From a virus, in IMG/VR virus record IMGVR_UViG_3300027779_000047, positions 1 through 46,957 of that record: DNA of 46,957 nucleotides. One strand, written 5' to 3'. The notes below the pieces were generated by a model. That model saw only the letters and a program-made list of their open reading frames with translations, ran no database searches and was not told the DNA's origin. How positions within the stretch are numbered: position 1 is the first letter of the stretch; the number at the start of each line of letters is the position of its first letter. Position numbers and translations under genes: made by a program. Positions 1 through 46,957 of this stretch are shown piece by piece.

Positions 1-1
1 G

Positions 2-646
2 ATTGCAGAGATTCAAACTGTAGAACTGCAAGCCCCAGTAATGGTGGCACCAGTACAAACAACAACTGTTGAACAGATTGCCGAGGTGGCAACTACTGCT
101 TCAGTTGAACAAGAAATGGAAGTTGTTAATGAACCTACCAATGAACAACCTGTTGAATCTACCGTCACTAATGGCCCAGAGCCGAGTGAGGAAGGTGGAA
201 CCAATAGTGCAACTACAGAAAATGAAGACGCCGACAATGGATCAACGGATAGTGGGGTACGAAGAGGGCCCCCAGCTGCATCTGCCGATGAACCAGAAGA
301 AGCACAAACTGAATCTGCTAGTGTAAAGAAACCCACAGCGAAACAAAAGATTGCGAAGAAACGTGCAGCTAAACAAAAAGTTGCTAAGAAGATAATGAAA
401 CGCATGGGTGATAAAGGAAAATATGATAGTACGAACCAAGTACGACAACTAGTAGTAATGCAAGTACTGGGGAATACTAGAAGTTTTTTTAATGTTTCGA
501 AGATAATACCAGATACGCCTGGTTTCTTTAATGAGACAAAAATACCAGACACATCAATATCAGACAATAATTACTCGGCTTATATTTTATTTGGAGGGAG
601 TGACGTTGCTCATGACGCCTTGACGGCAAGCCAATACAGGAGGTAA
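2..646 (+). CDS. Low-complexity phage protein, 5' end outside the window
   Basis: The frame is open from the left edge, so the gene starts upstream; about 214 residues are visible. The first half is rich in Ala, Glu, Thr, Ser and Asn. A strongly basic stretch (KKPTAKQKIAKKRAAKQK, about residues 115-132) follows, then a more ordinary C-terminal part rich in Asn, Thr and aromatic residues. The layout suggests an acidic disordered arm joined to a basic nucleic-acid- or virion-binding segment, but I do not recognise the family. It is followed after 5 nt by a small membrane protein gene with a good AGGAGG-type site inside the 3' end of this gene. Confidence 0.6.
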   Translation: MAEIQTVELQAPVMVAPVQTTTVEQIAEVATTASVEQEMEVVNEPTNEQPVESTVTNGPEPSEEGGTNSATTENEDADNGSTDSGVRRGPPAASADEPEEAQTESASVKKPTAKQKIAKKRAAKQKVAKKIMKRMGDKGKYDSTNQVRQLVVMQVLGNTRSFFNVSKIIPDTPGFFNETKIPDTSISDNNYSAYILFGGSDVAHDALTASQYRR

Positions 647-651
647 AAAAA

Positions 652-825
652 ATGCCACTAGAGACAATACAGGCCATAAGCTCGCTATGGCCGTTAGCAT
701 TTGGAATATTAACTTTAGTAATTGTATTGGCGAAAATGCATGGTGCTATATCGACACTTCAAGAAAAAATAAAGAGTGCCTTTGAACTGATAAACAAAAT
801 ACAGGAACGGCAAAGAGGAGACTAA
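652..825 (+). CDS. Small single-pass membrane protein (57 aa)
   Basis: The ORF begins MPLETIQAIS and is preceded by a strong ribosome binding site (aggaggt) 6-7 nt upstream. Residues about 10-29 form a hydrophobic helix. The rest is a charged amphipathic helix ending ERQRGD. It sits between the basic low-complexity protein and another membrane-anchored coiled-coil protein, and its stop is 1 nt before the next ATG, so the three are probably co-translated. Function unknown; a membrane-associated virion or lysis accessory protein is only a guess. Confidence 0.6.
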   Translation: MPLETIQAISSLWPLAFGILTLVIVLAKMHGAISTLQEKIKSAFELINKIQERQRGD

Positions 826-826
826 C

Positions 827-1378
827 ATGGCAGAGGTAGAGGTAGCAGGCATAAAATTTCGTGGAGGCAAGATGGTAGCAGTTCTGATGGCTTTAAGCAC
901 ATTGGGCGGCGGTATCTATGCGGGCTTGGAATTCTATAAAGATTATGCAAATATGAAACAGAAGATCGCCAATTATACGGCGCCAGACCTAAGTGGGATT
1001 CGTAAAAATCTTGCAGTTCTAGATAAGAAGATGGATGGCGTAGTACTAAGCGTAACAGAAGGCGTAGACTATACCAGAGATATCAAGAATGATCTAAAGA
1101 AAGATATTGGTCGTATTGAGAAACAGGTGGACAGTGTAGAACGGCGTGGTAAGGATGCCTTTGCTCTAGTACGAGAGAGTATAGAAACTAATGATTCTAA
1201 AGTACGTAAGATGGTATCTAATGCTACAGATCGTTTTGACAAACGTAGAGAACAGACACGATCAAATATGGACGATCTAGAAATAAGAAACAAAGCCGCA
1301 ATGAAAACACTACAGGATAAGATCAACATGCAGATCAAAAAGGCTCTAGAAAATCCACTGGCTAATATGAGAAAGTAG
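827..1378 (+). CDS. Membrane-anchored coiled-coil protein
   Basis: 183 aa. A transmembrane helix at about residues 15-34 is followed by a long, highly charged helical region (about 45-175) with heptad-like spacing, typical of a coiled-coil rod projecting from a membrane or particle. No enzymatic motif is visible. The start is the ATG after aaagaggagactaac. The gene ends the first small rightward cluster; 96 nt of non-coding sequence follow. I do not recognise the family. Confidence 0.65.
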   Translation: MAEVEVAGIKFRGGKMVAVLMALSTLGGGIYAGLEFYKDYANMKQKIANYTAPDLSGIRKNLAVLDKKMDGVVLSVTEGVDYTRDIKNDLKKDIGRIEKQVDSVERRGKDAFALVRESIETNDSKVRKMVSNATDRFDKRREQTRSNMDDLEIRNKAAMKTLQDKINMQIKKALENPLANMRK

Positions 1379-1474
1379 TCATGCAATAATTACATATCGG
1401 TCACATCATAAAGACATGTCCAGAATACATGCCTCTCTTATACATATAGGTATCACATACAACAGGAGAGACTT

Positions 1475-1666
1475 ATGATAACCAGAGATTACTTTGGTTA
1501 CGATAATAATTCATTTGATATCGTAACAGACAAACTAAAGAAAATGTACCAAGGTACTTGCAATTTGATCCTTGCATTTGGATATGCCAGGGCAGCAGGC
1601 GAACTTAGTCGTGCAGGGCTTCATGCTGAGGCCAAATCATTAATGATGGAACTTAAAGAAAAATAA
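1475..1666 (+). CDS. Hypothetical small protein (63 aa)
   Basis: A good AGGAGA site precedes the ATG. The sequence is helical, with an Ala-rich middle (AFGYARAAGELSRAGLHAEA) that resembles a helix-turn-helix repeat such as a TPR unit, but it is too short to assign. An early promoter starts 9 nt after its stop, so it ends one transcription block. Function unknown. Confidence 0.55.
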   Translation: MITRDYFGYDNNSFDIVTDKLKKMYQGTCNLILAFGYARAAGELSRAGLHAEAKSLMMELKEK

Positions 1667-1674
1667 AAAGGTAC

Positions 1675-1703
1675 TTGACATTCCTCTATCTTTGTGTTAT
1701 TAT
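1675..1703 (+). promoter_or_regulatory. Early sigma70-like promoter
   Basis: TTGACA (1675-1680), a 17-bp spacer and TATTAT (1698-1703), preceded by AAGGTAC as at two other promoters in this window. It would drive the exported-protein operon beginning at 1743. Confidence 0.75.
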
Positions 1704-1742
1704 CTATTATAAGGTCAAAAATTGAGAAAGATAAATAATATT

Positions 1743-1979
1743 ATGGATGTTTACTTACACACTGCTATAGCTTTTGGATGTATATTTGGATCATATTGTG
1801 CTGGCGCTTTTATAGCCAAGAAGAATGTGGTCGAGAATATAGTTGGAAATATGCTTGACAAGTTGGAGACAGATGGATATCTCGCTACCGTTACGGACAA
1901 AGACGGCGAGAAGAACATTGTCACCTTATCTGAAATACGTGCTACAGCGGTGAAAGATGCTTTATCAAAAAATAACTAA
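1743..1979 (+). CDS. Membrane-anchored conserved phage protein
   Basis: 78 aa from the ATG at 1743; an upstream in-frame TTG (1722) lies close to the promoter start point and is less likely. Residues about 5-24 form a Gly/Ala/Cys-containing transmembrane helix. A cytoplasmic region follows with a pattern (MLDKLETDGYLAT..DKDGEKNIV) that I associate with small proteins of marine T4-like phages, function unknown. First gene after the promoter at 1675. It overlaps the next gene by 23 nt. Confidence 0.6.
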   Translation: MDVYLHTAIAFGCIFGSYCAGAFIAKKNVVENIVGNMLDKLETDGYLATVTDKDGEKNIVTLSEIRATAVKDALSKNN

Positions 1980-2421
1980 GACTGTTCTAGCTCTTACTCT
2001 ACTTTCTACAACTGCTCTCGCTACAGAGACTCCTTGTGACTTCAATACTAATGATCAAACGATCTATGAAGGTACAATAGACTCTGTGAGAGTGGTTGAT
2101 AAGAAGGTAGAAAAGTATGTTGCTGATACATTCAAATGTACTATGTCAATTGAGGGCAGAGTACGTGGTCAATGGTATCCAGCAAACGCCTCGTATATAT
2201 ACGGCCCAGACGTTTCCCAAGAAAATGCTTGTACTAATGCTGAAAATCGTGCTAAGAAGTCGATTTTGAGGAAATTTGTACCCGAAACGCTGAAAAGTGA
2301 AAAGAATCTTAAATGTGACTTGACAAAGGTCAAGAAATCGTGTAAGGTAGTATACATAAATGCCCTTGTGGGCGAATTTGGTAAACAACGGATAAGGATG
2401 GTAAGTTGTGATGAAAAGTGA
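1957..2421 (+). CDS. Exported periplasmic protein, unknown function
   Basis: 154 aa. A clear signal peptide (MLYQKITKTVLALTLLSTT, cleavage near ALA/TE at about residue 22) is followed by a mature domain with five or more cysteines, compatible with disulfides in the periplasm. The motif GPDVSQENACTNAENRAKK recalls the conserved Ala-rich helix of LPP20/FlgT-like envelope proteins, but the match is weak. It sits in an operon with two lipoproteins and overlaps both neighbours, so the operon as a whole appears aimed at the cell envelope. Confidence 0.6.
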   Translation: MLYQKITKTVLALTLLSTTALATETPCDFNTNDQTIYEGTIDSVRVVDKKVEKYVADTFKCTMSIEGRVRGQWYPANASYIYGPDVSQENACTNAENRAKKSILRKFVPETLKSEKNLKCDLTKVKKSCKVVYINALVGEFGKQRIRMVSCDEK

Positions 2422-2428
2422 AGACTAT

Positions 2429-2584
2429 ATGAAGATGACATTGTGGGCTATTTTTGCCGCCGTGATCATTTTCGCACTAGCAGGTTGTGGAAACACAATG
2501 AAAGGTTTCGAGACAGATATTTACGAAAAGCGTAAGGCTGTGTCGGATTTCGTTTCTCCCGCTGAAAAAGCGGAGGAGAAATGA
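2429..2584 (+). CDS. Entericidin-like small lipoprotein
   Basis: 51 aa from the ATG at 2429; an in-frame ATG at 2411 would add an acidic stretch unsuited to a signal peptide. A lipoprotein signal ends in the lipobox LAGC (Cys20). Directly after it comes GNTMKGFETDI, close to the CNTxxGxGxDI signature of entericidins, the small bacterial lipoproteins of the EcnA/EcnB family. A short helical tail rich in Glu and Lys follows. It overlaps the next gene by ATGA. The family call rests on this short motif only. Confidence 0.55.
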   Translation: MKMTLWAIFAAVIIFALAGCGNTMKGFETDIYEKRKAVSDFVSPAEKAEEK

Positions 2585-2724
2585 TTAAAATAATTATTGC
2601 ATTTATTATTGGTTGCATGGTAGTTACATACTACCCAGCAATTGGTACTATTGCAAAAAGCAAATTTCTAGAGTCAGATGGCGCTAGGGATGCATTGGTA
2701 AATACATTGAAGGAGATTAAATAA
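2581..2724 (+). CDS. Small single-pass membrane protein (47 aa)
   Basis: It begins MIKIIIAFIIGC with a hydrophobic N-terminal helix (residues 2-19), followed by a short hydrophilic tail with the pattern FLESDGARDALVNTLKEIK. Its start overlaps the upstream stop (ATGA) and its stop overlaps the next start (TAATG), so translation is coupled on both sides. It belongs to the envelope operon; role unknown. Confidence 0.55.
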   Translation: MIKIIIAFIIGCMVVTYYPAIGTIAKSKFLESDGARDALVNTLKEIK

Positions 2725-3398
2725 TGAACGCCAAACTACTCGCAACTGTATCGGTGGTTGCACTAACTCTTGGCGCTTGTAGTGCCACAGTCCCAGTTTC
2801 GATGGTAGATACACCAGAGATTCGTTATCAGACTCAGAAGGTCGAAGCAGCTGTTGCTCTCATACCTTCTTGGTATAGTGAGATGCCTGAGAAGAAAGGT
2901 TCTATCTTTACTGTAGGTTCTGCTACTGCCCCAGATTTGCAATTGGCAGTTGATATTGCAACACTTAACGGCAAGGTTGTTCTTGCAGATCGTATCAACG
3001 GTAAGTTGAAAGCGATGACTAAATCATGGATGGCTAAGTTTGGTCAGTCTGATGTAGACACCCGTGTTATGAGTGAGATCGAAAAGGTTGCAAAGAATGT
3101 AATCGCTAATGTCGATGTCGCTGGTTATAATCCTGTTAAGGTAGATGTTTCTGCTGCTGGTACTCAGTTTCGTGCATTTGTACTTCTAGAGTATTCTGAT
3201 AAGGAAGCTTCTAAAGTCATCTTCAATCGGTTACGTAAGGATAGGATGGTATATTCTAGGTTACGTTCCACAGAAGCGTGGAAAGAGCTTGATGCAGAAG
3301 TCAATTCATCTGAGAAGAAAGATGAAGGTACGTCACTAGAAAACCTTGAGAATGTAATCAAGAAAAACAAGGTGGTGAATGAAGACACTACTTCTTAG
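2724..3398 (+). CDS. LPP20-like lipoprotein
   Basis: 224 aa. The signal peptide ends in the lipobox LGAC with Cys19 as the lipidated residue. The mature part contains FTVGSATAPDLQLAVDIATL followed by LADRINGKL, the repeated Ala-rich helix and strand layout seen in LPP20-type outer-membrane lipoproteins. The C-terminal 50 residues are charged and low in complexity. It overlaps the next lipoprotein gene by 20 nt. Exported lipoproteins of this kind are unusual in a phage; an envelope-modifying role is an inference. Confidence 0.6.
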   Translation: MNAKLLATVSVVALTLGACSATVPVSMVDTPEIRYQTQKVEAAVALIPSWYSEMPEKKGSIFTVGSATAPDLQLAVDIATLNGKVVLADRINGKLKAMTKSWMAKFGQSDVDTRVMSEIEKVAKNVIANVDVAGYNPVKVDVSAAGTQFRAFVLLEYSDKEASKVIFNRLRKDRMVYSRLRSTEAWKELDAEVNSSEKKDEGTSLENLENVIKKNKVVNEDTTS

Positions 3399-3921
3399 TA
3401 CTGTTCTTGCACTATCCCTTAGTGGGTGTTTTTTGCCTTCGGGCATAAACCCCACTCTTGGGTGTAGTCCATTAACTGGATGTCAGCAGAAGGATTTCTA
3501 TCTGCCTGGCAGAGGAGTATGGGCGCCAAAACAACCATTGTTAAACAAAGCGGTTGCTGGTGCTGGAATTATGAGTTTAGGTGCGGCTTATATGGTTAGG
3601 GGTCAAGACCCATTAACAATGGCGACTGCCGCTACATTAGGACTGATAATTGGTTATTCAGTCGGGGATGCTTTAGATAAGGTCGATACAATGTATGGAA
3701 CTATGTTACTAAATCACACTCTAACACATAATCAAAATGGTGTGGTAAATACTTATAACAACCCAAATACAAATGTCTCAATTACTGCTGGGCCCATTAA
3801 GACGTTGGGAACTTGTCGAGAGTTTATTACTAACATCAAGATAAATACTTTGATGAAGAAGGTCAAAGGAACGGCGTGTCTAGAGAATGGCACGTGGGAA
3901 TTGAGGGAACTATATAGATGA
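3379..3921 (+). CDS. Lipoprotein with glycine-zipper-like membrane segment
   Basis: 180 aa. The lipobox LSGC places the lipidated Cys at residue 17. A hydrophobic Gly/Ala-rich region (about 55-95, AGAGIMSLGAAYMV and GLIIGYSVGDAL) resembles the glycine-zipper segments of outer-membrane proteins. The C-terminal part has two further cysteines. It is the last gene of the envelope operon, 27 nt before bS21. No closer assignment is possible. Confidence 0.6.
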   Translation: MKTLLLSTVLALSLSGCFLPSGINPTLGCSPLTGCQQKDFYLPGRGVWAPKQPLLNKAVAGAGIMSLGAAYMVRGQDPLTMATAATLGLIIGYSVGDALDKVDTMYGTMLLNHTLTHNQNGVVNTYNNPNTNVSITAGPIKTLGTCREFITNIKINTLMKKVKGTACLENGTWELRELYR

Positions 3922-3948
3922 TAACCTCACAAATGAAAAGGAAGAATA

Positions 3949-4209
3949 GTGAAACCTATTAACAAACGACATACTAACTTTACAGCATCCAACGCTAAGC
4001 CTGGATTGACTGTAGAGGTTCGAAATAATAATGTGGATAAAGCATTGCGTATTTTGAAAAAGAAACTCCAAGAAGATGGACTCTTCAACGAGTTGCGTGA
4101 TCGTGAACACGCTATGACTAAAGGTGAAAAAGGCCGAAAGAGTCGTGCCGCTGGGAAGAGACGCCAGCAAAAGACATTGCAGAAACGCATGTCAGAATTT
4201 GGGTATTAA
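3949..4209 (+). CDS. rpsU: Ribosomal protein bS21 homologue
   Basis: 86 aa, GTG start with AAAAGGAAG upstream. From about residue 21 it carries the bS21 signature: VEVRNNNVDKALRILKK, then FNELRDREH and a basic Arg/Lys-rich tail. Bacterial bS21 is usually about 60-70 residues, so this copy has an N-terminal extension of about 20 residues. bS21 sits on the 30S platform near the mRNA 3' anti-Shine-Dalgarno region and affects initiation; phage copies are known and may replace the host protein to favour phage mRNAs. It overlaps the next ATG by 1 nt (TAATG). Confidence 0.85.
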   Translation: MKPINKRHTNFTASNAKPGLTVEVRNNNVDKALRILKKKLQEDGLFNELRDREHAMTKGEKGRKSRAAGKRRQQKTLQKRMSEFGY

Positions 4210-4517
4210 TGAAGGAAAAGTACGAAGAGGAAACTATAGTATTGAAAGAGCATGAGAATTTAACTAAGTCAATGACGCCATCTAGGCATCACCACCCAAT
4301 TTCGTGGTATGTCAAATGGATTTCTAGTTGTATTCTGGTGCTTGGGATGATCGCAACCACAAATAACCTGTACCCCTATAATATGGTACTACAGTTTATT
4401 GGTTGCTTTGGATGGTTATGGGTCGCCATCATCTGGAATGACCGAGCATTAATAGTTATCAATGCAATTGCTGTTGCGATATTTATTAATGGATTTGTAA
4501 TGTTCTTTAAAGGATAA
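4209..4517 (+). CDS. Three-helix membrane protein
   Basis: 102 aa. After a charged, His-containing N-terminal segment there are three hydrophobic stretches (about 33-50, 55-72 and 77-98), the last followed by FFKG. There are no catalytic motifs. It starts directly on the stop of bS21, so it is translationally coupled to it. Function unknown; inner-membrane location expected. Confidence 0.55.
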   Translation: MKEKYEEETIVLKEHENLTKSMTPSRHHHPISWYVKWISSCILVLGMIATTNNLYPYNMVLQFIGCFGWLWVAIIWNDRALIVINAIAVAIFINGFVMFFKG

Positions 4518-4523
4518 AGAAAA

Positions 4524-5066
4524 ATGGCTAAAAAGAAAATCACTGTTTCTACTGAAAATAATAATTGGGTTCAACCTAAGACTAGGAAGAAACGTAAACC
4601 TATGACTGAGGAGCAGAAGATTGCTGCCTCAGAACGACTTGCTATTGCAAGGGAGAAGAAGGTCGCTGCTGATCCTACTTATGGTAAAAATGCAATTCAC
4701 AAGTCTCTTTGGGATATGCCCGATGCTGCTCAACTACACCCAGACAAGGTAAAGGGTTGGATCAAGACTCAAAAGGAACTTGCCTCTACAGAACGGGCTC
4801 AAGTTAAACAGAATATCAAGGGAGCTATCGCACGCCTTGGTAGTCATGATGGATATATAAGAGAGATGCAACACTATCTCAAACACGGTGATTGGTCTTC
4901 TATGTTCTATGGTGAGTATCAGCAGAATAAGATTCGTAATCGTTGTGTGGCACTTGGTTACTATTGGTATGGCCCAAACATTGGGAAACCTAAACGTGAC
5001 GTTGGAACTTTCTACCCAGATTTGGGACTAGTATGGGAAAAAGATATGGATGAGTCTGAAGGATGA
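4524..5066 (+). CDS. Conserved phage protein, unknown function
   Basis: 180 aa, start after GGATAAAGAAAA. The N-terminal 55 residues are very basic (KTRKKRKPMTEEQKIAASERL), suggesting nucleic-acid binding. The C-terminal half is rich in Tyr and Trp and ends in an acidic tail. It overlaps the next gene by 4 nt. Similar proteins occur upstream of RNase H-region genes in marine T4-like phages as far as I recall, but none has an assigned function. Confidence 0.6.
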   Translation: MAKKKITVSTENNNWVQPKTRKKRKPMTEEQKIAASERLAIAREKKVAADPTYGKNAIHKSLWDMPDAAQLHPDKVKGWIKTQKELASTERAQVKQNIKGAIARLGSHDGYIREMQHYLKHGDWSSMFYGEYQQNKIRNRCVALGYYWYGPNIGKPKRDVGTFYPDLGLVWEKDMDESEG

Positions 5067-5470
5067 AAACCGAAGATGGTAAAAACATAATACAGGGGCC
5101 TTGGAAGAAGGGCCGCAAAGTTAAGTTGCCCGATCTTGAAGAGGTTGATAAGATCAGCGAAGACTTGTACTTTGCTGATGAACTGACTCAATCTCTGCTT
5201 GTTGGAATGATCCACACTATGGGTGAAAATGGTTTCGATGTTAATGGTAAACCATTTGTCCATAGTATGGGATTTCTTATTGAGGCGGTTAGGTCAACAG
5301 TCTATAAAGAACTAAACCTAGTCCACCCTCTAACTAAGCTAATGGAAGACTTGACAGATATGGAATCTGATAAGGATGAATTGTCAAGCAAGTTAAATGA
5401 ACATAGACTTAGTGTAGTATATGATATAGTATCGTGGGAGCTTGATGGTGATGACCCCGAAGTTTCATAG
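5063..5470 (+). CDS. Conserved phage protein, unknown function
   Basis: 135 aa, ATG overlapping the upstream stop. It is acidic and helical with a predicted coiled segment (about 92-110, LMEDLTDMESDKDELSSKL). The layout (IIQGPWKKG at the start, long middle helix VGMIHTMGENG) recalls hypothetical proteins of cyanomyophages. It overlaps the downstream oxygenase gene by about 20 nt, so the two are likely co-expressed. Confidence 0.6.
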   Translation: MKTEDGKNIIQGPWKKGRKVKLPDLEEVDKISEDLYFADELTQSLLVGMIHTMGENGFDVNGKPFVHSMGFLIEAVRSTVYKELNLVHPLTKLMEDLTDMESDKDELSSKLNEHRLSVVYDIVSWELDGDDPEVS

Positions 5471-6104
5471 ACCATTTTCCCCAATGATAATGGAGTCGTG
5501 TGTTCCGAATAGATTTGTTTCTATTATTAATCACTCAGCAGACGGCGTATTGAATGATGAGAAGAAATCTGTTCAATGGGATTGGTCACATAAACTTGTG
5601 GGCAAAGTTAGTAAAGAAATACAAATACCTATTATGCCTGATGAGATCGAATATACAAAGACGATCATGAAGGAAGCGTGCTTAAGTTATCTAGAGAATT
5701 CAATAGAGAACAAAACTGATCATAATTGGAAAAGGGCTGCTGGAAATGCAAAACCTGAGCTCAAAAATATTCACCTGACTCAAAGTTGGGTAGTTAGTCA
5801 ATTTGCAGGCGAGTATAACCCTTGGCATCATCACACGGGAGACTTCTCTGCCGTGATCTATCTTAAACTACCACCTAAGATGAATGAAGAGCACAAAGAA
5901 GATAACAAAGATCACTATCCAGCAAATGGATTGATCGAATTTATGTTTGGTGAGAACCAGACATTTCGATGTGACAATATTAAATTTAAACCAGAAGTGG
6001 GCAAGTTGTTGGTATTTCCATCATGGCTTAAACATTTCGTATATCCGTTCCATGTGTCGGGTGAAAGAAGGAGTATGAGTTTTAACGCTCATATACAGTT
6101 ATAA
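5451..6104 (+). CDS. Putative 2OG-Fe(II) oxygenase
   Basis: About 217 aa; ATG at 5451 chosen 10 nt after GGGAG, though ATG 5445 is possible. The core QSWVVSQFAGEYNPWHHHTGDFS (split here: QSWVV, then NPWHHHTGD, about residues 113-131) gives the His-x-Asp/His iron site. A distal FPSWLKHFVYPF supplies the third His near 200, and a downstream Arg (ERRS) fits 2-oxoglutarate binding. This is the arrangement of the phage 2OG-FeII_Oxy_5 type. Two paralogues lie at 41387 and 42037. Substrate unknown. Confidence 0.7.
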   Translation: MTPKFHRPFSPMIMESCVPNRFVSIINHSADGVLNDEKKSVQWDWSHKLVGKVSKEIQIPIMPDEIEYTKTIMKEACLSYLENSIENKTDHNWKRAAGNAKPELKNIHLTQSWVVSQFAGEYNPWHHHTGDFSAVIYLKLPPKMNEEHKEDNKDHYPANGLIEFMFGENQTFRCDNIKFKPEVGKLLVFPSWLKHFVYPFHVSGERRSMSFNAHIQL

Positions 6105-6105
6105 T

Positions 6106-6951
6106 ATGATACTAGTTGATATGAACCAAATTTCTGTTGCGTCTGTGATGATGCAAATGGCGATGAACAAGACTAACGAACCAGATCATGGTCAAGTACG
6201 GCATATGATTCTCAATTCATTACGGATGTATCGTTCTCGCTTCCTGTCTGAATTTGGTGAGGTTGTGTTGTGTTATGATTCGAAACATTACTGGAGGCGT
6301 GATTACTTTCCAGAGTACAAGCATAATCGTAGGAAGGGACGAACTTCTGATAGCAAGGATTGGGACGCTATTTTTGATTGTCTAAATACTATTAAGGAAG
6401 AAATCAAAACGAATATGCCTTATAAGTTTTTAGAGGTGTATGGTGCAGAGGCCGATGACATTATTGCGACAATATGTTCTGAGTATGCTGAGGAGATTAT
6501 GATACTATCTGGTGATAAAGATTTCATCCAACTACAGAAGTTTCCTAATGTGAAACAGTATAGCCCTATTACTAAGAAGTTTGTAGATGGCGAAAATCCA
6601 GAGACATATATAAAAGAGCATATCTTTAAAGGAGATTCTAGTGATGGAGTACCGAATGTACTTTCACCAGACAATACCTTTGTGGATGGATTGAGACAGA
6701 AGCCGATGACTAAGAAGAAGATCGAAGCGTGGTTAGATCATGATTTTGAAGATGTGGCACCAAATGACGAAGTTAAACGAAACTATCAAAGAAATCGTAA
6801 GTTGATTGATTTGAGTTACACCCCAAAGGAACTGTCCAGCGAGATACTTGAAACATATCGGGACGCTCCAAATGGAAACCGAAGTAAGATATTAAATTAT
6901 TTTATACAAAAGAGGCTAAGCACCCTCACTGAATCGATAGGAGAATTCTAA
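6106..6951 (+). CDS. rnh: RNase H / 5'-3' exonuclease (T4 Rnh type)
   Basis: 281 aa, against about 305 in T4. It has the FEN-like acidic residues: MILVDMNQ at the N-terminus, FPEYKHNRRKGR (the flexible arch region), GAEADDIIATIC (about 113-124) and LSGDKDFIQL (about 135-144). T4 RNase H removes RNA primers and flap 5' ends during lagging-strand synthesis, helped by gp32. Gene order rnh ... gp33 ... gp59 ... gp32 in this window matches T4 with insertions. It starts 1 nt after the oxygenase stop. Confidence 0.85.
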   Translation: MILVDMNQISVASVMMQMAMNKTNEPDHGQVRHMILNSLRMYRSRFLSEFGEVVLCYDSKHYWRRDYFPEYKHNRRKGRTSDSKDWDAIFDCLNTIKEEIKTNMPYKFLEVYGAEADDIIATICSEYAEEIMILSGDKDFIQLQKFPNVKQYSPITKKFVDGENPETYIKEHIFKGDSSDGVPNVLSPDNTFVDGLRQKPMTKKKIEAWLDHDFEDVAPNDEVKRNYQRNRKLIDLSYTPKELSSEILETYRDAPNGNRSKILNYFIQKRLSTLTESIGEF

Positions 6952-6952
6952 A

Positions 6953-7453
6953 ATGGCTAGAGAAAATAATGGTTACACCCCCCTTTATTCCGAAATCTTG
7001 GAAGAGGTGAGTAAGAAGAAGAGTAAGAAAGAAAAGGTACAATATCTACAGCTGCATAATTCAGATGCTCTGAGGATGATCATCAAAGCTTCATTTGATC
7101 CAAAGATCGAATGGTTGCTACCCCCTGGCGATGTTCCTTTCACACCGAATGATGCCCCAGAAGGCACTGAACATGGCAATCTAGCATATGAGTCCCGTAA
7201 GTTGTACCATTACATTAAAGGTGGTAACGGTAAGTTGACTCAGAACAAGCGAGAATCTATGTTTGTTCAGATGCTCGAGAATCTACATCCAGATGAGGCA
7301 GATATTCTAGTTGCTGCTAAGGATAAGGTTTTGCATCAGAAATACAAGGGATTGTCCAAAAACGTAGTTATGGAAGCCTTTAATTGGGATGATAACTTCA
7401 TGGTAGTCGAGCAGGCTAAATATCCACAGACGCCTGGTGGAGCCAACGGATAA
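6953..7453 (+). CDS. Conserved phage protein downstream of rnh
   Basis: 166 aa, start 1 nt after the RNase H stop. Features: a lysine-rich segment near 20-30, DPKIEWLLPPGDVPFTPNDAP in the middle (residues about 55-75), and LHPDEADILVAAKDKVL at about 120-136. I associate this architecture with a widespread uncharacterised T4-like phage family (DUF6433-like) that sits beside replication genes, but cannot verify it. No catalytic motif. It ends the transcription block before the promoter at 7515. Confidence 0.6.
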   Translation: MARENNGYTPLYSEILEEVSKKKSKKEKVQYLQLHNSDALRMIIKASFDPKIEWLLPPGDVPFTPNDAPEGTEHGNLAYESRKLYHYIKGGNGKLTQNKRESMFVQMLENLHPDEADILVAAKDKVLHQKYKGLSKNVVMEAFNWDDNFMVVEQAKYPQTPGGANG

Positions 7454-7514
7454 TCTTTTTTAAAGTTTTTTCAAGTTTCCTTTAAAATCAATGACTTACA
7501 AGGTACGATTTTGC

Positions 7515-7543
7515 TTGACATTATCCTTTTAGTGTGTTACTAT
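7515..7543 (+). promoter_or_regulatory. Early sigma70-like promoter
   Basis: TTGACA (7515-7520), 17 bp, TACTAT (7538-7543). It is preceded by GTACGATTTTGC, an upstream block also found before the promoters at 32597 and 33230. It drives the structured leader at 7562 and the membrane protein gene at 7630. Confidence 0.75.
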
Positions 7544-7561
7544 AAGGTATAATCAAGAGAC

Positions 7562-7615
7562 AGAGACTTCTGGAGATGGAATCACCATCTAGGGCATGTG
7601 CCACCGCTAGTCTCT
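7562..7615 (+). ncRNA. Conserved three-way-junction leader RNA, copy 1
   Basis: The outer stem AGAGACT (7562-7568) pairs with AGTCTCT (7609-7615). Inside are hairpin AGATGG (7574-7579) with CCATCT (7585-7590) and a short GGC/GCC hairpin (7593-7602). Junction sequences TTCTGG and CACCGCT are almost identical in copy 2 at 34119-34185, where the outer stem changes with compensation (G-C to A-T). It begins about 10 nt after the predicted transcription start and ends 14 nt before the next ATG, with the ribosome site GGAG just downstream. It looks like a cis-regulatory element or riboswitch, ligand unknown. Confidence 0.6.
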
Positions 7616-7629
7616 TCAAAGGAGATTTA

Positions 7630-7929
7630 ATGAATAAAGTGATTGATGTAGGTTCTACCTTAATAGAAATCAATACTAAGAAATTAGGTGAAGCCTGTGG
7701 TTGGATTGGAATGATTCTAATCCACGGGGCGACTGCTCCTACTTCTATTTCTGTTCTAATGGGGTGGAGTAGTGCTCTTCCCCCTTTGAACTTTATATTG
7801 TTGATTTGGGCAGGATTGTTCTTGTTCTTAATTAGGGCAATTGTTGCTAAAGATGTGTTATATATGGTGTCCAATGCAATTGGATTTGCCCTAAATAGCT
7901 TGCTTCTTAGTTTAATTGCTTTTTCTTAG
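7630..7929 (+). CDS. Membrane protein under structured-leader control
   Basis: 99 aa from the ATG after caaaggagattta; an upstream in-frame ATG (7576) lies inside the leader RNA and is rejected. Three hydrophobic segments are visible: about 20-40 (CGWIGMILIHGATAP), 47-66 and 70-95. The size and pattern recall small PnuC/SWEET-like or multi-helix transport proteins, but no signature is decisive. Being the only gene directly behind leader copy 1, it may handle the molecule that the leader senses, if the leader is a riboswitch. Confidence 0.6.
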   Translation: MNKVIDVGSTLIEINTKKLGEACGWIGMILIHGATAPTSISVLMGWSSALPPLNFILLIWAGLFLFLIRAIVAKDVLYMVSNAIGFALNSLLLSLIAFS

Positions 7930-7937
7930 AGGTTTAA

Positions 7938-8408
7938 ATGAACTATATTAATGTAGTTGGTGGAACGAAAACGGATAGGGCCCTTGCTAAAAAGGTCGCC
8001 CTATTCTGCATCAAAGAATTGATGCCAAGATTCAGTACGTTAGATATTGAGATTATGTTTACAAAATGTCTAGATGATGGTGCTTATGGCTTTTGCTACG
8101 GCATGGACACGGATCGTGAATTTACGATTGAGATAGACAAAAGAATTACAAAATTTAAGAATGGTAAGGTCAAGAAAAGTGGTAGAGATATCTTCATTGA
8201 GACGCTTTGCCATGAATTTGTTCACGTTATGCAGACTGCTAAAGGTCTGATGGTGGACAGGGTTTATCCTAAGAAATTAGGATATAGAAGGTTGTGGAAA
8301 GGTGTCGATCATACAAAAACGACATATAGCAAACAGCCTTGGGAACGTCAGGCATATAGGATGCAGGGCAAATTGGTAACAGACTTTAAGAAGAGTGAGA
8401 AAATATGA
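7938..8408 (+). CDS. SprT-like zinc metallopeptidase
   Basis: 156 aa. The zinc-binding motif HEFVH occurs at residues 92-96 (His92, Glu93, His96), in the setting IETLCHEFVHVMQTAKG, and a later WERQAY provides a candidate third ligand (Glu) or structural helix. SprT/SPRTN-like domains cleave DNA-crosslinked or structural proteins; phage versions are common but uncharacterised. It overlaps the next gene by ATGA and starts 8 nt after the membrane protein, so it is in the leader-controlled operon. Confidence 0.7.
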   Translation: MNYINVVGGTKTDRALAKKVALFCIKELMPRFSTLDIEIMFTKCLDDGAYGFCYGMDTDREFTIEIDKRITKFKNGKVKKSGRDIFIETLCHEFVHVMQTAKGLMVDRVYPKKLGYRRLWKGVDHTKTTYSKQPWERQAYRMQGKLVTDFKKSEKI

Positions 8409-8584
8409 GTAAGATGAAGAACTTTATGATGGACATGGAAGAGTTGGTAGATTGTGCTTTGATCGAAGGATCAGAGACTTTCAAGGAAGTTGGGAACTAC
8501 GTGATGGCAAACTACAAGCCCATGTCATTTGTTGATCTTGAGTATTGCAAAGAATACTACAACAAAACCATCAAGGAGATGTAA
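8405..8584 (+). CDS. Hypothetical small acidic protein (59 aa)
   Basis: It begins MSKMKNFMMDMEELVDCAL and overlaps the stop of the metallopeptidase gene (ATGA); its stop abuts the ATG of the next gene. It is acidic and helical with two cysteines. The tight packing and good downstream ribosome site (AAGGAG in its last codons) support that it is real. Function unknown. Confidence 0.6.
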   Translation: MSKMKNFMMDMEELVDCALIEGSETFKEVGNYVMANYKPMSFVDLEYCKEYYNKTIKEM

Positions 8585-9109
8585 ATGGATATAGGAGCGC
8601 TAATCGCTGGACTGCTGTTTATAACACCAGTTCAGGCAGACATGTCTAACGTGAAGTCGGCACAATGTCTTGCTATGAATATGTATCATGAGGCTAGAGG
8701 ACAAGGAGTTGCTGGCGTACTGGCGGTTTCTTTTGTCGTTCTAAATAGAGTTAAGGATAAGAGGTTTCCTTCCACAATATGTGAGGTTGTGAAACAAGGC
8801 CCTGTTAGGGAAAGTTGGAAAACTAGACAAACCAAGAATCCTAATGATGCCAAATTTTTTCCTATTAAGAATCGCTGCCAGTTCAGCTGGTGGTGTGACG
8901 GCAAATCTGATGTACCTAAAGACAAGGTAACGTATCAGAGGTTGCTAGCAATATCACAGGGAATAGTTGATAAAGACTATACCTTAGTTGATATAACAGA
9001 TGGTGCTTTATTTTACCATGCTGATTATGTAACGCCCGGCTGGGCAAAAACGAAGGTGAAGACTGTAGAAATACAGGATCACATATTTTATAGGTGGGAA
9101 ACCAAATGA
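8585..9109 (+). CDS. Secreted cell wall hydrolase (SleB / Hydrolase_2 type)
   Basis: 174 aa. A short signal peptide (about 1-18, ending VQA/D) precedes the SleB-like core: MNMYHEARGQG at 31-41 with catalytic Glu36, then VLNRVKDKRFPSTICEVV, CQFSWWCDG and a C-terminal FYHADYVTPGW. Members cleave peptidoglycan (lytic transglycosylase or amidase type). An exported muramidase-like enzyme may act as an endolysin using the host Sec system. A second, T4-type lysozyme is encoded at 11878. It overlaps mazG by ATGA. Confidence 0.8.
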   Translation: MDIGALIAGLLFITPVQADMSNVKSAQCLAMNMYHEARGQGVAGVLAVSFVVLNRVKDKRFPSTICEVVKQGPVRESWKTRQTKNPNDAKFFPIKNRCQFSWWCDGKSDVPKDKVTYQRLLAISQGIVDKDYTLVDITDGALFYHADYVTPGWAKTKVKTVEIQDHIFYRWETK

Positions 9110-9414
9110 CATTTGATGAGTATCAAGAATTCGCTAGATCAACGGCAGTCTATCCAGAAGACTGTAAAGTAGTATATCCAACACTAGGTTTGTGTGGAGA
9201 AGCAGGCGAAGTCGCAGAAAAGATTAAGAAACATATGAGAGATGGCCGATCACTAGTTGGAGTAGGACTTGAACTAGGTGATGTGCTTTGGTATATCTCT
9301 GCTCTTGCAGATGATCTGGGGGTAACTCTAGAAGAGGTTGCACAGGCGAATGTAGATAAACTTCAATCACGTAAAGACCGTGGTAAGATAGGTGGCAGTG
9401 GGGATAATCGTTGA
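9106..9414 (+). CDS. mazG: MazG-like nucleotide pyrophosphohydrolase
   Basis: 102 aa from the ATG overlapping the upstream stop (a GTG at 9094 is possible). It carries the MazG EExxE-type metal site in GLCGEAGEVAEKIKK (about 32-46) and the second acidic helix ELGDVLWYISALADDLGV (about 61-78). These enzymes hydrolyse NTPs/dNTPs and in phages have been linked to (p)ppGpp or dNTP pool control. Single-domain length is usual for phage MazG. Its stop overlaps the TTG start of the next gene. Confidence 0.8.
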   Translation: MTFDEYQEFARSTAVYPEDCKVVYPTLGLCGEAGEVAEKIKKHMRDGRSLVGVGLELGDVLWYISALADDLGVTLEEVAQANVDKLQSRKDRGKIGGSGDNR

Positions 9415-9992
9415 ACGATTTCAGCGAGCATGCTCGCATGAGCCATTTCAGATTCATAGAAGAGAATTTGGATGTCAAAAACATCTTACAAGAAGTATTA
9501 GATAATCCTCAAGATTGGGATGTCGCTGGTAACATCAAGGGTGCTTCTGGAGACTTGAAACCGTATGGATTTCTACCATTAACGATGGCAGTGATTCGTG
9601 CAGCAGGCGACGATCCCAAAAATACGGAGTTACAACAGGACACTCCGTTGAGGGCAAAATATAAAAAGATAAGAAAGTTTCTTAAACGACATAAGTGTCA
9701 ACAACACTCTAGGGCTGCCTTTTTTAAATTGGCGCCAGGAGATCAAGTAGGTTGGCATATAGATGACGGGACTTACTATCTAACTAGAGACAGATACCAC
9801 TTGTCTCTACAAGGAACGTATCAGTATTGGGTTGGAGATGAACCTAATGTTGAAACAGCAGAACTTCATACTATTGAACCAGGCACATTCTTTTGGTTTG
9901 ATAATAAGAAGCATCATCGTGCCCTTAATGTAGGGGATGTTGATAGAATTTCTTTTGTATTTGACGTACCTAAGAAAAAAAGTAACCCATAG
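9411..9992 (+). CDS. Aspartyl/asparaginyl beta-hydroxylase-like oxygenase
   Basis: 193 aa, TTG start overlapping the mazG stop (TTGA); an internal ATG at 9438 would remove the first nine residues. Iron ligands are visible as WHIDDG (His116, Asp118) and the distal HHRALN (His169), with Arg179 in DRISFVF suited to 2-oxoglutarate. Spacing fits the AspH-type double-stranded beta helix. Substrate unknown. The sequence between the two possible starts contains a 14-bp perfect palindrome. Confidence 0.7.
   Translation: MNDFSEHARMSHFRFIEENLDVKNILQEVLDNPQDWDVAGNIKGASGDLKPYGFLPLTMAVIRAAGDDPKNTELQQDTPLRAKYKKIRKFLKRHKCQQHSRAAFFKLAPGDQVGWHIDDGTYYLTRDRYHLSLQGTYQYWVGDEPNVETAELHTIEPGTFFWFDNKKHHRALNVGDVDRISFVFDVPKKKSNP
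9424..9437. repeat. 14-bp perfect palindrome
   Basis: GCGAGCATGCTCGC reads the same on both strands. It lies in the first codons of the oxygenase gene, just before the alternative ATG at 9438. It could be a protein-binding site or a translation-modulating hairpin; both are guesses. Confidence 0.5.
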
Positions 9993-9996
9993 TGAC

Positions 9997-10025
9997 TTGA
10001 CATATTATAGTTTCTGTGGTATATT
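9997..10025 (+). promoter_or_regulatory. Early sigma70-like promoter
   Basis: TTGACA (9997-10002), 17 bp, TATATT (10020-10025). It starts 4 nt after the oxygenase stop and would drive the 25-residue peptide at 10055 and the long run to the tmRNA region. Confidence 0.75.
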
Positions 10026-10054
10026 AAGAACATCATAACGAATAGGAGTATTTT

Positions 10055-10132
10055 ATGGTTTTAGGTTTAGCAATTTTTGGCGGCATTATCGTTGCCAATA
10101 CAGCATTATATTTAATTGGTTCCATTTTTTGA
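10055..10132 (+). CDS. Membrane micropeptide (25 aa)
   Basis: MVLGLAIFGG begins a 25-residue peptide that is almost entirely one transmembrane helix. It has a good ribosome site (ataggagtatttt) and is the first ORF after the promoter at 9997. Its TGA overlaps the TTG start of the next gene, so it may mainly couple translation. A similar 26-residue membrane peptide lies inside the tmRNA spacer at 13802. Confidence 0.5.
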   Translation: MVLGLAIFGGIIVANTALYLIGSIF

Positions 10133-10656
10133 ACGTATTTTATTTAAATCGTGACCCTGTTATAGCTGCACAAATGAGTTGTAACAAACATGTGGTTAAG
10201 ATGATCTTGGAGAGCGCTCAGTTGCTCTCCACAGCTCATCGTGTTCTAGACGGTGATGATTACGCCGACTTAGCAGGAATGTATAAGTTGACTCATAAAA
10301 ATCACCCTACCAATATCTGGGTTCGTGAATCTGATAAACACTATGATTGGGTGTACTCCCATATGATAGGACTCATGCAAGAGTATACGTATCGCTATGA
10401 TAAACATCATGCCACTGAGCGTCTAGAATTTGCTCTCTCTAACTGTCCAGATAACATCCCTGTCGGAGACTATCGTGATCCGCCCCAATGTATGCCTGAT
10501 AATTGTAAGGGAGATGACGCAGTTCTAGCTTATCAAACTTACTATATAGTAGAGAAATCTGGGTTCGCACAATGGAAAAGACGCAGACAGCCGGAGTGGT
10601 TTAATGAAGACAGCAAGAGAATCCTATTGGGATTACATGGGAAGAAGATTGCGTGA
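10129..10656 (+). CDS. Conserved phage protein of unknown function
   Basis: 175 aa, TTG start (TTGA overlap with the upstream stop). It begins MNVFYLNRDPVIAAQMSC and continues NKHVVKMILESAQLL, a signature of a family common in large marine phages whose activity I cannot name with confidence. Many His, Tyr and Trp residues and YRDPPQCMPDNCK with two Cys suggest a metal- or nucleic-acid-binding enzyme. It overlaps the following short gene by 53 nt. Confidence 0.65.
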   Translation: MNVFYLNRDPVIAAQMSCNKHVVKMILESAQLLSTAHRVLDGDDYADLAGMYKLTHKNHPTNIWVRESDKHYDWVYSHMIGLMQEYTYRYDKHHATERLEFALSNCPDNIPVGDYRDPPQCMPDNCKGDDAVLAYQTYYIVEKSGFAQWKRRRQPEWFNEDSKRILLGLHGKKIA

Positions 10657-10843
10657 AGATAGAAAAGAACGTGGTGAAGAACCAATGACGCCGAACATGA
10701 CTGATATGGCAAACCTTACAGAATCGTATTATAATGTTTTGAAACGTACCAAAGAACTTAGTGACAGGGTACACGATCTAGAATACAAAGTCCGTACAAT
10801 GGGCGGCGATTCTAGACAATTAGAATTAAAATTTGGAGATTAA
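10604..10843 (+). CDS. Small coiled-coil protein (79 aa)
   Basis: The ATG follows CCGGAGTGGTTTA and lies 53 nt inside the upstream gene in another frame. It has a basic N-terminal segment (MGRRLREDRKERGEE) and a C-terminal coiled coil (LKRTKELSDRVHDLEYKV, about 46-63). The AAATTTGGAGATTAA at its end supplies the ribosome site for the next TTG start. Function unknown. Confidence 0.55.
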   Translation: MKTARESYWDYMGRRLREDRKERGEEPMTPNMTDMANLTESYYNVLKRTKELSDRVHDLEYKVRTMGGDSRQLELKFGD

Positions 10844-10844
10844 G

Positions 10845-11168
10845 TTGCCTACCTATACATTTATTGACGATTCCATCAAAGATGGAGAAGAGTGGGATGA
10901 CTTCATTTCCATGTCTGAGAAAGAAATTTACCTCGCTGCAAACCCCAATATAAGACAGGTCATAAAACCTGTAGCTCTGGTTGGAGATCATATGATGGGC
11001 GTTGGCCCTAAGACTGATGGAGGTTTTCAAGAGAACATGCAACGTATCAGTGCCGCTCATCCAGGCAGCCCATTAGCAGACAAATTTGGCGGTAGCACTG
11101 AGACACATAAAAATATTAAACTACGATCAGCTCTAGACAAAATGAAAAAGAAAAAAGGAATTACATAA
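10845..11168 (+). CDS. Small phage protein, FmdB-like N-terminus without cysteines
   Basis: 107 aa from the TTG at 10845, 6 nt after GGAG; an in-frame TTG at 10833 is less well placed. MPTYTFIDDSIKDGEEWDDF resembles the first strand of FmdB-type zinc ribbons, but no zinc cysteines are present. The C-terminal part is rich in Lys. Similar proteins next to phoH in marine T4-like phages are uncharacterised. The stop overlaps the phoH start. Confidence 0.55.
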   Translation: MPTYTFIDDSIKDGEEWDDFISMSEKEIYLAANPNIRQVIKPVALVGDHMMGVGPKTDGGFQENMQRISAAHPGSPLADKFGGSTETHKNIKLRSALDKMKKKKGIT

Positions 11169-11878
11169 TGGCATCTAAAAAGAATAAAGAAATTCAAATT
11201 GGTAGTCTGCTACCCATTAAACCTTTAACAGAATCCCAAGGTACAGTATTTAAGACTTGGAAGAAAGGTTTGAATCAATTCCTTTTTGGGTGTGCTGGTA
11301 CGGGTAAAACATTTGCTCCGTTGTACTTGGCATTGAATGATGTACTTGATCTAAAGACACCTCAAGACAAGGTGATCTTGGTTCGATCTCTTATTCCCAC
11401 ACGTGAGATTGGTTTCTTGCCTGGCGATGAAGAGGACAAGGCCGCCCTGTATCAAGTACCGTATCAAAATATGGTACAGTTCATGTTTGAGCAACCTAAC
11501 GAACAGGCATTTAATAATCTATATGATCGCCTCAAGGGACAGGGTTCTCTCTACTTCCTATCAACTTCTTTTCTAAGGGGGTTGACATTTGATAATGCAA
11601 TCATTATAGTGGATGAATGTCAGAATATGAACTTTCATGAGCTAGACACAATCATTACCCGTGTAGGTAAAGATTCTAAAATTGTTTTCTGTGGTGACTT
11701 CGATCAGACTGATCTACAGCGTACCAATGAACGTAATGGTCTACATGACTTCTTACGTATCCTTGAAGAGATGGAAGAGTTTAACTGTACTGAGTTTACA
11801 ATTGGAGACATTGTACGCTCGGGTTTTGTTCGTAGTTATCTTATCAACAAAACCAAACTAGGAATAGGGATGGAATAA
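11168..11878 (+). CDS. phoH: PhoH-like ATPase
   Basis: 236 aa. Walker A GCAGTGKT (41-48) and Walker B IIIVDECQN (145-153) are in PhoH order, with VRSLIPTREIGFLPGD between them and VFCGDFDQTD after. PhoH-like proteins are superfamily-1-type P-loop ATPases frequent in marine phages; the name reflects a phosphate-starvation gene in E. coli, but their molecular role, perhaps in RNA metabolism, is unclear. It overlaps its neighbours by 1 nt on both sides. Confidence 0.85.
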   Translation: MASKKNKEIQIGSLLPIKPLTESQGTVFKTWKKGLNQFLFGCAGTGKTFAPLYLALNDVLDLKTPQDKVILVRSLIPTREIGFLPGDEEDKAALYQVPYQNMVQFMFEQPNEQAFNNLYDRLKGQGSLYFLSTSFLRGLTFDNAIIIVDECQNMNFHELDTIITRVGKDSKIVFCGDFDQTDLQRTNERNGLHDFLRILEEMEEFNCTEFTIGDIVRSGFVRSYLINKTKLGIGME

Positions 11879-12318
11879 TGGACTTAGAAAAGTTACAAAA
11901 GCAACTAGAAATTGACGAGGGCGTTAAATATGAAATTTATAATGATCATCTTGGGTACGCTACTTTTGGTGTTGGCCATCTCGTATTGGAATCCGACATG
12001 GAACATGGACTCCCAACAGGTACGGGGGTTTCAGAAGATAGAGTTAATGAGGCCTTCAGATCGGATTGCGAAAGTGTCTTGTCTGACTGCAACATCCTTT
12101 ACGAAGACTTTGAAGATTTGCCAGAAGAAGTTAAACAAATAGTGGCAAATATGATGTTCAATATGGGGCGTCCTCGCTTATCCAAATTTAAGGGTATGAA
12201 ACGTGGTGTAGATGCCCAAGATTGGAACGCAGCTGCTGATGAGATGGTAGATAGCGGTTGGTATAAACAAGTAACTAATCGAGCAGATCGACTAGTGGAT
12301 AGAATGAGGAACGTATGA
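11878..12318 (+). CDS. e: T4-type lysozyme (GH24 muramidase)
   Basis: 146 aa, against 164 in T4. The catalytic triad pattern Glu14-(8)-Asp23-(5)-Thr29 is visible in DEGVKYEIYNDHLGYATFGVGH, split as EGVKYEIYNDHLG and TFGVGH. It hydrolyses the MurNAc-GlcNAc bond. No signal peptide, so a holin is needed for access. Its stop overlaps the next start. With the SleB-like enzyme at 8585 the phage has two unrelated wall hydrolases here. Confidence 0.85.
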   Translation: MDLEKLQKQLEIDEGVKYEIYNDHLGYATFGVGHLVLESDMEHGLPTGTGVSEDRVNEAFRSDCESVLSDCNILYEDFEDLPEEVKQIVANMMFNMGRPRLSKFKGMKRGVDAQDWNAAADEMVDSGWYKQVTNRADRLVDRMRNV

Positions 12319-12506
12319 GTGAAAATGTAACACATCGTGTCAGTGACAAAGTTTGGGATTATGATGCAATTGATGCCCAGCGTAATGAAGAATGGGGTGG
12401 CATCCATAAACTCGTAACAGATCATGCCGTAGAGAAGCGTGTAACAGCACAAGAGATTGCTAAACGAAACTCTATATTTTACAACCATAAAGAGATTAAT
12501 AAATAA
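12315..12506 (+). CDS. Hypothetical protein (63 aa)
   Basis: ATGA overlap with the lysozyme stop and TAATG overlap with the nuclease start. It has a helical C-terminal half (HAVEKRVTAQEIAKRNS) that could be a small DNA-binding or dimerisation unit. No recognisable family. Confidence 0.55.
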   Translation: MSENVTHRVSDKVWDYDAIDAQRNEEWGGIHKLVTDHAVEKRVTAQEIAKRNSIFYNHKEINK

Positions 12507-13234
12507 TGTTCAACCATTTAAACGTGGAGTTGCCTCCTATAAGTGCAACAACAACAGACGGTGTACGCCTTTATGAGACACCAGAGGGTAACAAGTACCC
12601 ATCAATCACAACCATTTTACAAGTTCGTAATAAGTCTGGACTTGATCAATGGCGTAAACGTGTGGGCGAAAAGACTGCTAACTACATTGCTGGTAAAGCA
12701 GCCGCTCGTGGTACTAAGGTACATCACATGTGTGAGGACTATCTAAACAATATGGAATCTAATTTTCCCAAAGATTGGGAGAAGCATAAGAAGGATTTCC
12801 TGCCTTTTTGTTTGTTTGGTCAATTAAAAACCGTTATTCAGAATATAGATAACATACATGCACAAGAAGCAGGCCTCTATTCTGATAAATACAAGGTAGC
12901 AGGAAGGGTTGACTGTATCGCAGAGTACAATGGAGTGCTGTCGATTATAGACTTCAAGACTTCAACCAAAGAACGCAATGATGAATGGAATGAAAACTAT
13001 TATATTCAATGTTCGGCTTATGCAGAGATGTATGAAGAAAGAACTGGTACAGAGATAGAACAAATTGTTATTCTATGTGTAACCGAAGACGGCACTGTAC
13101 AAGAGTTTGTAAAAGAGAAGTATGATTACCTCGATTCATTGGTAGAAACCGCTACCATATGGAGAGAACAAAATGAAACACCTAATAGCAATATGGGCGG
13201 TGTTTCTGTTAATGGGTTGTCAGACCAACAATAA
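12506..13234 (+). CDS. PD-(D/E)XK exonuclease (RecB/Cas4-like)
   Basis: 242 aa. The nuclease core is visible: RGTKVHHMCEDYL (about 69-80), the catalytic GRVDCIAEYNG with Asp136, IIDFKTS with Asp149 and Lys151, then the YYIQCSAYAEMY helix (motif IV). Such single-domain nucleases in T4-like marine phages are assigned to recombination or repair. It is not a full RecB. The next gene overlaps its end by 62 nt in another frame. Confidence 0.8.
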   Translation: MFNHLNVELPPISATTTDGVRLYETPEGNKYPSITTILQVRNKSGLDQWRKRVGEKTANYIAGKAAARGTKVHHMCEDYLNNMESNFPKDWEKHKKDFLPFCLFGQLKTVIQNIDNIHAQEAGLYSDKYKVAGRVDCIAEYNGVLSIIDFKTSTKERNDEWNENYYIQCSAYAEMYEERTGTEIEQIVILCVTEDGTVQEFVKEKYDYLDSLVETATIWREQNETPNSNMGGVSVNGLSDQQ

Positions 13235-13643
13235 TATTCCCAAAGACAGCATATCGTCTACACCAATAGTAGAAGCAGATGAAGAGCTGGCAGAAGAATC
13301 TCAAAAAACGCCAGAAGAACCAAAAGTGGAAGGTCAACTAAACCAACCTCAAGTTGGTGCCTTTGTGGTACACAGACCAACTCTATGCGGGGATGCTGTC
13401 TCAATAATGACGGGAATTGATAAGAATTCTAAAGAAGAACCTGTTGCTTTTTGGACTGATGCTCAATATGGACATAAGGTTATGATGCTTCGTAATGATG
13501 AGACTAAGACTGTTAGTATGATTGAATGGCCTAGGCCTGAGATTGCTTGTTTTATATCAGTTGGTACTGATTCTATGATGAAACCAGCTGAAGATGTTGG
13601 ACAGAAAGTAGTTTATAAAAGGGACTTGACATTTGCACCTTGA
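13173..13643 (+). CDS. Lipoprotein of unknown function
   Basis: 156 aa. The signal peptide ends in the lipobox LMGC with Cys16. A Glu- and Pro-rich linker (about 30-60) leads to a small folded domain with three cysteines (LCGDAVSIMTG, EIACFISVG). The 3' end overlaps the promoter of the tmRNA (13626). Fourth lipobox protein in the window. No family recognised. Confidence 0.65.
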   Translation: MKHLIAIWAVFLLMGCQTNNNIPKDSISSTPIVEADEELAEESQKTPEEPKVEGQLNQPQVGAFVVHRPTLCGDAVSIMTGIDKNSKEEPVAFWTDAQYGHKVMMLRNDETKTVSMIEWPRPEIACFISVGTDSMMKPAEDVGQKVVYKRDLTFAP

Positions 13644-13656
13644 TATGGTATAAATA
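13626..13656 (+). promoter_or_regulatory. tmRNA promoter, combined early and late motifs
   Basis: TTGACA (13626-13631), 17 bp, TATAAA (13649-13654), the latter forming part of a full T4-late-type TATAAATA (13649-13656). The tmRNA acceptor piece follows about 20 nt downstream. The same combination occurs on the minus strand at 39263-39233. It could allow expression in both phases. Confidence 0.65.
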
Positions 13657-13737
13657 GTATACAATTTGATGATACGAATTGAAAGCTGAACTGGACGAGG
13701 GGGCAGTACCCTCCGCCTCCACCAAAAGGAGACTAGA

Positions 13738-13794
13738 ATGCTAGAGATATTGTTAGGGGATTCTGATGAAGACCCCCTTAGTACGAGAGGTTAG
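13738..13794 (+). CDS. Micro-ORF in tmRNA spacer (18 aa)
   Basis: MLEILLGDSDEDPLSTRG, preceded by a strong site (aaaaggagactaga). It lies wholly in the segment between the tmRNA acceptor and coding pieces. The good ribosome site makes translation plausible; function unknown. Confidence 0.3.
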   Translation: MLEILLGDSDEDPLSTRG

Positions 13795-13801
13795 TAAGTG
13801 G

Positions 13802-13882
13802 ATGTTTAAAGCATATATCGTTTGGAGTATATGTGCTGACATTACCCTACTAGCGGGTTTAATATACCTAGTCTTTTTTTGA
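13802..13882 (+). CDS. Membrane micro-ORF in tmRNA spacer (26 aa)
   Basis: MFKAYIVWSICADITLLAGL begins a peptide that forms one transmembrane helix ending VFF. Its TGA ends 1 nt before the 5' end of the tmRNA coding piece (13884). The ribosome site is weak (GAGAGG about 13 nt upstream). It may be translated before the precursor is processed. Confidence 0.3.
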   Translation: MFKAYIVWSICADITLLAGLIYLVFF

Positions 13883-14071
13883 TGGGGGCGAAATAGGATC
13901 GACAGGCAGAGATAGATGAGTGGAGAATTGTCGGATGACTCCGTTATTGGTCAAATTAGTAAATGCAAACGATAATATTGCATATGAGGATTTCGCACTA
14001 GCTGCGTAATCTGTCGGGGTTCGGGGAGTAACCTAGCAACAGAATACTCCCCACTTTATTCGTAAAGGGGG

Positions 14072-14100
14072 TTGACATATACATAAGACTATGTTATACT
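14072..14100 (+). promoter_or_regulatory. Early sigma70-like promoter
   Basis: TTGACA (14072-14077), 17 bp, TATACT (14095-14100), directly behind the tmRNA. It drives the HTH gene at 14216 through a leader of about 110 nt. Confidence 0.75.
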
Positions 14101-14139
14101 CTGTACATAATAAGAATTCGGGTGAAAGCTCGATGAGTT

Positions 14140-14194
14140 TGGAAGTTCTCTTGTAAAAACTTCACAATAAAAGTTGATGCTTTTTTCAACTTAT
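14140..14194 (+). promoter_or_regulatory. Two leader hairpins before the HTH gene
   Basis: GAAGTT pairs with AACTTC (about 14142-14163), and AAGTTGA pairs with TCAACTT further down (about 14171-14191), with a T-run in the second loop. They sit between promoter 14072 and the ATG at 14216 and could act in attenuation or as an autoregulatory site. Confidence 0.4.
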
Positions 14195-14215
14195 TTGTCA
14201 TGTAAAGGATATTTT

Positions 14216-14470
14216 ATGACTATTACTACCCAGGCCGCTAAGGTCGAAGCCGCACTCGTAAATGGTGCATCACTAACCGCTAAACAGATTACATCACGTT
14301 ATGGTGTTAAGAACGTCCGTTCGGTAATCAGCAAACTTCGTTCTGAAGGTCTTACGATCTATCTGAATAAGCGTGTGTCCACCTTTGATGGCCTATCGTA
14401 TATGAAGTACATGATTGGTACTCCTACACGAGCAGTAGTTGCAGCCGGTTACAAGGCGCTACGTGCTTAA
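14216..14470 (+). CDS. Small winged-helix-like DNA-binding protein
   Basis: 84 aa from the ATG after gtaaaggatatttt; the longer in-frame ATG at 14174 overlaps the second leader hairpin and is rejected. The core LTAKQITSRYGVKNVRSVIS (about 19-38) followed by KLRSEGLTIYLNKR is a typical helix-turn-helix plus wing, probably a transcriptional regulator. The C-terminus is rich in Ala and basic. Expressed alone from its own early promoter. Target unknown. Confidence 0.6.
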   Translation: MTITTQAAKVEAALVNGASLTAKQITSRYGVKNVRSVISKLRSEGLTIYLNKRVSTFDGLSYMKYMIGTPTRAVVAAGYKALRA

Positions 14471-14488
14471 AACGTAATACCTTGTTGA

Positions 14489-14521
14489 CCGATAGACAGG
14501 TCATTAATTAGTGTCTATCGG
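14489..14521 (+). terminator. 10-bp perfect hairpin after the HTH gene
   Basis: CCGATAGACA (14489-14498) pairs perfectly with TGTCTATCGG (14512-14521) over a 13-nt loop. No T-run follows, so it may be a transcript-stabilising or protein-binding element rather than an intrinsic terminator. Confidence 0.45.
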
Positions 14522-14561
14522 GTAATGCCGTAATACATTCGGGTCATGCCGTAATACATGC
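14520..14561 (+). repeat. Tandem 21-bp repeat, two copies
   Basis: Two adjacent 21-bp units begin GGGTaATGCCGTAATACAT and GGGTcATGCCGTAATACAT and differ at two positions. A further CGTAATAC lies at about 14474-14481. Tandem sites of this size between a regulator gene and gp33 suggest an operator. Confidence 0.55.
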
Positions 14562-14563
14562 GA

Positions 14564-14598
14564 GTGGGGTCTATGGTTAACCCCACACTTTATTATTT
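14564..14598 (+). terminator. Probable intrinsic terminator
   Basis: GTGGGGT (14564-14570) pairs with ACCCCAC (14580-14586), followed by a T-rich stretch (TTTATTATTTT). It ends the HTH-gene transcript just before the gp33-like gene. Confidence 0.55.
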
Positions 14599-14614
14599 TA
14601 ATTGGAGAAGACTA

Positions 14615-14833
14615 TTGTCATTGAACACACCGAAAACTTTCGCTATCAAGATAGAAGAAGTTGTTAAAGAAAAAAAGATATCACATATGGATGCTGTCCT
14701 GTGGTATTGTGAGGATCAAGCAATTGAACCAGATTCGGTTAAGAGTTTAATCTCCAAAGCGTTGAAGGAAAAGATCGAAGCTAATGCTAGAGATTTGAAT
14801 TTCCTTCCCCGCCAGGCACAATTGCCAATATAG
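14615..14833 (+). CDS. 33: gp33-like late transcription co-activator
   Basis: 72 aa from a TTG start 7 nt after GGAG. The sequence VKEKKISHMDAVLWYCE, then IEPDSVKSLISKALKEKIE and NFLPRQAQLPI, matches my recollection of gp33 of cyano- and marine T4-like phages. T4 gp33 bridges the sliding clamp gp45 and host RNA polymerase with gp55 at TATAAATA late promoters. Position directly upstream of gp59 and gp32 equals the T4 order 33-59-32, and TATAAATA boxes are present in this window. Shorter than T4 gp33 (112 aa). Confidence 0.6.
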   Translation: MSLNTPKTFAIKIEEVVKEKKISHMDAVLWYCEDQAIEPDSVKSLISKALKEKIEANARDLNFLPRQAQLPI

Positions 14834-14845
14834 CTAGGAGCTACT

Positions 14846-15055
14846 ATGTTTATTCTACTTGCAATCATTCCACTTATATTTGTAACCGCCAATGATGAGG
14901 CGCTAGACAAGTTCGCAGAAGAACGTGCTTTAGGTGCAGAATGGCACTACGTAGGTAAACAACCAGTAGACCCAGATGCTAAATCTATACCCCTACAAGT
15001 AGAGGGTGAAGAACCTTATATTTTATATAAGTTGAAAATGCCAGATGCAAAATAG
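14846..15055 (+). CDS. Small exported or membrane protein (69 aa)
   Basis: The N-terminal hydrophobic segment (MFILLAIIPLIFVTA, residues 1-15) is a signal peptide or anchor; a hydrophilic domain of about 50 residues follows. Ribosome site TAGGAG 8 nt before the ATG. It overlaps the next gene by 11 nt. No recognised family. Confidence 0.55.
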   Translation: MFILLAIIPLIFVTANDEALDKFAEERALGAEWHYVGKQPVDPDAKSIPLQVEGEEPYILYKLKMPDAK

Positions 15056-15236
15056 TCTATTACAGGCTATTATAGTATTATTACCAACGTACATTGTCGC
15101 CTATTTTACAGACAAGATGATATACGTTATTCCTATGTTGGCTGCATGTTCGTTTATTGCAGCCAGTTTATCTCCTGCTAGTGTGAGAAGTAGAGTTGAA
15201 GAAGATGGCTACCGAAAAGACGATGGAACCGATTGA
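15045..15236 (+). CDS. Two-helix small membrane protein (63 aa)
   Basis: Two hydrophobic segments (about 5-20 and 26-44) and a charged C-terminal tail (SRVEEDGYRKDDGTD). It overlaps both the upstream exported protein and the gp59 start by about 11 and 32 nt. Possible holin-type size and topology, but no direct evidence for that. Confidence 0.5.
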   Translation: MQNSLLQAIIVLLPTYIVAYFTDKMIYVIPMLAACSFIAASLSPASVRSRVEEDGYRKDDGTD

Positions 15237-15807
15237 CGTTTATTTGATGTATTGTGCATTGAAGGCTCATTTCGGCAAGGGTGATTACGACTACATCACC
15301 TATAAAGGTAAGACAAAGATCAAGAGAGAATCGTTCTATAAACGTAAAGATAGAGGTTTCTTCGCTCGTATATCTAAGAAGTATTCAAATCCACAGGATT
15401 ACTTTATAGCAAATTTCATCAAGGACAGAAGTGGCTATGTTGCTAACTTCACTGATGAACATTATCAATCGTGGAAATTAAAGAGACAAGGTTTCTTTGA
15501 AGAATTTTTAGTTGAACTACAACCCCTAATCAATGCCCCACCGTTTGACAATCTTTTTAAAGTTGAGGATGGCACTCATCCTAAGCTCTTGAAAGAATTT
15601 CTTGGTGGGCGTGTGTCTATAGAGACAGTAATTATATTAGATGAACTGGTTGGGTTCAGCGTAGAATGGGATCAAAAACTGAATGAGGATGTTATATGGC
15701 CTAACTTAAAAAAACTTATGAAAGATTACAAAAGGTTCTTGACAATTGATGTCAAGAGGTATAAACTAAAGCTATTGAAGTTGATAGAGGAGTCCAATCA
15801 TGGATGA
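15205..15807 (+). CDS. 59: gp59-like helicase loader
   Basis: 200 aa from the ATG at 15205 (a TTG at 15196 is possible); T4 gp59 has 217. The N-terminal domain shows YLMYCALKAHFGKGDYDY, TYKGKTKIKRESFYKRKDR and a following FFARISKKY, the HMG-like DNA-binding half of gp59. gp59 loads gp41 helicase on gp32-coated forks. Location between gp33 and gp32 agrees with T4, and both gp32 (20310) and gp41 (36582) are present. Confidence 0.8.
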   Translation: MATEKTMEPIDVYLMYCALKAHFGKGDYDYITYKGKTKIKRESFYKRKDRGFFARISKKYSNPQDYFIANFIKDRSGYVANFTDEHYQSWKLKRQGFFEEFLVELQPLINAPPFDNLFKVEDGTHPKLLKEFLGGRVSIETVIILDELVGFSVEWDQKLNEDVIWPNLKKLMKDYKRFLTIDVKRYKLKLLKLIEESNHG

Positions 15808-16030
15808 AAAAAATAAGGCCATTTTGGCCAAGACGGTCAGAGTCGAAGGGTTCTTTGAATCCAAGACTGCCGAACTTACAGCTCAAGTTTCGAAACTTGA
15901 GGGAGAGTGTGCTGAGTTGGTAGTTTCCAACAAAGAACTCTCAGAGCGTTGTGCTAAGTTAGCAACACGCCATCCTACGTGGCCGCAAGGTTATAAACCA
16001 CGTAAGTATGTGAATAACGGAAGTCGATGA
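15800..16030 (+). CDS. Small coiled-coil protein (76 aa)
   Basis: It overlaps gp59 by 8 nt. A central coiled coil (FESKTAELTAQVSKLEGECA and the following ELVVSNKELSERCAKL, about 19-54) precedes a basic Pro-rich tail. Its end overlaps the halogenase start by 4 nt (ATGA), so it is the first member of the overlapping chain that continues to 20276. Role unknown. Confidence 0.55.
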   Translation: MDEKNKAILAKTVRVEGFFESKTAELTAQVSKLEGECAELVVSNKELSERCAKLATRHPTWPQGYKPRKYVNNGSR

Positions 16031-17478
16031 CAACTGTTGTTGTAGTCGGTGGTGGTACAGGAGGCGCACTAACGTGTGGCCTCCTTGCTACTAATGGTTA
16101 TAATGTTATATCTGTACGTAGTGTAGATATACCTATAATTGGTGTAGGTGAAAGTTCTACTCCACCACTCGTAGCCGCATTAAATCGTATGGGTATTGCC
16201 AAGGAGTTTGTTGAATCAAATAATTGTTGGCCAAAATACGGTGTTGTCTTTGAAGGTTGGGGTGATACTCCAATGGTTGGTGGATGGCCTGTTAACGGTA
16301 GACGTAATGAATGTATTACCTACCTAGAGGGTTTAACGAGAGGCGAAGAGATAGGTCGTATCGGTAGTGAAGTCATAGATGGCAAGATGCCGTATATGGA
16401 AGAAGCTGATAGGTTCTATACTACTATAGCATTGCATATAGATTCTACTGATACATCTGAGTTTATATTTGATAAGTTTAAAGATAAGATACAAACTGTT
16501 TATGGTAATGTTGTTGATGTCCAAAAGGGCTCACAGGGTATTGACCATATACTAGTTGATAATACTGGCGCCAATGGCGGTGCCACAGTATTATCTGGAG
16601 ATTACTTTATTGATGCCACGGGGTTCAGTAGAGTGTTGATTAAAGAGATGACTGATTCCTTTATCCCGTCAGAGATACCAACGAACTCTGCTGTGTTTGG
16701 TGAGATAAAGAGATTAGATAAGGCGCCAAACGAGGTTTTGTTTGGATGGAATAGTATGATGACTACCGCTAAGACAGCGACTGCTGGGTGGATGTGGAAC
16801 ATACCACTGAGAGATAGATACGGTTCTGGGTATGTTTATAGTTCTGATTTTCTTACAGAGGAAGAGGCAGAGAAAGAGTTTTATGATTATAGTGGTTGTG
16901 AGAAGTTTGGGCATATGCATTATACGCCTGGATGGATGGCTGACCCAGCAGTAGGTAACTGTTTCGCAGTAGGTATTGCCGCTGGATTTTTAGATGCTTT
17001 GGACTCTCCGTCTATTGGATTGACCGTACTACATATTATGAGTTTCATGAGGAATAAGGAAACGCCCCATAAACACAATAAGTACTGTTCTGGTGCATTT
17101 AATGAGTTAGAAGAATACCTCTTAATGCACTATAAAACCTGTAATAGAACTGAAGCATTTTGGAAGAGCTTCACTCACTTTACAGAAGAGGAAATGAAAC
17201 TAAGATTTGTGATGGCAATAAATTCTAAGGATTGGGATGATAGGTCTGTTAGTGGATTCACTAATAGTGCCACTGCTAGAATTATTACACACAGAATGAA
17301 AATCGATGAAGACTATGCTAGTATGATATATGAGAATATACCTCAAGCAGAACGAGATCAAGCAAAGATTCAATGGATCATGGCTAGAGATCAATTCGTA
17401 CCATTTTCATACGAACTGTTTACACGGCACGTATTGGAATCAACTAACATCAAAGAAAGAGAAGGACAGTTTAGATGA
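16027..17478 (+). CDS. Flavin-dependent halogenase (tryptophan halogenase family)
   Basis: 483 aa. FAD-binding GGGTGG at 8-13 and the GVGESSTPPL segment (39-48) are followed by the candidate catalytic lysine Lys70 in CWPKYGVVFEGW, equivalent to Lys79 of PrnA by position. The family hallmark WxWxIP is present as WMWNIP (255-260). Such enzymes use FADH2, O2 and halide to halogenate an aromatic substrate. A cyanophage member (VirX1) is known to halogenate varied substrates. It needs a flavin reductase, none of which is seen here. ATGA overlaps link it to ThyX. Substrate unknown. Confidence 0.85.
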   Translation: MTTVVVVGGGTGGALTCGLLATNGYNVISVRSVDIPIIGVGESSTPPLVAALNRMGIAKEFVESNNCWPKYGVVFEGWGDTPMVGGWPVNGRRNECITYLEGLTRGEEIGRIGSEVIDGKMPYMEEADRFYTTIALHIDSTDTSEFIFDKFKDKIQTVYGNVVDVQKGSQGIDHILVDNTGANGGATVLSGDYFIDATGFSRVLIKEMTDSFIPSEIPTNSAVFGEIKRLDKAPNEVLFGWNSMMTTAKTATAGWMWNIPLRDRYGSGYVYSSDFLTEEEAEKEFYDYSGCEKFGHMHYTPGWMADPAVGNCFAVGIAAGFLDALDSPSIGLTVLHIMSFMRNKETPHKHNKYCSGAFNELEEYLLMHYKTCNRTEAFWKSFTHFTEEEMKLRFVMAINSKDWDDRSVSGFTNSATARIITHRMKIDEDYASMIYENIPQAERDQAKIQWIMARDQFVPFSYELFTRHVLESTNIKEREGQFR

Positions 17479-18149
17479 GTAAAGTAACATATGTCGATCA
17501 CATGGGATCAGACCTATCCGTAGTTAACGCTGCTAGGGTTAGTTTTGCAAAAACGTCAGAGTGGATGTCTATACCAGAAGCAGGCCCAACAGTGGGTCTT
17601 TTGACTGAACAAGATGAGAAGATTATTAATTATCTTGCTAAGCATAATCATTGGAGTCCTTTTGGTCATGCATCTTTACAAATCCATGTCAAGGCCCCAG
17701 TGTTTGTTGCCAGGCAGTTGGTTAAGCACCAAGTTGGATTGGTGTGGAATGAAGTATCTCGTAGGTACGTAGATCATGAAGTAGAATTTCATATGCCCGA
17801 TGCATGGCGTGGTCGTGCTGATGATAAGAAGCAAGGATCGTCTGAAGAAGAGATTGATATCAATCCTAGACATTCTATGGTAGATGATTATGAACAGGTT
17901 TGTCAGAAAGCAAAGTGGACGTATGAACACCTTCTAAGGCAGGGTGTGTGTCCAGAACAAGCTCGTATGGTACTACCACAATCAATGATGACTGAATGGT
18001 ACTGGAGTGGTACACTAATGGCATTTGCCCGTGTATGTAATCTACGATGTAAACCAGATACACAACTTGAGACACAGATGGTAGCAAATCAAATAGATGA
18101 GATAGGTAATGACCTCTTCTCTTATTCATGGGGAGCTTTGCGTAAGTGA
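17475..18149 (+). CDS. thyX: Flavin-dependent thymidylate synthase ThyX
   Basis: 224 aa. The ThyX signature is seen as KHQVGLVWNEVSRRY (84-98), a variant of the usual RHRx7S motif in which the two arginines flanking the His are Lys and Gln. Upstream NHWSPFGHASLQ fits the substrate-binding region, and LPQSMMTEWYWSGTL the C-terminal motif. It makes dTMP from dUMP with FAD, NADPH and methylene-tetrahydrofolate. ATGA overlaps on both sides tie it to the halogenase and the PP-loop gene. Confidence 0.85.
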   Translation: MSKVTYVDHMGSDLSVVNAARVSFAKTSEWMSIPEAGPTVGLLTEQDEKIINYLAKHNHWSPFGHASLQIHVKAPVFVARQLVKHQVGLVWNEVSRRYVDHEVEFHMPDAWRGRADDKKQGSSEEEIDINPRHSMVDDYEQVCQKAKWTYEHLLRQGVCPEQARMVLPQSMMTEWYWSGTLMAFARVCNLRCKPDTQLETQMVANQIDEIGNDLFSYSWGALRK

Positions 18150-19210
18150 AGGACTTTGTTTACATAAGCAATCACTACCGTAATTGCTGGAAGTCCTATG
18201 TTGAGAACATTGAGAAATGGGATCACTGGGAACCCTTTGATGATGATTTTAAATTTGAATTTGATTTCCTATTAGAGAAAGAAAGCAGGCAACTAAAGAA
18301 AGTCAATAGGTTGCCCAGTTGGTATCTTAATGATGCTCTTGGTTACGGTGATGAATTTCTGTTTAGGACTAGTAACAAGTTCTATGAAGAGGTCGAATAC
18401 AAGTACACCGAAAACCTACCAGCCTTTAAAGACATTATGATAGAGCGTGCCACAGAGATGCGTGATATGGGTAAGATCATTGATGTTCTATATTCTGGTG
18501 GTATTGACAGTGTTGCTATACTTCTTGCCCTTTATGAAGTGTGTCCCAAAGATCAGATAAACGTAATAACATCTGGGTGGGATGCGATAAAAGAGTATCC
18601 TAAAGCATACAAAGAAATGATAGCATGGACTAAAACCACCCAGAATACAGGTAACATCTTTGGGGCCGCAGATATACGTAACCATCTATTCACCACGGGT
18701 TGTGAGGCAGATAGGTTATTTGGTAGTACGGGATACCCTCATAGTAGGAACACCAACAAAGAAAGATACACCCATGAAAATGACTACGATTACCACCACA
18801 AGCGCTGGTGGGAAATAACACAATATACGTTGCTAACACAATCGTTCCGTTTTCTACAGAATATTAAGGAAGACTTTGATATGAATCATTATCAGCCGTT
18901 CTTCCTATGTCCCCAGATACACAAGTTCGCCATCAATCAACACATTGATCGTGAAATAGTTTGGCACACAAATACATGGAGTGGTGATGAATTCCTAAAG
19001 TCGAAAATGGCTATTAGACATTTCATCGCTGGATTTGATCCAGACTATGCATACAGCAAAAGAAAAACTGATATGCCTCTGAGTGTTCAATATGGGATGG
19101 GTATGCCATTCCAAACAATATATAATGTGTGGGCCATAACGTCAGATGGTAAGATTGTCAATCAAGATAATATCATGGATTATATGGATAGGGAGTATCT
19201 AACAATATGA
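18146..19210 (+). CDS. PP-loop ATP pyrophosphatase (asparagine-synthase-like)
   Basis: 354 aa. The PP-loop SGGIDS at 117-122, in IIDVLYSGGIDSVAILLAL, is the adenylation site of N-type ATP pyrophosphatases such as asparagine synthetase and related amidotransferases. There is no N-terminal glutaminase domain (no Cys2), so nitrogen or another nucleophile must come otherwise. About 110 residues precede the loop and the C-terminal domain is rich in aromatic residues. Overlap with thyX and the next gene indicates one operon. Substrate unknown. Confidence 0.7.
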   Translation: MKDFVYISNHYRNCWKSYVENIEKWDHWEPFDDDFKFEFDFLLEKESRQLKKVNRLPSWYLNDALGYGDEFLFRTSNKFYEEVEYKYTENLPAFKDIMIERATEMRDMGKIIDVLYSGGIDSVAILLALYEVCPKDQINVITSGWDAIKEYPKAYKEMIAWTKTTQNTGNIFGAADIRNHLFTTGCEADRLFGSTGYPHSRNTNKERYTHENDYDYHHKRWWEITQYTLLTQSFRFLQNIKEDFDMNHYQPFFLCPQIHKFAINQHIDREIVWHTNTWSGDEFLKSKMAIRHFIAGFDPDYAYSKRKTDMPLSVQYGMGMPFQTIYNVWAITSDGKIVNQDNIMDYMDREYLTI

Positions 19211-19374
19211 CAGACTTAGAAAGAATGATTGTACTAGTCGAAGAGATTGGTATGATGAAAAACAGGTATGAAGAAAATGCCGGCATGGGAAACCTCAACA
19301 CAGCAATATCTGTGTTAGAGCGCCGTGTTGAAGACTTAAAACTTAGAGTTGAAGCGACAAGGCAATCATGCTAA
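19207..19374 (+). CDS. Small coiled-coil protein (55 aa)
   Basis: The ATG overlaps the PP-loop stop (ATGA) and the 3' end overlaps the next gene by 7 nt. Sequence LERMIVLVEEIGMMKNRYEE then ISVLERRVEDLKLRVE forms two short coiled segments. Likely a structural or partner subunit in the operon; no family recognised. Confidence 0.55.
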   Translation: MTDLERMIVLVEEIGMMKNRYEENAGMGNLNTAISVLERRVEDLKLRVEATRQSC

Positions 19375-20276
19375 CTAGAGAACGAAACAAAATATTTGAG
19401 TTTTCACCTATGATCAATTTAGATAATGCACAGAATAAGGCTATTGTTTTTGGTAATGGTGAATCTAGAAAGTGGTGTGAAGGCAACCAGCATAATTGGA
19501 AAGATATACCTACATGGGGTTGTAATGCTATCTATCGTGACTTCTGGGTAGACAACTTAGTGGCTGTAGACTATGCCATGCAACAGGAAATATACACTTC
19601 TGATCTACTAGAAGAGCAACACGATTCTGATGATGTTGAGCAGGGGTCAATGAAGTTTCACTTTGCTAACTGGAATCCTATTCCTGCTGAGATTGCAGAT
19701 ATGATGTTCATGGGACAAGACGTTCCAGAGGAATTTATCCATAGGACTCCTAGAAGTGGCAACCACACAGAGCAGTGTGTAGTGTCTGGTAAGGAACCTA
19801 GTAAGATACAGGAGAGCATCGAATCGATGATCAAGCAGTTCCCCGATCTTGATGAGTTAGACCTAATGCTCAAAATGGGGAAGGATGTGGGTGTTTGGAT
19901 CACCTATCTAAGAGACGTTGATTTTGTTAAATCAATAGACTTCCCTGTGGGGTGGTCTGCTGGTAATACAGCCCTACATCTTGCATGTCAAGAAGGGCCA
20001 AAAGAAGTATACATGTTGGGATTTGACTTGTCATCATATGACGAGCCTCTAAACAACATATATAAGGGGTCAGATAACTATCTGCCCAGTGATGCAAAAG
20101 GTTTTAACACAATCAATTGGTTTAACCAGATGCAAACAGTGTTCAGCGAGTTTAAGGATATTACCTTTAATTGGGTAGACCCTATTCATCGTGCTGGAGA
20201 GATATCTAATGTTAATAATAATAACATAAGGTACTTGACAAAAGAAGAACTCTGTGGTATATTACATATACGATAA
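19368..20276 (+). CDS. Glycosyltransferase-like / DUF115-like protein
   Basis: 302 aa. AIVFGNGESRKW near residues 24-35, TWGCNAIYRDF near 47-57 and VAVDYAM form the N-terminal Rossmann-like part; GNTALHLACQ and VYMLGFDLSSYD form the second half. This is the layout of sialyltransferase (GT42)- and DUF115/MAF-type folds, so a nucleotide-sugar enzyme is plausible but unproven. Residues SDDVEQGS are encoded by a 25-bp stretch that recurs exactly in the gene at 21208. It ends the halogenase operon; promoter 20235 lies in its 3' end. Confidence 0.5.
   Translation: MLTRERNKIFEFSPMINLDNAQNKAIVFGNGESRKWCEGNQHNWKDIPTWGCNAIYRDFWVDNLVAVDYAMQQEIYTSDLLEEQHDSDDVEQGSMKFHFANWNPIPAEIADMMFMGQDVPEEFIHRTPRSGNHTEQCVVSGKEPSKIQESIESMIKQFPDLDELDLMLKMGKDVGVWITYLRDVDFVKSIDFPVGWSAGNTALHLACQEGPKEVYMLGFDLSSYDEPLNNIYKGSDNYLPSDAKGFNTINWFNQMQTVFSEFKDITFNWVDPIHRAGEISNVNNNNIRYLTKEELCGILHIR
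19625..19649 (+). repeat. 25-bp exact repeat, copy 1
   Basis: Identical over 25 bp to 21324-21348 and read in the same frame, giving SDDVEQGS in both proteins. The flanking sequence is unrelated. Confidence 0.75.
20235..20263 (+). promoter_or_regulatory. Promoter of gp32
   Basis: TTGACA (20235-20240), 17 bp, TATATT (20258-20263), with the AAGGTAC upstream block. It lies at the 3' end of the preceding gene and gives a leader of about 40 nt ending in TAAGGAGATACAT before the gp32 ATG. Confidence 0.8.
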
Positions 20277-20309
20277 CAAAAAAGCATATATTTACATAAG
20301 GAGATACAT

Positions 20310-21200
20310 ATGTCGTTAAGTACACTAAAGAAGTCCAATTCTTTGGACAAACTGCTCGGTGCAGTCCAAGCAGAGAACGCCCCCCAAGAGAAGAAATCCT
20401 ACGTGGATGATCGTATCTGGAAGCCAGTAATGGATAAGACAGGTAACGGTTATGCCGTAATTCGTTTTCTACCAGCAGTCGATGGTGAAGATATGCCATG
20501 GGCAAAGGTTTGGAACCATGCGTTTCAAGGCCCTACTGGTCAGTGGTATATTGAGAACTCTCTCACTACCATCAATCAGAACGATCCAGTATCAGAATTG
20601 AATTCTAATTTCTGGAACTCTGGAGTAGAATCTGATAAGGAAATCGCTCGTAAGCAGAAGCGTAAGTTGCAATACTTCGCTAATATCTTGGTAGTTCAAG
20701 ATAAGGCTAATCCTGCCAATGAAGGTAAAGTTATGCTTTATCGTTTTGGTAAGAAAATCTTTGATAAGTGCATGGAAGCAATGCAACCAGCATTTGAAGA
20801 TGAGACTCCTATGAATCCTTTTGATTTCTGGGAAGGTGCAGACTTCAAGTTGAAGTTACGTAAGGTTGAAGGTTATTGGAACTATGATAAGTCAGAGTTC
20901 GCTGATCCATCACCTGTCTTTGATAATGATGAAGAGATTGAAGCACTGTGGAAGAAGCAGTATCCGCTTTCGGAGTTTACTTCTGCTTCCAACTTCAAGT
21001 CTTATGATGAGTTGAAGACTCGTATGGAGACAGTCTTGTCTGGAACTACTAGTGTTAGTAAGGCTGCTGAGATGATGGTTGCAGAACCATCTACTACAGT
21101 TACAGTTGATACTGTTGCTGTTCCTGCTCCGTCTGTGTCTGCTTCATCTGATGATGAGGACACTATGTCCTACTTTGAAAAACTTGCAGATAAGGGGTAA
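20310..21200 (+). CDS. 32: gp32-like single-stranded DNA-binding protein
   Basis: 296 aa, against 301 in T4. The core matches gp32: WKPVMDKTGNGYAVIRFLP, ANILVVQDKANPANEGKV, YRFGKKIFDK, FWEGADFKLKLRKVEGYWNYD and a disordered tail ending in an acidic DDEDTMSYFEKLADKG, the interaction tail for gp59 and polymerase. The T4 zinc site is incomplete: one His (WNHAF) remains, but the three cysteines are replaced in the segment LTTINQNDPVSEL, so this copy probably binds no zinc. Confidence 0.9.
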   Translation: MSLSTLKKSNSLDKLLGAVQAENAPQEKKSYVDDRIWKPVMDKTGNGYAVIRFLPAVDGEDMPWAKVWNHAFQGPTGQWYIENSLTTINQNDPVSELNSNFWNSGVESDKEIARKQKRKLQYFANILVVQDKANPANEGKVMLYRFGKKIFDKCMEAMQPAFEDETPMNPFDFWEGADFKLKLRKVEGYWNYDKSEFADPSPVFDNDEEIEALWKKQYPLSEFTSASNFKSYDELKTRMETVLSGTTSVSKAAEMMVAEPSTTVTVDTVAVPAPSVSASSDDEDTMSYFEKLADKG

Positions 21201-21207
21201 TCTGATA

Positions 21208-21705
21208 ATGCAAAACTATTTAGCATCGGCAATTGTCGTAGTTACTTTAGTGTCTCCAGCCATAAGTCTGGCTGGAGATAAAACTCTAACTGTTCCTGTG
21301 CCCAAGACCATCACACTAGTTTGTTCTGATGATGTTGAGCAGGGGTCAGTTGTACTTACCAATCCACCTAAGTTTAGTTGTAAAGATTATGAAACTATTC
21401 AAGGAGTTGTTGGTTTGGGTATTACTATTGGGCCTGATTCTAAGGCGTTGGAAATCTCTCAAGCAATTAAAGATGCTAAGAAAGAACCAACCTTCGTAGC
21501 CAAACGTAATGTAATGCCTCCACTAACTGCTACTAAGGAGTTTGATATTGATCGTAGGGAGAGTAATCCTATTGTTCAACAGAAACGGTTGGAATTGGTT
21601 AGAGCTAACCGCCTAGAGTATTGGCGTGCTTGGGATCAGAACAACGGTACTTATACAGATAAGTTCGCTGGTATCAAGAGGAATCGGTCATTTTTCAATG
21701 ACTGA
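21208..21705 (+). CDS. Exported protein downstream of gp32
   Basis: 165 aa from the ATG at 21208; a longer in-frame ORF overlapping gp32 is rejected. Signal peptide MQNYLASAIVVVTLVSPA with cleavage near LAG/DK (about 22). Two cysteines (VCSDD, FSCKD) could form a disulfide. The peptide SDDVEQGS is encoded by the 25-bp repeat. The C-terminal half is charged and helical. Last rightward gene before the strong terminator at 21773. Function unknown. Confidence 0.6.
   Translation: MQNYLASAIVVVTLVSPAISLAGDKTLTVPVPKTITLVCSDDVEQGSVVLTNPPKFSCKDYETIQGVVGLGITIGPDSKALEISQAIKDAKKEPTFVAKRNVMPPLTATKEFDIDRRESNPIVQQKRLELVRANRLEYWRAWDQNNGTYTDKFAGIKRNRSFFND
21324..21348 (+). repeat. 25-bp exact repeat, copy 2
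   Basis: Second copy of the sequence at 19625-19649, same reading frame, in an unrelated gene. Confidence 0.75.
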
Positions 21706-21772
21706 TGGTAAGGCGAAACGTCTCCCTGTCGCTGAATAGGATTCGGGCTAAAAAGATCGCTGTAAAGAAGAG

Positions 21773-21798
21773 CCCCTCATGGAAACATGGGGGGTTTT
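21773..21798 (+). terminator. Strong terminator between convergent transcripts
   Basis: CCCCTCATG (21773-21781) and CATGGGGGG (21786-21794) form a 9-bp stem capped by a GAAA tetraloop, followed by TTTT. It ends the gp32 transcript. The stop codon of the leftward gene 22351-21797 overlaps the T-run, so the same stem stands at the end of both converging transcripts. Confidence 0.85.
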
Positions 21799-22351
21799 AC
21801 TTAGCTACGTACCACAAGTAACCCCAAATTAGGGCAACAACACCTATAACTATAATAGTACCACCAATGTTGTTTATCAGTTTAAGTAACTTCTGACGCT
21901 TCTTCTCTCGTTCCTCTTCGAATTTGAGTTTAGCAATCTTACGTCTCTCTTTATTCTCTTCTAATCTTTCATCTCTAAGGTCTAGTATCTCATTCCATGT
22001 ATTGAAACCAAAGCGCTTGTTTATCATACGTGCCATCTGTGCTATAGATTCTTCTATCTGCTTCTTCTGAATAACTTCGGCAGTAATATCTGACATGGAT
22101 TCTCCAGGCGTTTGACCATCATCTTTCCATTTTTTAGATAGGAAAGACTTCCACTGAGGATCGCCTTTATGGAGTTTATGTTCATTCTCTATATTGTATT
22201 GTGCTTGAAATACTTGATCTACATAACCAGCGACTTCTGAGGGGTCTTTACAATTAGAGATCATCCCCTTCACACCGGCGACTGCTGCTTTAGATAACGC
22301 AAGTGCGTCCACACACATCTTTAGACCTAGAGCTACTTCTACTATGGCCAT
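21797..22351 (-). CDS. Tail-operon membrane protein
   Basis: 184 aa. A helical charged middle (RDERLEENKERRKIAKLKFE and the following REKKRQKLLKL, about 126-158) leads to a C-terminal transmembrane helix (about 161-181, GGTIIVIGVVALIWGYLW). The N-terminal 35 residues are Ala-rich. It is the last gene of the leftward tail operon. Similar proteins next to tail genes in marine T4-like phages are uncharacterised as far as I know. Confidence 0.6.
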   Translation of the reverse strand: MAIVEVALGLKMCVDALALSKAAVAGVKGMISNCKDPSEVAGYVDQVFQAQYNIENEHKLHKGDPQWKSFLSKKWKDDGQTPGESMSDITAEVIQKKQIEESIAQMARMINKRFGFNTWNEILDLRDERLEENKERRKIAKLKFEEEREKKRQKLLKLINNIGGTIIVIGVVALIWGYLWYVAK

Positions 22352-22394
22352 ATGGGATTTCCTTTTCCTCTATGTCTATAGCAACCCCAATTTA

Positions 22395-24602
22395 TCAGCC
22401 CTGGCTGAATCTAGCATGTCCTTGCGCTGTAACTTGTACCTGAGTTTTTTTGTTTATAACGGTGTTGCTAGTGTTAAATTGACCACCACCACCACTTGCT
22501 GCACCTAGCATCGCCACGGTAAGAGCGTCTATAGATTTTGTTAATTTCTCATTCCAAAGCGAATCACCAGTACTTGCACCATCACTTGGTGCTTCCACGG
22601 CGGGTGGAGCACCAGGCATCGTTGTTTCCATACCAAGAGATGCTCTCAAGGTAGCTACATTTTTTGATGCCTCAGTGAACTTAATTTCTGGACTTGCTAA
22701 ACCTTTAAGTTTTGATCCAGAACTAAACCAACCTTTACCTACCGTACCACCCATAATTGCTACTTCTAGGGCGGGGATAGATTTCATTAAATCTCCTGTA
22801 AATCTAGATATTGACATTCTTGTCGTACCAAGACTACCTAATTTTGCGAACTCTTGTAATGCTTGTACATTCTTCTTGACCTTTAAAGGATCAATGTCTT
22901 TTTTAGCAAATGTCTCTAGGTCGGTCATAGGGTCACGATCTTTTGTGAATATACTACCTATACCTGTCATGAGATTACCAATCATATCTCCAAATGTGGT
23001 TGGGATTTTAAGTCCAGTTAAACCACTCATTGCTGTAACATATGCTTTAATACCTTCTCCATTCGATTTGATTTTTACTACCTCTGCGTCTGTCACAGTT
23101 GTTTTAGCAAACATCTTTAAATCATCTAGTGGGCTCTTAACCTTACCACCAAACATTTTTGTCAATCCATCAAATGCTCCACCAAGCATATTAAATACTG
23201 AACCTAATGCTTTACCACCACTACCAGCAGCGCCGGCTGCCATGGCACCAGCAAATGCAACCATCGCTTCAGCATTGGCCTTTATCTTAACTACATCGAT
23301 ACCTGTAGCTGCACTTAATTTCTGCATACCCAATATTTGGGCATCTAATACACCCTTACCACCAATTGCTTTACTAACTCCATCCATAATCTCAGAAACT
23401 GTATTGCCCGCACTAGCAATGGCCTTTCCAACACTACCAACAGCGCCGGCTGCCATGGCACCAGAAAATGCAAGAGCAGCACCAGCAAAGATCAGAATCT
23501 TATCTTTGGAAATACCTTGCGCTGCACTGATCTTTTGCATACCCGATATTTGGGCATCTAATACACCCTTACCACCAACTGCTTTACTAACGCCGTCTAG
23601 TACTGAACTAACTGTATTAGCAAGTGCCGCAACAGCTTTCATACCCATCGCAGCAGCGCCGAGTGCCATTGCTTTAAGATATTCCATCATTGCTTCGGCG
23701 TTGTTTATAACACCCTCTTTGTTTACAACTGCAAGACCAAATTTTTGCATTGCTTCTAACGGTGGTACTCCACCTATAAGTTTACCAAGTCCACCAATAG
23801 CTCCAGATGCAAGAGTACCAACAGCAGCAAGGGTAGTTCCACCAGCACCCAGCGCCATGGCGCCACCGTATGCAACCATTGCTTCAGCGTTACTTTTAAT
23901 GTTTTTAGCGTCCAGTTTAACCGCACCAAACTTCTCCATCTTTTTGAATAAAGTATCTTCCGATGCCTCAACACCAAATAATTTACCAATACCATCAGCG
24001 GCAGCACCAATCAGATTACCAACTGCTCCCATTGCTCCACCAAAACCTTGGGCGCCTAGGCCAAGACCCATAGCACCCATACCGATACCAACTTCTTCAA
24101 GTTTCTTACCATCTAAGACTTCAAACCCCTTCATTCCTGCTATAATAGTAGGGAAGGCCTTGGTGTATAGGGCCATACCAAGAACAAGTGGCGCCATAAA
24201 TGCGGCGATACCAACACCTAAACCACCCATGACCAAAATGAATGGGCCAATAGAAGCGACACCAGCAGCCATGCCAGTCATAAATCCACTTACTAGTCTA
24301 CCTATTCCAGAACCAATACCACCTACTGCTTTAGCAATAGATGCGAATATTCCACCAGACTTTTTATCACCAGAGGATTCTGAACCGGCGTCTGGGATTG
24401 ATCCCATAGCTGCAGCAATGGTTGAAAGGTATGCGTTATTCTCTTTCGCCATCTGGTTGCCTTCACGCTTCTCTTCAGCGGAGGCAGAACCCTTACTTTT
24501 AGTTGACCTTGCTAATATCATAGCAGCTTTGTCTAATTTAGTTGCAGTATTAGCTAATTTGTCTATGGTGTCACTAAATTTTTTAGTATTGTCATCAGCC
24601 AT
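22395..24602 (-). CDS. Probable tape-measure protein (repeat-rich)
   Basis: 735 aa. The N-terminal 60 residues are helical (SDTIDKLANTATKLDKAAMI). The rest is Gly/Ala-rich with hydrophobic segments and about five degenerate repeats of 70-90 residues built around NAEAMVAYGGAMALGA...GLGKLIGG...MQKFG. DNA also repeats: for example TTTGGGCATCTAATACACCC occurs twice (near 23336 and 23546). Position downstream of tail chaperones and alternation of helices and hydrophobic patches fit a tape measure (T4 gp29 role), longer than T4's 590 aa. A repeat-rich injected membrane protein is the alternative. Confidence 0.5.
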   Translation of the reverse strand: MADDNTKKFSDTIDKLANTATKLDKAAMILARSTKSKGSASAEEKREGNQMAKENNAYLSTIAAAMGSIPDAGSESSGDKKSGGIFASIAKAVGGIGSGIGRLVSGFMTGMAAGVASIGPFILVMGGLGVGIAAFMAPLVLGMALYTKAFPTIIAGMKGFEVLDGKKLEEVGIGMGAMGLGLGAQGFGGAMGAVGNLIGAAADGIGKLFGVEASEDTLFKKMEKFGAVKLDAKNIKSNAEAMVAYGGAMALGAGGTTLAAVGTLASGAIGGLGKLIGGVPPLEAMQKFGLAVVNKEGVINNAEAMMEYLKAMALGAAAMGMKAVAALANTVSSVLDGVSKAVGGKGVLDAQISGMQKISAAQGISKDKILIFAGAALAFSGAMAAGAVGSVGKAIASAGNTVSEIMDGVSKAIGGKGVLDAQILGMQKLSAATGIDVVKIKANAEAMVAFAGAMAAGAAGSGGKALGSVFNMLGGAFDGLTKMFGGKVKSPLDDLKMFAKTTVTDAEVVKIKSNGEGIKAYVTAMSGLTGLKIPTTFGDMIGNLMTGIGSIFTKDRDPMTDLETFAKKDIDPLKVKKNVQALQEFAKLGSLGTTRMSISRFTGDLMKSIPALEVAIMGGTVGKGWFSSGSKLKGLASPEIKFTEASKNVATLRASLGMETTMPGAPPAVEAPSDGASTGDSLWNEKLTKSIDALTVAMLGAASGGGGQFNTSNTVINKKTQVQVTAQGHARFSQG

Positions 24603-24898
24603 TATTTGCTATCCTTCTTTCCACCAGAACCAACATAAAGACCAAACCATGCGGCTCCTGCTCCTACAATGACACTTACAAATGCACTTTGAGGAGCAGT
24701 AGGTTCTGGGATTGCCATGAACCATTCTGTAGTACGCCAGAACATGATACCATATAGAGTAATCAATGCCCTGGGCCAAATACGCCATTTGTCGATAACG
24801 GAAGAACTGATATGATTATACCATGAGGTTTCTTCTACTTCAGTAGTGCTACGATCCACTTCAACAATTGTGATAGGATCAGATTTTCTACTTGCCAT
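24602..24898 (-). CDS. Small membrane protein, holin-like topology
   Basis: 98 aa. Two hydrophobic segments (about 40-58 RWPRALITLYGIMFW-like and 72-91 FVSVIVGAGAAWFGLYVG) are separated by a Pro-rich turn, with a short basic C-terminus GGKKDSK. This is the size and layout of phage holins or small tail-associated membrane proteins. It overlaps the MscS-like gene by 11 nt and the tape-measure gene by 1 nt. Holin role not proven. Confidence 0.5.
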   Translation of the reverse strand: MASRKSDPITIVEVDRSTTEVEETSWYNHISSSVIDKWRIWPRALITLYGIMFWRTTEWFMAIPEPTAPQSAFVSVIVGAGAAWFGLYVGSGGKKDSK

Positions 24899-25295
24899 TT
24901 TCTATCTCCGTTATGCGACTATCGTTGTTCTTTATCTGTACATTGTTATTTAGGGGAGTTCGGTCAAAAATTATCTTTTCTAATTTAAGAAAATCGATAC
25001 GTTCATTCGGCACATAACGCCATACATAATCCCCATCTAATTCACCACCTTTTTTAGTTACCCCAAATACGGTCTGTGATATACCTATCTTAACGATTAA
25101 GGCACGTTCTCCATCAATAAGAACATGATCACCCTCTTGAAACTGCTTATTCATGCTAAATGCAAGACCCTTGCTAAACTTAGTCGCAAAATCCTTTATC
25201 ATAAACCCTATGATGACGATCATTATCATACCAATGTATGGCAATAGGTATTGAGTCATCTCAATAGCAGCTGTGTTGGGTGTAGGTATTTCCAT
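24888..25295 (-). CDS. MscS-like membrane protein
   Basis: 135 aa. One transmembrane helix (about 16-38, LLPYIGMIMIVIIGFMI) is followed by a segment with the pattern of the MscS beta domain: FSKGLAFSMNKQFQEGDHVL, then GERALIVKIGISQTVFGV and WRYVPNERI. In full mechanosensitive channels this region follows the pore helix. The pore helix itself is not obvious and the length is well below a normal channel, so it is a minimal MscS-like domain. ATG directly follows the stop of the frameshift ORF. Confidence 0.5.
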   Translation of the reverse strand: MEIPTPNTAAIEMTQYLLPYIGMIMIVIIGFMIKDFATKFSKGLAFSMNKQFQEGDHVLIDGERALIVKIGISQTVFGVTKKGGELDGDYVWRYVPNERIDFLKLEKIIFDRTPLNNNVQIKNNDSRITEIENGK

Positions 25296-25469
25296 TTAAT
25301 TTCTCATCTTTCTTTCTTCAGCCGAAATTTTATCTCTTTCCTCTTTCAAATATTGCATTAACAGTCCTAAGTATATTTCCCTCTCCCATGGCATCATATC
25401 TTCTAATTCTGTTAGACTGTAATTGTGGTGTTGCATCATTGCAAAATTAGTTTTATAATAGTTCTCCAT
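25296..25469 (-). CDS. Tail-chaperone downstream ORF (frameshift extension)
   Basis: 57 aa if started at ATG 25469, but the frame is open upstream through the end of the gp26-like gene and begins in the -1 frame at the slippery site 25499-25493. The product LTELEDMMPWEREIYLGLL plus a charged tail resembles the short C-terminal extension (GT or E' type) of tail assembly chaperones. Two modes are possible: independent translation (weak ribosome site) or a fusion after -1 frameshift. No stop separates the two frames. Confidence 0.6.
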   Translation of the reverse strand: MENYYKTNFAMMQHHNYSLTELEDMMPWEREIYLGLLMQYLKEERDKISAEERKMRN

Positions 25470-25486
25470 ATTCTCATGTGAGAGGG

Positions 25487-26191
25487 CTATTCGAAAAAAC
25501 TTTGCAGGCCCTCCACTACAATCTCATTCTTCTTCTTAGTCACGGGGTTGGTCACATTGATAATATGCCTTAGTTTTGGCATAGTCTCAAAGAAAGCACT
25601 AACCTTAGCGAATTGATCTTGACTCATACTGTCGATGAAATCATCCAACTCTTTGTCTGTCATGTCTACCCTATTGTGAATAGAGGCACCATCGTGGATT
25701 TCACTAACACATCGTTTGATCATATCGAAGATCATCTTGATCTGTCCACCGCCATCAAATAAGGCCATATCAGACAACATAGGATAACGCATGTGTATAC
25801 TAATCTCATCATTAATTTCAATGACATGACTATGATCCAAATCCATTTGAATCTTAACGTCTGTTAGATCGACTTCTTGTTCTACTCTAGTTACCTTATC
25901 ATCATCGCACAGCAGACTTAGTTTAAGTTTCTCTCCTACTGATTTGCCTCGTAGTTGTAGAAAGATATATTCCACATCAAATAGAGGCACCTCGTAGGGA
26001 TCAATCTTACCAAACGTGCAATCCCGTACAATAGATGCAAATGCACTTTCTACCTGTTTAGTGTCTTCAGACTCTTGGGCAATCATAAGAACCTTTTGTT
26101 CCTTTACAAGCCAAGGCCTGTACTTAATTTTCTTAGTGGTAGAAGGTAACTCCAACTCATATGTTAACGTACTCAGTTTAGGTAAAGCCAT
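25487..26191 (-). CDS. 26: gp26-like baseplate hub / tail assembly chaperone
   Basis: 234 aa. The segment IKYRPWLVKEQKVLMIAQES (about 22-41) and IVRDCTFGKIDPYEVPLFDV match the T4-like gp26 baseplate-hub assembly family, needed for hub and tail-tube initiation but not in the final virion. The final codons contain the heptamer TTTTTTC followed by GAATAG, and the -1 frame continues into the next ORF. It starts after AAAGGATGAAAAATT. Confidence 0.65.
   Translation of the reverse strand: MALPKLSTLTYELELPSTTKKIKYRPWLVKEQKVLMIAQESEDTKQVESAFASIVRDCTFGKIDPYEVPLFDVEYIFLQLRGKSVGEKLKLSLLCDDDKVTRVEQEVDLTDVKIQMDLDHSHVIEINDEISIHMRYPMLSDMALFDGGGQIKMIFDMIKRCVSEIHDGASIHNRVDMTDKELDDFIDSMSQDQFAKVSAFFETMPKLRHIINVTNPVTKKKNEIVVEGLQSFFE
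25493..25499 (-). promoter_or_regulatory. Predicted -1 ribosomal frameshift site
   Basis: On the minus strand the heptamer T-TTT-TTC is in the correct phase (codons TTT TTC, preceded by AGT), two codons before the TAG. Slipping by -1 enters a frame that is open through to 25296 and fuses the gp26-like chaperone to the downstream ORF. Confidence 0.6.
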
Positions 26192-26218
26192 AATTTTTCA
26201 TCCTTTAAAATAATATGA

Positions 26219-26941
26219 TTAACGAAGACCGTTTCGCAATACAGCGGGTAAGGCCCTTGATATGTTTCTTTCGACTGTATTGATTACAGTCTGTCCAATT
26301 TTATCCATCAAACTTGGTGGTTCTTGATTAAGGTCGGCGGTAGTCCAGTATCTAAAATTCATGTTCATTGTGAATTCTACGATTTGATTTCCACTCCCAT
26401 ACGACAAGGACACAGGGCCCACAGTCTTAGGGAAACACTCCCACAACTTCAGTCCATAACGTCTTTGCATCTGGTTGTCTAAAAGGTAGATGAACACAGT
26501 GCCGACATAATCATTATAATAACCCATGTTCCATGTTTGTGGGTTATATGCTGCGTACTGCCATTTCTCAAATAAGACTCGTTCTGACAGGTCAGAACTA
26601 CTCTGGAAATTGATAGAAATACCATCATCAAATATAACATTGTCTGCCACTTGTCGTTGCGGCCCATGTATGTTGGTGTCTGGGGATGTCGCTAAAGTTC
26701 TGCCAGGCAATGTAATACTAGATGCTCGTAAGGATATGTTTGAGATATCCTGTTTGCTTACTCCCTGTACTAATCCCCTCATGGCATTTTCTGAAGTACC
26801 AGATGATGAACCAGCGGGTGGGAAAATTTCTACTTCATAATGGTTGGGTGTAGCGTATCCTTCATTAGAATGAAACGATGACAGGATGTTATTCAATATC
26901 CCATAAGCGCCGCCTTCTAGAAACTTAGGTAATACAGACAT
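26219..26941 (-). CDS. 54: gp54-like tail-tube initiation protein
   Basis: 240 aa. The C-terminal half has the tail-tube fold signature of the gp19/gp48/gp54 superfamily: FEKWQYAAYNPQTWNMGYYN, then YGLKLWECFPKTVGP and VEFTMNMNFRYWTT. gp54 in T4 sits on the baseplate with gp48 and nucleates tube polymerisation. A second superfamily member is at 27991. Shorter than T4 gp54 (320 aa). Its ATG overlaps the stop of the upstream gene by 1 nt. Confidence 0.65.
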   Translation of the reverse strand: MSVLPKFLEGGAYGILNNILSSFHSNEGYATPNHYEVEIFPPAGSSSGTSENAMRGLVQGVSKQDISNISLRASSITLPGRTLATSPDTNIHGPQRQVADNVIFDDGISINFQSSSDLSERVLFEKWQYAAYNPQTWNMGYYNDYVGTVFIYLLDNQMQRRYGLKLWECFPKTVGPVSLSYGSGNQIVEFTMNMNFRYWTTADLNQEPPSLMDKIGQTVINTVERNISRALPAVLRNGLR

Positions 26942-27498
26942 TAGATCATTCCCCTAGAGTCTTTCCATACAACAGACTCACTGCTCTTCTTGAATCTCTG
27001 TACGGGCAACAGTGTGGCCACAGTAAATTCATCAGCATCTATTCTACGGAATTGTGTTTTAACGTGACCAGCCAAATATCTCTTTAAGGTTGGCTTAATT
27101 TCTCTTATGTTTTTAAGGGCACTGTAGTCCACATCTAATTTCGTTGACTCATCAAATTTGGTGTTATTACTAAAGTCCACCAACTTATCCAACAACCTCA
27201 TCCTCAAACCTAACGGCAGATAATGTAGATTACACCCTAGAAACCCATCCTTATACAGTTCAATAGGTAGAACTAGGGGGAATGAATCATAGTAAGGTAA
27301 CGTCTTCTTATGCTTTGGATCATAGATAAACATATTAAGTCTACCGAAGAATGGGGCGCTTGCCCTTTTACCGTCTCTAATTAAGTCCATAGCGCCTGGT
27401 TGCCCAAACTCTTTGATCTTGTCTTTGTACCAATTGGTTGAACGTGGTCTTCCACCTTGTGCCTTTAGTACTGATTGTATATATTTGCTCTGTGCCAT
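26941..27498 (-). CDS. Conserved baseplate-region protein
   Basis: 185 aa. The pattern APFFGRLNMFIYDPKHKKTL then PYYDSFPLVLPIELYKDGFLG and NLHYLPLGLRMRLLDKL marks a family common between gp4 and gp54 in marine T4-like phages; no T4 equivalent comes to mind. The ATG stands exactly 5 nt after a TATAAATA late box (27511-27504), with GAGGT between, so a leaderless or very short leader mRNA is predicted. Confidence 0.6.
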   Translation of the reverse strand: MAQSKYIQSVLKAQGGRPRSTNWYKDKIKEFGQPGAMDLIRDGKRASAPFFGRLNMFIYDPKHKKTLPYYDSFPLVLPIELYKDGFLGCNLHYLPLGLRMRLLDKLVDFSNNTKFDESTKLDVDYSALKNIREIKPTLKRYLAGHVKTQFRRIDADEFTVATLLPVQRFKKSSESVVWKDSRGMI

Positions 27499-27502
27499 AC
27501 CT

Positions 27503-27946
27503 CTATTTATACGATATGCCCAGATGATCCTCGTTTAGTATTTTAAACTCAATACCATTGATGTCACAAAATTCTGTAGCATACTTCCATTTTGCTTCAT
27601 TAACAGCCCACGTTTTGATGTCTCTATAGAATCTATTGGTCTTCCTTTGTGGTATCTTGGGTGGAGAGCATTGGGCCTTGGGTTTGATCTCTACAATAGA
27701 CTTCTCTATTTTACCATCTGCCCTTTTCACTTTAATATAAAAATCTGGGAAGTATCTGTGGATTCTACCATCGACAGGTGATAAATAGGGGATGATGATC
27801 TCTTCACTACCCCATTCTAGTACTGCCTTGTTAGTGTCGCAGTACACCATGAACTTACGTTCCCATAGAGAGCGGTATACAATACGAGATAGATCACCCC
27901 GATATTTTCTTGGATTGATTGGTATATATTTCCCTTTGTATGCCAT
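27503..27946 (-). CDS. 4: gp4-like head completion protein
   Basis: 147 aa, T4 gp4 is 150. MAYKGKYIPINPRKYRGD, IVYRSLWERKFMVYCD, WGSEEIIIPYLSP and GRIHRYFPDFYIKV are characteristic of gp4/gp50, whose fold resembles TnsA-like endonucleases. It acts in finishing the packaged head before tail joining. First gene of the leftward operon; a TATAAATA box lies 36 nt upstream. Confidence 0.85.
   Translation of the reverse strand: MAYKGKYIPINPRKYRGDLSRIVYRSLWERKFMVYCDTNKAVLEWGSEEIIIPYLSPVDGRIHRYFPDFYIKVKRADGKIEKSIVEIKPKAQCSPPKIPQRKTNRFYRDIKTWAVNEAKWKYATEFCDINGIEFKILNEDHLGISYK
27504..27511 (-). promoter_or_regulatory. T4-type late promoter box (TATAAATA)
   Basis: TATAAATA on the minus strand, overlapping the last codons and stop of gp4 (TAT AAA TAG). 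GAGGT then ATG follow, so the start codon is 6 nt after the box. No TTGACA is present at -35, as expected for a gp55-type late promoter. Confidence 0.7.
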
Positions 27947-27981
27947 GACTAAGTTACCTAAATAGTTGTGTATTATAAGGA

Positions 27982-27989
27982 TATTTATA
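27982..27989 (-). promoter_or_regulatory. Late promoter box for the leftward tail operon
   Basis: TATAAATA on the minus strand, 35 nt before the gp4 ATG at 27946. The divergent rightward gp48-like gene starts at 27991, so the 44-nt gap serves both directions; for the rightward side a CCTAAATA block (about 27956-27963) is a weaker candidate late box. Confidence 0.6.
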
Positions 27990-27990
27990 A

Positions 27991-29127
27991 ATGGCGTTTA
28001 CATCAGCAATATCTAACCAAGTCGCCCGAAGTGTTAATAGTAGGGTTTCGGGTGTTATCTCCAAAGGACTAAAAGATGTTTTTGGTACTAACGGTGGATC
28101 GAACTCTTCAGACACACGAGCTCTTGCTGCCAATGGTGGTGCAACGACTAAGAATTTTCAATATCCTCTAAACGTAGAAGGTGATGAACAACAGGGTCAT
28201 TACATTATGTTTATGATCAATACTGCCCAACAACCAAAGATTGGTAAGGGTAAGGGCGGAGCACCAGCTACCCCTAGTTCAAACCAACAACAAAATGGCC
28301 CATCCAAAACAAACCAAGAAGCATTTAGAAGTGGTAGTGGTGGTAACACGCTATCTGCTAAACGTCCACCTAGTACTAGATTAGATACTGCAATATCTCT
28401 TTACATGCCACCTAGTGTTACTGTTGCATATAAGGCAGAATATGTTGATGATGAAATTGGTGGTATGGCAGAGGCTGGTGTGAAAGCGGGCAATAAGATT
28501 ATTGAAGCATTTAGTAGTGGTGGCATTAAGAGTGCAATGAAAGAAGGTGCTAGTCAGATAACTGGCACAGTACTCCCAGCAGTTGGACAAGTCGCTGGAC
28601 AAGCAGTACTGGGCATGATGGATAAAGTTGCTCAAGGTTCTGGTACATTGGTACAATTACAAAGTGGTGTGGTGTTTGGTAGTAAATTCGAATTGCTCTT
28701 TAAGAACATTGGACGTAGACAGTTTTCTTTCTCATTCAACTTCTTACCGAAGAGTGAACAGGAAGTTATTATGGTTGCTCAGATATGTGACACATTCAAA
28801 CGGCATATGATGCCTAGTGTTGCTGAGTCCATGAACGTAGGTAGTATTTCACTCAAACAACCAAAAGGACGCCTCCTGACAATTCCTGATACATTTGATA
28901 TACAGTACATGTATCAAAGTAAAGAGAACCCATTTCTCAATAAGATTTCAACGTGCTATCTTACAGGTGTTGACGTATCGTATGGTGGTGATAAGTACTC
29001 CACATTCGAACCAGTTCAACATCCAATTACTAAAGGTATTGGGCCTGCTCCACAGAAGACTAGTATTAAACTAGATTTCAATGAAATTGAGATCATGACT
29101 AAAGAACGTATAGAGGAGGGCTACTAA
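27991..29127 (+). CDS. 48: gp48-like baseplate tail-tube cap
   Basis: 378 aa, T4 gp48 is 364. After an N-terminal segment rich in Ser/Asn it has FQYPLNVEGDEQQGHYIMFM (about 56-75), then a Gln/Ser/Gly-rich linker, LYMPPSVTVAYKAEYVDDE (about 136-154) and a C-terminal tube-like domain (FSFSFNFLPKSEQEV, FDIQYMYQ, LDFNEIEIM). This fits the gp48 cap between baseplate hub and tube. Ribosome site AAGGA 8 nt before the ATG; TAATG overlap with gp53. Confidence 0.65.
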   Translation: MAFTSAISNQVARSVNSRVSGVISKGLKDVFGTNGGSNSSDTRALAANGGATTKNFQYPLNVEGDEQQGHYIMFMINTAQQPKIGKGKGGAPATPSSNQQQNGPSKTNQEAFRSGSGGNTLSAKRPPSTRLDTAISLYMPPSVTVAYKAEYVDDEIGGMAEAGVKAGNKIIEAFSSGGIKSAMKEGASQITGTVLPAVGQVAGQAVLGMMDKVAQGSGTLVQLQSGVVFGSKFELLFKNIGRRQFSFSFNFLPKSEQEVIMVAQICDTFKRHMMPSVAESMNVGSISLKQPKGRLLTIPDTFDIQYMYQSKENPFLNKISTCYLTGVDVSYGGDKYSTFEPVQHPITKGIGPAPQKTSIKLDFNEIEIMTKERIEEGY

Positions 29128-29651
29128 TGTATTTTGCAGCATTCCCTAAGATATATTACGATGGTAAAGGAGATGGACACTTCAAGGTAGTAACTAATTT
29201 CTTACGCCGAGTAGCAGTACGTACCAAACTAAAAACACATGGAGCCCTATTCGATACCTATGATGTTAAAGAGGGTGAAACTCCAGAGATGATTGCACAC
29301 AAACTGTATGGAGATTCAGAGTACCATTGGGTGGTACTGCTTATGAATGATGTAGTTGATAGGTTCCACGGGTGGCCAATGTCTACTCCACAGTTCCTAG
29401 CATTTGTTGAAGAGAAGTACGACAGTGCAGATGATATACATCATTACGAAATAGATTCTGTGTCTGGGCCTGTTAAGAAGATCGACATAGGTAAGGACAA
29501 TACAGATTACCCTATGGCTAGTATTGTTACTAACATAGAATTTGAAGAGGCAGAACAGGATAAGAAACGGAAGATTAAACTACTAGACCCACGATACTTA
29601 GAACAATTTACGACAGAATATAAAGCAATAATGTCGGAGTCGCAGATATAA
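29127..29651 (+). CDS. 53: gp53-like baseplate wedge protein
   Basis: 174 aa, T4 gp53 is 196. The family pattern is clear: MYFAAFPKIYYDGKG, FLRRVAVRTKLKTHGALFDT, VKEGETPEMIAHKLYGDSEY (LysM-like), HWVVLLMNDVVDRFHGWPMS. gp53 clamps adjacent wedges in the baseplate. The start overlaps the gp48-like stop. Confidence 0.85.
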   Translation: MYFAAFPKIYYDGKGDGHFKVVTNFLRRVAVRTKLKTHGALFDTYDVKEGETPEMIAHKLYGDSEYHWVVLLMNDVVDRFHGWPMSTPQFLAFVEEKYDSADDIHHYEIDSVSGPVKKIDIGKDNTDYPMASIVTNIEFEEAEQDKKRKIKLLDPRYLEQFTTEYKAIMSESQI

Positions 29652-29652
29652 A

Positions 29653-31101
29653 ATGGTTGATACTATTGGTAATGCCGGCGAATTCTCACTTGAATTAGTG
29701 CAGATAATCGCTGCAGACGGAACAGAACTAGACATTACATCAAATGTCATGGAGATCGATATATACGAAGATATTGAATCTCCATGCATTAGAGGTACAA
29801 TAGCATTCAATGATCCGATAAACTTTATGAACACACTGCCTGTTGTAGGGCAAGAGATGATTCGGGTACAGGTTAAAACTCCTTCATTCAAAACCTCAGA
29901 AGAAATCATAGAGTACCTATTCTACATGTACACGATTAGGTCTATGGTTGAAACCAATCCAAACAGCAATGTTGTTGTTATGGAATTCAGTTCTGTTGAA
30001 TATATTGTCGATGCTAGGAAGAGAGTCAACAGGACGTTAAAGGGTACGTGGTCAGATATAGTTACAGCCATAGTACGAGGTGATCTAGAAAGCACCAAAG
30101 ATGTATGGGCTGAACCTACCGCAGGCATTAAACAAATAATGGCCCCAGACATTTCTCCATTAGCTGTTATTAAGAACGCTAAGAGGGAGGCTATATGTAC
30201 TGAGTTCGGTTCGCCCACATATCATTTCTATGAGACAACACAGGCATTTCATTTCAGATCATTAGAGAGTTTGTACACAAAGGAAATTGCTGGATACTAC
30301 ACCACAGCACCACAGGGCGGATTAGAGAAGAGAAATAAGGGTATGCCCAATGTCCTTGCAGACTTCCAGAAGATAAGAGAATGGACAATAGACCAGACAC
30401 GTGATACCCTATCTAACAGTGCAAATGGCATGTGGTCATCTGAAACCATTGAGCATGACATATTCAACAAGACGTTCACTACAACCAATTATAACTATTT
30501 CGATTCCTTTGAGACTGAGAAACATATAGACGATTTCGATGAGAAGACTACTTCACAGCCTCTCTTTAGTGCTGGTGCTGTAGATGATTCTAATGGTAGG
30601 TTGTCAGACTACTATAAGAAGAGTTATCTGTTGCCAGTATCAATCAAGGATAAGACATCTGGTAGTGACTCACATTACACAAATTCCAAGGGTCGATATC
30701 CTTTCACTGGATATAATCCCAGTAAGTGGATAGGTAGACGCACATCCACAGTAGAGCAAGTTAATGCAGGCCTTAGTATAACCATGACTGTTGATGGATA
30801 CACTGCCATTCATGCTGGTGATGTTGTAGAATTAGAACTGCCCTCCTCTAGTCAGAATAAGAGTGCAGACGGACAAACGGTTGATAGGTGGTTTCGTGGT
30901 AAATTCCTTATTAGGAATATGAAACACTCATTTAGTGTGACTACGGGTAAGCATGAAATCATGATGCAATGTGTTAAGGACAGCACAGCATCTCAACCAG
31001 AAGGTGATCCCAAAGAACCTAGTCCACAACCAAAACAATACGGCAAGTCAAATCAATTGGCGCCGAAGACATATAACAAACGTAGCGATTTCTACGGATA
31101 A
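29653..31101 (+). CDS. 27: gp27-like baseplate hub protein
   Basis: 482 aa, longer than T4 gp27 (391). The N-terminal part (LELVQIIAADGTELDITSNV, IDIYEDIESPCIRGTIAFND) is the first tube-like domain. The C-terminal part (LSITMTVDGYTAIHAGDVVE, RGKFLIRNMKHSFSVTTGKH) matches the second hub domain of the GpD/gp27 family. The hub trimer carries the gp5 spike and connects to the tube. It begins 1 nt after gp53. Confidence 0.7.
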   Translation: MVDTIGNAGEFSLELVQIIAADGTELDITSNVMEIDIYEDIESPCIRGTIAFNDPINFMNTLPVVGQEMIRVQVKTPSFKTSEEIIEYLFYMYTIRSMVETNPNSNVVVMEFSSVEYIVDARKRVNRTLKGTWSDIVTAIVRGDLESTKDVWAEPTAGIKQIMAPDISPLAVIKNAKREAICTEFGSPTYHFYETTQAFHFRSLESLYTKEIAGYYTTAPQGGLEKRNKGMPNVLADFQKIREWTIDQTRDTLSNSANGMWSSETIEHDIFNKTFTTTNYNYFDSFETEKHIDDFDEKTTSQPLFSAGAVDDSNGRLSDYYKKSYLLPVSIKDKTSGSDSHYTNSKGRYPFTGYNPSKWIGRRTSTVEQVNAGLSITMTVDGYTAIHAGDVVELELPSSSQNKSADGQTVDRWFRGKFLIRNMKHSFSVTTGKHEIMMQCVKDSTASQPEGDPKEPSPQPKQYGKSNQLAPKTYNKRSDFYG

Positions 31102-31171
31102 CCAAAGGAGAGTCCACATCAGTCAGCGTAACAAGTTTATCTCAGAACGAATTAAAGCAAAGGAACTCAAA

Positions 31172-31348
31172 ATGGCTAAAACAAAAAACAGAATCAAAAA
31201 TATGACATTTCAGACCCAACCTCGCCAGATGGAACCGTTAACCCCCCTTTCAGAAAGTGATAAATATATTGCGAACCTACAGAGATACAGTTACAAAGAA
31301 CTAGGACAATTAGATGAAAAGATACCACGAACTACTGCCCTTGCTTGA
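31172..31348 (+). CDS. Hypothetical small basic protein (58 aa)
   Basis: Start ATG after aaaggaactcaaa. The N-terminal 20 residues are very basic (MAKTKNRIKNMTFQTQPRQM); the rest is helical. The frame is open to 30971 within the hub gene, but no good upstream start exists (AAAGGAG at 31105 is followed by no start codon at the right distance). It overlaps the kinase gene by 35 nt. Function unknown. Confidence 0.5.
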   Translation: MAKTKNRIKNMTFQTQPRQMEPLTPLSESDKYIANLQRYSYKELGQLDEKIPRTTALA

Positions 31349-32000
31349 AGGGGTGTACGACAAAAATATCTTTAAAGCAGTCTTCCTCGCTGGTGGGCCT
31401 GGTAGCGGCAAATCTTATGTCGTTGGCCAGACCACTGGTGGGTTGGGCCTTAAAGTAGTCAATTCAGATGATAATTTTGAAAGACTATTAGATAAGGCAG
31501 GGCTGACTAAGAAGATGGATACTAAACGAGGTGAACGTGAGGCAGAAAAAAGAGATGTCGTGCGGGATCAGGCTAAGAGTATCACTGATAAACAGAAGAA
31601 CACCTATGTTGATGGTCGCCTTGGGTTGATCATTGATGGTACTGGACATGACTTTGAAAAGATTAACAGGATGTCTTCGAAACTGAGGATGTTAGGATAT
31701 GAGACATATATGGTCTTTGTTAACACTTCTCTAGACGTTGCACTACAATCCAATGCAGAAAGAGACAGAGTTGTACCTAGTGCTATTGTTGCTAAGTCCC
31801 ATAAAGCAGTGCAGTCTAATCTAGGTAAATTCAGTAATCATTTCAGAGGCAATCTAGTCATCGTGGACAATAACGACAGAACACAGGAACCTATTAAGCT
31901 AGCCACTAAACAGGTTAGACGTTTGCTTAAGAAACCAGTAAACACCTCAATATCAAAGAATTGGATCGCTGGTGAGATGGAGAAGAAAAGAGCTAAATAA
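31314..32000 (+). CDS. P-loop kinase-like protein (zeta/AAA type)
   Basis: 228 aa. VFLAGGPGSGKSYVVGQTTGG has Walker A GGPGSGKS at 27-34. VNSDDNFERLLDKAG follows, as in zeta-toxin and polynucleotide-kinase-like domains, then GLIIDGTGHDFEKI (Walker B-like, Asp) and an LQSNAERDRVVP lid helix with Arg residues. A nucleotide or protein/UNAG-type kinase is possible. Similar genes beside baseplate genes in marine T4-like phages have unknown substrates. Confidence 0.65.
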   Translation: MKRYHELLPLLEGVYDKNIFKAVFLAGGPGSGKSYVVGQTTGGLGLKVVNSDDNFERLLDKAGLTKKMDTKRGEREAEKRDVVRDQAKSITDKQKNTYVDGRLGLIIDGTGHDFEKINRMSSKLRMLGYETYMVFVNTSLDVALQSNAERDRVVPSAIVAKSHKAVQSNLGKFSNHFRGNLVIVDNNDRTQEPIKLATKQVRRLLKKPVNTSISKNWIAGEMEKKRAK

Positions 32001-32563
32001 TGAATTTTTGGGAAACTCTTGACTCTTGGGCAGACAACGATCTAACAGACCTACTTCATGATCACGTAGACAATCACGCCACCATGCTCTCTGAGTGTGA
32101 GGCGTTTGAGCATTGGACACGGGTAGATGAAAACTATGGATTCTGGACACCAGATTCAATAAAGAACCATATCAAAGGCATTGCACCTAATATCGCCAAG
32201 TCATCACCACATGGCCCTTGGGATAGGTGGTTTGCTATGCCCACAGAAGAAGACTTCCCCACACTACACAAATACCTCTATTCACACAGTGAATACAAGA
32301 ACCCCATCATATCTAAGCTTGGCCCAGGAGCTCAACTAGCTCCCCATTCACATCCTAAACAAAAAATGCTTTATAATATGTCGATTAACTACCCAGAAGG
32401 GTGTCAATTTGCGGTGTATCCTACAGGACTTATACCATATAAGGCAGGAGATGTGTATAAAATCAAGGTTCAGCAGGAACATGCGGTATATAACCGCTCT
32501 AATAGTGACAGATATCATGTTCAAATAGCAGATGTTGCAGATATGTCACGCATCTTCAGATAA
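32000..32563 (+). CDS. Aspartyl beta-hydroxylase/cupin-like oxygenase
   Basis: 187 aa. LGPGAQLAPHSHPKQKMLYN (107-126) offers His116 and His118; AGDVYKIKVQQEHAVYNRSN has His161, and DRYHVQI gives Arg171. This is the double-stranded beta-helix layout of Asp/Asn beta-hydroxylases, with the acidic iron ligand replaced by His. It could be an iron enzyme or a metal cupin. It starts on the kinase stop (TAATG) and ends the block before promoter 32597. Confidence 0.55.
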   Translation: MNFWETLDSWADNDLTDLLHDHVDNHATMLSECEAFEHWTRVDENYGFWTPDSIKNHIKGIAPNIAKSSPHGPWDRWFAMPTEEDFPTLHKYLYSHSEYKNPIISKLGPGAQLAPHSHPKQKMLYNMSINYPEGCQFAVYPTGLIPYKAGDVYKIKVQQEHAVYNRSNSDRYHVQIADVADMSRIFR

Positions 32564-32596
32564 TTTAAAAATAATGCATTTAATGTACGATTTCGC

Positions 32597-32625
32597 TTGA
32601 CATTACCCTTTGGATGGTCTATACT
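32597..32625 (+). promoter_or_regulatory. Early sigma70-like promoter
   Basis: TTGACA (32597-32602), 17 bp, TATACT (32620-32625), with the upstream block GTACGATTTCGC shared with 33230 and nearly with 7515. Confidence 0.8.
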
Positions 32626-32654
32626 AAGGTATAAACTGAGAAAAGGAAGACAAG

Positions 32655-32954
32655 ATGTTAATTAGTAATTGGAAAGAGAATTTTAAAGGCACTGGCGTTT
32701 GGGAAGCAACTAACTGCATCTCAGGCAATATCTCGCAGAGTCCTAAACTTGTCGGCGATGCCCCCGATGGATGGGGTCATAAAACAAGCTTTACGGCATT
32801 TGGTGGTTTCGGTGAAATCATGAATATGGGTGAGGCGTTTGAGACTTTTGAGGAGGCCGCTGAATTTATGGAGGCGTGCTTCACTTGGGAAGTTGAACTC
32901 AACGGACGCTCCCTTACTCTAACAGGTGATAGGGTGAACCTCAATGATGAATAA
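32655..32954 (+). CDS. Accessory protein (99 aa), unknown
   Basis: Start after AAAAGGAAGACAAG. Acidic and rich in aromatic residues, with GGFGEIMNMGEAFETFEEAA. It begins about 30 nt after the start point of promoter 32597. It overlaps the next gene by 11 nt. It has the profile of an early host-takeover protein, but no family is recognised. Confidence 0.55.
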   Translation: MLISNWKENFKGTGVWEATNCISGNISQSPKLVGDAPDGWGHKTSFTAFGGFGEIMNMGEAFETFEEAAEFMEACFTWEVELNGRSLTLTGDRVNLNDE

Positions 32955-33216
32955 TGAATTCGTATTCCTTTCCCCCGAAGTCTCTAGTAAGACTAGAGAT
33001 GTCATGGGCTTTGATGACTGTGGCACAGGGGAGAATATCATGATAAACTCTTCTTGGATGATGGCTCATATCATGCACCGAATCGGTTTGTTCCCAAGTG
33101 TGGGAATCGCCCGTAAAAATGGGTGGAATAAGGCCATTCCAGAGGGCTTTTCGGAGTGGACGGTAGGAAAAAATAAAATAAAAGTTTGGATTCTCAATGA
33201 ATTCAATGAGTTATAG
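32944..33216 (+). CDS. Accessory protein (90 aa), unknown
   Basis: It begins MMNNEFVFLSPEVSSKTRDV and overlaps the upstream gene. A Trp/Met-rich middle (SSWMMAHIMHRIG) and basic C-terminal half. No known motif. Its end is followed after 13 nt by promoter 33230. Confidence 0.5.
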   Translation: MMNNEFVFLSPEVSSKTRDVMGFDDCGTGENIMINSSWMMAHIMHRIGLFPSVGIARKNGWNKAIPEGFSEWTVGKNKIKVWILNEFNEL

Positions 33217-33229
33217 GGTACGATTTCGC

Positions 33230-33258
33230 TTGACAAAACCCTTTAGTGCTGTTATACT
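33230..33258 (+). promoter_or_regulatory. Early sigma70-like promoter
   Basis: TTGACA (33230-33235), 17 bp, TATACT (33253-33258), with the same GTACGATTTCGC upstream block as 32597. Confidence 0.8.
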
Positions 33259-33291
33259 ATGTATATAATGAGAGTTAACAAAGAGAAAGAT

Positions 33292-33534
33292 ATGATTATG
33301 AAAAACGATTTTGCAATGTTTACCACTAAAGGTAATAATGAAGTTGGTAAGTTAGTTGATGCCGCTATCGCTGGTGAATGGAAGTGGGAAAAGACTTCTT
33401 ATGCCTTGGCTTTACTTGGTGGAACTGAGATTGGTGGTGAATTTGAAGAAGCCACGGATACTGCTGTTAGAGAAGCAGTTTGGGAAGCCATGATTACTTA
33501 CAATCCTGGCATGGACTATGGAGTAACAAAATAA
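33292..33534 (+). CDS. Accessory protein (80 aa), unknown
   Basis: The ATG at 33292 follows AAAGAGAAAGAT and lies downstream of the expected start point; an in-frame ATG at 33259 would overlap the -10 box and is rejected. Contains GEWKWEKTSYALALLGGTEI and an acidic helix. TAATG overlap with the next gene. No family recognised. Confidence 0.55.
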   Translation: MIMKNDFAMFTTKGNNEVGKLVDAAIAGEWKWEKTSYALALLGGTEIGGEFEEATDTAVREAVWEAMITYNPGMDYGVTK

Positions 33535-33938
33535 TGGTTATGGTTAATAAAAAGTTCGACAATATCGATGACGGTATTGCAAATATGATCGCTGCTGCGA
33601 ATTATGATTATGATAATTTCAACGTGAGTGATGACATGAAGGCCGACTTTAAGAAGGGTTGGGAGATCAAGAAAGGTTCTAAGTACATCAAGATTAATAC
33701 TAAGAACTCTGCTTGGGGATTCGTTGTCAACACTGATGACGATAAGAAGTTCATGAAGGGCGACTTGCTCATGTGTGCTGGTTATAAGGCCCCTGCTAGA
33801 AATGGTGCAAGAGGTAACGTCCTTGAAGGTGGTTTCGAAATCCGCTGGACTGGCCCTCTCTACTTGGTAGATAAAGGTCGAAAGGCCGCAAATTGGGGCA
33901 ACCCTGCCGCAAAACTTAGCATTAACATTGGAGGTTAA
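33534..33938 (+). CDS. Accessory protein (134 aa), unknown
   Basis: Coupled to the upstream gene by TAATG. It has an acidic N-terminus (FDNIDDGIANMIAAANYDYD), then a basic beta-rich domain (KKGSKYIKINTKNSAWGFVV, FEIRWTGPLYLVDKGRKAAN). No signature recognised. The shape suggests a small nucleic-acid- or protein-binding domain. Confidence 0.5.
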   Translation: MVMVNKKFDNIDDGIANMIAAANYDYDNFNVSDDMKADFKKGWEIKKGSKYIKINTKNSAWGFVVNTDDDKKFMKGDLLMCAGYKAPARNGARGNVLEGGFEIRWTGPLYLVDKGRKAANWGNPAAKLSINIGG

Positions 33939-33940
33939 TT

Positions 33941-34069
33941 ATGGAAAACCCTAACACATTTCGAGAGAAATTCATCACGTTCAGCAGGATTGCTGGAGAC
34001 ACCCTTGCTATCTTGTCTATCTTTGGCATGGGTTACGTTTGTTTGGTAGTTTTTGGAGATAGATATTAA
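33941..34069 (+). CDS. Single-pass membrane peptide (42 aa)
   Basis: MENPNTFREKFITFSRIAGD is followed by one transmembrane helix (about 20-38) and a short tail. Ribosome site GGAGG 8 nt upstream, in the tail of the previous gene. Last gene of the block before promoter 34078. Function unknown. Confidence 0.5.
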   Translation: MENPNTFREKFITFSRIAGDTLAILSIFGMGYVCLVVFGDRY

Positions 34070-34077
34070 AAAGGTAC

Positions 34078-34106
34078 TTGACATCTTGGTGATGTTATGG
34101 TAGTAT
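34078..34106 (+). promoter_or_regulatory. Early sigma70-like promoter
   Basis: TTGACA (34078-34083), 17 bp, TAGTAT (34101-34106), with the AAGGTAC block upstream. It drives leader RNA copy 2. Confidence 0.75.
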
Positions 34107-34118
34107 AATAACACTGAA

Positions 34119-34185
34119 GGAAGACTTCTGGAGATGGGTTTAGTGACTTTTCCCATCTAGGGCATAACGCCACTGTTAGTCTTTC
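34119..34185 (+). ncRNA. Conserved three-way-junction leader RNA, copy 2
   Basis: The outer stem GGAAGACT (34119-34126) pairs with AGTCTTTC (34178-34185). The inner hairpin AGATGGG (34132-34138) pairs with CCCATCT (34152-34158), with a loop longer than in copy 1. A GGC/GCC hairpin lies at 34160-34171. TTCTGGAGATGG, CCATCTAGGGCAT and TAGTCT are identical to copy 1 at 7562, while stem positions change in paired fashion. Confidence 0.6.
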
Positions 34186-34382
34186 ATTCGGATTTCCTCT
34201 GGTAATCAAACTACCCCCCAGAGGAATAGCAAGAGGGACGCAGCTCGAAACGCCAAAGATAAAATCAAGGCGACAACAAGGCGGGGTATTGGTGATGTAC
34301 GTACTACCATTAAAGATGTACCGCTGTTGGGGGTCAGCGTTAACAAAACCCCCACTTATTGGTTTCTAATGGAAGAAAGTAT
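34186..34382 (+). other. Leader downstream of RNA copy 2, no clear gene
   Basis: 197 nt. A perfect 9-bp hairpin TTCCTCTGG (34194-34202) with CCAGAGGAA (34218-34226) follows the leader motif. GGGGGT (34329-34334) with ACCCCC (34348-34353) forms a terminator-like stem with weak T content. One frame is open from 34180 to about 34402 and reads like protein (NSKRDAARNAKDKIKA) but has no ATG, GTG or TTG with a ribosome site near its start. It may be an untranslated regulatory RNA or a gene decayed at its start. Confidence 0.45.
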
Positions 34383-34694
34383 ATGTCTAAAATTGACGCT
34401 CTAATGAAAACTTACGAAGGTGTGGAAACTGTTTCTGTTATCCATGCCGCTATGGATGATGCAATCAGTCCAACTGTGGTTGCAATGGTCGAAGTCTCTA
34501 GTGGACTTAGCGATACTGCTAAGTTAGAGAAGGCCTTCATGTTGACGAACTCTATTAATGATGCATGGTGGAATAACAAAGATGTTACCCCTATGTTCAG
34601 CGAGAAAGGTTGTCGATCTACTATGGTTGGAGACATGGTGCTAATCGGTACTGTGAAATATAAATGTGACTCAATGGGATGGAGTAAAGTATAA
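34383..34694 (+). CDS. Accessory protein (103 aa), unknown
   Basis: ATG at 34383 after GGAAGAAAGTAT; an upstream in-frame ATG (34359) is less well placed. Helical, with KIDALMKTYEGVETVSVIHA and a Trp-rich NDAWWNNKD. No recognised family. TAATG overlap with the next gene. It lies in the transcript from promoter 34078, if that is not ended at 34353. Confidence 0.55.
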   Translation: MSKIDALMKTYEGVETVSVIHAAMDDAISPTVVAMVEVSSGLSDTAKLEKAFMLTNSINDAWWNNKDVTPMFSEKGCRSTMVGDMVLIGTVKYKCDSMGWSKV

Positions 34695-34837
34695 TGTGGA
34701 AGTTTAAATCAAATGTGTATGGGGGGACTGCCCCTGCCGTAGTACGGCGGTTGAAGAGACAGGATGTCGATTTGTCTGATTCAGTTAGTCGGGCGAAGTT
34801 TGGATACAACTATTTGGAGTATGTGTCCAATGATTAA
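34694..34837 (+). CDS. Small basic protein (47 aa)
   Basis: MWKFKSNVYGGTAPAVVRRL begins a short basic protein coupled to both neighbours (TAATG before, ATGATTAA after). Nothing further can be said from sequence. Confidence 0.5.
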   Translation: MWKFKSNVYGGTAPAVVRRLKRQDVDLSDSVSRAKFGYNYLEYVSND

Positions 34838-35117
34838 AGCGATGTTGATTGTTGCCTCTATGGGCATCAATACGGAGATGCCTGATATGGACTCTTGCTT
34901 AAAAGCAAGGGCCATGATCATGTCCCAAGATTCTTCAATCAAGAGTCTATGTGTACCAAAGGCGGCCGATAGTGATAAGATGAAGGAGATGTTCGGCGTC
35001 TTCATGGATATGATTGATAGAATAAAGGAGTATGAAGAACTTGATAGATTCAATAGAGAAGAAGATAGACAGTGCTGTACGGATGAGGGAAATCTCGACT
35101 ACAGACTGGGCTCGTAA
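34830..35117 (+). CDS. Small protein with N-terminal hydrophobic segment (95 aa)
   Basis: ATG at 34830, 8 nt after GGAG. MIKAMLIVASMG could be a short signal or anchor. The rest is charged with four cysteines (DSCLKAR, SLCVPKA, CC near the end). A longer ORF starting at 34764 is rejected because of the ribosome site here. It overlaps the next short gene by 86 nt in another frame. Confidence 0.5.
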   Translation: MIKAMLIVASMGINTEMPDMDSCLKARAMIMSQDSSIKSLCVPKAADSDKMKEMFGVFMDMIDRIKEYEELDRFNREEDRQCCTDEGNLDYRLGS

Positions 35118-35178
35118 TTACTGGACGATGGTAGTTAAACAACTCCTTGCAATCGCAACGAGGGTCGAACCTAAATAA
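35032..35178 (+). CDS. Short conserved-looking phage protein (48 aa)
   Basis: MKNLIDSIEKKIDSAVRMRE then STTDWARNYWTMVVKQLLA resembles small helical proteins of marine T4-like phages. It lies inside the 3' end of the gene at 34830 in another frame, with AAAGGAG close before the ATG. Function unknown. Confidence 0.45.
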   Translation: MKNLIDSIEKKIDSAVRMREISTTDWARNYWTMVVKQLLAIATRVEPK

Positions 35179-35196
35179 TAATGAAAGAACTATAGA

Positions 35197-35439
35197 ATGA
35201 TCGATGACGAAAAGCTAATGGAACTCTATAATAAGAGTTTCGTTCAAACCGTACAATTATCAGAAGAGTACAGCGTTCTCGCTGTCGCTGCAACCTTGTT
35301 AGGTCAGTCGATGAGATTGTATAAAACTGTTTTGGATGAAGATGAGTTTTATGATATGATTGAGGCGTTTACTGAAACGGTGGGAGAGATCAAACCGTAT
35401 GACCCTCAAATGATAGCAGAAGGGTCTACAATCCATTAA
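35197..35439 (+). CDS. Hypothetical acidic helical protein (80 aa)
   Basis: It starts after AAAGAACTATAGA. Helical and acidic (MIDDEKLMELYNKSFVQTVQ, LDEDEFYDMIEAFTETV). Located 12 nt before the Fe-S carrier gene. Similar short proteins occur before the IscA-like gene in related phages as far as I recall. Function unknown. Confidence 0.55.
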   Translation: MIDDEKLMELYNKSFVQTVQLSEEYSVLAVAATLLGQSMRLYKTVLDEDEFYDMIEAFTETVGEIKPYDPQMIAEGSTIH

Positions 35440-35451
35440 AAAGGGGCGGAA

Positions 35452-35775
35452 ATGGTAACTATTACAGAAGCAGCACGAAAATATATGAAGAGTGTTATCT
35501 TATATGGTGACTTTGTAACGCTTGGTGTTAAGGGCGGTGGGTGTTCAGGCTTTCAATATGTCTGGGGACTCAAGAATGGTGATCTGCAAGGTATGACTGA
35601 AAACGTGAAGTGGTCAGACCCTATTGATGAGGTACTAGTATTAGACCCATTGGCAGAGATGTATATCATGGGCAGCGAAATAGATTATGTCACCGAATTG
35701 GGTGGATCATATCTCGCAGTCAAGAACCCCACTAGTAAGAGTAGCTGTGGTTGTGGCGAGAGTTTTGGAGTATAG
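35452..35775 (+). CDS. IscA/HesB-like Fe-S carrier protein
   Basis: 107 aa. A-type carrier cysteines are in place: Cys31 in GGGCSGFQY and the C-terminal SSCGCGESF with Cys99 and Cys101. A-type carriers accept and deliver Fe-S clusters or iron. In marine T4-like phages a copy often stands near gp41. It is notable here next to an Fe(II) oxygenase (35780). Start after AAAAGGGGCGGAA. Confidence 0.85.
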   Translation: MVTITEAARKYMKSVILYGDFVTLGVKGGGCSGFQYVWGLKNGDLQGMTENVKWSDPIDEVLVLDPLAEMYIMGSEIDYVTELGGSYLAVKNPTSKSSCGCGESFGV

Positions 35776-35779
35776 CGTC

Positions 35780-36274
35780 TTGTGGCGTAGACTGAACATA
35801 CAATATGATATCGATCAGATCAAATGGGAATACGAAAATACCAAGAACATGTTGTCTTGGTATGACTCCATTGGCGGTTCGAAGCAACTGGCATTACAGT
35901 CCTATGATGGTGATCCTACCCCATATAAGAGTGGCTGTGGTAGCATGAAGCGTCAGCCAGGTATGACAGAGTACGATTATAATGTGATAAATCCCGCTTT
36001 CAATAAAGGCATATTTTCTAGGATAATCACCCCATATCATCGTGCTAGATTCATGACAATGATTAAACACAGTACATATAGTGTACACAAGGATAAATCA
36101 CCTCGCCTTCATATGGCAATAGACACACACCCCCATGCATATTTCTTTTGGCCTGACACCAAAGAGGTTGTACATATACCAGCAGATGGTTTTGTGTATT
36201 GGGTGGACACTACAGAGAATCACACATTTGTCAATGCAGGGCCAGATAGAACGCATTTAGTTATGGTCGAATAG
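35780..36274 (+). CDS. Aspartyl/asparaginyl beta-hydroxylase-like oxygenase
   Basis: 164 aa from TTG 35780, 9 nt after GGAG; the frame is open further upstream inside the Fe-S gene but has no better start. Ligands: SVHKDKSPRLH gives His103 and Asp105, ENHTF gives His148, and PDRTH gives Arg157 for 2-oxoglutarate. Typical AspH-like spacing. It directly follows the Fe-S carrier gene, so both may be co-expressed. Substrate unknown. Confidence 0.7.
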   Translation: MWRRLNIQYDIDQIKWEYENTKNMLSWYDSIGGSKQLALQSYDGDPTPYKSGCGSMKRQPGMTEYDYNVINPAFNKGIFSRIITPYHRARFMTMIKHSTYSVHKDKSPRLHMAIDTHPHAYFFWPDTKEVVHIPADGFVYWVDTTENHTFVNAGPDRTHLVMVE

Positions 36275-36283
36275 GAGATTATT

Positions 36284-36601
36284 ATGGACATCAAGAGCAA
36301 GTACACATACGTGACTAACAATAAGGATGAGACTCAATGTATTGGACTCACGCCTGAAGCTAGTACATTCCAAGGTGTAATATACAAATACGGCAAGGTG
36401 TCAGCACCTAACCCAGATGAATTAAATTCAGAAGGGGACTTGCCTTTACGGTTCGACTATGATATAGTAGATAATAATTCGCTTCCAGAAGAATGGTTGA
36501 GAAGCGATGAATTTCATACACTCATTGGTGATATCCTTGTGGATATTATGGATGAACAACTAACTAAAGGAACATTGAATTTTGCCAACACAGACGATTG
36601 A
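36284..36601 (+). CDS. Conserved phage protein upstream of gp41
   Basis: 105 aa, ribosome site AGGAG 8 nt before the ATG. Beta-rich N-terminus (KYTYVTNNKDETQCIGLTPE) and an acidic C-terminal helix. Overlaps gp41 by 20 nt. Same position is taken by a short hypothetical gene in other marine T4-like phages, so it may be helicase-related. No function assigned. Confidence 0.55.
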   Translation: MDIKSKYTYVTNNKDETQCIGLTPEASTFQGVIYKYGKVSAPNPDELNSEGDLPLRFDYDIVDNNSLPEEWLRSDEFHTLIGDILVDIMDEQLTKGTLNFANTDD

Positions 36602-37976
36602 ACGAACGACTTTAAGTCAACTAGTATATAATGAAGAATATGCACGTAAGGTGCTTCCCCATATGAAGGCAGACTATTTCTCAGACAGGACTGAGAAGAT
36701 CGTGTATCAAGAGATACAGAAGTTTGTAGAACGATACAATGCCCTACCTACCAAAGAAACCCTTGAGATAGAGATTGACACACGCCGTGATCTGAATGAA
36801 GATGACGTTAAGCGTGTGCTATTGGTGGTCAAGGACTTAGACCCAGATAAGGATGTCAATTTTGAGTGGTTGGTAGAGACTACTGAGAAATTCTGTAAAG
36901 ACAAGGCTGTGTATAATGCCATTGTCGAGGGCATATCCATCATTGATGGCAAGGATAAGGATAGGTCAGCAGATGCTATACCTACCATATTGACAGATGC
37001 CCTTGCTGTGGGATTTGACAATAGAGTGGGCCATGATTATCTGCAAGATGCAGAAGAGCGTTTTGATTACTACCACACGATAGAAGAGAAGATACCATTT
37101 GATCTGGAATTCTTTAATAAGATCACGAAGGGTGGACTACCACCTAAGACATTGAACATTGCCCTCGCTGGTACAGGTGTAGGTAAATCGTTGTTTATGT
37201 GTCACGTTGCTGCCAATTGTATGACACAGGGAAAGAATGTCCTGTATATCACACTAGAGATGGCAGAAGAACGTATCGCTGAACGTATAGATGCCAATCT
37301 CATGAACATATCAATGGAAGACTTACATGATCTACCTAAGACCATGTTTGATTCTAAGATTGGTCGTATCATGAAGAATACCACAGGTCAGCTCATTGTC
37401 AAGGAATACCCTACTGCTGCTGCCCATACAAATCATTTTCGTGGACTGCTTAAGGAATTAGCAGTCAAGAAATCATTTAAACCAGACATCATATTCATAG
37501 ATTATCTGAATATTTGTGCATCATCACGACTCAAGGGAGCAGCGAATGTCAATTCTTACACGTATATTAAATCAATTGCAGAGGAACTTAGGGGACTTGC
37601 TGTTGAGACTAACGTACCGATTATGTCTGCTACACAGACTACAAGGTCGGGGTTCTCTAACTCAGACGTTGGGTTGGAAGACACAAGTGAAAGTTTTGGA
37701 CTTCCTGCTACAGCAGACCTCATGTTTGCTCTTATTAGTAACGAAGAGCTTGACGCTCTCAATCAGATCGCAGTTAAACAGTTAAAGAATAGGTATAATG
37801 ACCCAACTGCCAATAAGAGATTTGTGATTGGCATAGATCGTGCCAAGATGCGACTCTATGATGTGAAGTTGACTGAACAGGAAGGTATACTGGATGCTAA
37901 TCTAACTGGTGATGTACCAGATGCATTTAGTGAACCAGTATTCGATAAAACAGATTTCGGTGGATTCAAGGTATGA
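36582..37976 (+). CDS. 41: gp41-like replicative DNA helicase
   Basis: 464 aa from TTG 36582 (AAAGGA 9 nt upstream); T4 gp41 has 475. A DnaB-like N-terminal domain is followed by Walker A ALAGTGVGKS (194-203), ITLEMAEERIAERID (motif H1a-like), IIFIDYLNICASS (Walker B) and MSATQTTRSG. gp41 moves 5'-3' on the lagging strand and is loaded by gp59. Its 3' end meets a leftward gene after 9 nt with no visible terminator. Confidence 0.9.
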   Translation: MPTQTIERTTLSQLVYNEEYARKVLPHMKADYFSDRTEKIVYQEIQKFVERYNALPTKETLEIEIDTRRDLNEDDVKRVLLVVKDLDPDKDVNFEWLVETTEKFCKDKAVYNAIVEGISIIDGKDKDRSADAIPTILTDALAVGFDNRVGHDYLQDAEERFDYYHTIEEKIPFDLEFFNKITKGGLPPKTLNIALAGTGVGKSLFMCHVAANCMTQGKNVLYITLEMAEERIAERIDANLMNISMEDLHDLPKTMFDSKIGRIMKNTTGQLIVKEYPTAAAHTNHFRGLLKELAVKKSFKPDIIFIDYLNICASSRLKGAANVNSYTYIKSIAEELRGLAVETNVPIMSATQTTRSGFSNSDVGLEDTSESFGLPATADLMFALISNEELDALNQIAVKQLKNRYNDPTANKRFVIGIDRAKMRLYDVKLTEQEGILDANLTGDVPDAFSEPVFDKTDFGGFKV

Positions 37977-37985
37977 GGTTGCCCT

Positions 37986-39227
37986 TTACTTGTCCCAAGA
38001 CTTGATGGCAGTAAAGTTATTGTAAGAGAATTCCATACGATCCACTAGTTTGACAGCATCACCAGAGATACGATCAATCGCAACATAACCCTCTGGGTTA
38101 GTCACCTTGAAGCCATCAGCAGTACGTACAAATGTACCCATACCCTTAACAGAATTCAATTTCTTAACAATCATCATCTTACCCTCAACCAATAGGTTCT
38201 GAAAGGTGATAACCTGTACGAGATTGATGGTATGCTTCTTGACTTCTCTCATGAATTCTTTCTGAATATTCGTGTATTTCTTCTTACCGCCCTCTGATTT
38301 GGCTTTATCAATCTGCTTCTGTATGCTGGTCATAACCCATTCCTCATATCCCTTGGCATGCTTGGCTGGATTAGTAATGATCTGACCAGCACGTACCTTA
38401 GAGTTATTGTAGGTTTTGAGGGATGCACCAGCAACGGCGCCTGTCATAGAGTTTTGTAGAGCAAGGAAAGATCGTAGTTTAACAGCACTAATCTTTTGGA
38501 ATGTCTTACCAGTAGAGGATAGAATCGCTGTGATTTTCTCTGTCTCGCCCGTAGTGAATGTAGACGAACCAGACGTATCCTTATAAGTGGCATCATCCAT
38601 CCATATAGAAGAGGGTTTCTTCAAAGAACTGATATTGGCACCAAATGATGCTTTCATTCCTTGGAGTGTACTACCTGTATATGTGGTATGCCATACGATA
38701 CCTATTTTAGACTTTTTTATATAATTACCAAGATCACTATCCACGGGTACAGCATAGACAATAGTGTTAGGTTGAAATGTGATATATTTAATGCCATCGA
38801 TAGTCTTATTCTCAGTATCATCAGTCCACATAAGATCGCCCTGTAGAACGCCTTTGATACCAAGTTTAGAGAATTCAGTAAGTGCCACCTTGAATTTACT
38901 ATTCAATGCACCAGATAGATCATCATCAATTTCCTTAATAGACTTATACAATTTGGGATTAACATTAAACACAGACTTTTTGGCAACAAAGAACTTACCA
39001 TCATCGGGGTCTATACCAGCAAAGATCGCTGGTGCGCCATCCCATTTGACAGTCATATTAACAGAAGAACGAGAAGAACCAGCCAACATATCACGTAGAG
39101 AACGAAGGAAGTTCAATGCTGCCCTACCACCATCAACACCAAAGTTAATGATCTCATCCTCTAAGTGTTCAAGATGTAAGTTCTTGCCACCTTTATCTTC
39201 AGTAATCATTGTATTAAATTTCATCAT
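37986..39227 (-). CDS. KxDG-motif protein, ligase-like nucleotidyltransferase candidate
   Basis: 413 aa from the ATG at 39227; the frame runs further upstream but through the promoter, so the N-terminal 115 codons are rejected. KWDG at 61-64 in VNMTVKWDGAPAIFAG matches motif I of covalent nucleotidyltransferases. KFFVAKKSVFN and GVLQGDLMW (motif III-like) follow, then GIVWHTTYTG. Similar proteins in T4-like phages are known to me only as an uncharacterised family. The ATG stands 5 nt after TATAAATA (39240-39233), so a leaderless mRNA is expected. Confidence 0.6.
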   Translation of the reverse strand: MMKFNTMITEDKGGKNLHLEHLEDEIINFGVDGGRAALNFLRSLRDMLAGSSRSSVNMTVKWDGAPAIFAGIDPDDGKFFVAKKSVFNVNPKLYKSIKEIDDDLSGALNSKFKVALTEFSKLGIKGVLQGDLMWTDDTENKTIDGIKYITFQPNTIVYAVPVDSDLGNYIKKSKIGIVWHTTYTGSTLQGMKASFGANISSLKKPSSIWMDDATYKDTSGSSTFTTGETEKITAILSSTGKTFQKISAVKLRSFLALQNSMTGAVAGASLKTYNNSKVRAGQIITNPAKHAKGYEEWVMTSIQKQIDKAKSEGGKKKYTNIQKEFMREVKKHTINLVQVITFQNLLVEGKMMIVKKLNSVKGMGTFVRTADGFKVTNPEGYVAIDRISGDAVKLVDRMEFSYNNFTAIKSWDK

Positions 39228-39232
39228 GCTTC

Positions 39233-39263
39233 TATTTATATCATAAACAATATAGTATGTCAA
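39233..39263 (-). promoter_or_regulatory. Combined early/late promoter
   Basis: On the minus strand TTGACA (39263-39258) is followed after 17 bp by TATAAATA (39240-39233), then GAAGC and ATG. It gives either sigma70-type or late-type initiation with the transcript starting near the A of the ATG. Confidence 0.65.
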
Positions 39264-39268
39264 GTCAC

Positions 39269-39276
39269 AATAAATA
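39269..39276 (+). promoter_or_regulatory. Late-type box (AATAAATA)
   Basis: AATAAATA, then GAATA and the ATG at 39282: the same 5-nt distance as the other leaderless late starts. One mismatch to TATAAATA. It is divergent from the promoter at 39263-39233 and overlaps its upstream region. Confidence 0.45.
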
Positions 39277-39281
39277 GAATA

Positions 39282-39485
39282 ATGCCAGATAGATACGGAG
39301 AAAATACAAGAGAATGGATGATCATGTATAGTGATATAGAGATGGATAAAGAGTGGCATACGACTGCCTGTATAGGGGTTTGCACGCTCGAGGATGACGT
39401 ATGCATAGGGTGTAATAGGACTATGGATGAGATTAGAGAAGCGTATATAGAGAGTATGCGGAGAGATTCCCATATAATCCCATAG
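39282..39485 (+). CDS. DUF1289-like cysteine protein
   Basis: 67 aa. TACIGVCTLEDDVCIGCNRT with four cysteines (30, 34, 41, 44) and the following MDEIREA matches the DUF1289 pattern (CxxVC...CxGCxRTxxEI), small presumed metal-binding proteins in proteobacteria. Unusual in a phage. The ATG lies 5 nt after AATAAATA and has no ribosome site. Confidence 0.6.
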   Translation: MPDRYGENTREWMIMYSDIEMDKEWHTTACIGVCTLEDDVCIGCNRTMDEIREAYIESMRRDSHIIP

Positions 39486-39605
39486 GAACCCATAAAATAG
39501 GGTATTTAAATAAAGGTTAAAATAAACATGATGCCGTTGTGATATGAATTTGTAGACTCTCAGCATAAGCTCCACACAGCCCTCAGAATTATTATAGAAA
39601 GGGAC

Positions 39606-39634
39606 TTGACAATGGCCCCATATAGGTGTATATT
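39606..39634 (+). promoter_or_regulatory. Early sigma70-like promoter
   Basis: TTGACA (39606-39611), 17 bp, TATATT (39629-39634). Confidence 0.75.
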
Positions 39635-39721
39635 AGGCCATGCTGGGCTTTTAAGGGTAGCTATAGAGTGTAACATTAATACAACACAGAGATAATAAAC
39701 ACAAATAAGCTAAATGAGTGC

Positions 39722-39750
39722 TTGACATATCCCTGCCAGCCATGTATAGT
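39722..39750 (+). promoter_or_regulatory. Early sigma70-like promoter
   Basis: TTGACA (39722-39727), 17 bp, TATAGT (39745-39750), for the gene at 39787. Confidence 0.75.
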
Positions 39751-39786
39751 ATTACTATAATGAGGATTAACGGTAAGGATAGAGAG

Positions 39787-40005
39787 ATGACTGAATTAAC
39801 ACTAGTGGCAGACGGCTGGATGGAGAAGGGCGTACGAGTGGTATGCTGGAGATATGGTTCATATGACTATGAGATAGAGATATTCAATATGAAGCTAACA
39901 TCTAAGGAGACTAAGGTCACTATACCGTATAAGGCCTCCTATGAGGCGACTATCGCCCATGTTAAGGAGATGTGTGCAGCTACTAACGCCTGTTGTGTGT
40001 ATTAA
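39787..40005 (+). CDS. Accessory protein (72 aa), unknown
   Basis: ATG 39787 after AAGGATAGAGAG; ATG 39760 lies almost at the expected start point. Beta-rich, MTELTLVADGWMEKGVRVVC, with four cysteines including a C-terminal CC pair. Single gene under promoter 39722. No family recognised. Confidence 0.5.
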   Translation: MTELTLVADGWMEKGVRVVCWRYGSYDYEIEIFNMKLTSKETKVTIPYKASYEATIAHVKEMCAATNACCVY

Positions 40006-40015
40006 AAGAAAGTAC

Positions 40016-40044
40016 TTGACATATACCTTATAGTGTGTTATAGT
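40016..40044 (+). promoter_or_regulatory. Early sigma70-like promoter
   Basis: TTGACA (40016-40021), 17 bp, TATAGT (40039-40044). It drives the structured RNA that follows. Confidence 0.75.
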
Positions 40045-40054
40045 ACTAATAGAA

Positions 40055-40176
40055 TTGAGAGAGTGATTCGTTAAGGTTGGATGGGTCATGTTAAAGTTCC
40101 ACAATGGTGGTGTGACAAGTGAGTCGATCCTCTCTCAGCTCTCTCTAAGAAGGGTGGCCCCTTTAAACTGGCCGCC
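40055..40176 (+). ncRNA. Structured leader or small RNA
   Basis: TTGAGAGAG (40055-40063) pairs with CTCTCTCAG (40130-40138), extended inside by GAT-CG with CGATC; an inner GTCA/TGAC pair (40085-40115) encloses a CCAC/GTGG hairpin. A second hairpin GGTGGCC (40153-40159) with GGCCGCC (40170-40176) follows. It starts about 5-10 nt after the start point of promoter 40016. No ORF of note. Not similar to the leader motif at 7562. Confidence 0.5.
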
Positions 40177-40208
40177 AATGTCTAATCTATAAATGTAATA
40201 AGTATCCA

Positions 40209-40412
40209 ATGAAACATCTAACAGCAACTGAAAGGATCAACCCCCCAATGGCCAATTCCCCTATATCTTTAAGCTCCTCAGAGGCAATCACAATATCAGT
40301 ATTAGAGAAGGAACTTGGTTCACCCTCTATAGATTCCCGATACAGAGAATGTATCATTAGGAGAATTGAGTACATCAAGGAGAACTTACAGGACAACATG
40401 GCCACCCCCTAA
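40209..40412 (+). CDS. Hypothetical protein (67 aa)
   Basis: MKHLTATERINPPMANSPIS, then a helical C-terminal half (EKELGSPSIDSRYRECIIRR). The ribosome site is weak. An ORF of similar length exists on the other strand (40405-40187); this strand is preferred because of promoter 40016. The stop lies inside the hairpin at 40398. Confidence 0.35.
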   Translation: MKHLTATERINPPMANSPISLSSSEAITISVLEKELGSPSIDSRYRECIIRRIEYIKENLQDNMATP

Positions 40413-40429
40413 AACTGGAAGGGGGCCAT
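40398..40429 (+). terminator. Strong GC-rich hairpin overlapping a stop codon
   Basis: CCCCCT (40405-40410) with AGGGGG (40420-40425), extended by ATGG (40398-40401) with CCAT (40426-40429) around a 3-nt bulge. The T-run is lacking, so termination is probable but not certain. Confidence 0.5.
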
Positions 40430-40473
40430 ATCCCTTAACTGGGAATAAAAATTCAGCTGGCCCAAAAAAAGAC

Positions 40474-40502
40474 TTGACAAGGCTGTTTATATGTGTTACT
40501 AT
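40474..40502 (+). promoter_or_regulatory. Early sigma70-like promoter
   Basis: TTGACA (40474-40479), 17 bp, TACTAT (40497-40502), upstream of the oxygenase cluster. Confidence 0.8.
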
Positions 40503-40535
40503 AACACTTAACAATTGAGAAGGAACTACTACACT

Positions 40536-40856
40536 ATGAATGAATACAATATTGGCGACACCGTGTCCTATCTGGACGAATATAACGGAATGAAGTCTGG
40601 AGTTATCGCAGAGGTTGCCTCTGATATGGACTCCTATAACGATATGAAGCTTGAGGATGGTATTCCTTACTATGCTTCGAAGAAGCTGACAGCAGCTGCG
40701 AATAAGAAGTTAAAAAATGAAGCGAAAGCTCCGTTAACCTCTCCCGTATATGCGAAGGTCAAGCCGAAGAACATGGAATCAGTCTTCCTTATTCTGAAGA
40801 AGGATTTGGCGGCTGTTGAGGAGGAGTTTATCATGATGGATGATGTTATTGGATAA
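40536..40856 (+). CDS. Hypothetical protein, first gene of the oxygenase cluster
   Basis: 106 aa from ATG 40536, after GAGAAGGAACTACTACACT. N-terminal MNEYNIGDTVSYLDEYNGMK resembles a small SH3/KOW-like beta barrel (GDxVxxLxE...GxIxE), followed by a basic helical region and an acidic C-terminus. It overlaps the P4H-like gene by 17 nt. Function unknown, possibly an oxygenase partner. Confidence 0.5.
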   Translation: MNEYNIGDTVSYLDEYNGMKSGVIAEVASDMDSYNDMKLEDGIPYYASKKLTAAANKKLKNEAKAPLTSPVYAKVKPKNMESVFLILKKDLAAVEEEFIMMDDVIG

Positions 40857-41394
40857 CCTTATAAGGACTGTGGATGGCGCTCTTAGTGCTGAGCAGTGTG
40901 ATTACCTTATCGATATGTTTGAGAGGAACGTAGCTCTTCAAGAGACGCAGATGAATGGCAAAGGCCAATCATTAACCCGTATGAATTTGATGGGTTCCTC
41001 TCATACCCCCTTTAGAGAAGACTTGGATTACTTAACCAAGGTCTTTAGTGCTGGTGTGGAGAAGTACAAGGCTGCATGTGGTATTCAGTCATGGCAGTTC
41101 CCGAAGAAGTATGCCCTAGAGGCCATAAAAATCAAGCGATACGAGCCTGATACTAATGAGAGCTTCCCCGATCATATAGATGTGATGGATTTAGAGATGA
41201 GCCGCCGTTTTTTGGTGATGTTTATCTACCTTACTGACAATGAGGGTGGTCAGACGTTCGTACAGGACTTTGTAAGCCCCTGTAAGCAAGGCACTATGCT
41301 ATTGTTCCCACCTATGTGGCCTTGGGTTCATTCAGGCGAGTCTCCTGTGAAAACATCTAAGTATATTTTAGGGAGTTATCTGCATTATGTCTAG
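40840..41394 (+). CDS. Prolyl 4-hydroxylase-like 2OG-Fe(II) oxygenase
   Basis: 184 aa. IKRYEPDTNESFPDHIDVMD contains the H-x-D site (His112, Asp114). FLVMFIYLTDNEGGQTFV, then GTMLLFPPMWPWVHSG (His164) and KTSKYILGSYL (Lys174 for 2-oxoglutarate) complete the P4Hc fold in the right order. Animal and phage P4H-like proteins hydroxylate proline or other residues. Substrate unknown. Overlaps the next oxygenase by 8 nt. Confidence 0.75.
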   Translation: MMLLDNLIRTVDGALSAEQCDYLIDMFERNVALQETQMNGKGQSLTRMNLMGSSHTPFREDLDYLTKVFSAGVEKYKAACGIQSWQFPKKYALEAIKIKRYEPDTNESFPDHIDVMDLEMSRRFLVMFIYLTDNEGGQTFVQDFVSPCKQGTMLLFPPMWPWVHSGESPVKTSKYILGSYLHYV

Positions 41395-42037
41395 TTTATC
41401 TCGTTTGGCTGGTTCTGTGACGCCGGGCGCTACATTCAGTGAGAAGTTTAAGGCGAAAGTGGTTGACTTGGAACAGTCGATGCACTATAATACCGAACGA
41501 GCCACTGGAACTTGCGTTGGTGGCACCGAAGGCTATACGATGGCCGAGATGAACGATGCCCTACGGAATGATATAAGAGAATCAGGCGATTCGTTTCAAG
41601 GTCGGAACTCTTCTACTGCCTCCTTTATGACAAGATGGGACATGCATCAAACCTATGGTTCATTTTCTCTTCTGGGTGATCTAGCAATAGAGGCAGCCGC
41701 AGACATACCCCTGGCGATACGGACGTTTGCTGATGGAAGTCCTAATCCTATATCTCTTTACGTTCAAGAGAGCTGGGGTTTGATATATAATAAGGGTCAT
41801 ACGTGTAAAACGCATACGCATTGGCCTTCCACGTGGTCTTACACCTATTGTGTGGATGCATGTGAGAAATGTGCGCCTCTTTGTTTCCCAACAAATGATG
41901 GTGTTCATCCTATACCCCCAAAGCAAGGGCAGTTAATACTCTTTCCTTCTTGGGTTAATCACTTTGTGCCAGAGCATGAGTGTGATCACGAAAGAATTAT
42001 GATCTCTGGCAACCTAGACGTAGATTGGAAAAAGTAA
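41387..42037 (+). CDS. Putative 2OG-Fe(II) oxygenase, paralogue A
   Basis: 216 aa. ESWGLIYNKGHTCKTHTHWP gives the HTH iron-site region, then WSYTYCVDACEKCAPLCFPT, LILFPSWVNHFVPEHECDHE (third His) and RIMISGNLDV. Same layout as paralogue B (42037) and the gene at 5451. Four cysteines around DACEKCAPLC are extra and could bind a metal. TAATG overlap with paralogue B. Confidence 0.65.
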   Translation: MSSLSRLAGSVTPGATFSEKFKAKVVDLEQSMHYNTERATGTCVGGTEGYTMAEMNDALRNDIRESGDSFQGRNSSTASFMTRWDMHQTYGSFSLLGDLAIEAAADIPLAIRTFADGSPNPISLYVQESWGLIYNKGHTCKTHTHWPSTWSYTYCVDACEKCAPLCFPTNDGVHPIPPKQGQLILFPSWVNHFVPEHECDHERIMISGNLDVDWKK

Positions 42038-42684
42038 TGCAAGGTAAAATGAGTTTAAAAGAATTAAGTGCTATGGTTAATGTCAACAATAAGGCGTTCG
42101 ATGCTAATCGACGGCCTGATATGTACCAGCATCCGAAGAACAGACCCTTTCAAGTGGGATATCCGCTCATTCAACAGCATGTTGATCTGCCAGAGGGTGT
42201 AGATGAGGAACTTATACAGATTATCAAGGGCCGAGGTGATACACAACGTCACAAAACGAACGTCAAAGCGGATATGACGGATTGGTTCATGCAAAAACAG
42301 CACCCACAGTTTCAATTGGTGGGCGATGTAGCGATTGAACTCGCAAAACGTGAGTCTCCCTATGACATGGCGATGGAACTGTTCGATTGTTGGGGTGTCA
42401 TCTATCAAAAAGACGATTGGACAAAGGCCCACGATCATTGGCCTCACCCGTGGTCGTTCGTTTATTACATAAGATGCGGAGTAGACGATTCGCCCCTAGC
42501 GTTCCCCGATGGATATCAAGGTGAGCATCATTTGAAGCCTGTTTCTGGTGACATGATCCTCTTTCCAGGCCATTTGAGGCACAAAGTACCCAGACAAACG
42601 CATGATTCAGAGAGAATCATAGTGGCAGGGAACATTTCACCCATGCTTTTACCTTTGGCACACCCTTTTAGAAGGTTTGATTAG
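42037..42684 (+). CDS. Putative 2OG-Fe(II) oxygenase, paralogue B
   Basis: 215 aa from the ATG overlapping the upstream stop. CWGVIYQKDDWTKAHDHWPH then PWSFVYYIRCG, LAFPDGY, MILFPGHLRHKVPRQTHDSE and RIIVAGNI align by eye with paralogue A, so the pair probably arose by duplication. The Cys cluster of paralogue A is absent here. Substrate unknown. Confidence 0.65.
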   Translation: MQGKMSLKELSAMVNVNNKAFDANRRPDMYQHPKNRPFQVGYPLIQQHVDLPEGVDEELIQIIKGRGDTQRHKTNVKADMTDWFMQKQHPQFQLVGDVAIELAKRESPYDMAMELFDCWGVIYQKDDWTKAHDHWPHPWSFVYYIRCGVDDSPLAFPDGYQGEHHLKPVSGDMILFPGHLRHKVPRQTHDSERIIVAGNISPMLLPLAHPFRRFD

Positions 42685-42700
42685 TCTAAATAAACTTCAC

Positions 42701-42919
42701 ATGACAATAAGAACCACAAAAACGGGAAACAAGTTTCGTGTAATGGTCTTAGAAGACCCTAATGTTCCAGATGTGTATCTGGAGTATCAGAGCGGACTGA
42801 GCTTTGAGGAGGCACATGAGATGTTAGCCTTCTACGCAGACCAAGGAAAGAATGACTTGGTACTTGAAGAATACTATCCAGATGCTAATCGTATAGGACG
42901 CAATCCCGAGCTCCATTAA
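42701..42919 (+). CDS. Hypothetical protein (72 aa)
   Basis: ATG 42701; the frame is open from 42677 but the first residues overlap the upstream gene end. TCTAAATA ends 8 nt before the ATG, a possible weak late box. It is a small beta/helix protein (KFRVMVLEDPNVPDVYLEYQ). Function unknown. Confidence 0.5.
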   Translation: MTIRTTKTGNKFRVMVLEDPNVPDVYLEYQSGLSFEEAHEMLAFYADQGKNDLVLEEYYPDANRIGRNPELH

Positions 42920-42923
42920 TCCT

Positions 42924-42931
42924 TATAAATA
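42924..42931 (+). promoter_or_regulatory. T4-type late promoter box (TATAAATA)
   Basis: TATAAATA followed by GGTTT and the ATG of the gp5-like gene at 42937. No TTGACA upstream. The 5-nt distance equals that at three other late-type sites. Confidence 0.75.
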
Positions 42932-42936
42932 GGTTT

Positions 42937-44451
42937 ATGGAAACAGAAAATCAATATTTTATGGGCATGGACGGATTCGTATGGTTCGTTGGTGTTGTTG
43001 AAGATCGTAACGATCCAGACCAACAAGGCAGGGTTCGAATACGCTGTCTAGGATATCATAGTCAGAACCATCATGAGGTTCCAACAACTGATCTACCTTG
43101 GGCTCACGTTATGCATCCCGTCACAGACCCTTCTATGCATGGAATGGGCAACAGTCCTTCTTGGCTTGTTGAAGGCTCTTGGATTATCGGATTCTTTCGA
43201 GATGCAATAGAGAAACAACAACCCATCATCATAGGTTCAATGCCTGGCCAACCTTCTGAGGTTGCGAACTACCGAACAGGGTTCAACGATCCTCGACACA
43301 AAGAGTCCACTCAGACAAATGATGCTGGTATTAAAGAATATGCAGCCAACCCAGAAGATGAGGCGGATTACGGCCCCTATCCTTTGGGAGCGATAAAGGA
43401 TAACTCTCTACCAGAAGACAAACAAACGAAATTCAGTAGGTTCTCTGGACACACTGTCGGAGAAACGGACACAAGTCGTTTGGGTAGAGGTATAACATCA
43501 GAAAATCATGCTGCACTATCACGAAGACGCAAGCAACGCCGTACGAAGATACCTACTGCCACCAAACCATTCATACCTACGGTTGAAAACCTTAGTGTAA
43601 ATGGAACTAATAAAGCAGATGTGATGAAACCGTGGGATGAATTGCATCCTAAAGGTCTAACCAAGGATGCATCTCCCTATATCTCAGCCGCTTATCCATA
43701 CAACCACGTATATGAGAGCGAGTCTGGTCATCTTATGGAGATTGACGATACGCCAGGCGGAGAAAGACTCCACAGAGAGCATATGTCTGGTACGTTTGAA
43801 GAGATTCATCCAAAAGGAGATAAGGTTGTCAAGGTTGTCGGATCGAACTACGAGATTATCGCTGGTTCCTCTAATGTTATTATAACAGGAGATGTAAATC
43901 TTACAATAGAAGGCACGAAGAAAGAACTTATCAAGGGAGATTACGTTCTAGAGGTAGAAGGCGATTATACGAGGAAGATACATAAGAACGAGAGAATGAA
44001 AGTTGGGTCTGGAATAGGTGGCAACCTAGAACAAGAGATTGTTGGAAACAATTCCTTCAATATCAATGGTGCAGTAAAGGGCCGGATTAATAAAGACTCC
44101 GATACTACCATTGTAGGAAACCAACAACACACCGTAGAGGGATTCCAACGTACTTCTATCACAGGAGACATCGGCAGGAAGTCTACTAAGGGTTCTATTA
44201 TGGATGAGGCGTTTGTTAACTACTCTCAACTGTCGATATCTGGTATCATGTCTGTCAAGTCTGGTACAACAGGTAACTTTAAGACTGCTGATGTCATGAC
44301 AATTCATTCAGAGGCCGCAACCAATTGGCGTTCCGAAGGCTTGGTTACAGAAACCTTCGAAGCAAGTCATACTAATAACACTACAGGGATTTTCGACTTG
44401 AACGTATCGACTGAAGTTGATATCGACAGTGCGTTGATTAACTTAAACTAG
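42937..44451 (+). CDS. 5: gp5-like baseplate hub spike without lysozyme domain
   Basis: 504 aa. The N-terminal OB-fold (FVWFVGVVEDRNDPDQQGRV, about 14-33; RIRCLGYHSQNHHEVPTTDL) is that of gp5/VgrG. A Pro/Lys-rich linker follows, then a C-terminal beta-helix of repeated short strands (VVKVVGSNYEIIAGSSNVII, about 288-307, and on to about 480). T4 gp5 carries a lysozyme between OB-fold and needle; none is seen here. The PAAR tip protein is encoded next. Expressed from late box 42924. Confidence 0.8.
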   Translation: METENQYFMGMDGFVWFVGVVEDRNDPDQQGRVRIRCLGYHSQNHHEVPTTDLPWAHVMHPVTDPSMHGMGNSPSWLVEGSWIIGFFRDAIEKQQPIIIGSMPGQPSEVANYRTGFNDPRHKESTQTNDAGIKEYAANPEDEADYGPYPLGAIKDNSLPEDKQTKFSRFSGHTVGETDTSRLGRGITSENHAALSRRRKQRRTKIPTATKPFIPTVENLSVNGTNKADVMKPWDELHPKGLTKDASPYISAAYPYNHVYESESGHLMEIDDTPGGERLHREHMSGTFEEIHPKGDKVVKVVGSNYEIIAGSSNVIITGDVNLTIEGTKKELIKGDYVLEVEGDYTRKIHKNERMKVGSGIGGNLEQEIVGNNSFNINGAVKGRINKDSDTTIVGNQQHTVEGFQRTSITGDIGRKSTKGSIMDEAFVNYSQLSISGIMSVKSGTTGNFKTADVMTIHSEAATNWRSEGLVTETFEASHTNNTTGIFDLNVSTEVDIDSALINLN

Positions 44452-44459
44452 GAGATGTT

Positions 44460-44756
44460 ATGCCAGAAGTAACAAGAGTGGAATCAGACCAGCATGTAGG
44501 ACACGCAAGTCCTACGCCAGGCCCATTCCACAAAACAGCATATGCAACAGGTTCGCCAGATGTGTTTGTGAATGGTAAAAAGTGTACACGTATTACAGAC
44601 ACTACGGCTTGTGGTGATCCAGCTGTGGTAGGAAGTGCAACTGTATTTGCAAACGGTCTTAAAGTTCATCGTAAAGGTGACGGGACAGGTGGTCATGCTT
44701 CATGGGTTCCTAATGCTTCTGCATCTGGTTCACCTAATGTGTTTGCTGGAGGTTAA
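44460..44756 (+). CDS. PAAR-repeat spike tip protein
   Basis: 98 aa. Proline- and glycine-rich with repeated units HASPTPGPFHKTA, SPDVFVNGKKCTRITD and SATVFANGLKVHRKGDGTGG, the PAAR pattern. PAAR proteins cap the gp5/VgrG beta-helix with a metal-bound cone. Adjacent to the gp5-like gene (8 nt), consistent with a spike and tip pair. Confidence 0.85.
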   Translation: MPEVTRVESDQHVGHASPTPGPFHKTAYATGSPDVFVNGKKCTRITDTTACGDPAVVGSATVFANGLKVHRKGDGTGGHASWVPNASASGSPNVFAGG

Positions 44757-44758
44757 CT

Positions 44759-45478
44759 ATGGATTTTAATGTACCTAATTTGCCAGGCGCTAGTGCCATA
44801 TACAATAAGATTGCAGCCAAAGTTGCGGATATCGAAAAGGATATTAAAGCAGCGCTAGATATTACGGCTTCTGAAATCAAAGCGATCATGGATGCTAACA
44901 TGGTAGACCTTGTGGAAAGAACCAAAGGTCTTATTCCAGAGTTGCCGACTACCACTCCTGTAAATTTTCAAGCAGAGGTGGAAGGTTTGCTTTCTATGGC
45001 ACCCACTAGTGCTATCTATGCGGAAAAGCTTGCATCACTAACAACAAGTTTTGGCCCAGGCCTAAAAGATGCTGGATATGCGTTAGATGATTTGGTAGTT
45101 GCTGGAGCAGCTGCATTGAAAGGTGATGCTGCCAGTCTGGCCGGAGCAATACCTAACTTTGAAATACCGCCTGGTTCTCTAGATGCAATTGAAGTTGCAC
45201 ACGCATCTTTAATGCCAGACCTGTTAACCTTAAAAGAGGCCGCTCATAAATTTTCGGAAGATGTTTCGGAAGATGATATCAAAGGATTGTTTGGAGATAA
45301 GTTCTCTACGGAAGAATTAAATAAAACCAAAACTGCTATGGAAGCTCATGCGAAACAGATTGAAAAGGTATGGGGAGCTAAAATGAAAAGACTTGGAGTT
45401 GAAATTGAAGCAAGGGCAGAAGAAGTTAGAAAAGATTCACAAAACATCGGCACTTCAGCTGAAGTTATATCACTATAG
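44759..45478 (+). CDS. Structural-region protein, unknown
   Basis: 239 aa, starting 2 nt after the PAAR stop. Mainly helical, Ala-rich (YNKIAAKVADIEKDIKAALD), with a central Gly/Ala hydrophobic part and a C-terminal coiled segment (KRLGVEIEARAEEVRKDSQN). The place between spike and gp25 suggests a baseplate or injected protein. No family recognised. Confidence 0.55.
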   Translation: MDFNVPNLPGASAIYNKIAAKVADIEKDIKAALDITASEIKAIMDANMVDLVERTKGLIPELPTTTPVNFQAEVEGLLSMAPTSAIYAEKLASLTTSFGPGLKDAGYALDDLVVAGAAALKGDAASLAGAIPNFEIPPGSLDAIEVAHASLMPDLLTLKEAAHKFSEDVSEDDIKGLFGDKFSTEELNKTKTAMEAHAKQIEKVWGAKMKRLGVEIEARAEEVRKDSQNIGTSAEVISL

Positions 45479-45486
45479 GATTAGTT

Positions 45487-45750
45487 ATGGGTAAGAAGAA
45501 ATCAAGAGAAGGACAAACATCGAAAGGTGAGCGTAGGAATGTTGTTGCTGGGAAGGGCCCCGATTGGAGTCCCCTAGAAACTCTACATCATAAGGTAGAT
45601 GCTTGGAAACGGGGGAAACCAGTAATGCTAACTATTGCTAACCCTATTAAGAGTGAAACGTCAAAACCATTTGTAAAAGTACAAGCAACAGACGTTTGGG
45701 GTAAATATACTCCTTATCTAATGAAGCACAATCCTGCCGCCGGAGTATAA
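45487..45750 (+). CDS. Small basic protein (87 aa)
   Basis: The N-terminal 25 residues are basic (MGKKKSREGQTSKGERRNVV), followed by a small folded domain (VMLTIANPIKSETSKPFVKV). Its last codons GTA TAA form part of the TATAAATA box for gp25. Located between structural genes, so likely a virion or assembly protein. Confidence 0.55.
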   Translation: MGKKKSREGQTSKGERRNVVAGKGPDWSPLETLHHKVDAWKRGKPVMLTIANPIKSETSKPFVKVQATDVWGKYTPYLMKHNPAAGV

Positions 45751-45753
45751 ATA
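45746..45753 (+). promoter_or_regulatory. T4-type late promoter box (TATAAATA) for gp25
   Basis: TATAAATA overlaps the stop of the upstream gene. A leader of about 12 nt with GAAGGAG precedes the gp25 ATG at 45771, unlike the leaderless sites. Confidence 0.75.
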
Positions 45754-45770
45754 GAAGAAGGAGTTAATAA

Positions 45771-46235
45771 ATGTCTACTACGAATACAAATTATGCATGG
45801 CGAAATACCGATGTTGCTCGTGATGCCGCTGGAGCAGGGGCATCCCGTAGTTCCAATTTGTATACAGACCTTGATTTATTCTTTAGTAAAAACAATACTA
45901 CTGGTGACGTTAATACACTAACAGATGTTGCCGCTGTTAAGCGGTCTATACGTAATTTGGTATTGACCAATCAATATGAGAAACCCTTTCATCCAGAAAT
46001 TTTCTCTGGGGTAAGGGGGCAGTTGTTTGAACTGATGACTCCTATAACAGCAGTCATTATAGCACGCCAAGTTGAAGATGTTATCACAAACTTTGAACCA
46101 AGGGCCAGACTAGTTGGTGTACGTGCTACACCAGACCTTGATCGTAATATGTATGAAATAACCGTAGAATTTTATATTGTTAATGCTCCTACTGAATTGG
46201 TTGACTTAACACTAACATTAGAGAGAGTACGATAA
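45771..46235 (+). CDS. 25: gp25-like baseplate wedge protein
   Basis: 154 aa, T4 gp25 is 132. RSIRNLVLTNQYEKPFHPEI then GVRGQLFELMTPITAVIIAR and a C-terminal beta hairpin (YEITVEFYIVNAPTELVDLT) match the gp25/TssE sheath-initiator family. It starts sheath assembly on the baseplate. TAATG overlap with gp6. Confidence 0.9.
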   Translation: MSTTNTNYAWRNTDVARDAAGAGASRSSNLYTDLDLFFSKNNTTGDVNTLTDVAAVKRSIRNLVLTNQYEKPFHPEIFSGVRGQLFELMTPITAVIIARQVEDVITNFEPRARLVGVRATPDLDRNMYEITVEFYIVNAPTELVDLTLTLERVR

Positions 46236-46957
46236 TGGCCACAGGAACAAATCGAAGATTAGATGTAACAGAGTTTGATTTTGATGAGGTAAAATCAAAT
46301 CTAAAAACTTTCCTCAAAGGGCAGTCTCAGTTTAAAGATTATGACTTTGAAGGTGCTGGTATTAACGTGCTTCTAGATACTCTCGCTTACAACACTCACT
46401 ACCTTGGTTATAACTTGAACATGGTTGCTAATGAGATGTTCTTGGACAGTTCTACTCTACGTTCTAGTATAGTATCACATGCAAAGACACTAGGATACGA
46501 AGTTAGTTCTGCAAGGGCTTCTTATGCGGAAGTTAATATTGTCCTAAACGATGCTTCCAAGGCCTCCGCTGTTATGCCTGCTGGTACAAAGTTTTTAACC
46601 AAATTAGATAATATAGATTATCAGTATGTCACTGTAGCAGATGTTGTGGCTTCAAGTACTGGAGTGGAGATTCCTTTTAACAATATTAAGATATATGAAG
46701 GATCGTATATAACAACACGATACGTTGTAGACTCTACCGATCTTAATCAGAGATTTCTTATAAACGACAACTCTACTGATACGACAACTCTTACTGTTAA
46801 GGTACAGAACTCCGTATCTGATTCTACGACAACCACATACACCAGAGCATCTGACATAACTCAATTGATAGGTGCTTCTACAGTTTACTTCTTACAGGAA
46901 GTCGAGAACGGAAAGACGGAAATCTATTTCGGTGACGGTGTTACTAGTGCTAAAGTT
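46235..46957 (+). CDS. 6: gp6-like baseplate wedge protein, 3' end outside the window
   Basis: 241 codons are visible and the frame is open to the right edge. N-terminal MATGTNRRLDVTEFDFDEVK, then FEGAGINVLLDTLAYNTHYL and LRSSIVSHAKTLGYEVSSAR are typical of T4 gp6 (BcpJ-like), the protein that forms the wedge ring of the baseplate. Order gp25-gp6 is conserved in T4-like phages. Confidence 0.85.
   Translation, partial: MATGTNRRLDVTEFDFDEVKSNLKTFLKGQSQFKDYDFEGAGINVLLDTLAYNTHYLGYNLNMVANEMFLDSSTLRSSIVSHAKTLGYEVSSARASYAEVNIVLNDASKASAVMPAGTKFLTKLDNIDYQYVTVADVVASSTGVEIPFNNIKIYEGSYITTRYVVDSTDLNQRFLINDNSTDTTTLTVKVQNSVSDSTTTTYTRASDITQLIGASTVYFLQEVENGKTEIYFGDGVTSAKV

Follow-up and report, generated by a model that had tools for sequence, protein, structure and literature searches.

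A probable small membrane-protein gene in the spacer of a phage two-piece tmRNA gene

Introduction

We describe in this study a phage two-piece tmRNA gene, in which the spacer between the two RNA pieces probably doubles as the gene of a small membrane protein. The gene is located in a stretch of viral DNA of 46,957 nucleotides, herewith referred to as the window. Two-piece tmRNA of a phage has already been published for the Methylophilales phage Melnitz EXVC044M (MZ577097.1), together with a survey of 402 tmRNA-bearing phages, in which 53 two-piece forms were counted among 133 unique tmRNA structures (PMC9004378). The same paper describes the marine bias of two-piece phage tmRNA and a riboswitch, proposes ribosome recycling and the tagging of host products as roles of phage tmRNA and, in the passages on this point, notes the preference of marine phages for two-piece tmRNA without explanation. 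The word 'intervening' is absent from its main text; the tmRNA database paper of 2025 names the intervening sequence, and no word starting with 'ORF' occurs in it (PMC11915505). In the passages of both papers that deal with it, the spacer of permuted tmRNA is treated as an excised part and not as a protein site. Among the matches listed in the open-access literature (titles and beginnings of abstracts), no spacer-coded proteins were found. As far as searched, the coding spacer appears to be an undescribed variant, for which sequence evolution provides strong support; the spacer ORFs were also absent from the earlier reading of this DNA, made from the sequence only.

Results

The tmRNA gene of the window and its phage

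After cmscan analysis, two Rfam models were found to match over the full model length, alpha_tmRNA (RF01849; 137.4 bits, E 1.5e-37, with the gathering score of 50), which is the best of the tmRNA clan, and tmRNA_permuted (RF04321; 122.6 bits, with the gathering score of 47). The order is permuted, the 3' acceptor half ending at 13724 upstream of the 5' coding half starting at 13884, and all 7 positions of the acceptor stem are paired between the two halves in the window sequence, with a G-U at 3-70 (for details see Table 1). G3-U70 is the identity element for alanine. The tag ANDNIAYEDFALAA has a hydrophobic end followed by a stop. A complete permuted tmRNA at this place, its full pairing between an upstream acceptor half and the coding half, and its complete tag frame had all been proposed by the sequence-only reading and are confirmed, with matches of both models in the Infernal check that it had suggested; its description of the T-loop GGCAGTA as unusual was mistaken, because the alpha_tmRNA consensus at this position is GGCgGUA. 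The roles that it put forward, ribosome recycling and tagging of host products, are those already suggested in the Melnitz paper. ARAGORN reported no tmRNA anywhere in the window. The gene is, as judged from this predicted anatomy, a phage-encoded two-piece tmRNA gene and a new member of an already published kind, for which cleavage into two base-paired RNAs and action with SmpB in trans-translation are predicted. In the promoter-like sequence ahead of the tmRNA, the second hexamer is at the same time the start of TATAAATA, the late-promoter word of T4 type (TATAAAT in the methods of PMC9004378); this promoter is omitted by the promoter scan, since the scan requires T as the last base of the -10 hexamer.

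Table 1. Features of the tmRNA locus and its neighbourhood in the window.
Feature	Position	Strand	Basis or remark
Circularly permuted tmRNA gene, complete	13622-14053	+	Rfam alpha_tmRNA, whole model length
Promoter-like TTGACA-17-TATAAA	13626..13654	+	by eye; ahead of tmRNA
tmRNA acceptor piece	13661..13724	+	cmscan alignment, sequence
T-arm of acceptor piece, loop GGCAGTA	13697-13713	+	cmscan alignment, sequence
3' acceptor strand CGCCTCC, then A73 and CCA	13714-13720; CCA 13722-13724	+	cmscan alignment, sequence
Spacer (intervening sequence), 159 nt	13725..13883	+	between CCA and GGGGGCG; predicted to be excised from the precursor
5' strand of 12-bp helix extending the acceptor stem; holds AAGGAG of ORF1	13725..13736	+	pairs with 13868-13879
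ORF1, 18 codons, overlaps ORF2	13738..13794	+	ribosome site AAGGAG directly after CCA
ORF2, 38 codons, MKTPLVREVSKWMFKAYIVWSICADITLLAGLIYLVFF	13766..13882	+	one predicted membrane helix; stop UGA 13880-13882
3' strand of spacer helix; encodes last four ORF2 residues	13868..13879	+	helix pairing, fold
tmRNA coding piece, begins GGGGGCG; GGGGGCGAAATAGGATCGAC...	13884..14053	+	cmscan
Tag reading frame ANDNIAYEDFALAA and stop	13965..14009	+	translation
gp33-like late-transcription coactivator	14558..14833	+	resembles Melnitz protein by eye; order as in Melnitz
T4 gp59-type DNA helicase loader	15196..15807	+	phrog_269, E 2.2e-56

The tmRNA is set among phage genes. Matches to PHROGs were obtained for 8 of the 10 window proteins scanned, including PhoH (phrog_170), exonuclease (phrog_298), the thymidylate synthase ThyX (phrog_85) and ssDNA-binding protein (phrog_224), which lie near the tmRNA together with the helicase loader, itself about 40% identical to the loaders of cyanophage S-CAM8 and Melnitz. 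The gene order is shared with Melnitz, i.e., PhoH, PDDEXK nuclease, tmRNA, late-transcription coactivator, helicase loader, ThyX and ssDNA-binding protein, with other genes interspersed. The PHROG matches, the loader identity, the likeness of the coactivator and this gene order together identify the window, at the level of predicted genes, as DNA of a T4-like marine phage. A tryptophan halogenase gene was also noted in the window at 16027-17478 (phrog_2928, E 7.2e-65). Directly after the tmRNA, a sigma-70-like promoter with 11 of 12 matches (14072-14100) precedes a phrog_4973 protein with no assigned function (14174-14470).

Melnitz carries the same alpha-type permuted tmRNA with the same promoter words ahead of it, but differs in two respects: its spacer ORF (MFKWLSK..., stop at +42) belongs to another family, herein family D, and not to that of ORF2 (family A), and a glutamine riboswitch is located downstream of its tmRNA, whereas none was detected at E up to 1 in the window between 13700 and 14300. 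The Melnitz GenBank record holds no coding feature inside the tmRNA, the family D ORF being unannotated. By blastn against 50,697 phage records, the window tmRNA matched only the four Melnitz strains. Among other tmRNA loci used as queries against the phage records, one (L095) matched only Melnitz, one (L157) matched the Sinorhizobium jumbo phage Phosso, and two (L376 and L018) gave no match. In Phosso (PV764938.1, locus L484), a permuted tmRNA that lacks annotation spans 314-916. Its spacer, about 410 nt long, by eye appears structured rather than coding and includes a segment complementary to the coding piece at its 5' end; no ORF was recognised by eye in this spacer, and ARAGORN found nothing at the locus.

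A constrained reading frame in the spacer

From the tmRNAs of RF01849 and RF04321, the window differs in having a coding spacer of 159 nt, compared with the median of 35 nt for the bacterial control described below. Of the two overlapping ORFs in this spacer, ORF2 has its stop 1 nt short of the position where the mature coding piece starts. Its AlphaFold model from single-sequence input is one helix of residues 4-37 (mean pLDDT 92), and the Kyte-Doolittle maximum for 19 residues is 2.1. Neither a PHROG nor a Pfam family above the cut-off was found for ORF2; DUF2542, considered as its family, was set aside with a score below the Pfam cut-off. By tblastn against the 50,697 phage records, neither ORF2 nor the protein of family B (see below) gave any match.

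The relatives of ORF2 were chosen with the motif Y..W.ICAD in loosened form, and the WS.CAD that the 67 proteins share is itself, when loosened, the search motif. Two scans of viral contigs, of which the best 80 of 279 coding stretches and the best 80 of 115 were used, yielded together with the pattern loci 90 distinct untruncated contexts with these 67 distinct proteins. Among the matches listed, 70 of the 90 contexts have the ORF stop exactly 1 base ahead of a tmRNA coding piece, and the other 20 do not. The embedded contexts with enough upstream sequence were selected by the ORF and blind to acceptor pairing; an acceptor was found in all of them (67/67), and 7 of 7 acceptor pairs in 66 (the exception is L201). 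The tag ends with AA in 68 of the 70 embedded relatives.

The ratio pN/pS of ORF2 was 0.147 for 36 distinct embedded viral sequences over 38 codons, against 1.21 and 2.65 for the other two forward frames of the same sequences, a constraint that need not lie at the protein level in the last four codons, which are in the spacer helix, or in about the first eleven, which overlap ORF1; for codons 17-35, of which only the last is in the 12-bp helix, the ratio was 0.22. With the free copies included (75 distinct stretches of the first 35 codons), it was 0.287, against 0.54-1.60 for the other five frames.

In the 20 free contexts, the C-termini differ by eye from the spacer forms in 16, and the ribosome-site start for the overlapping ORF1 is kept in 18. 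In 58 of 68 embedded and 10 of 20 free contexts, ORF1 begins 28 nt ahead of ORF2, while the non-overlapping codons 2-9 of ORF1 are unconstrained (pN/pS 0.94). ORF1 is probably a coupling leader that brings ribosomes to ORF2, and not a selected protein. Of the two selected products that a toxin-antitoxin pair would have, constraint was found for ORF2 and not for codons 2-9 of ORF1.

One relative (L229, 2842-3322) carries a family A gene inside a tmRNA for which the best model of the clan, the only one shown by the tool, is beta. The sequence-only reading had taken the permutation to indicate an alphaproteobacterial source; in the window the best-scoring model is indeed alpha, but the beta-type tmRNA of this relative, with the same spacer gene, points to the exchange of tmRNA bodies or of spacer genes. 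In 385 alphaproteobacterial genomes no family A match was obtained, which is uninformative as the search had no positive control. At four loci (L186, L195, L234 and L237), an extra ORF was observed ahead of the family A module, in the spacer or the upstream stretch.

Paired ends of the spacer

The two ends of the window spacer pair over 12 bp and so lengthen the acceptor stem (Table 1); of the 504 cells of this helix counted over 42 distinct family A spacers, 492 are paired. The fold with this helix in the window was calculated as -81.5 kcal/mol with z of -4.5. In this register, the first spacer bases pair with the bases ending four before the coding piece. For 111 viral spacers of at least 30 nt, the fraction paired among the first eight positions was 0.892 in this register, against 0.35-0.63 when slid, and for 85 bacterial spacers of this length it was 0.765 against 0.28-0.54. 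Among 76 distinct viral spacer ends (spacers of at least 100 nt), the pairs vary among A-U, U-A, G-U, G-C and C-G. The pairing in register by varying pairs indicates that spacers retain this predicted clamp while their contents get replaced.

Spacer ORFs in other phages

As an ORF-blind sample, two coding-piece pattern scans of viral contigs gave at least 171 loci, for which 137 distinct permuted tmRNAs were obtained by the pairing rule; most of the contigs are fragments, and some may be bacterial. The viral spacers have a median of 94 nt, and 65 of the 137 are at least 100 nt long. We counted an ORF as a boundary ORF if it had a ribosome site, a minimum of 20 codons and a stop in the range from -15 to +45 around the boundary between spacer and coding piece. 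Boundary ORFs were found in 41 of the 65 long viral spacers, against a mean of 6.2 and a maximum of 16 in 200 runs of shuffling, and after removal of family A in 26 of 50, against a mean of 4.0 and a maximum of 9; a stop at this place follows in part from the sequence, as the boundary UGAUGGGGGCGAAAUAG itself gives stops in two of three frames, and in the shuffles the downstream stop was kept and the UGAU scrambled. Of the 24 long spacers without a boundary ORF by the criteria set, several by eye seem to contain an ORF with a different start context, which is not the case for others.

As the bacterial control, one pattern scan gave at least 118 loci and 112 distinct tmRNAs. A ribosome-site ORF of at least 20 codons was found in 8 of the 112, and one that ends at the boundary in a single case. 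The contrast between viral and bacterial tmRNAs is mainly one of spacer length, because the bacterial spacers are short (median 35 nt; at least 100 nt in 3 of 112). In 20 further bacterial stretches with long spans or from small genomes, of which 14 were readable, the spacers were shorter than 30 nt in 10 and 74-181 nt in 4. One of these four (L474) gave a boundary ORF of 57 codons, where the acceptor is probably misplaced, a second acceptor-like stretch being located inside. For 11 loci with the cyanobacterial-type pattern, no matching acceptor was found up to 600 nt upstream (one of them is clipped by the locus end).

The spacer ORFs of other phages show no recognisable relation to ORF2. Family B (MDEV..W..R....ICINNYS..HARL) was found at 73 loci, 46 scored as adjoining the coding piece, 3 more by eye and 24 free-standing; its pN/pS was 0.207 for 23 sequences, against 1.3 for the other forward frames, and its match to mREase_IV (E 0.0079) was taken as chance. 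Family D, of the Melnitz type, lies in the spacer at all 13 loci, and its constraint is weak (pN/pS of 0.31, against 0.53 and 0.82 for the other frames, for 8 sequences). Single longer spacer ORFs have 65-120 codons. No match was obtained for ten spacer ORFs against PHROGs, none above the cut-off for eight proteins against Pfam, and no confirmed relative in a search of viral contigs for family C. Some individual loci were also noted: a spacer ORF of 68 codons at L093 scored 22.3 bits with DUF2061, just under the cut-off of 23.1; the 499-nt spacer of L018 has two ORFs, of 34 and 120 codons; and in three viral tmRNA-like loci (L075, L087 and L117) the tag frame extends to 25 residues (ANDNALSNVTFV...), no stop occurring within the stretch read.

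Discussion

The interpretation that we favour, and consider probable, is that of a phage two-piece tmRNA gene with a spacer doubling as a small membrane-protein gene. It draws directly on the tmRNA anatomy, the constraint on the spacer ORF, the paired spacer ends, the recurrence of unrelated ORFs and the occurrence of the module outside tmRNA. A single transcript starting from about 13661 would run from the acceptor half through the ORF1-ORF2 module into the tag-coding half. Ribosomes would enter at ORF1 during synthesis or before cutting, and the overlap would pass them to ORF2, of which the product would be a 38-residue membrane protein with a single helix and a role in the membrane during infection. 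Translation would end at the UGA of the common UGAU ahead of the RNase P site. After departure of the ribosomes, the spacer ends would form the 12-bp helix continuous with the acceptor stem, and host tRNA-processing enzymes would cut at CCA and GGGGGCG, leading to the working two-piece tmRNA. Because the spacer would be discarded, small genes could be kept there at little cost to the tmRNA, and lineages differ in the ORF placed there.

Two arrangements described in the 2025 tmRNA database paper come close. In tmRNA with a group I intron, a protein gene likewise lies within a removed tmRNA segment, but that segment is a self-splicing intron of the T-loop with a LAGLIDADG gene (PMC11915505), whereas the present case concerns a permuted gene, in the spacer of which the encoded proteins are small and unrelated. 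A permuted tmRNA with tRNA-Ala in its spacer also has a nested gene, but this is one archaea-binned case of an RNA gene (PMC11915505), in contrast to the protein genes of many phage contigs in this study.

According to a different explanation, the ORF would be there mainly for regulatory coupling, its translation delaying or sensing the maturation of the tmRNA: the spacer helix and the cleavage site would be held open by a ribosome at the final codons, and, where the stop lies inside the coding piece, the RNase P cut would make a nonstop message to be rescued by the same tmRNA. This is based on the stop classes. Among 91 boundary ORFs (a pooled set with families A, B and D over-sampled), 50 stop at -1, 19 at +13, 10 at +42, 2 at +33 and 10 further upstream; a stop at -1 would survive removal of the coding piece, while the 31 located downstream of the cut would be lost. 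The window clamp covers the last ORF2 codons and, in favour of such coupling, the ORF1 ribosome site, but in the pooled set the scored ribosome site lies wholly inside the clamp in only 7 and partly in 21, and occlusion is therefore not general. Free family A copies have a tmRNA in the same DNA in 11 of 20 cases (fairly 7 of 16, without the four loci fetched via the tmRNA pattern), against 2 of 20 scanned among the 24 free family B loci, a comparison weakened by unequal flank lengths and related contigs. The presence of unrelated ORFs, in contrast, suits a harbour for genes better than a sensor, and we regard coupling as the main purpose of the ORF as unlikely. Starting from the same stop classes, the membrane protein and the tmRNA might constitute one functional unit, in which translation and maturation would be mutually exclusive for each transcript, the peptide being made first and the rescue RNA after; for families that stop only within the coding piece, a nonstop spacer message would then arise through maturation itself and be silenced by the tmRNA. 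We put this forward as a speculation, of which we are doubtful.

A mobile or selfish small gene without benefit to the phage could also have settled in the spacer, in a way comparable to the homing-endonuclease genes in tmRNA introns. The variety of unrelated ORFs would fit, as would the occurrence of families A and B both inside and outside spacers. On the family A tree (114 columns, with the first ten codons of L021 omitted for the alignment), 4 switches between embedded and free copies are needed, and at least 3 when judged by the starred branches; the tree is weak, as 22 of 73 inner branches are starred. The spacer of L237 with its extra ORF points in the same direction. Against such an origin, however, no nuclease or transposition family was found for the ten ORFs in PHROGs or the eight proteins in Pfam, and the small proteins are under purifying selection, so that a selfish origin seems to us improbable. 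Insertion of a homing endonuclease was rejected for ORF2, in which no nuclease domain was found by PHROGs or by Pfam above the cut-off. That the window has an ordinary phage tmRNA, with a spacer ORF representing a chance frame or RNA structure alone, is very improbable: ORF2 is indeed short, the spacer ends are constrained by pairing and some boundary ORFs arise by chance (a mean of 6.2 in 65), but the low pN/pS is confined to the ORF2 frame among the forward frames and includes codons 17-35, the 67 proteins are distinct, the free copies mostly have other C-termini, and the excess over the shuffles persists without family A.

If the spacer is a routine home for small genes, conserved small proteins would lie unannotated in widespread marine phages, including the cultured Melnitz. 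Every transcript would then be both a message and the precursor of a rescue RNA, and the coding spacer would bear on the question of why two-piece tmRNA is favoured by marine phages.
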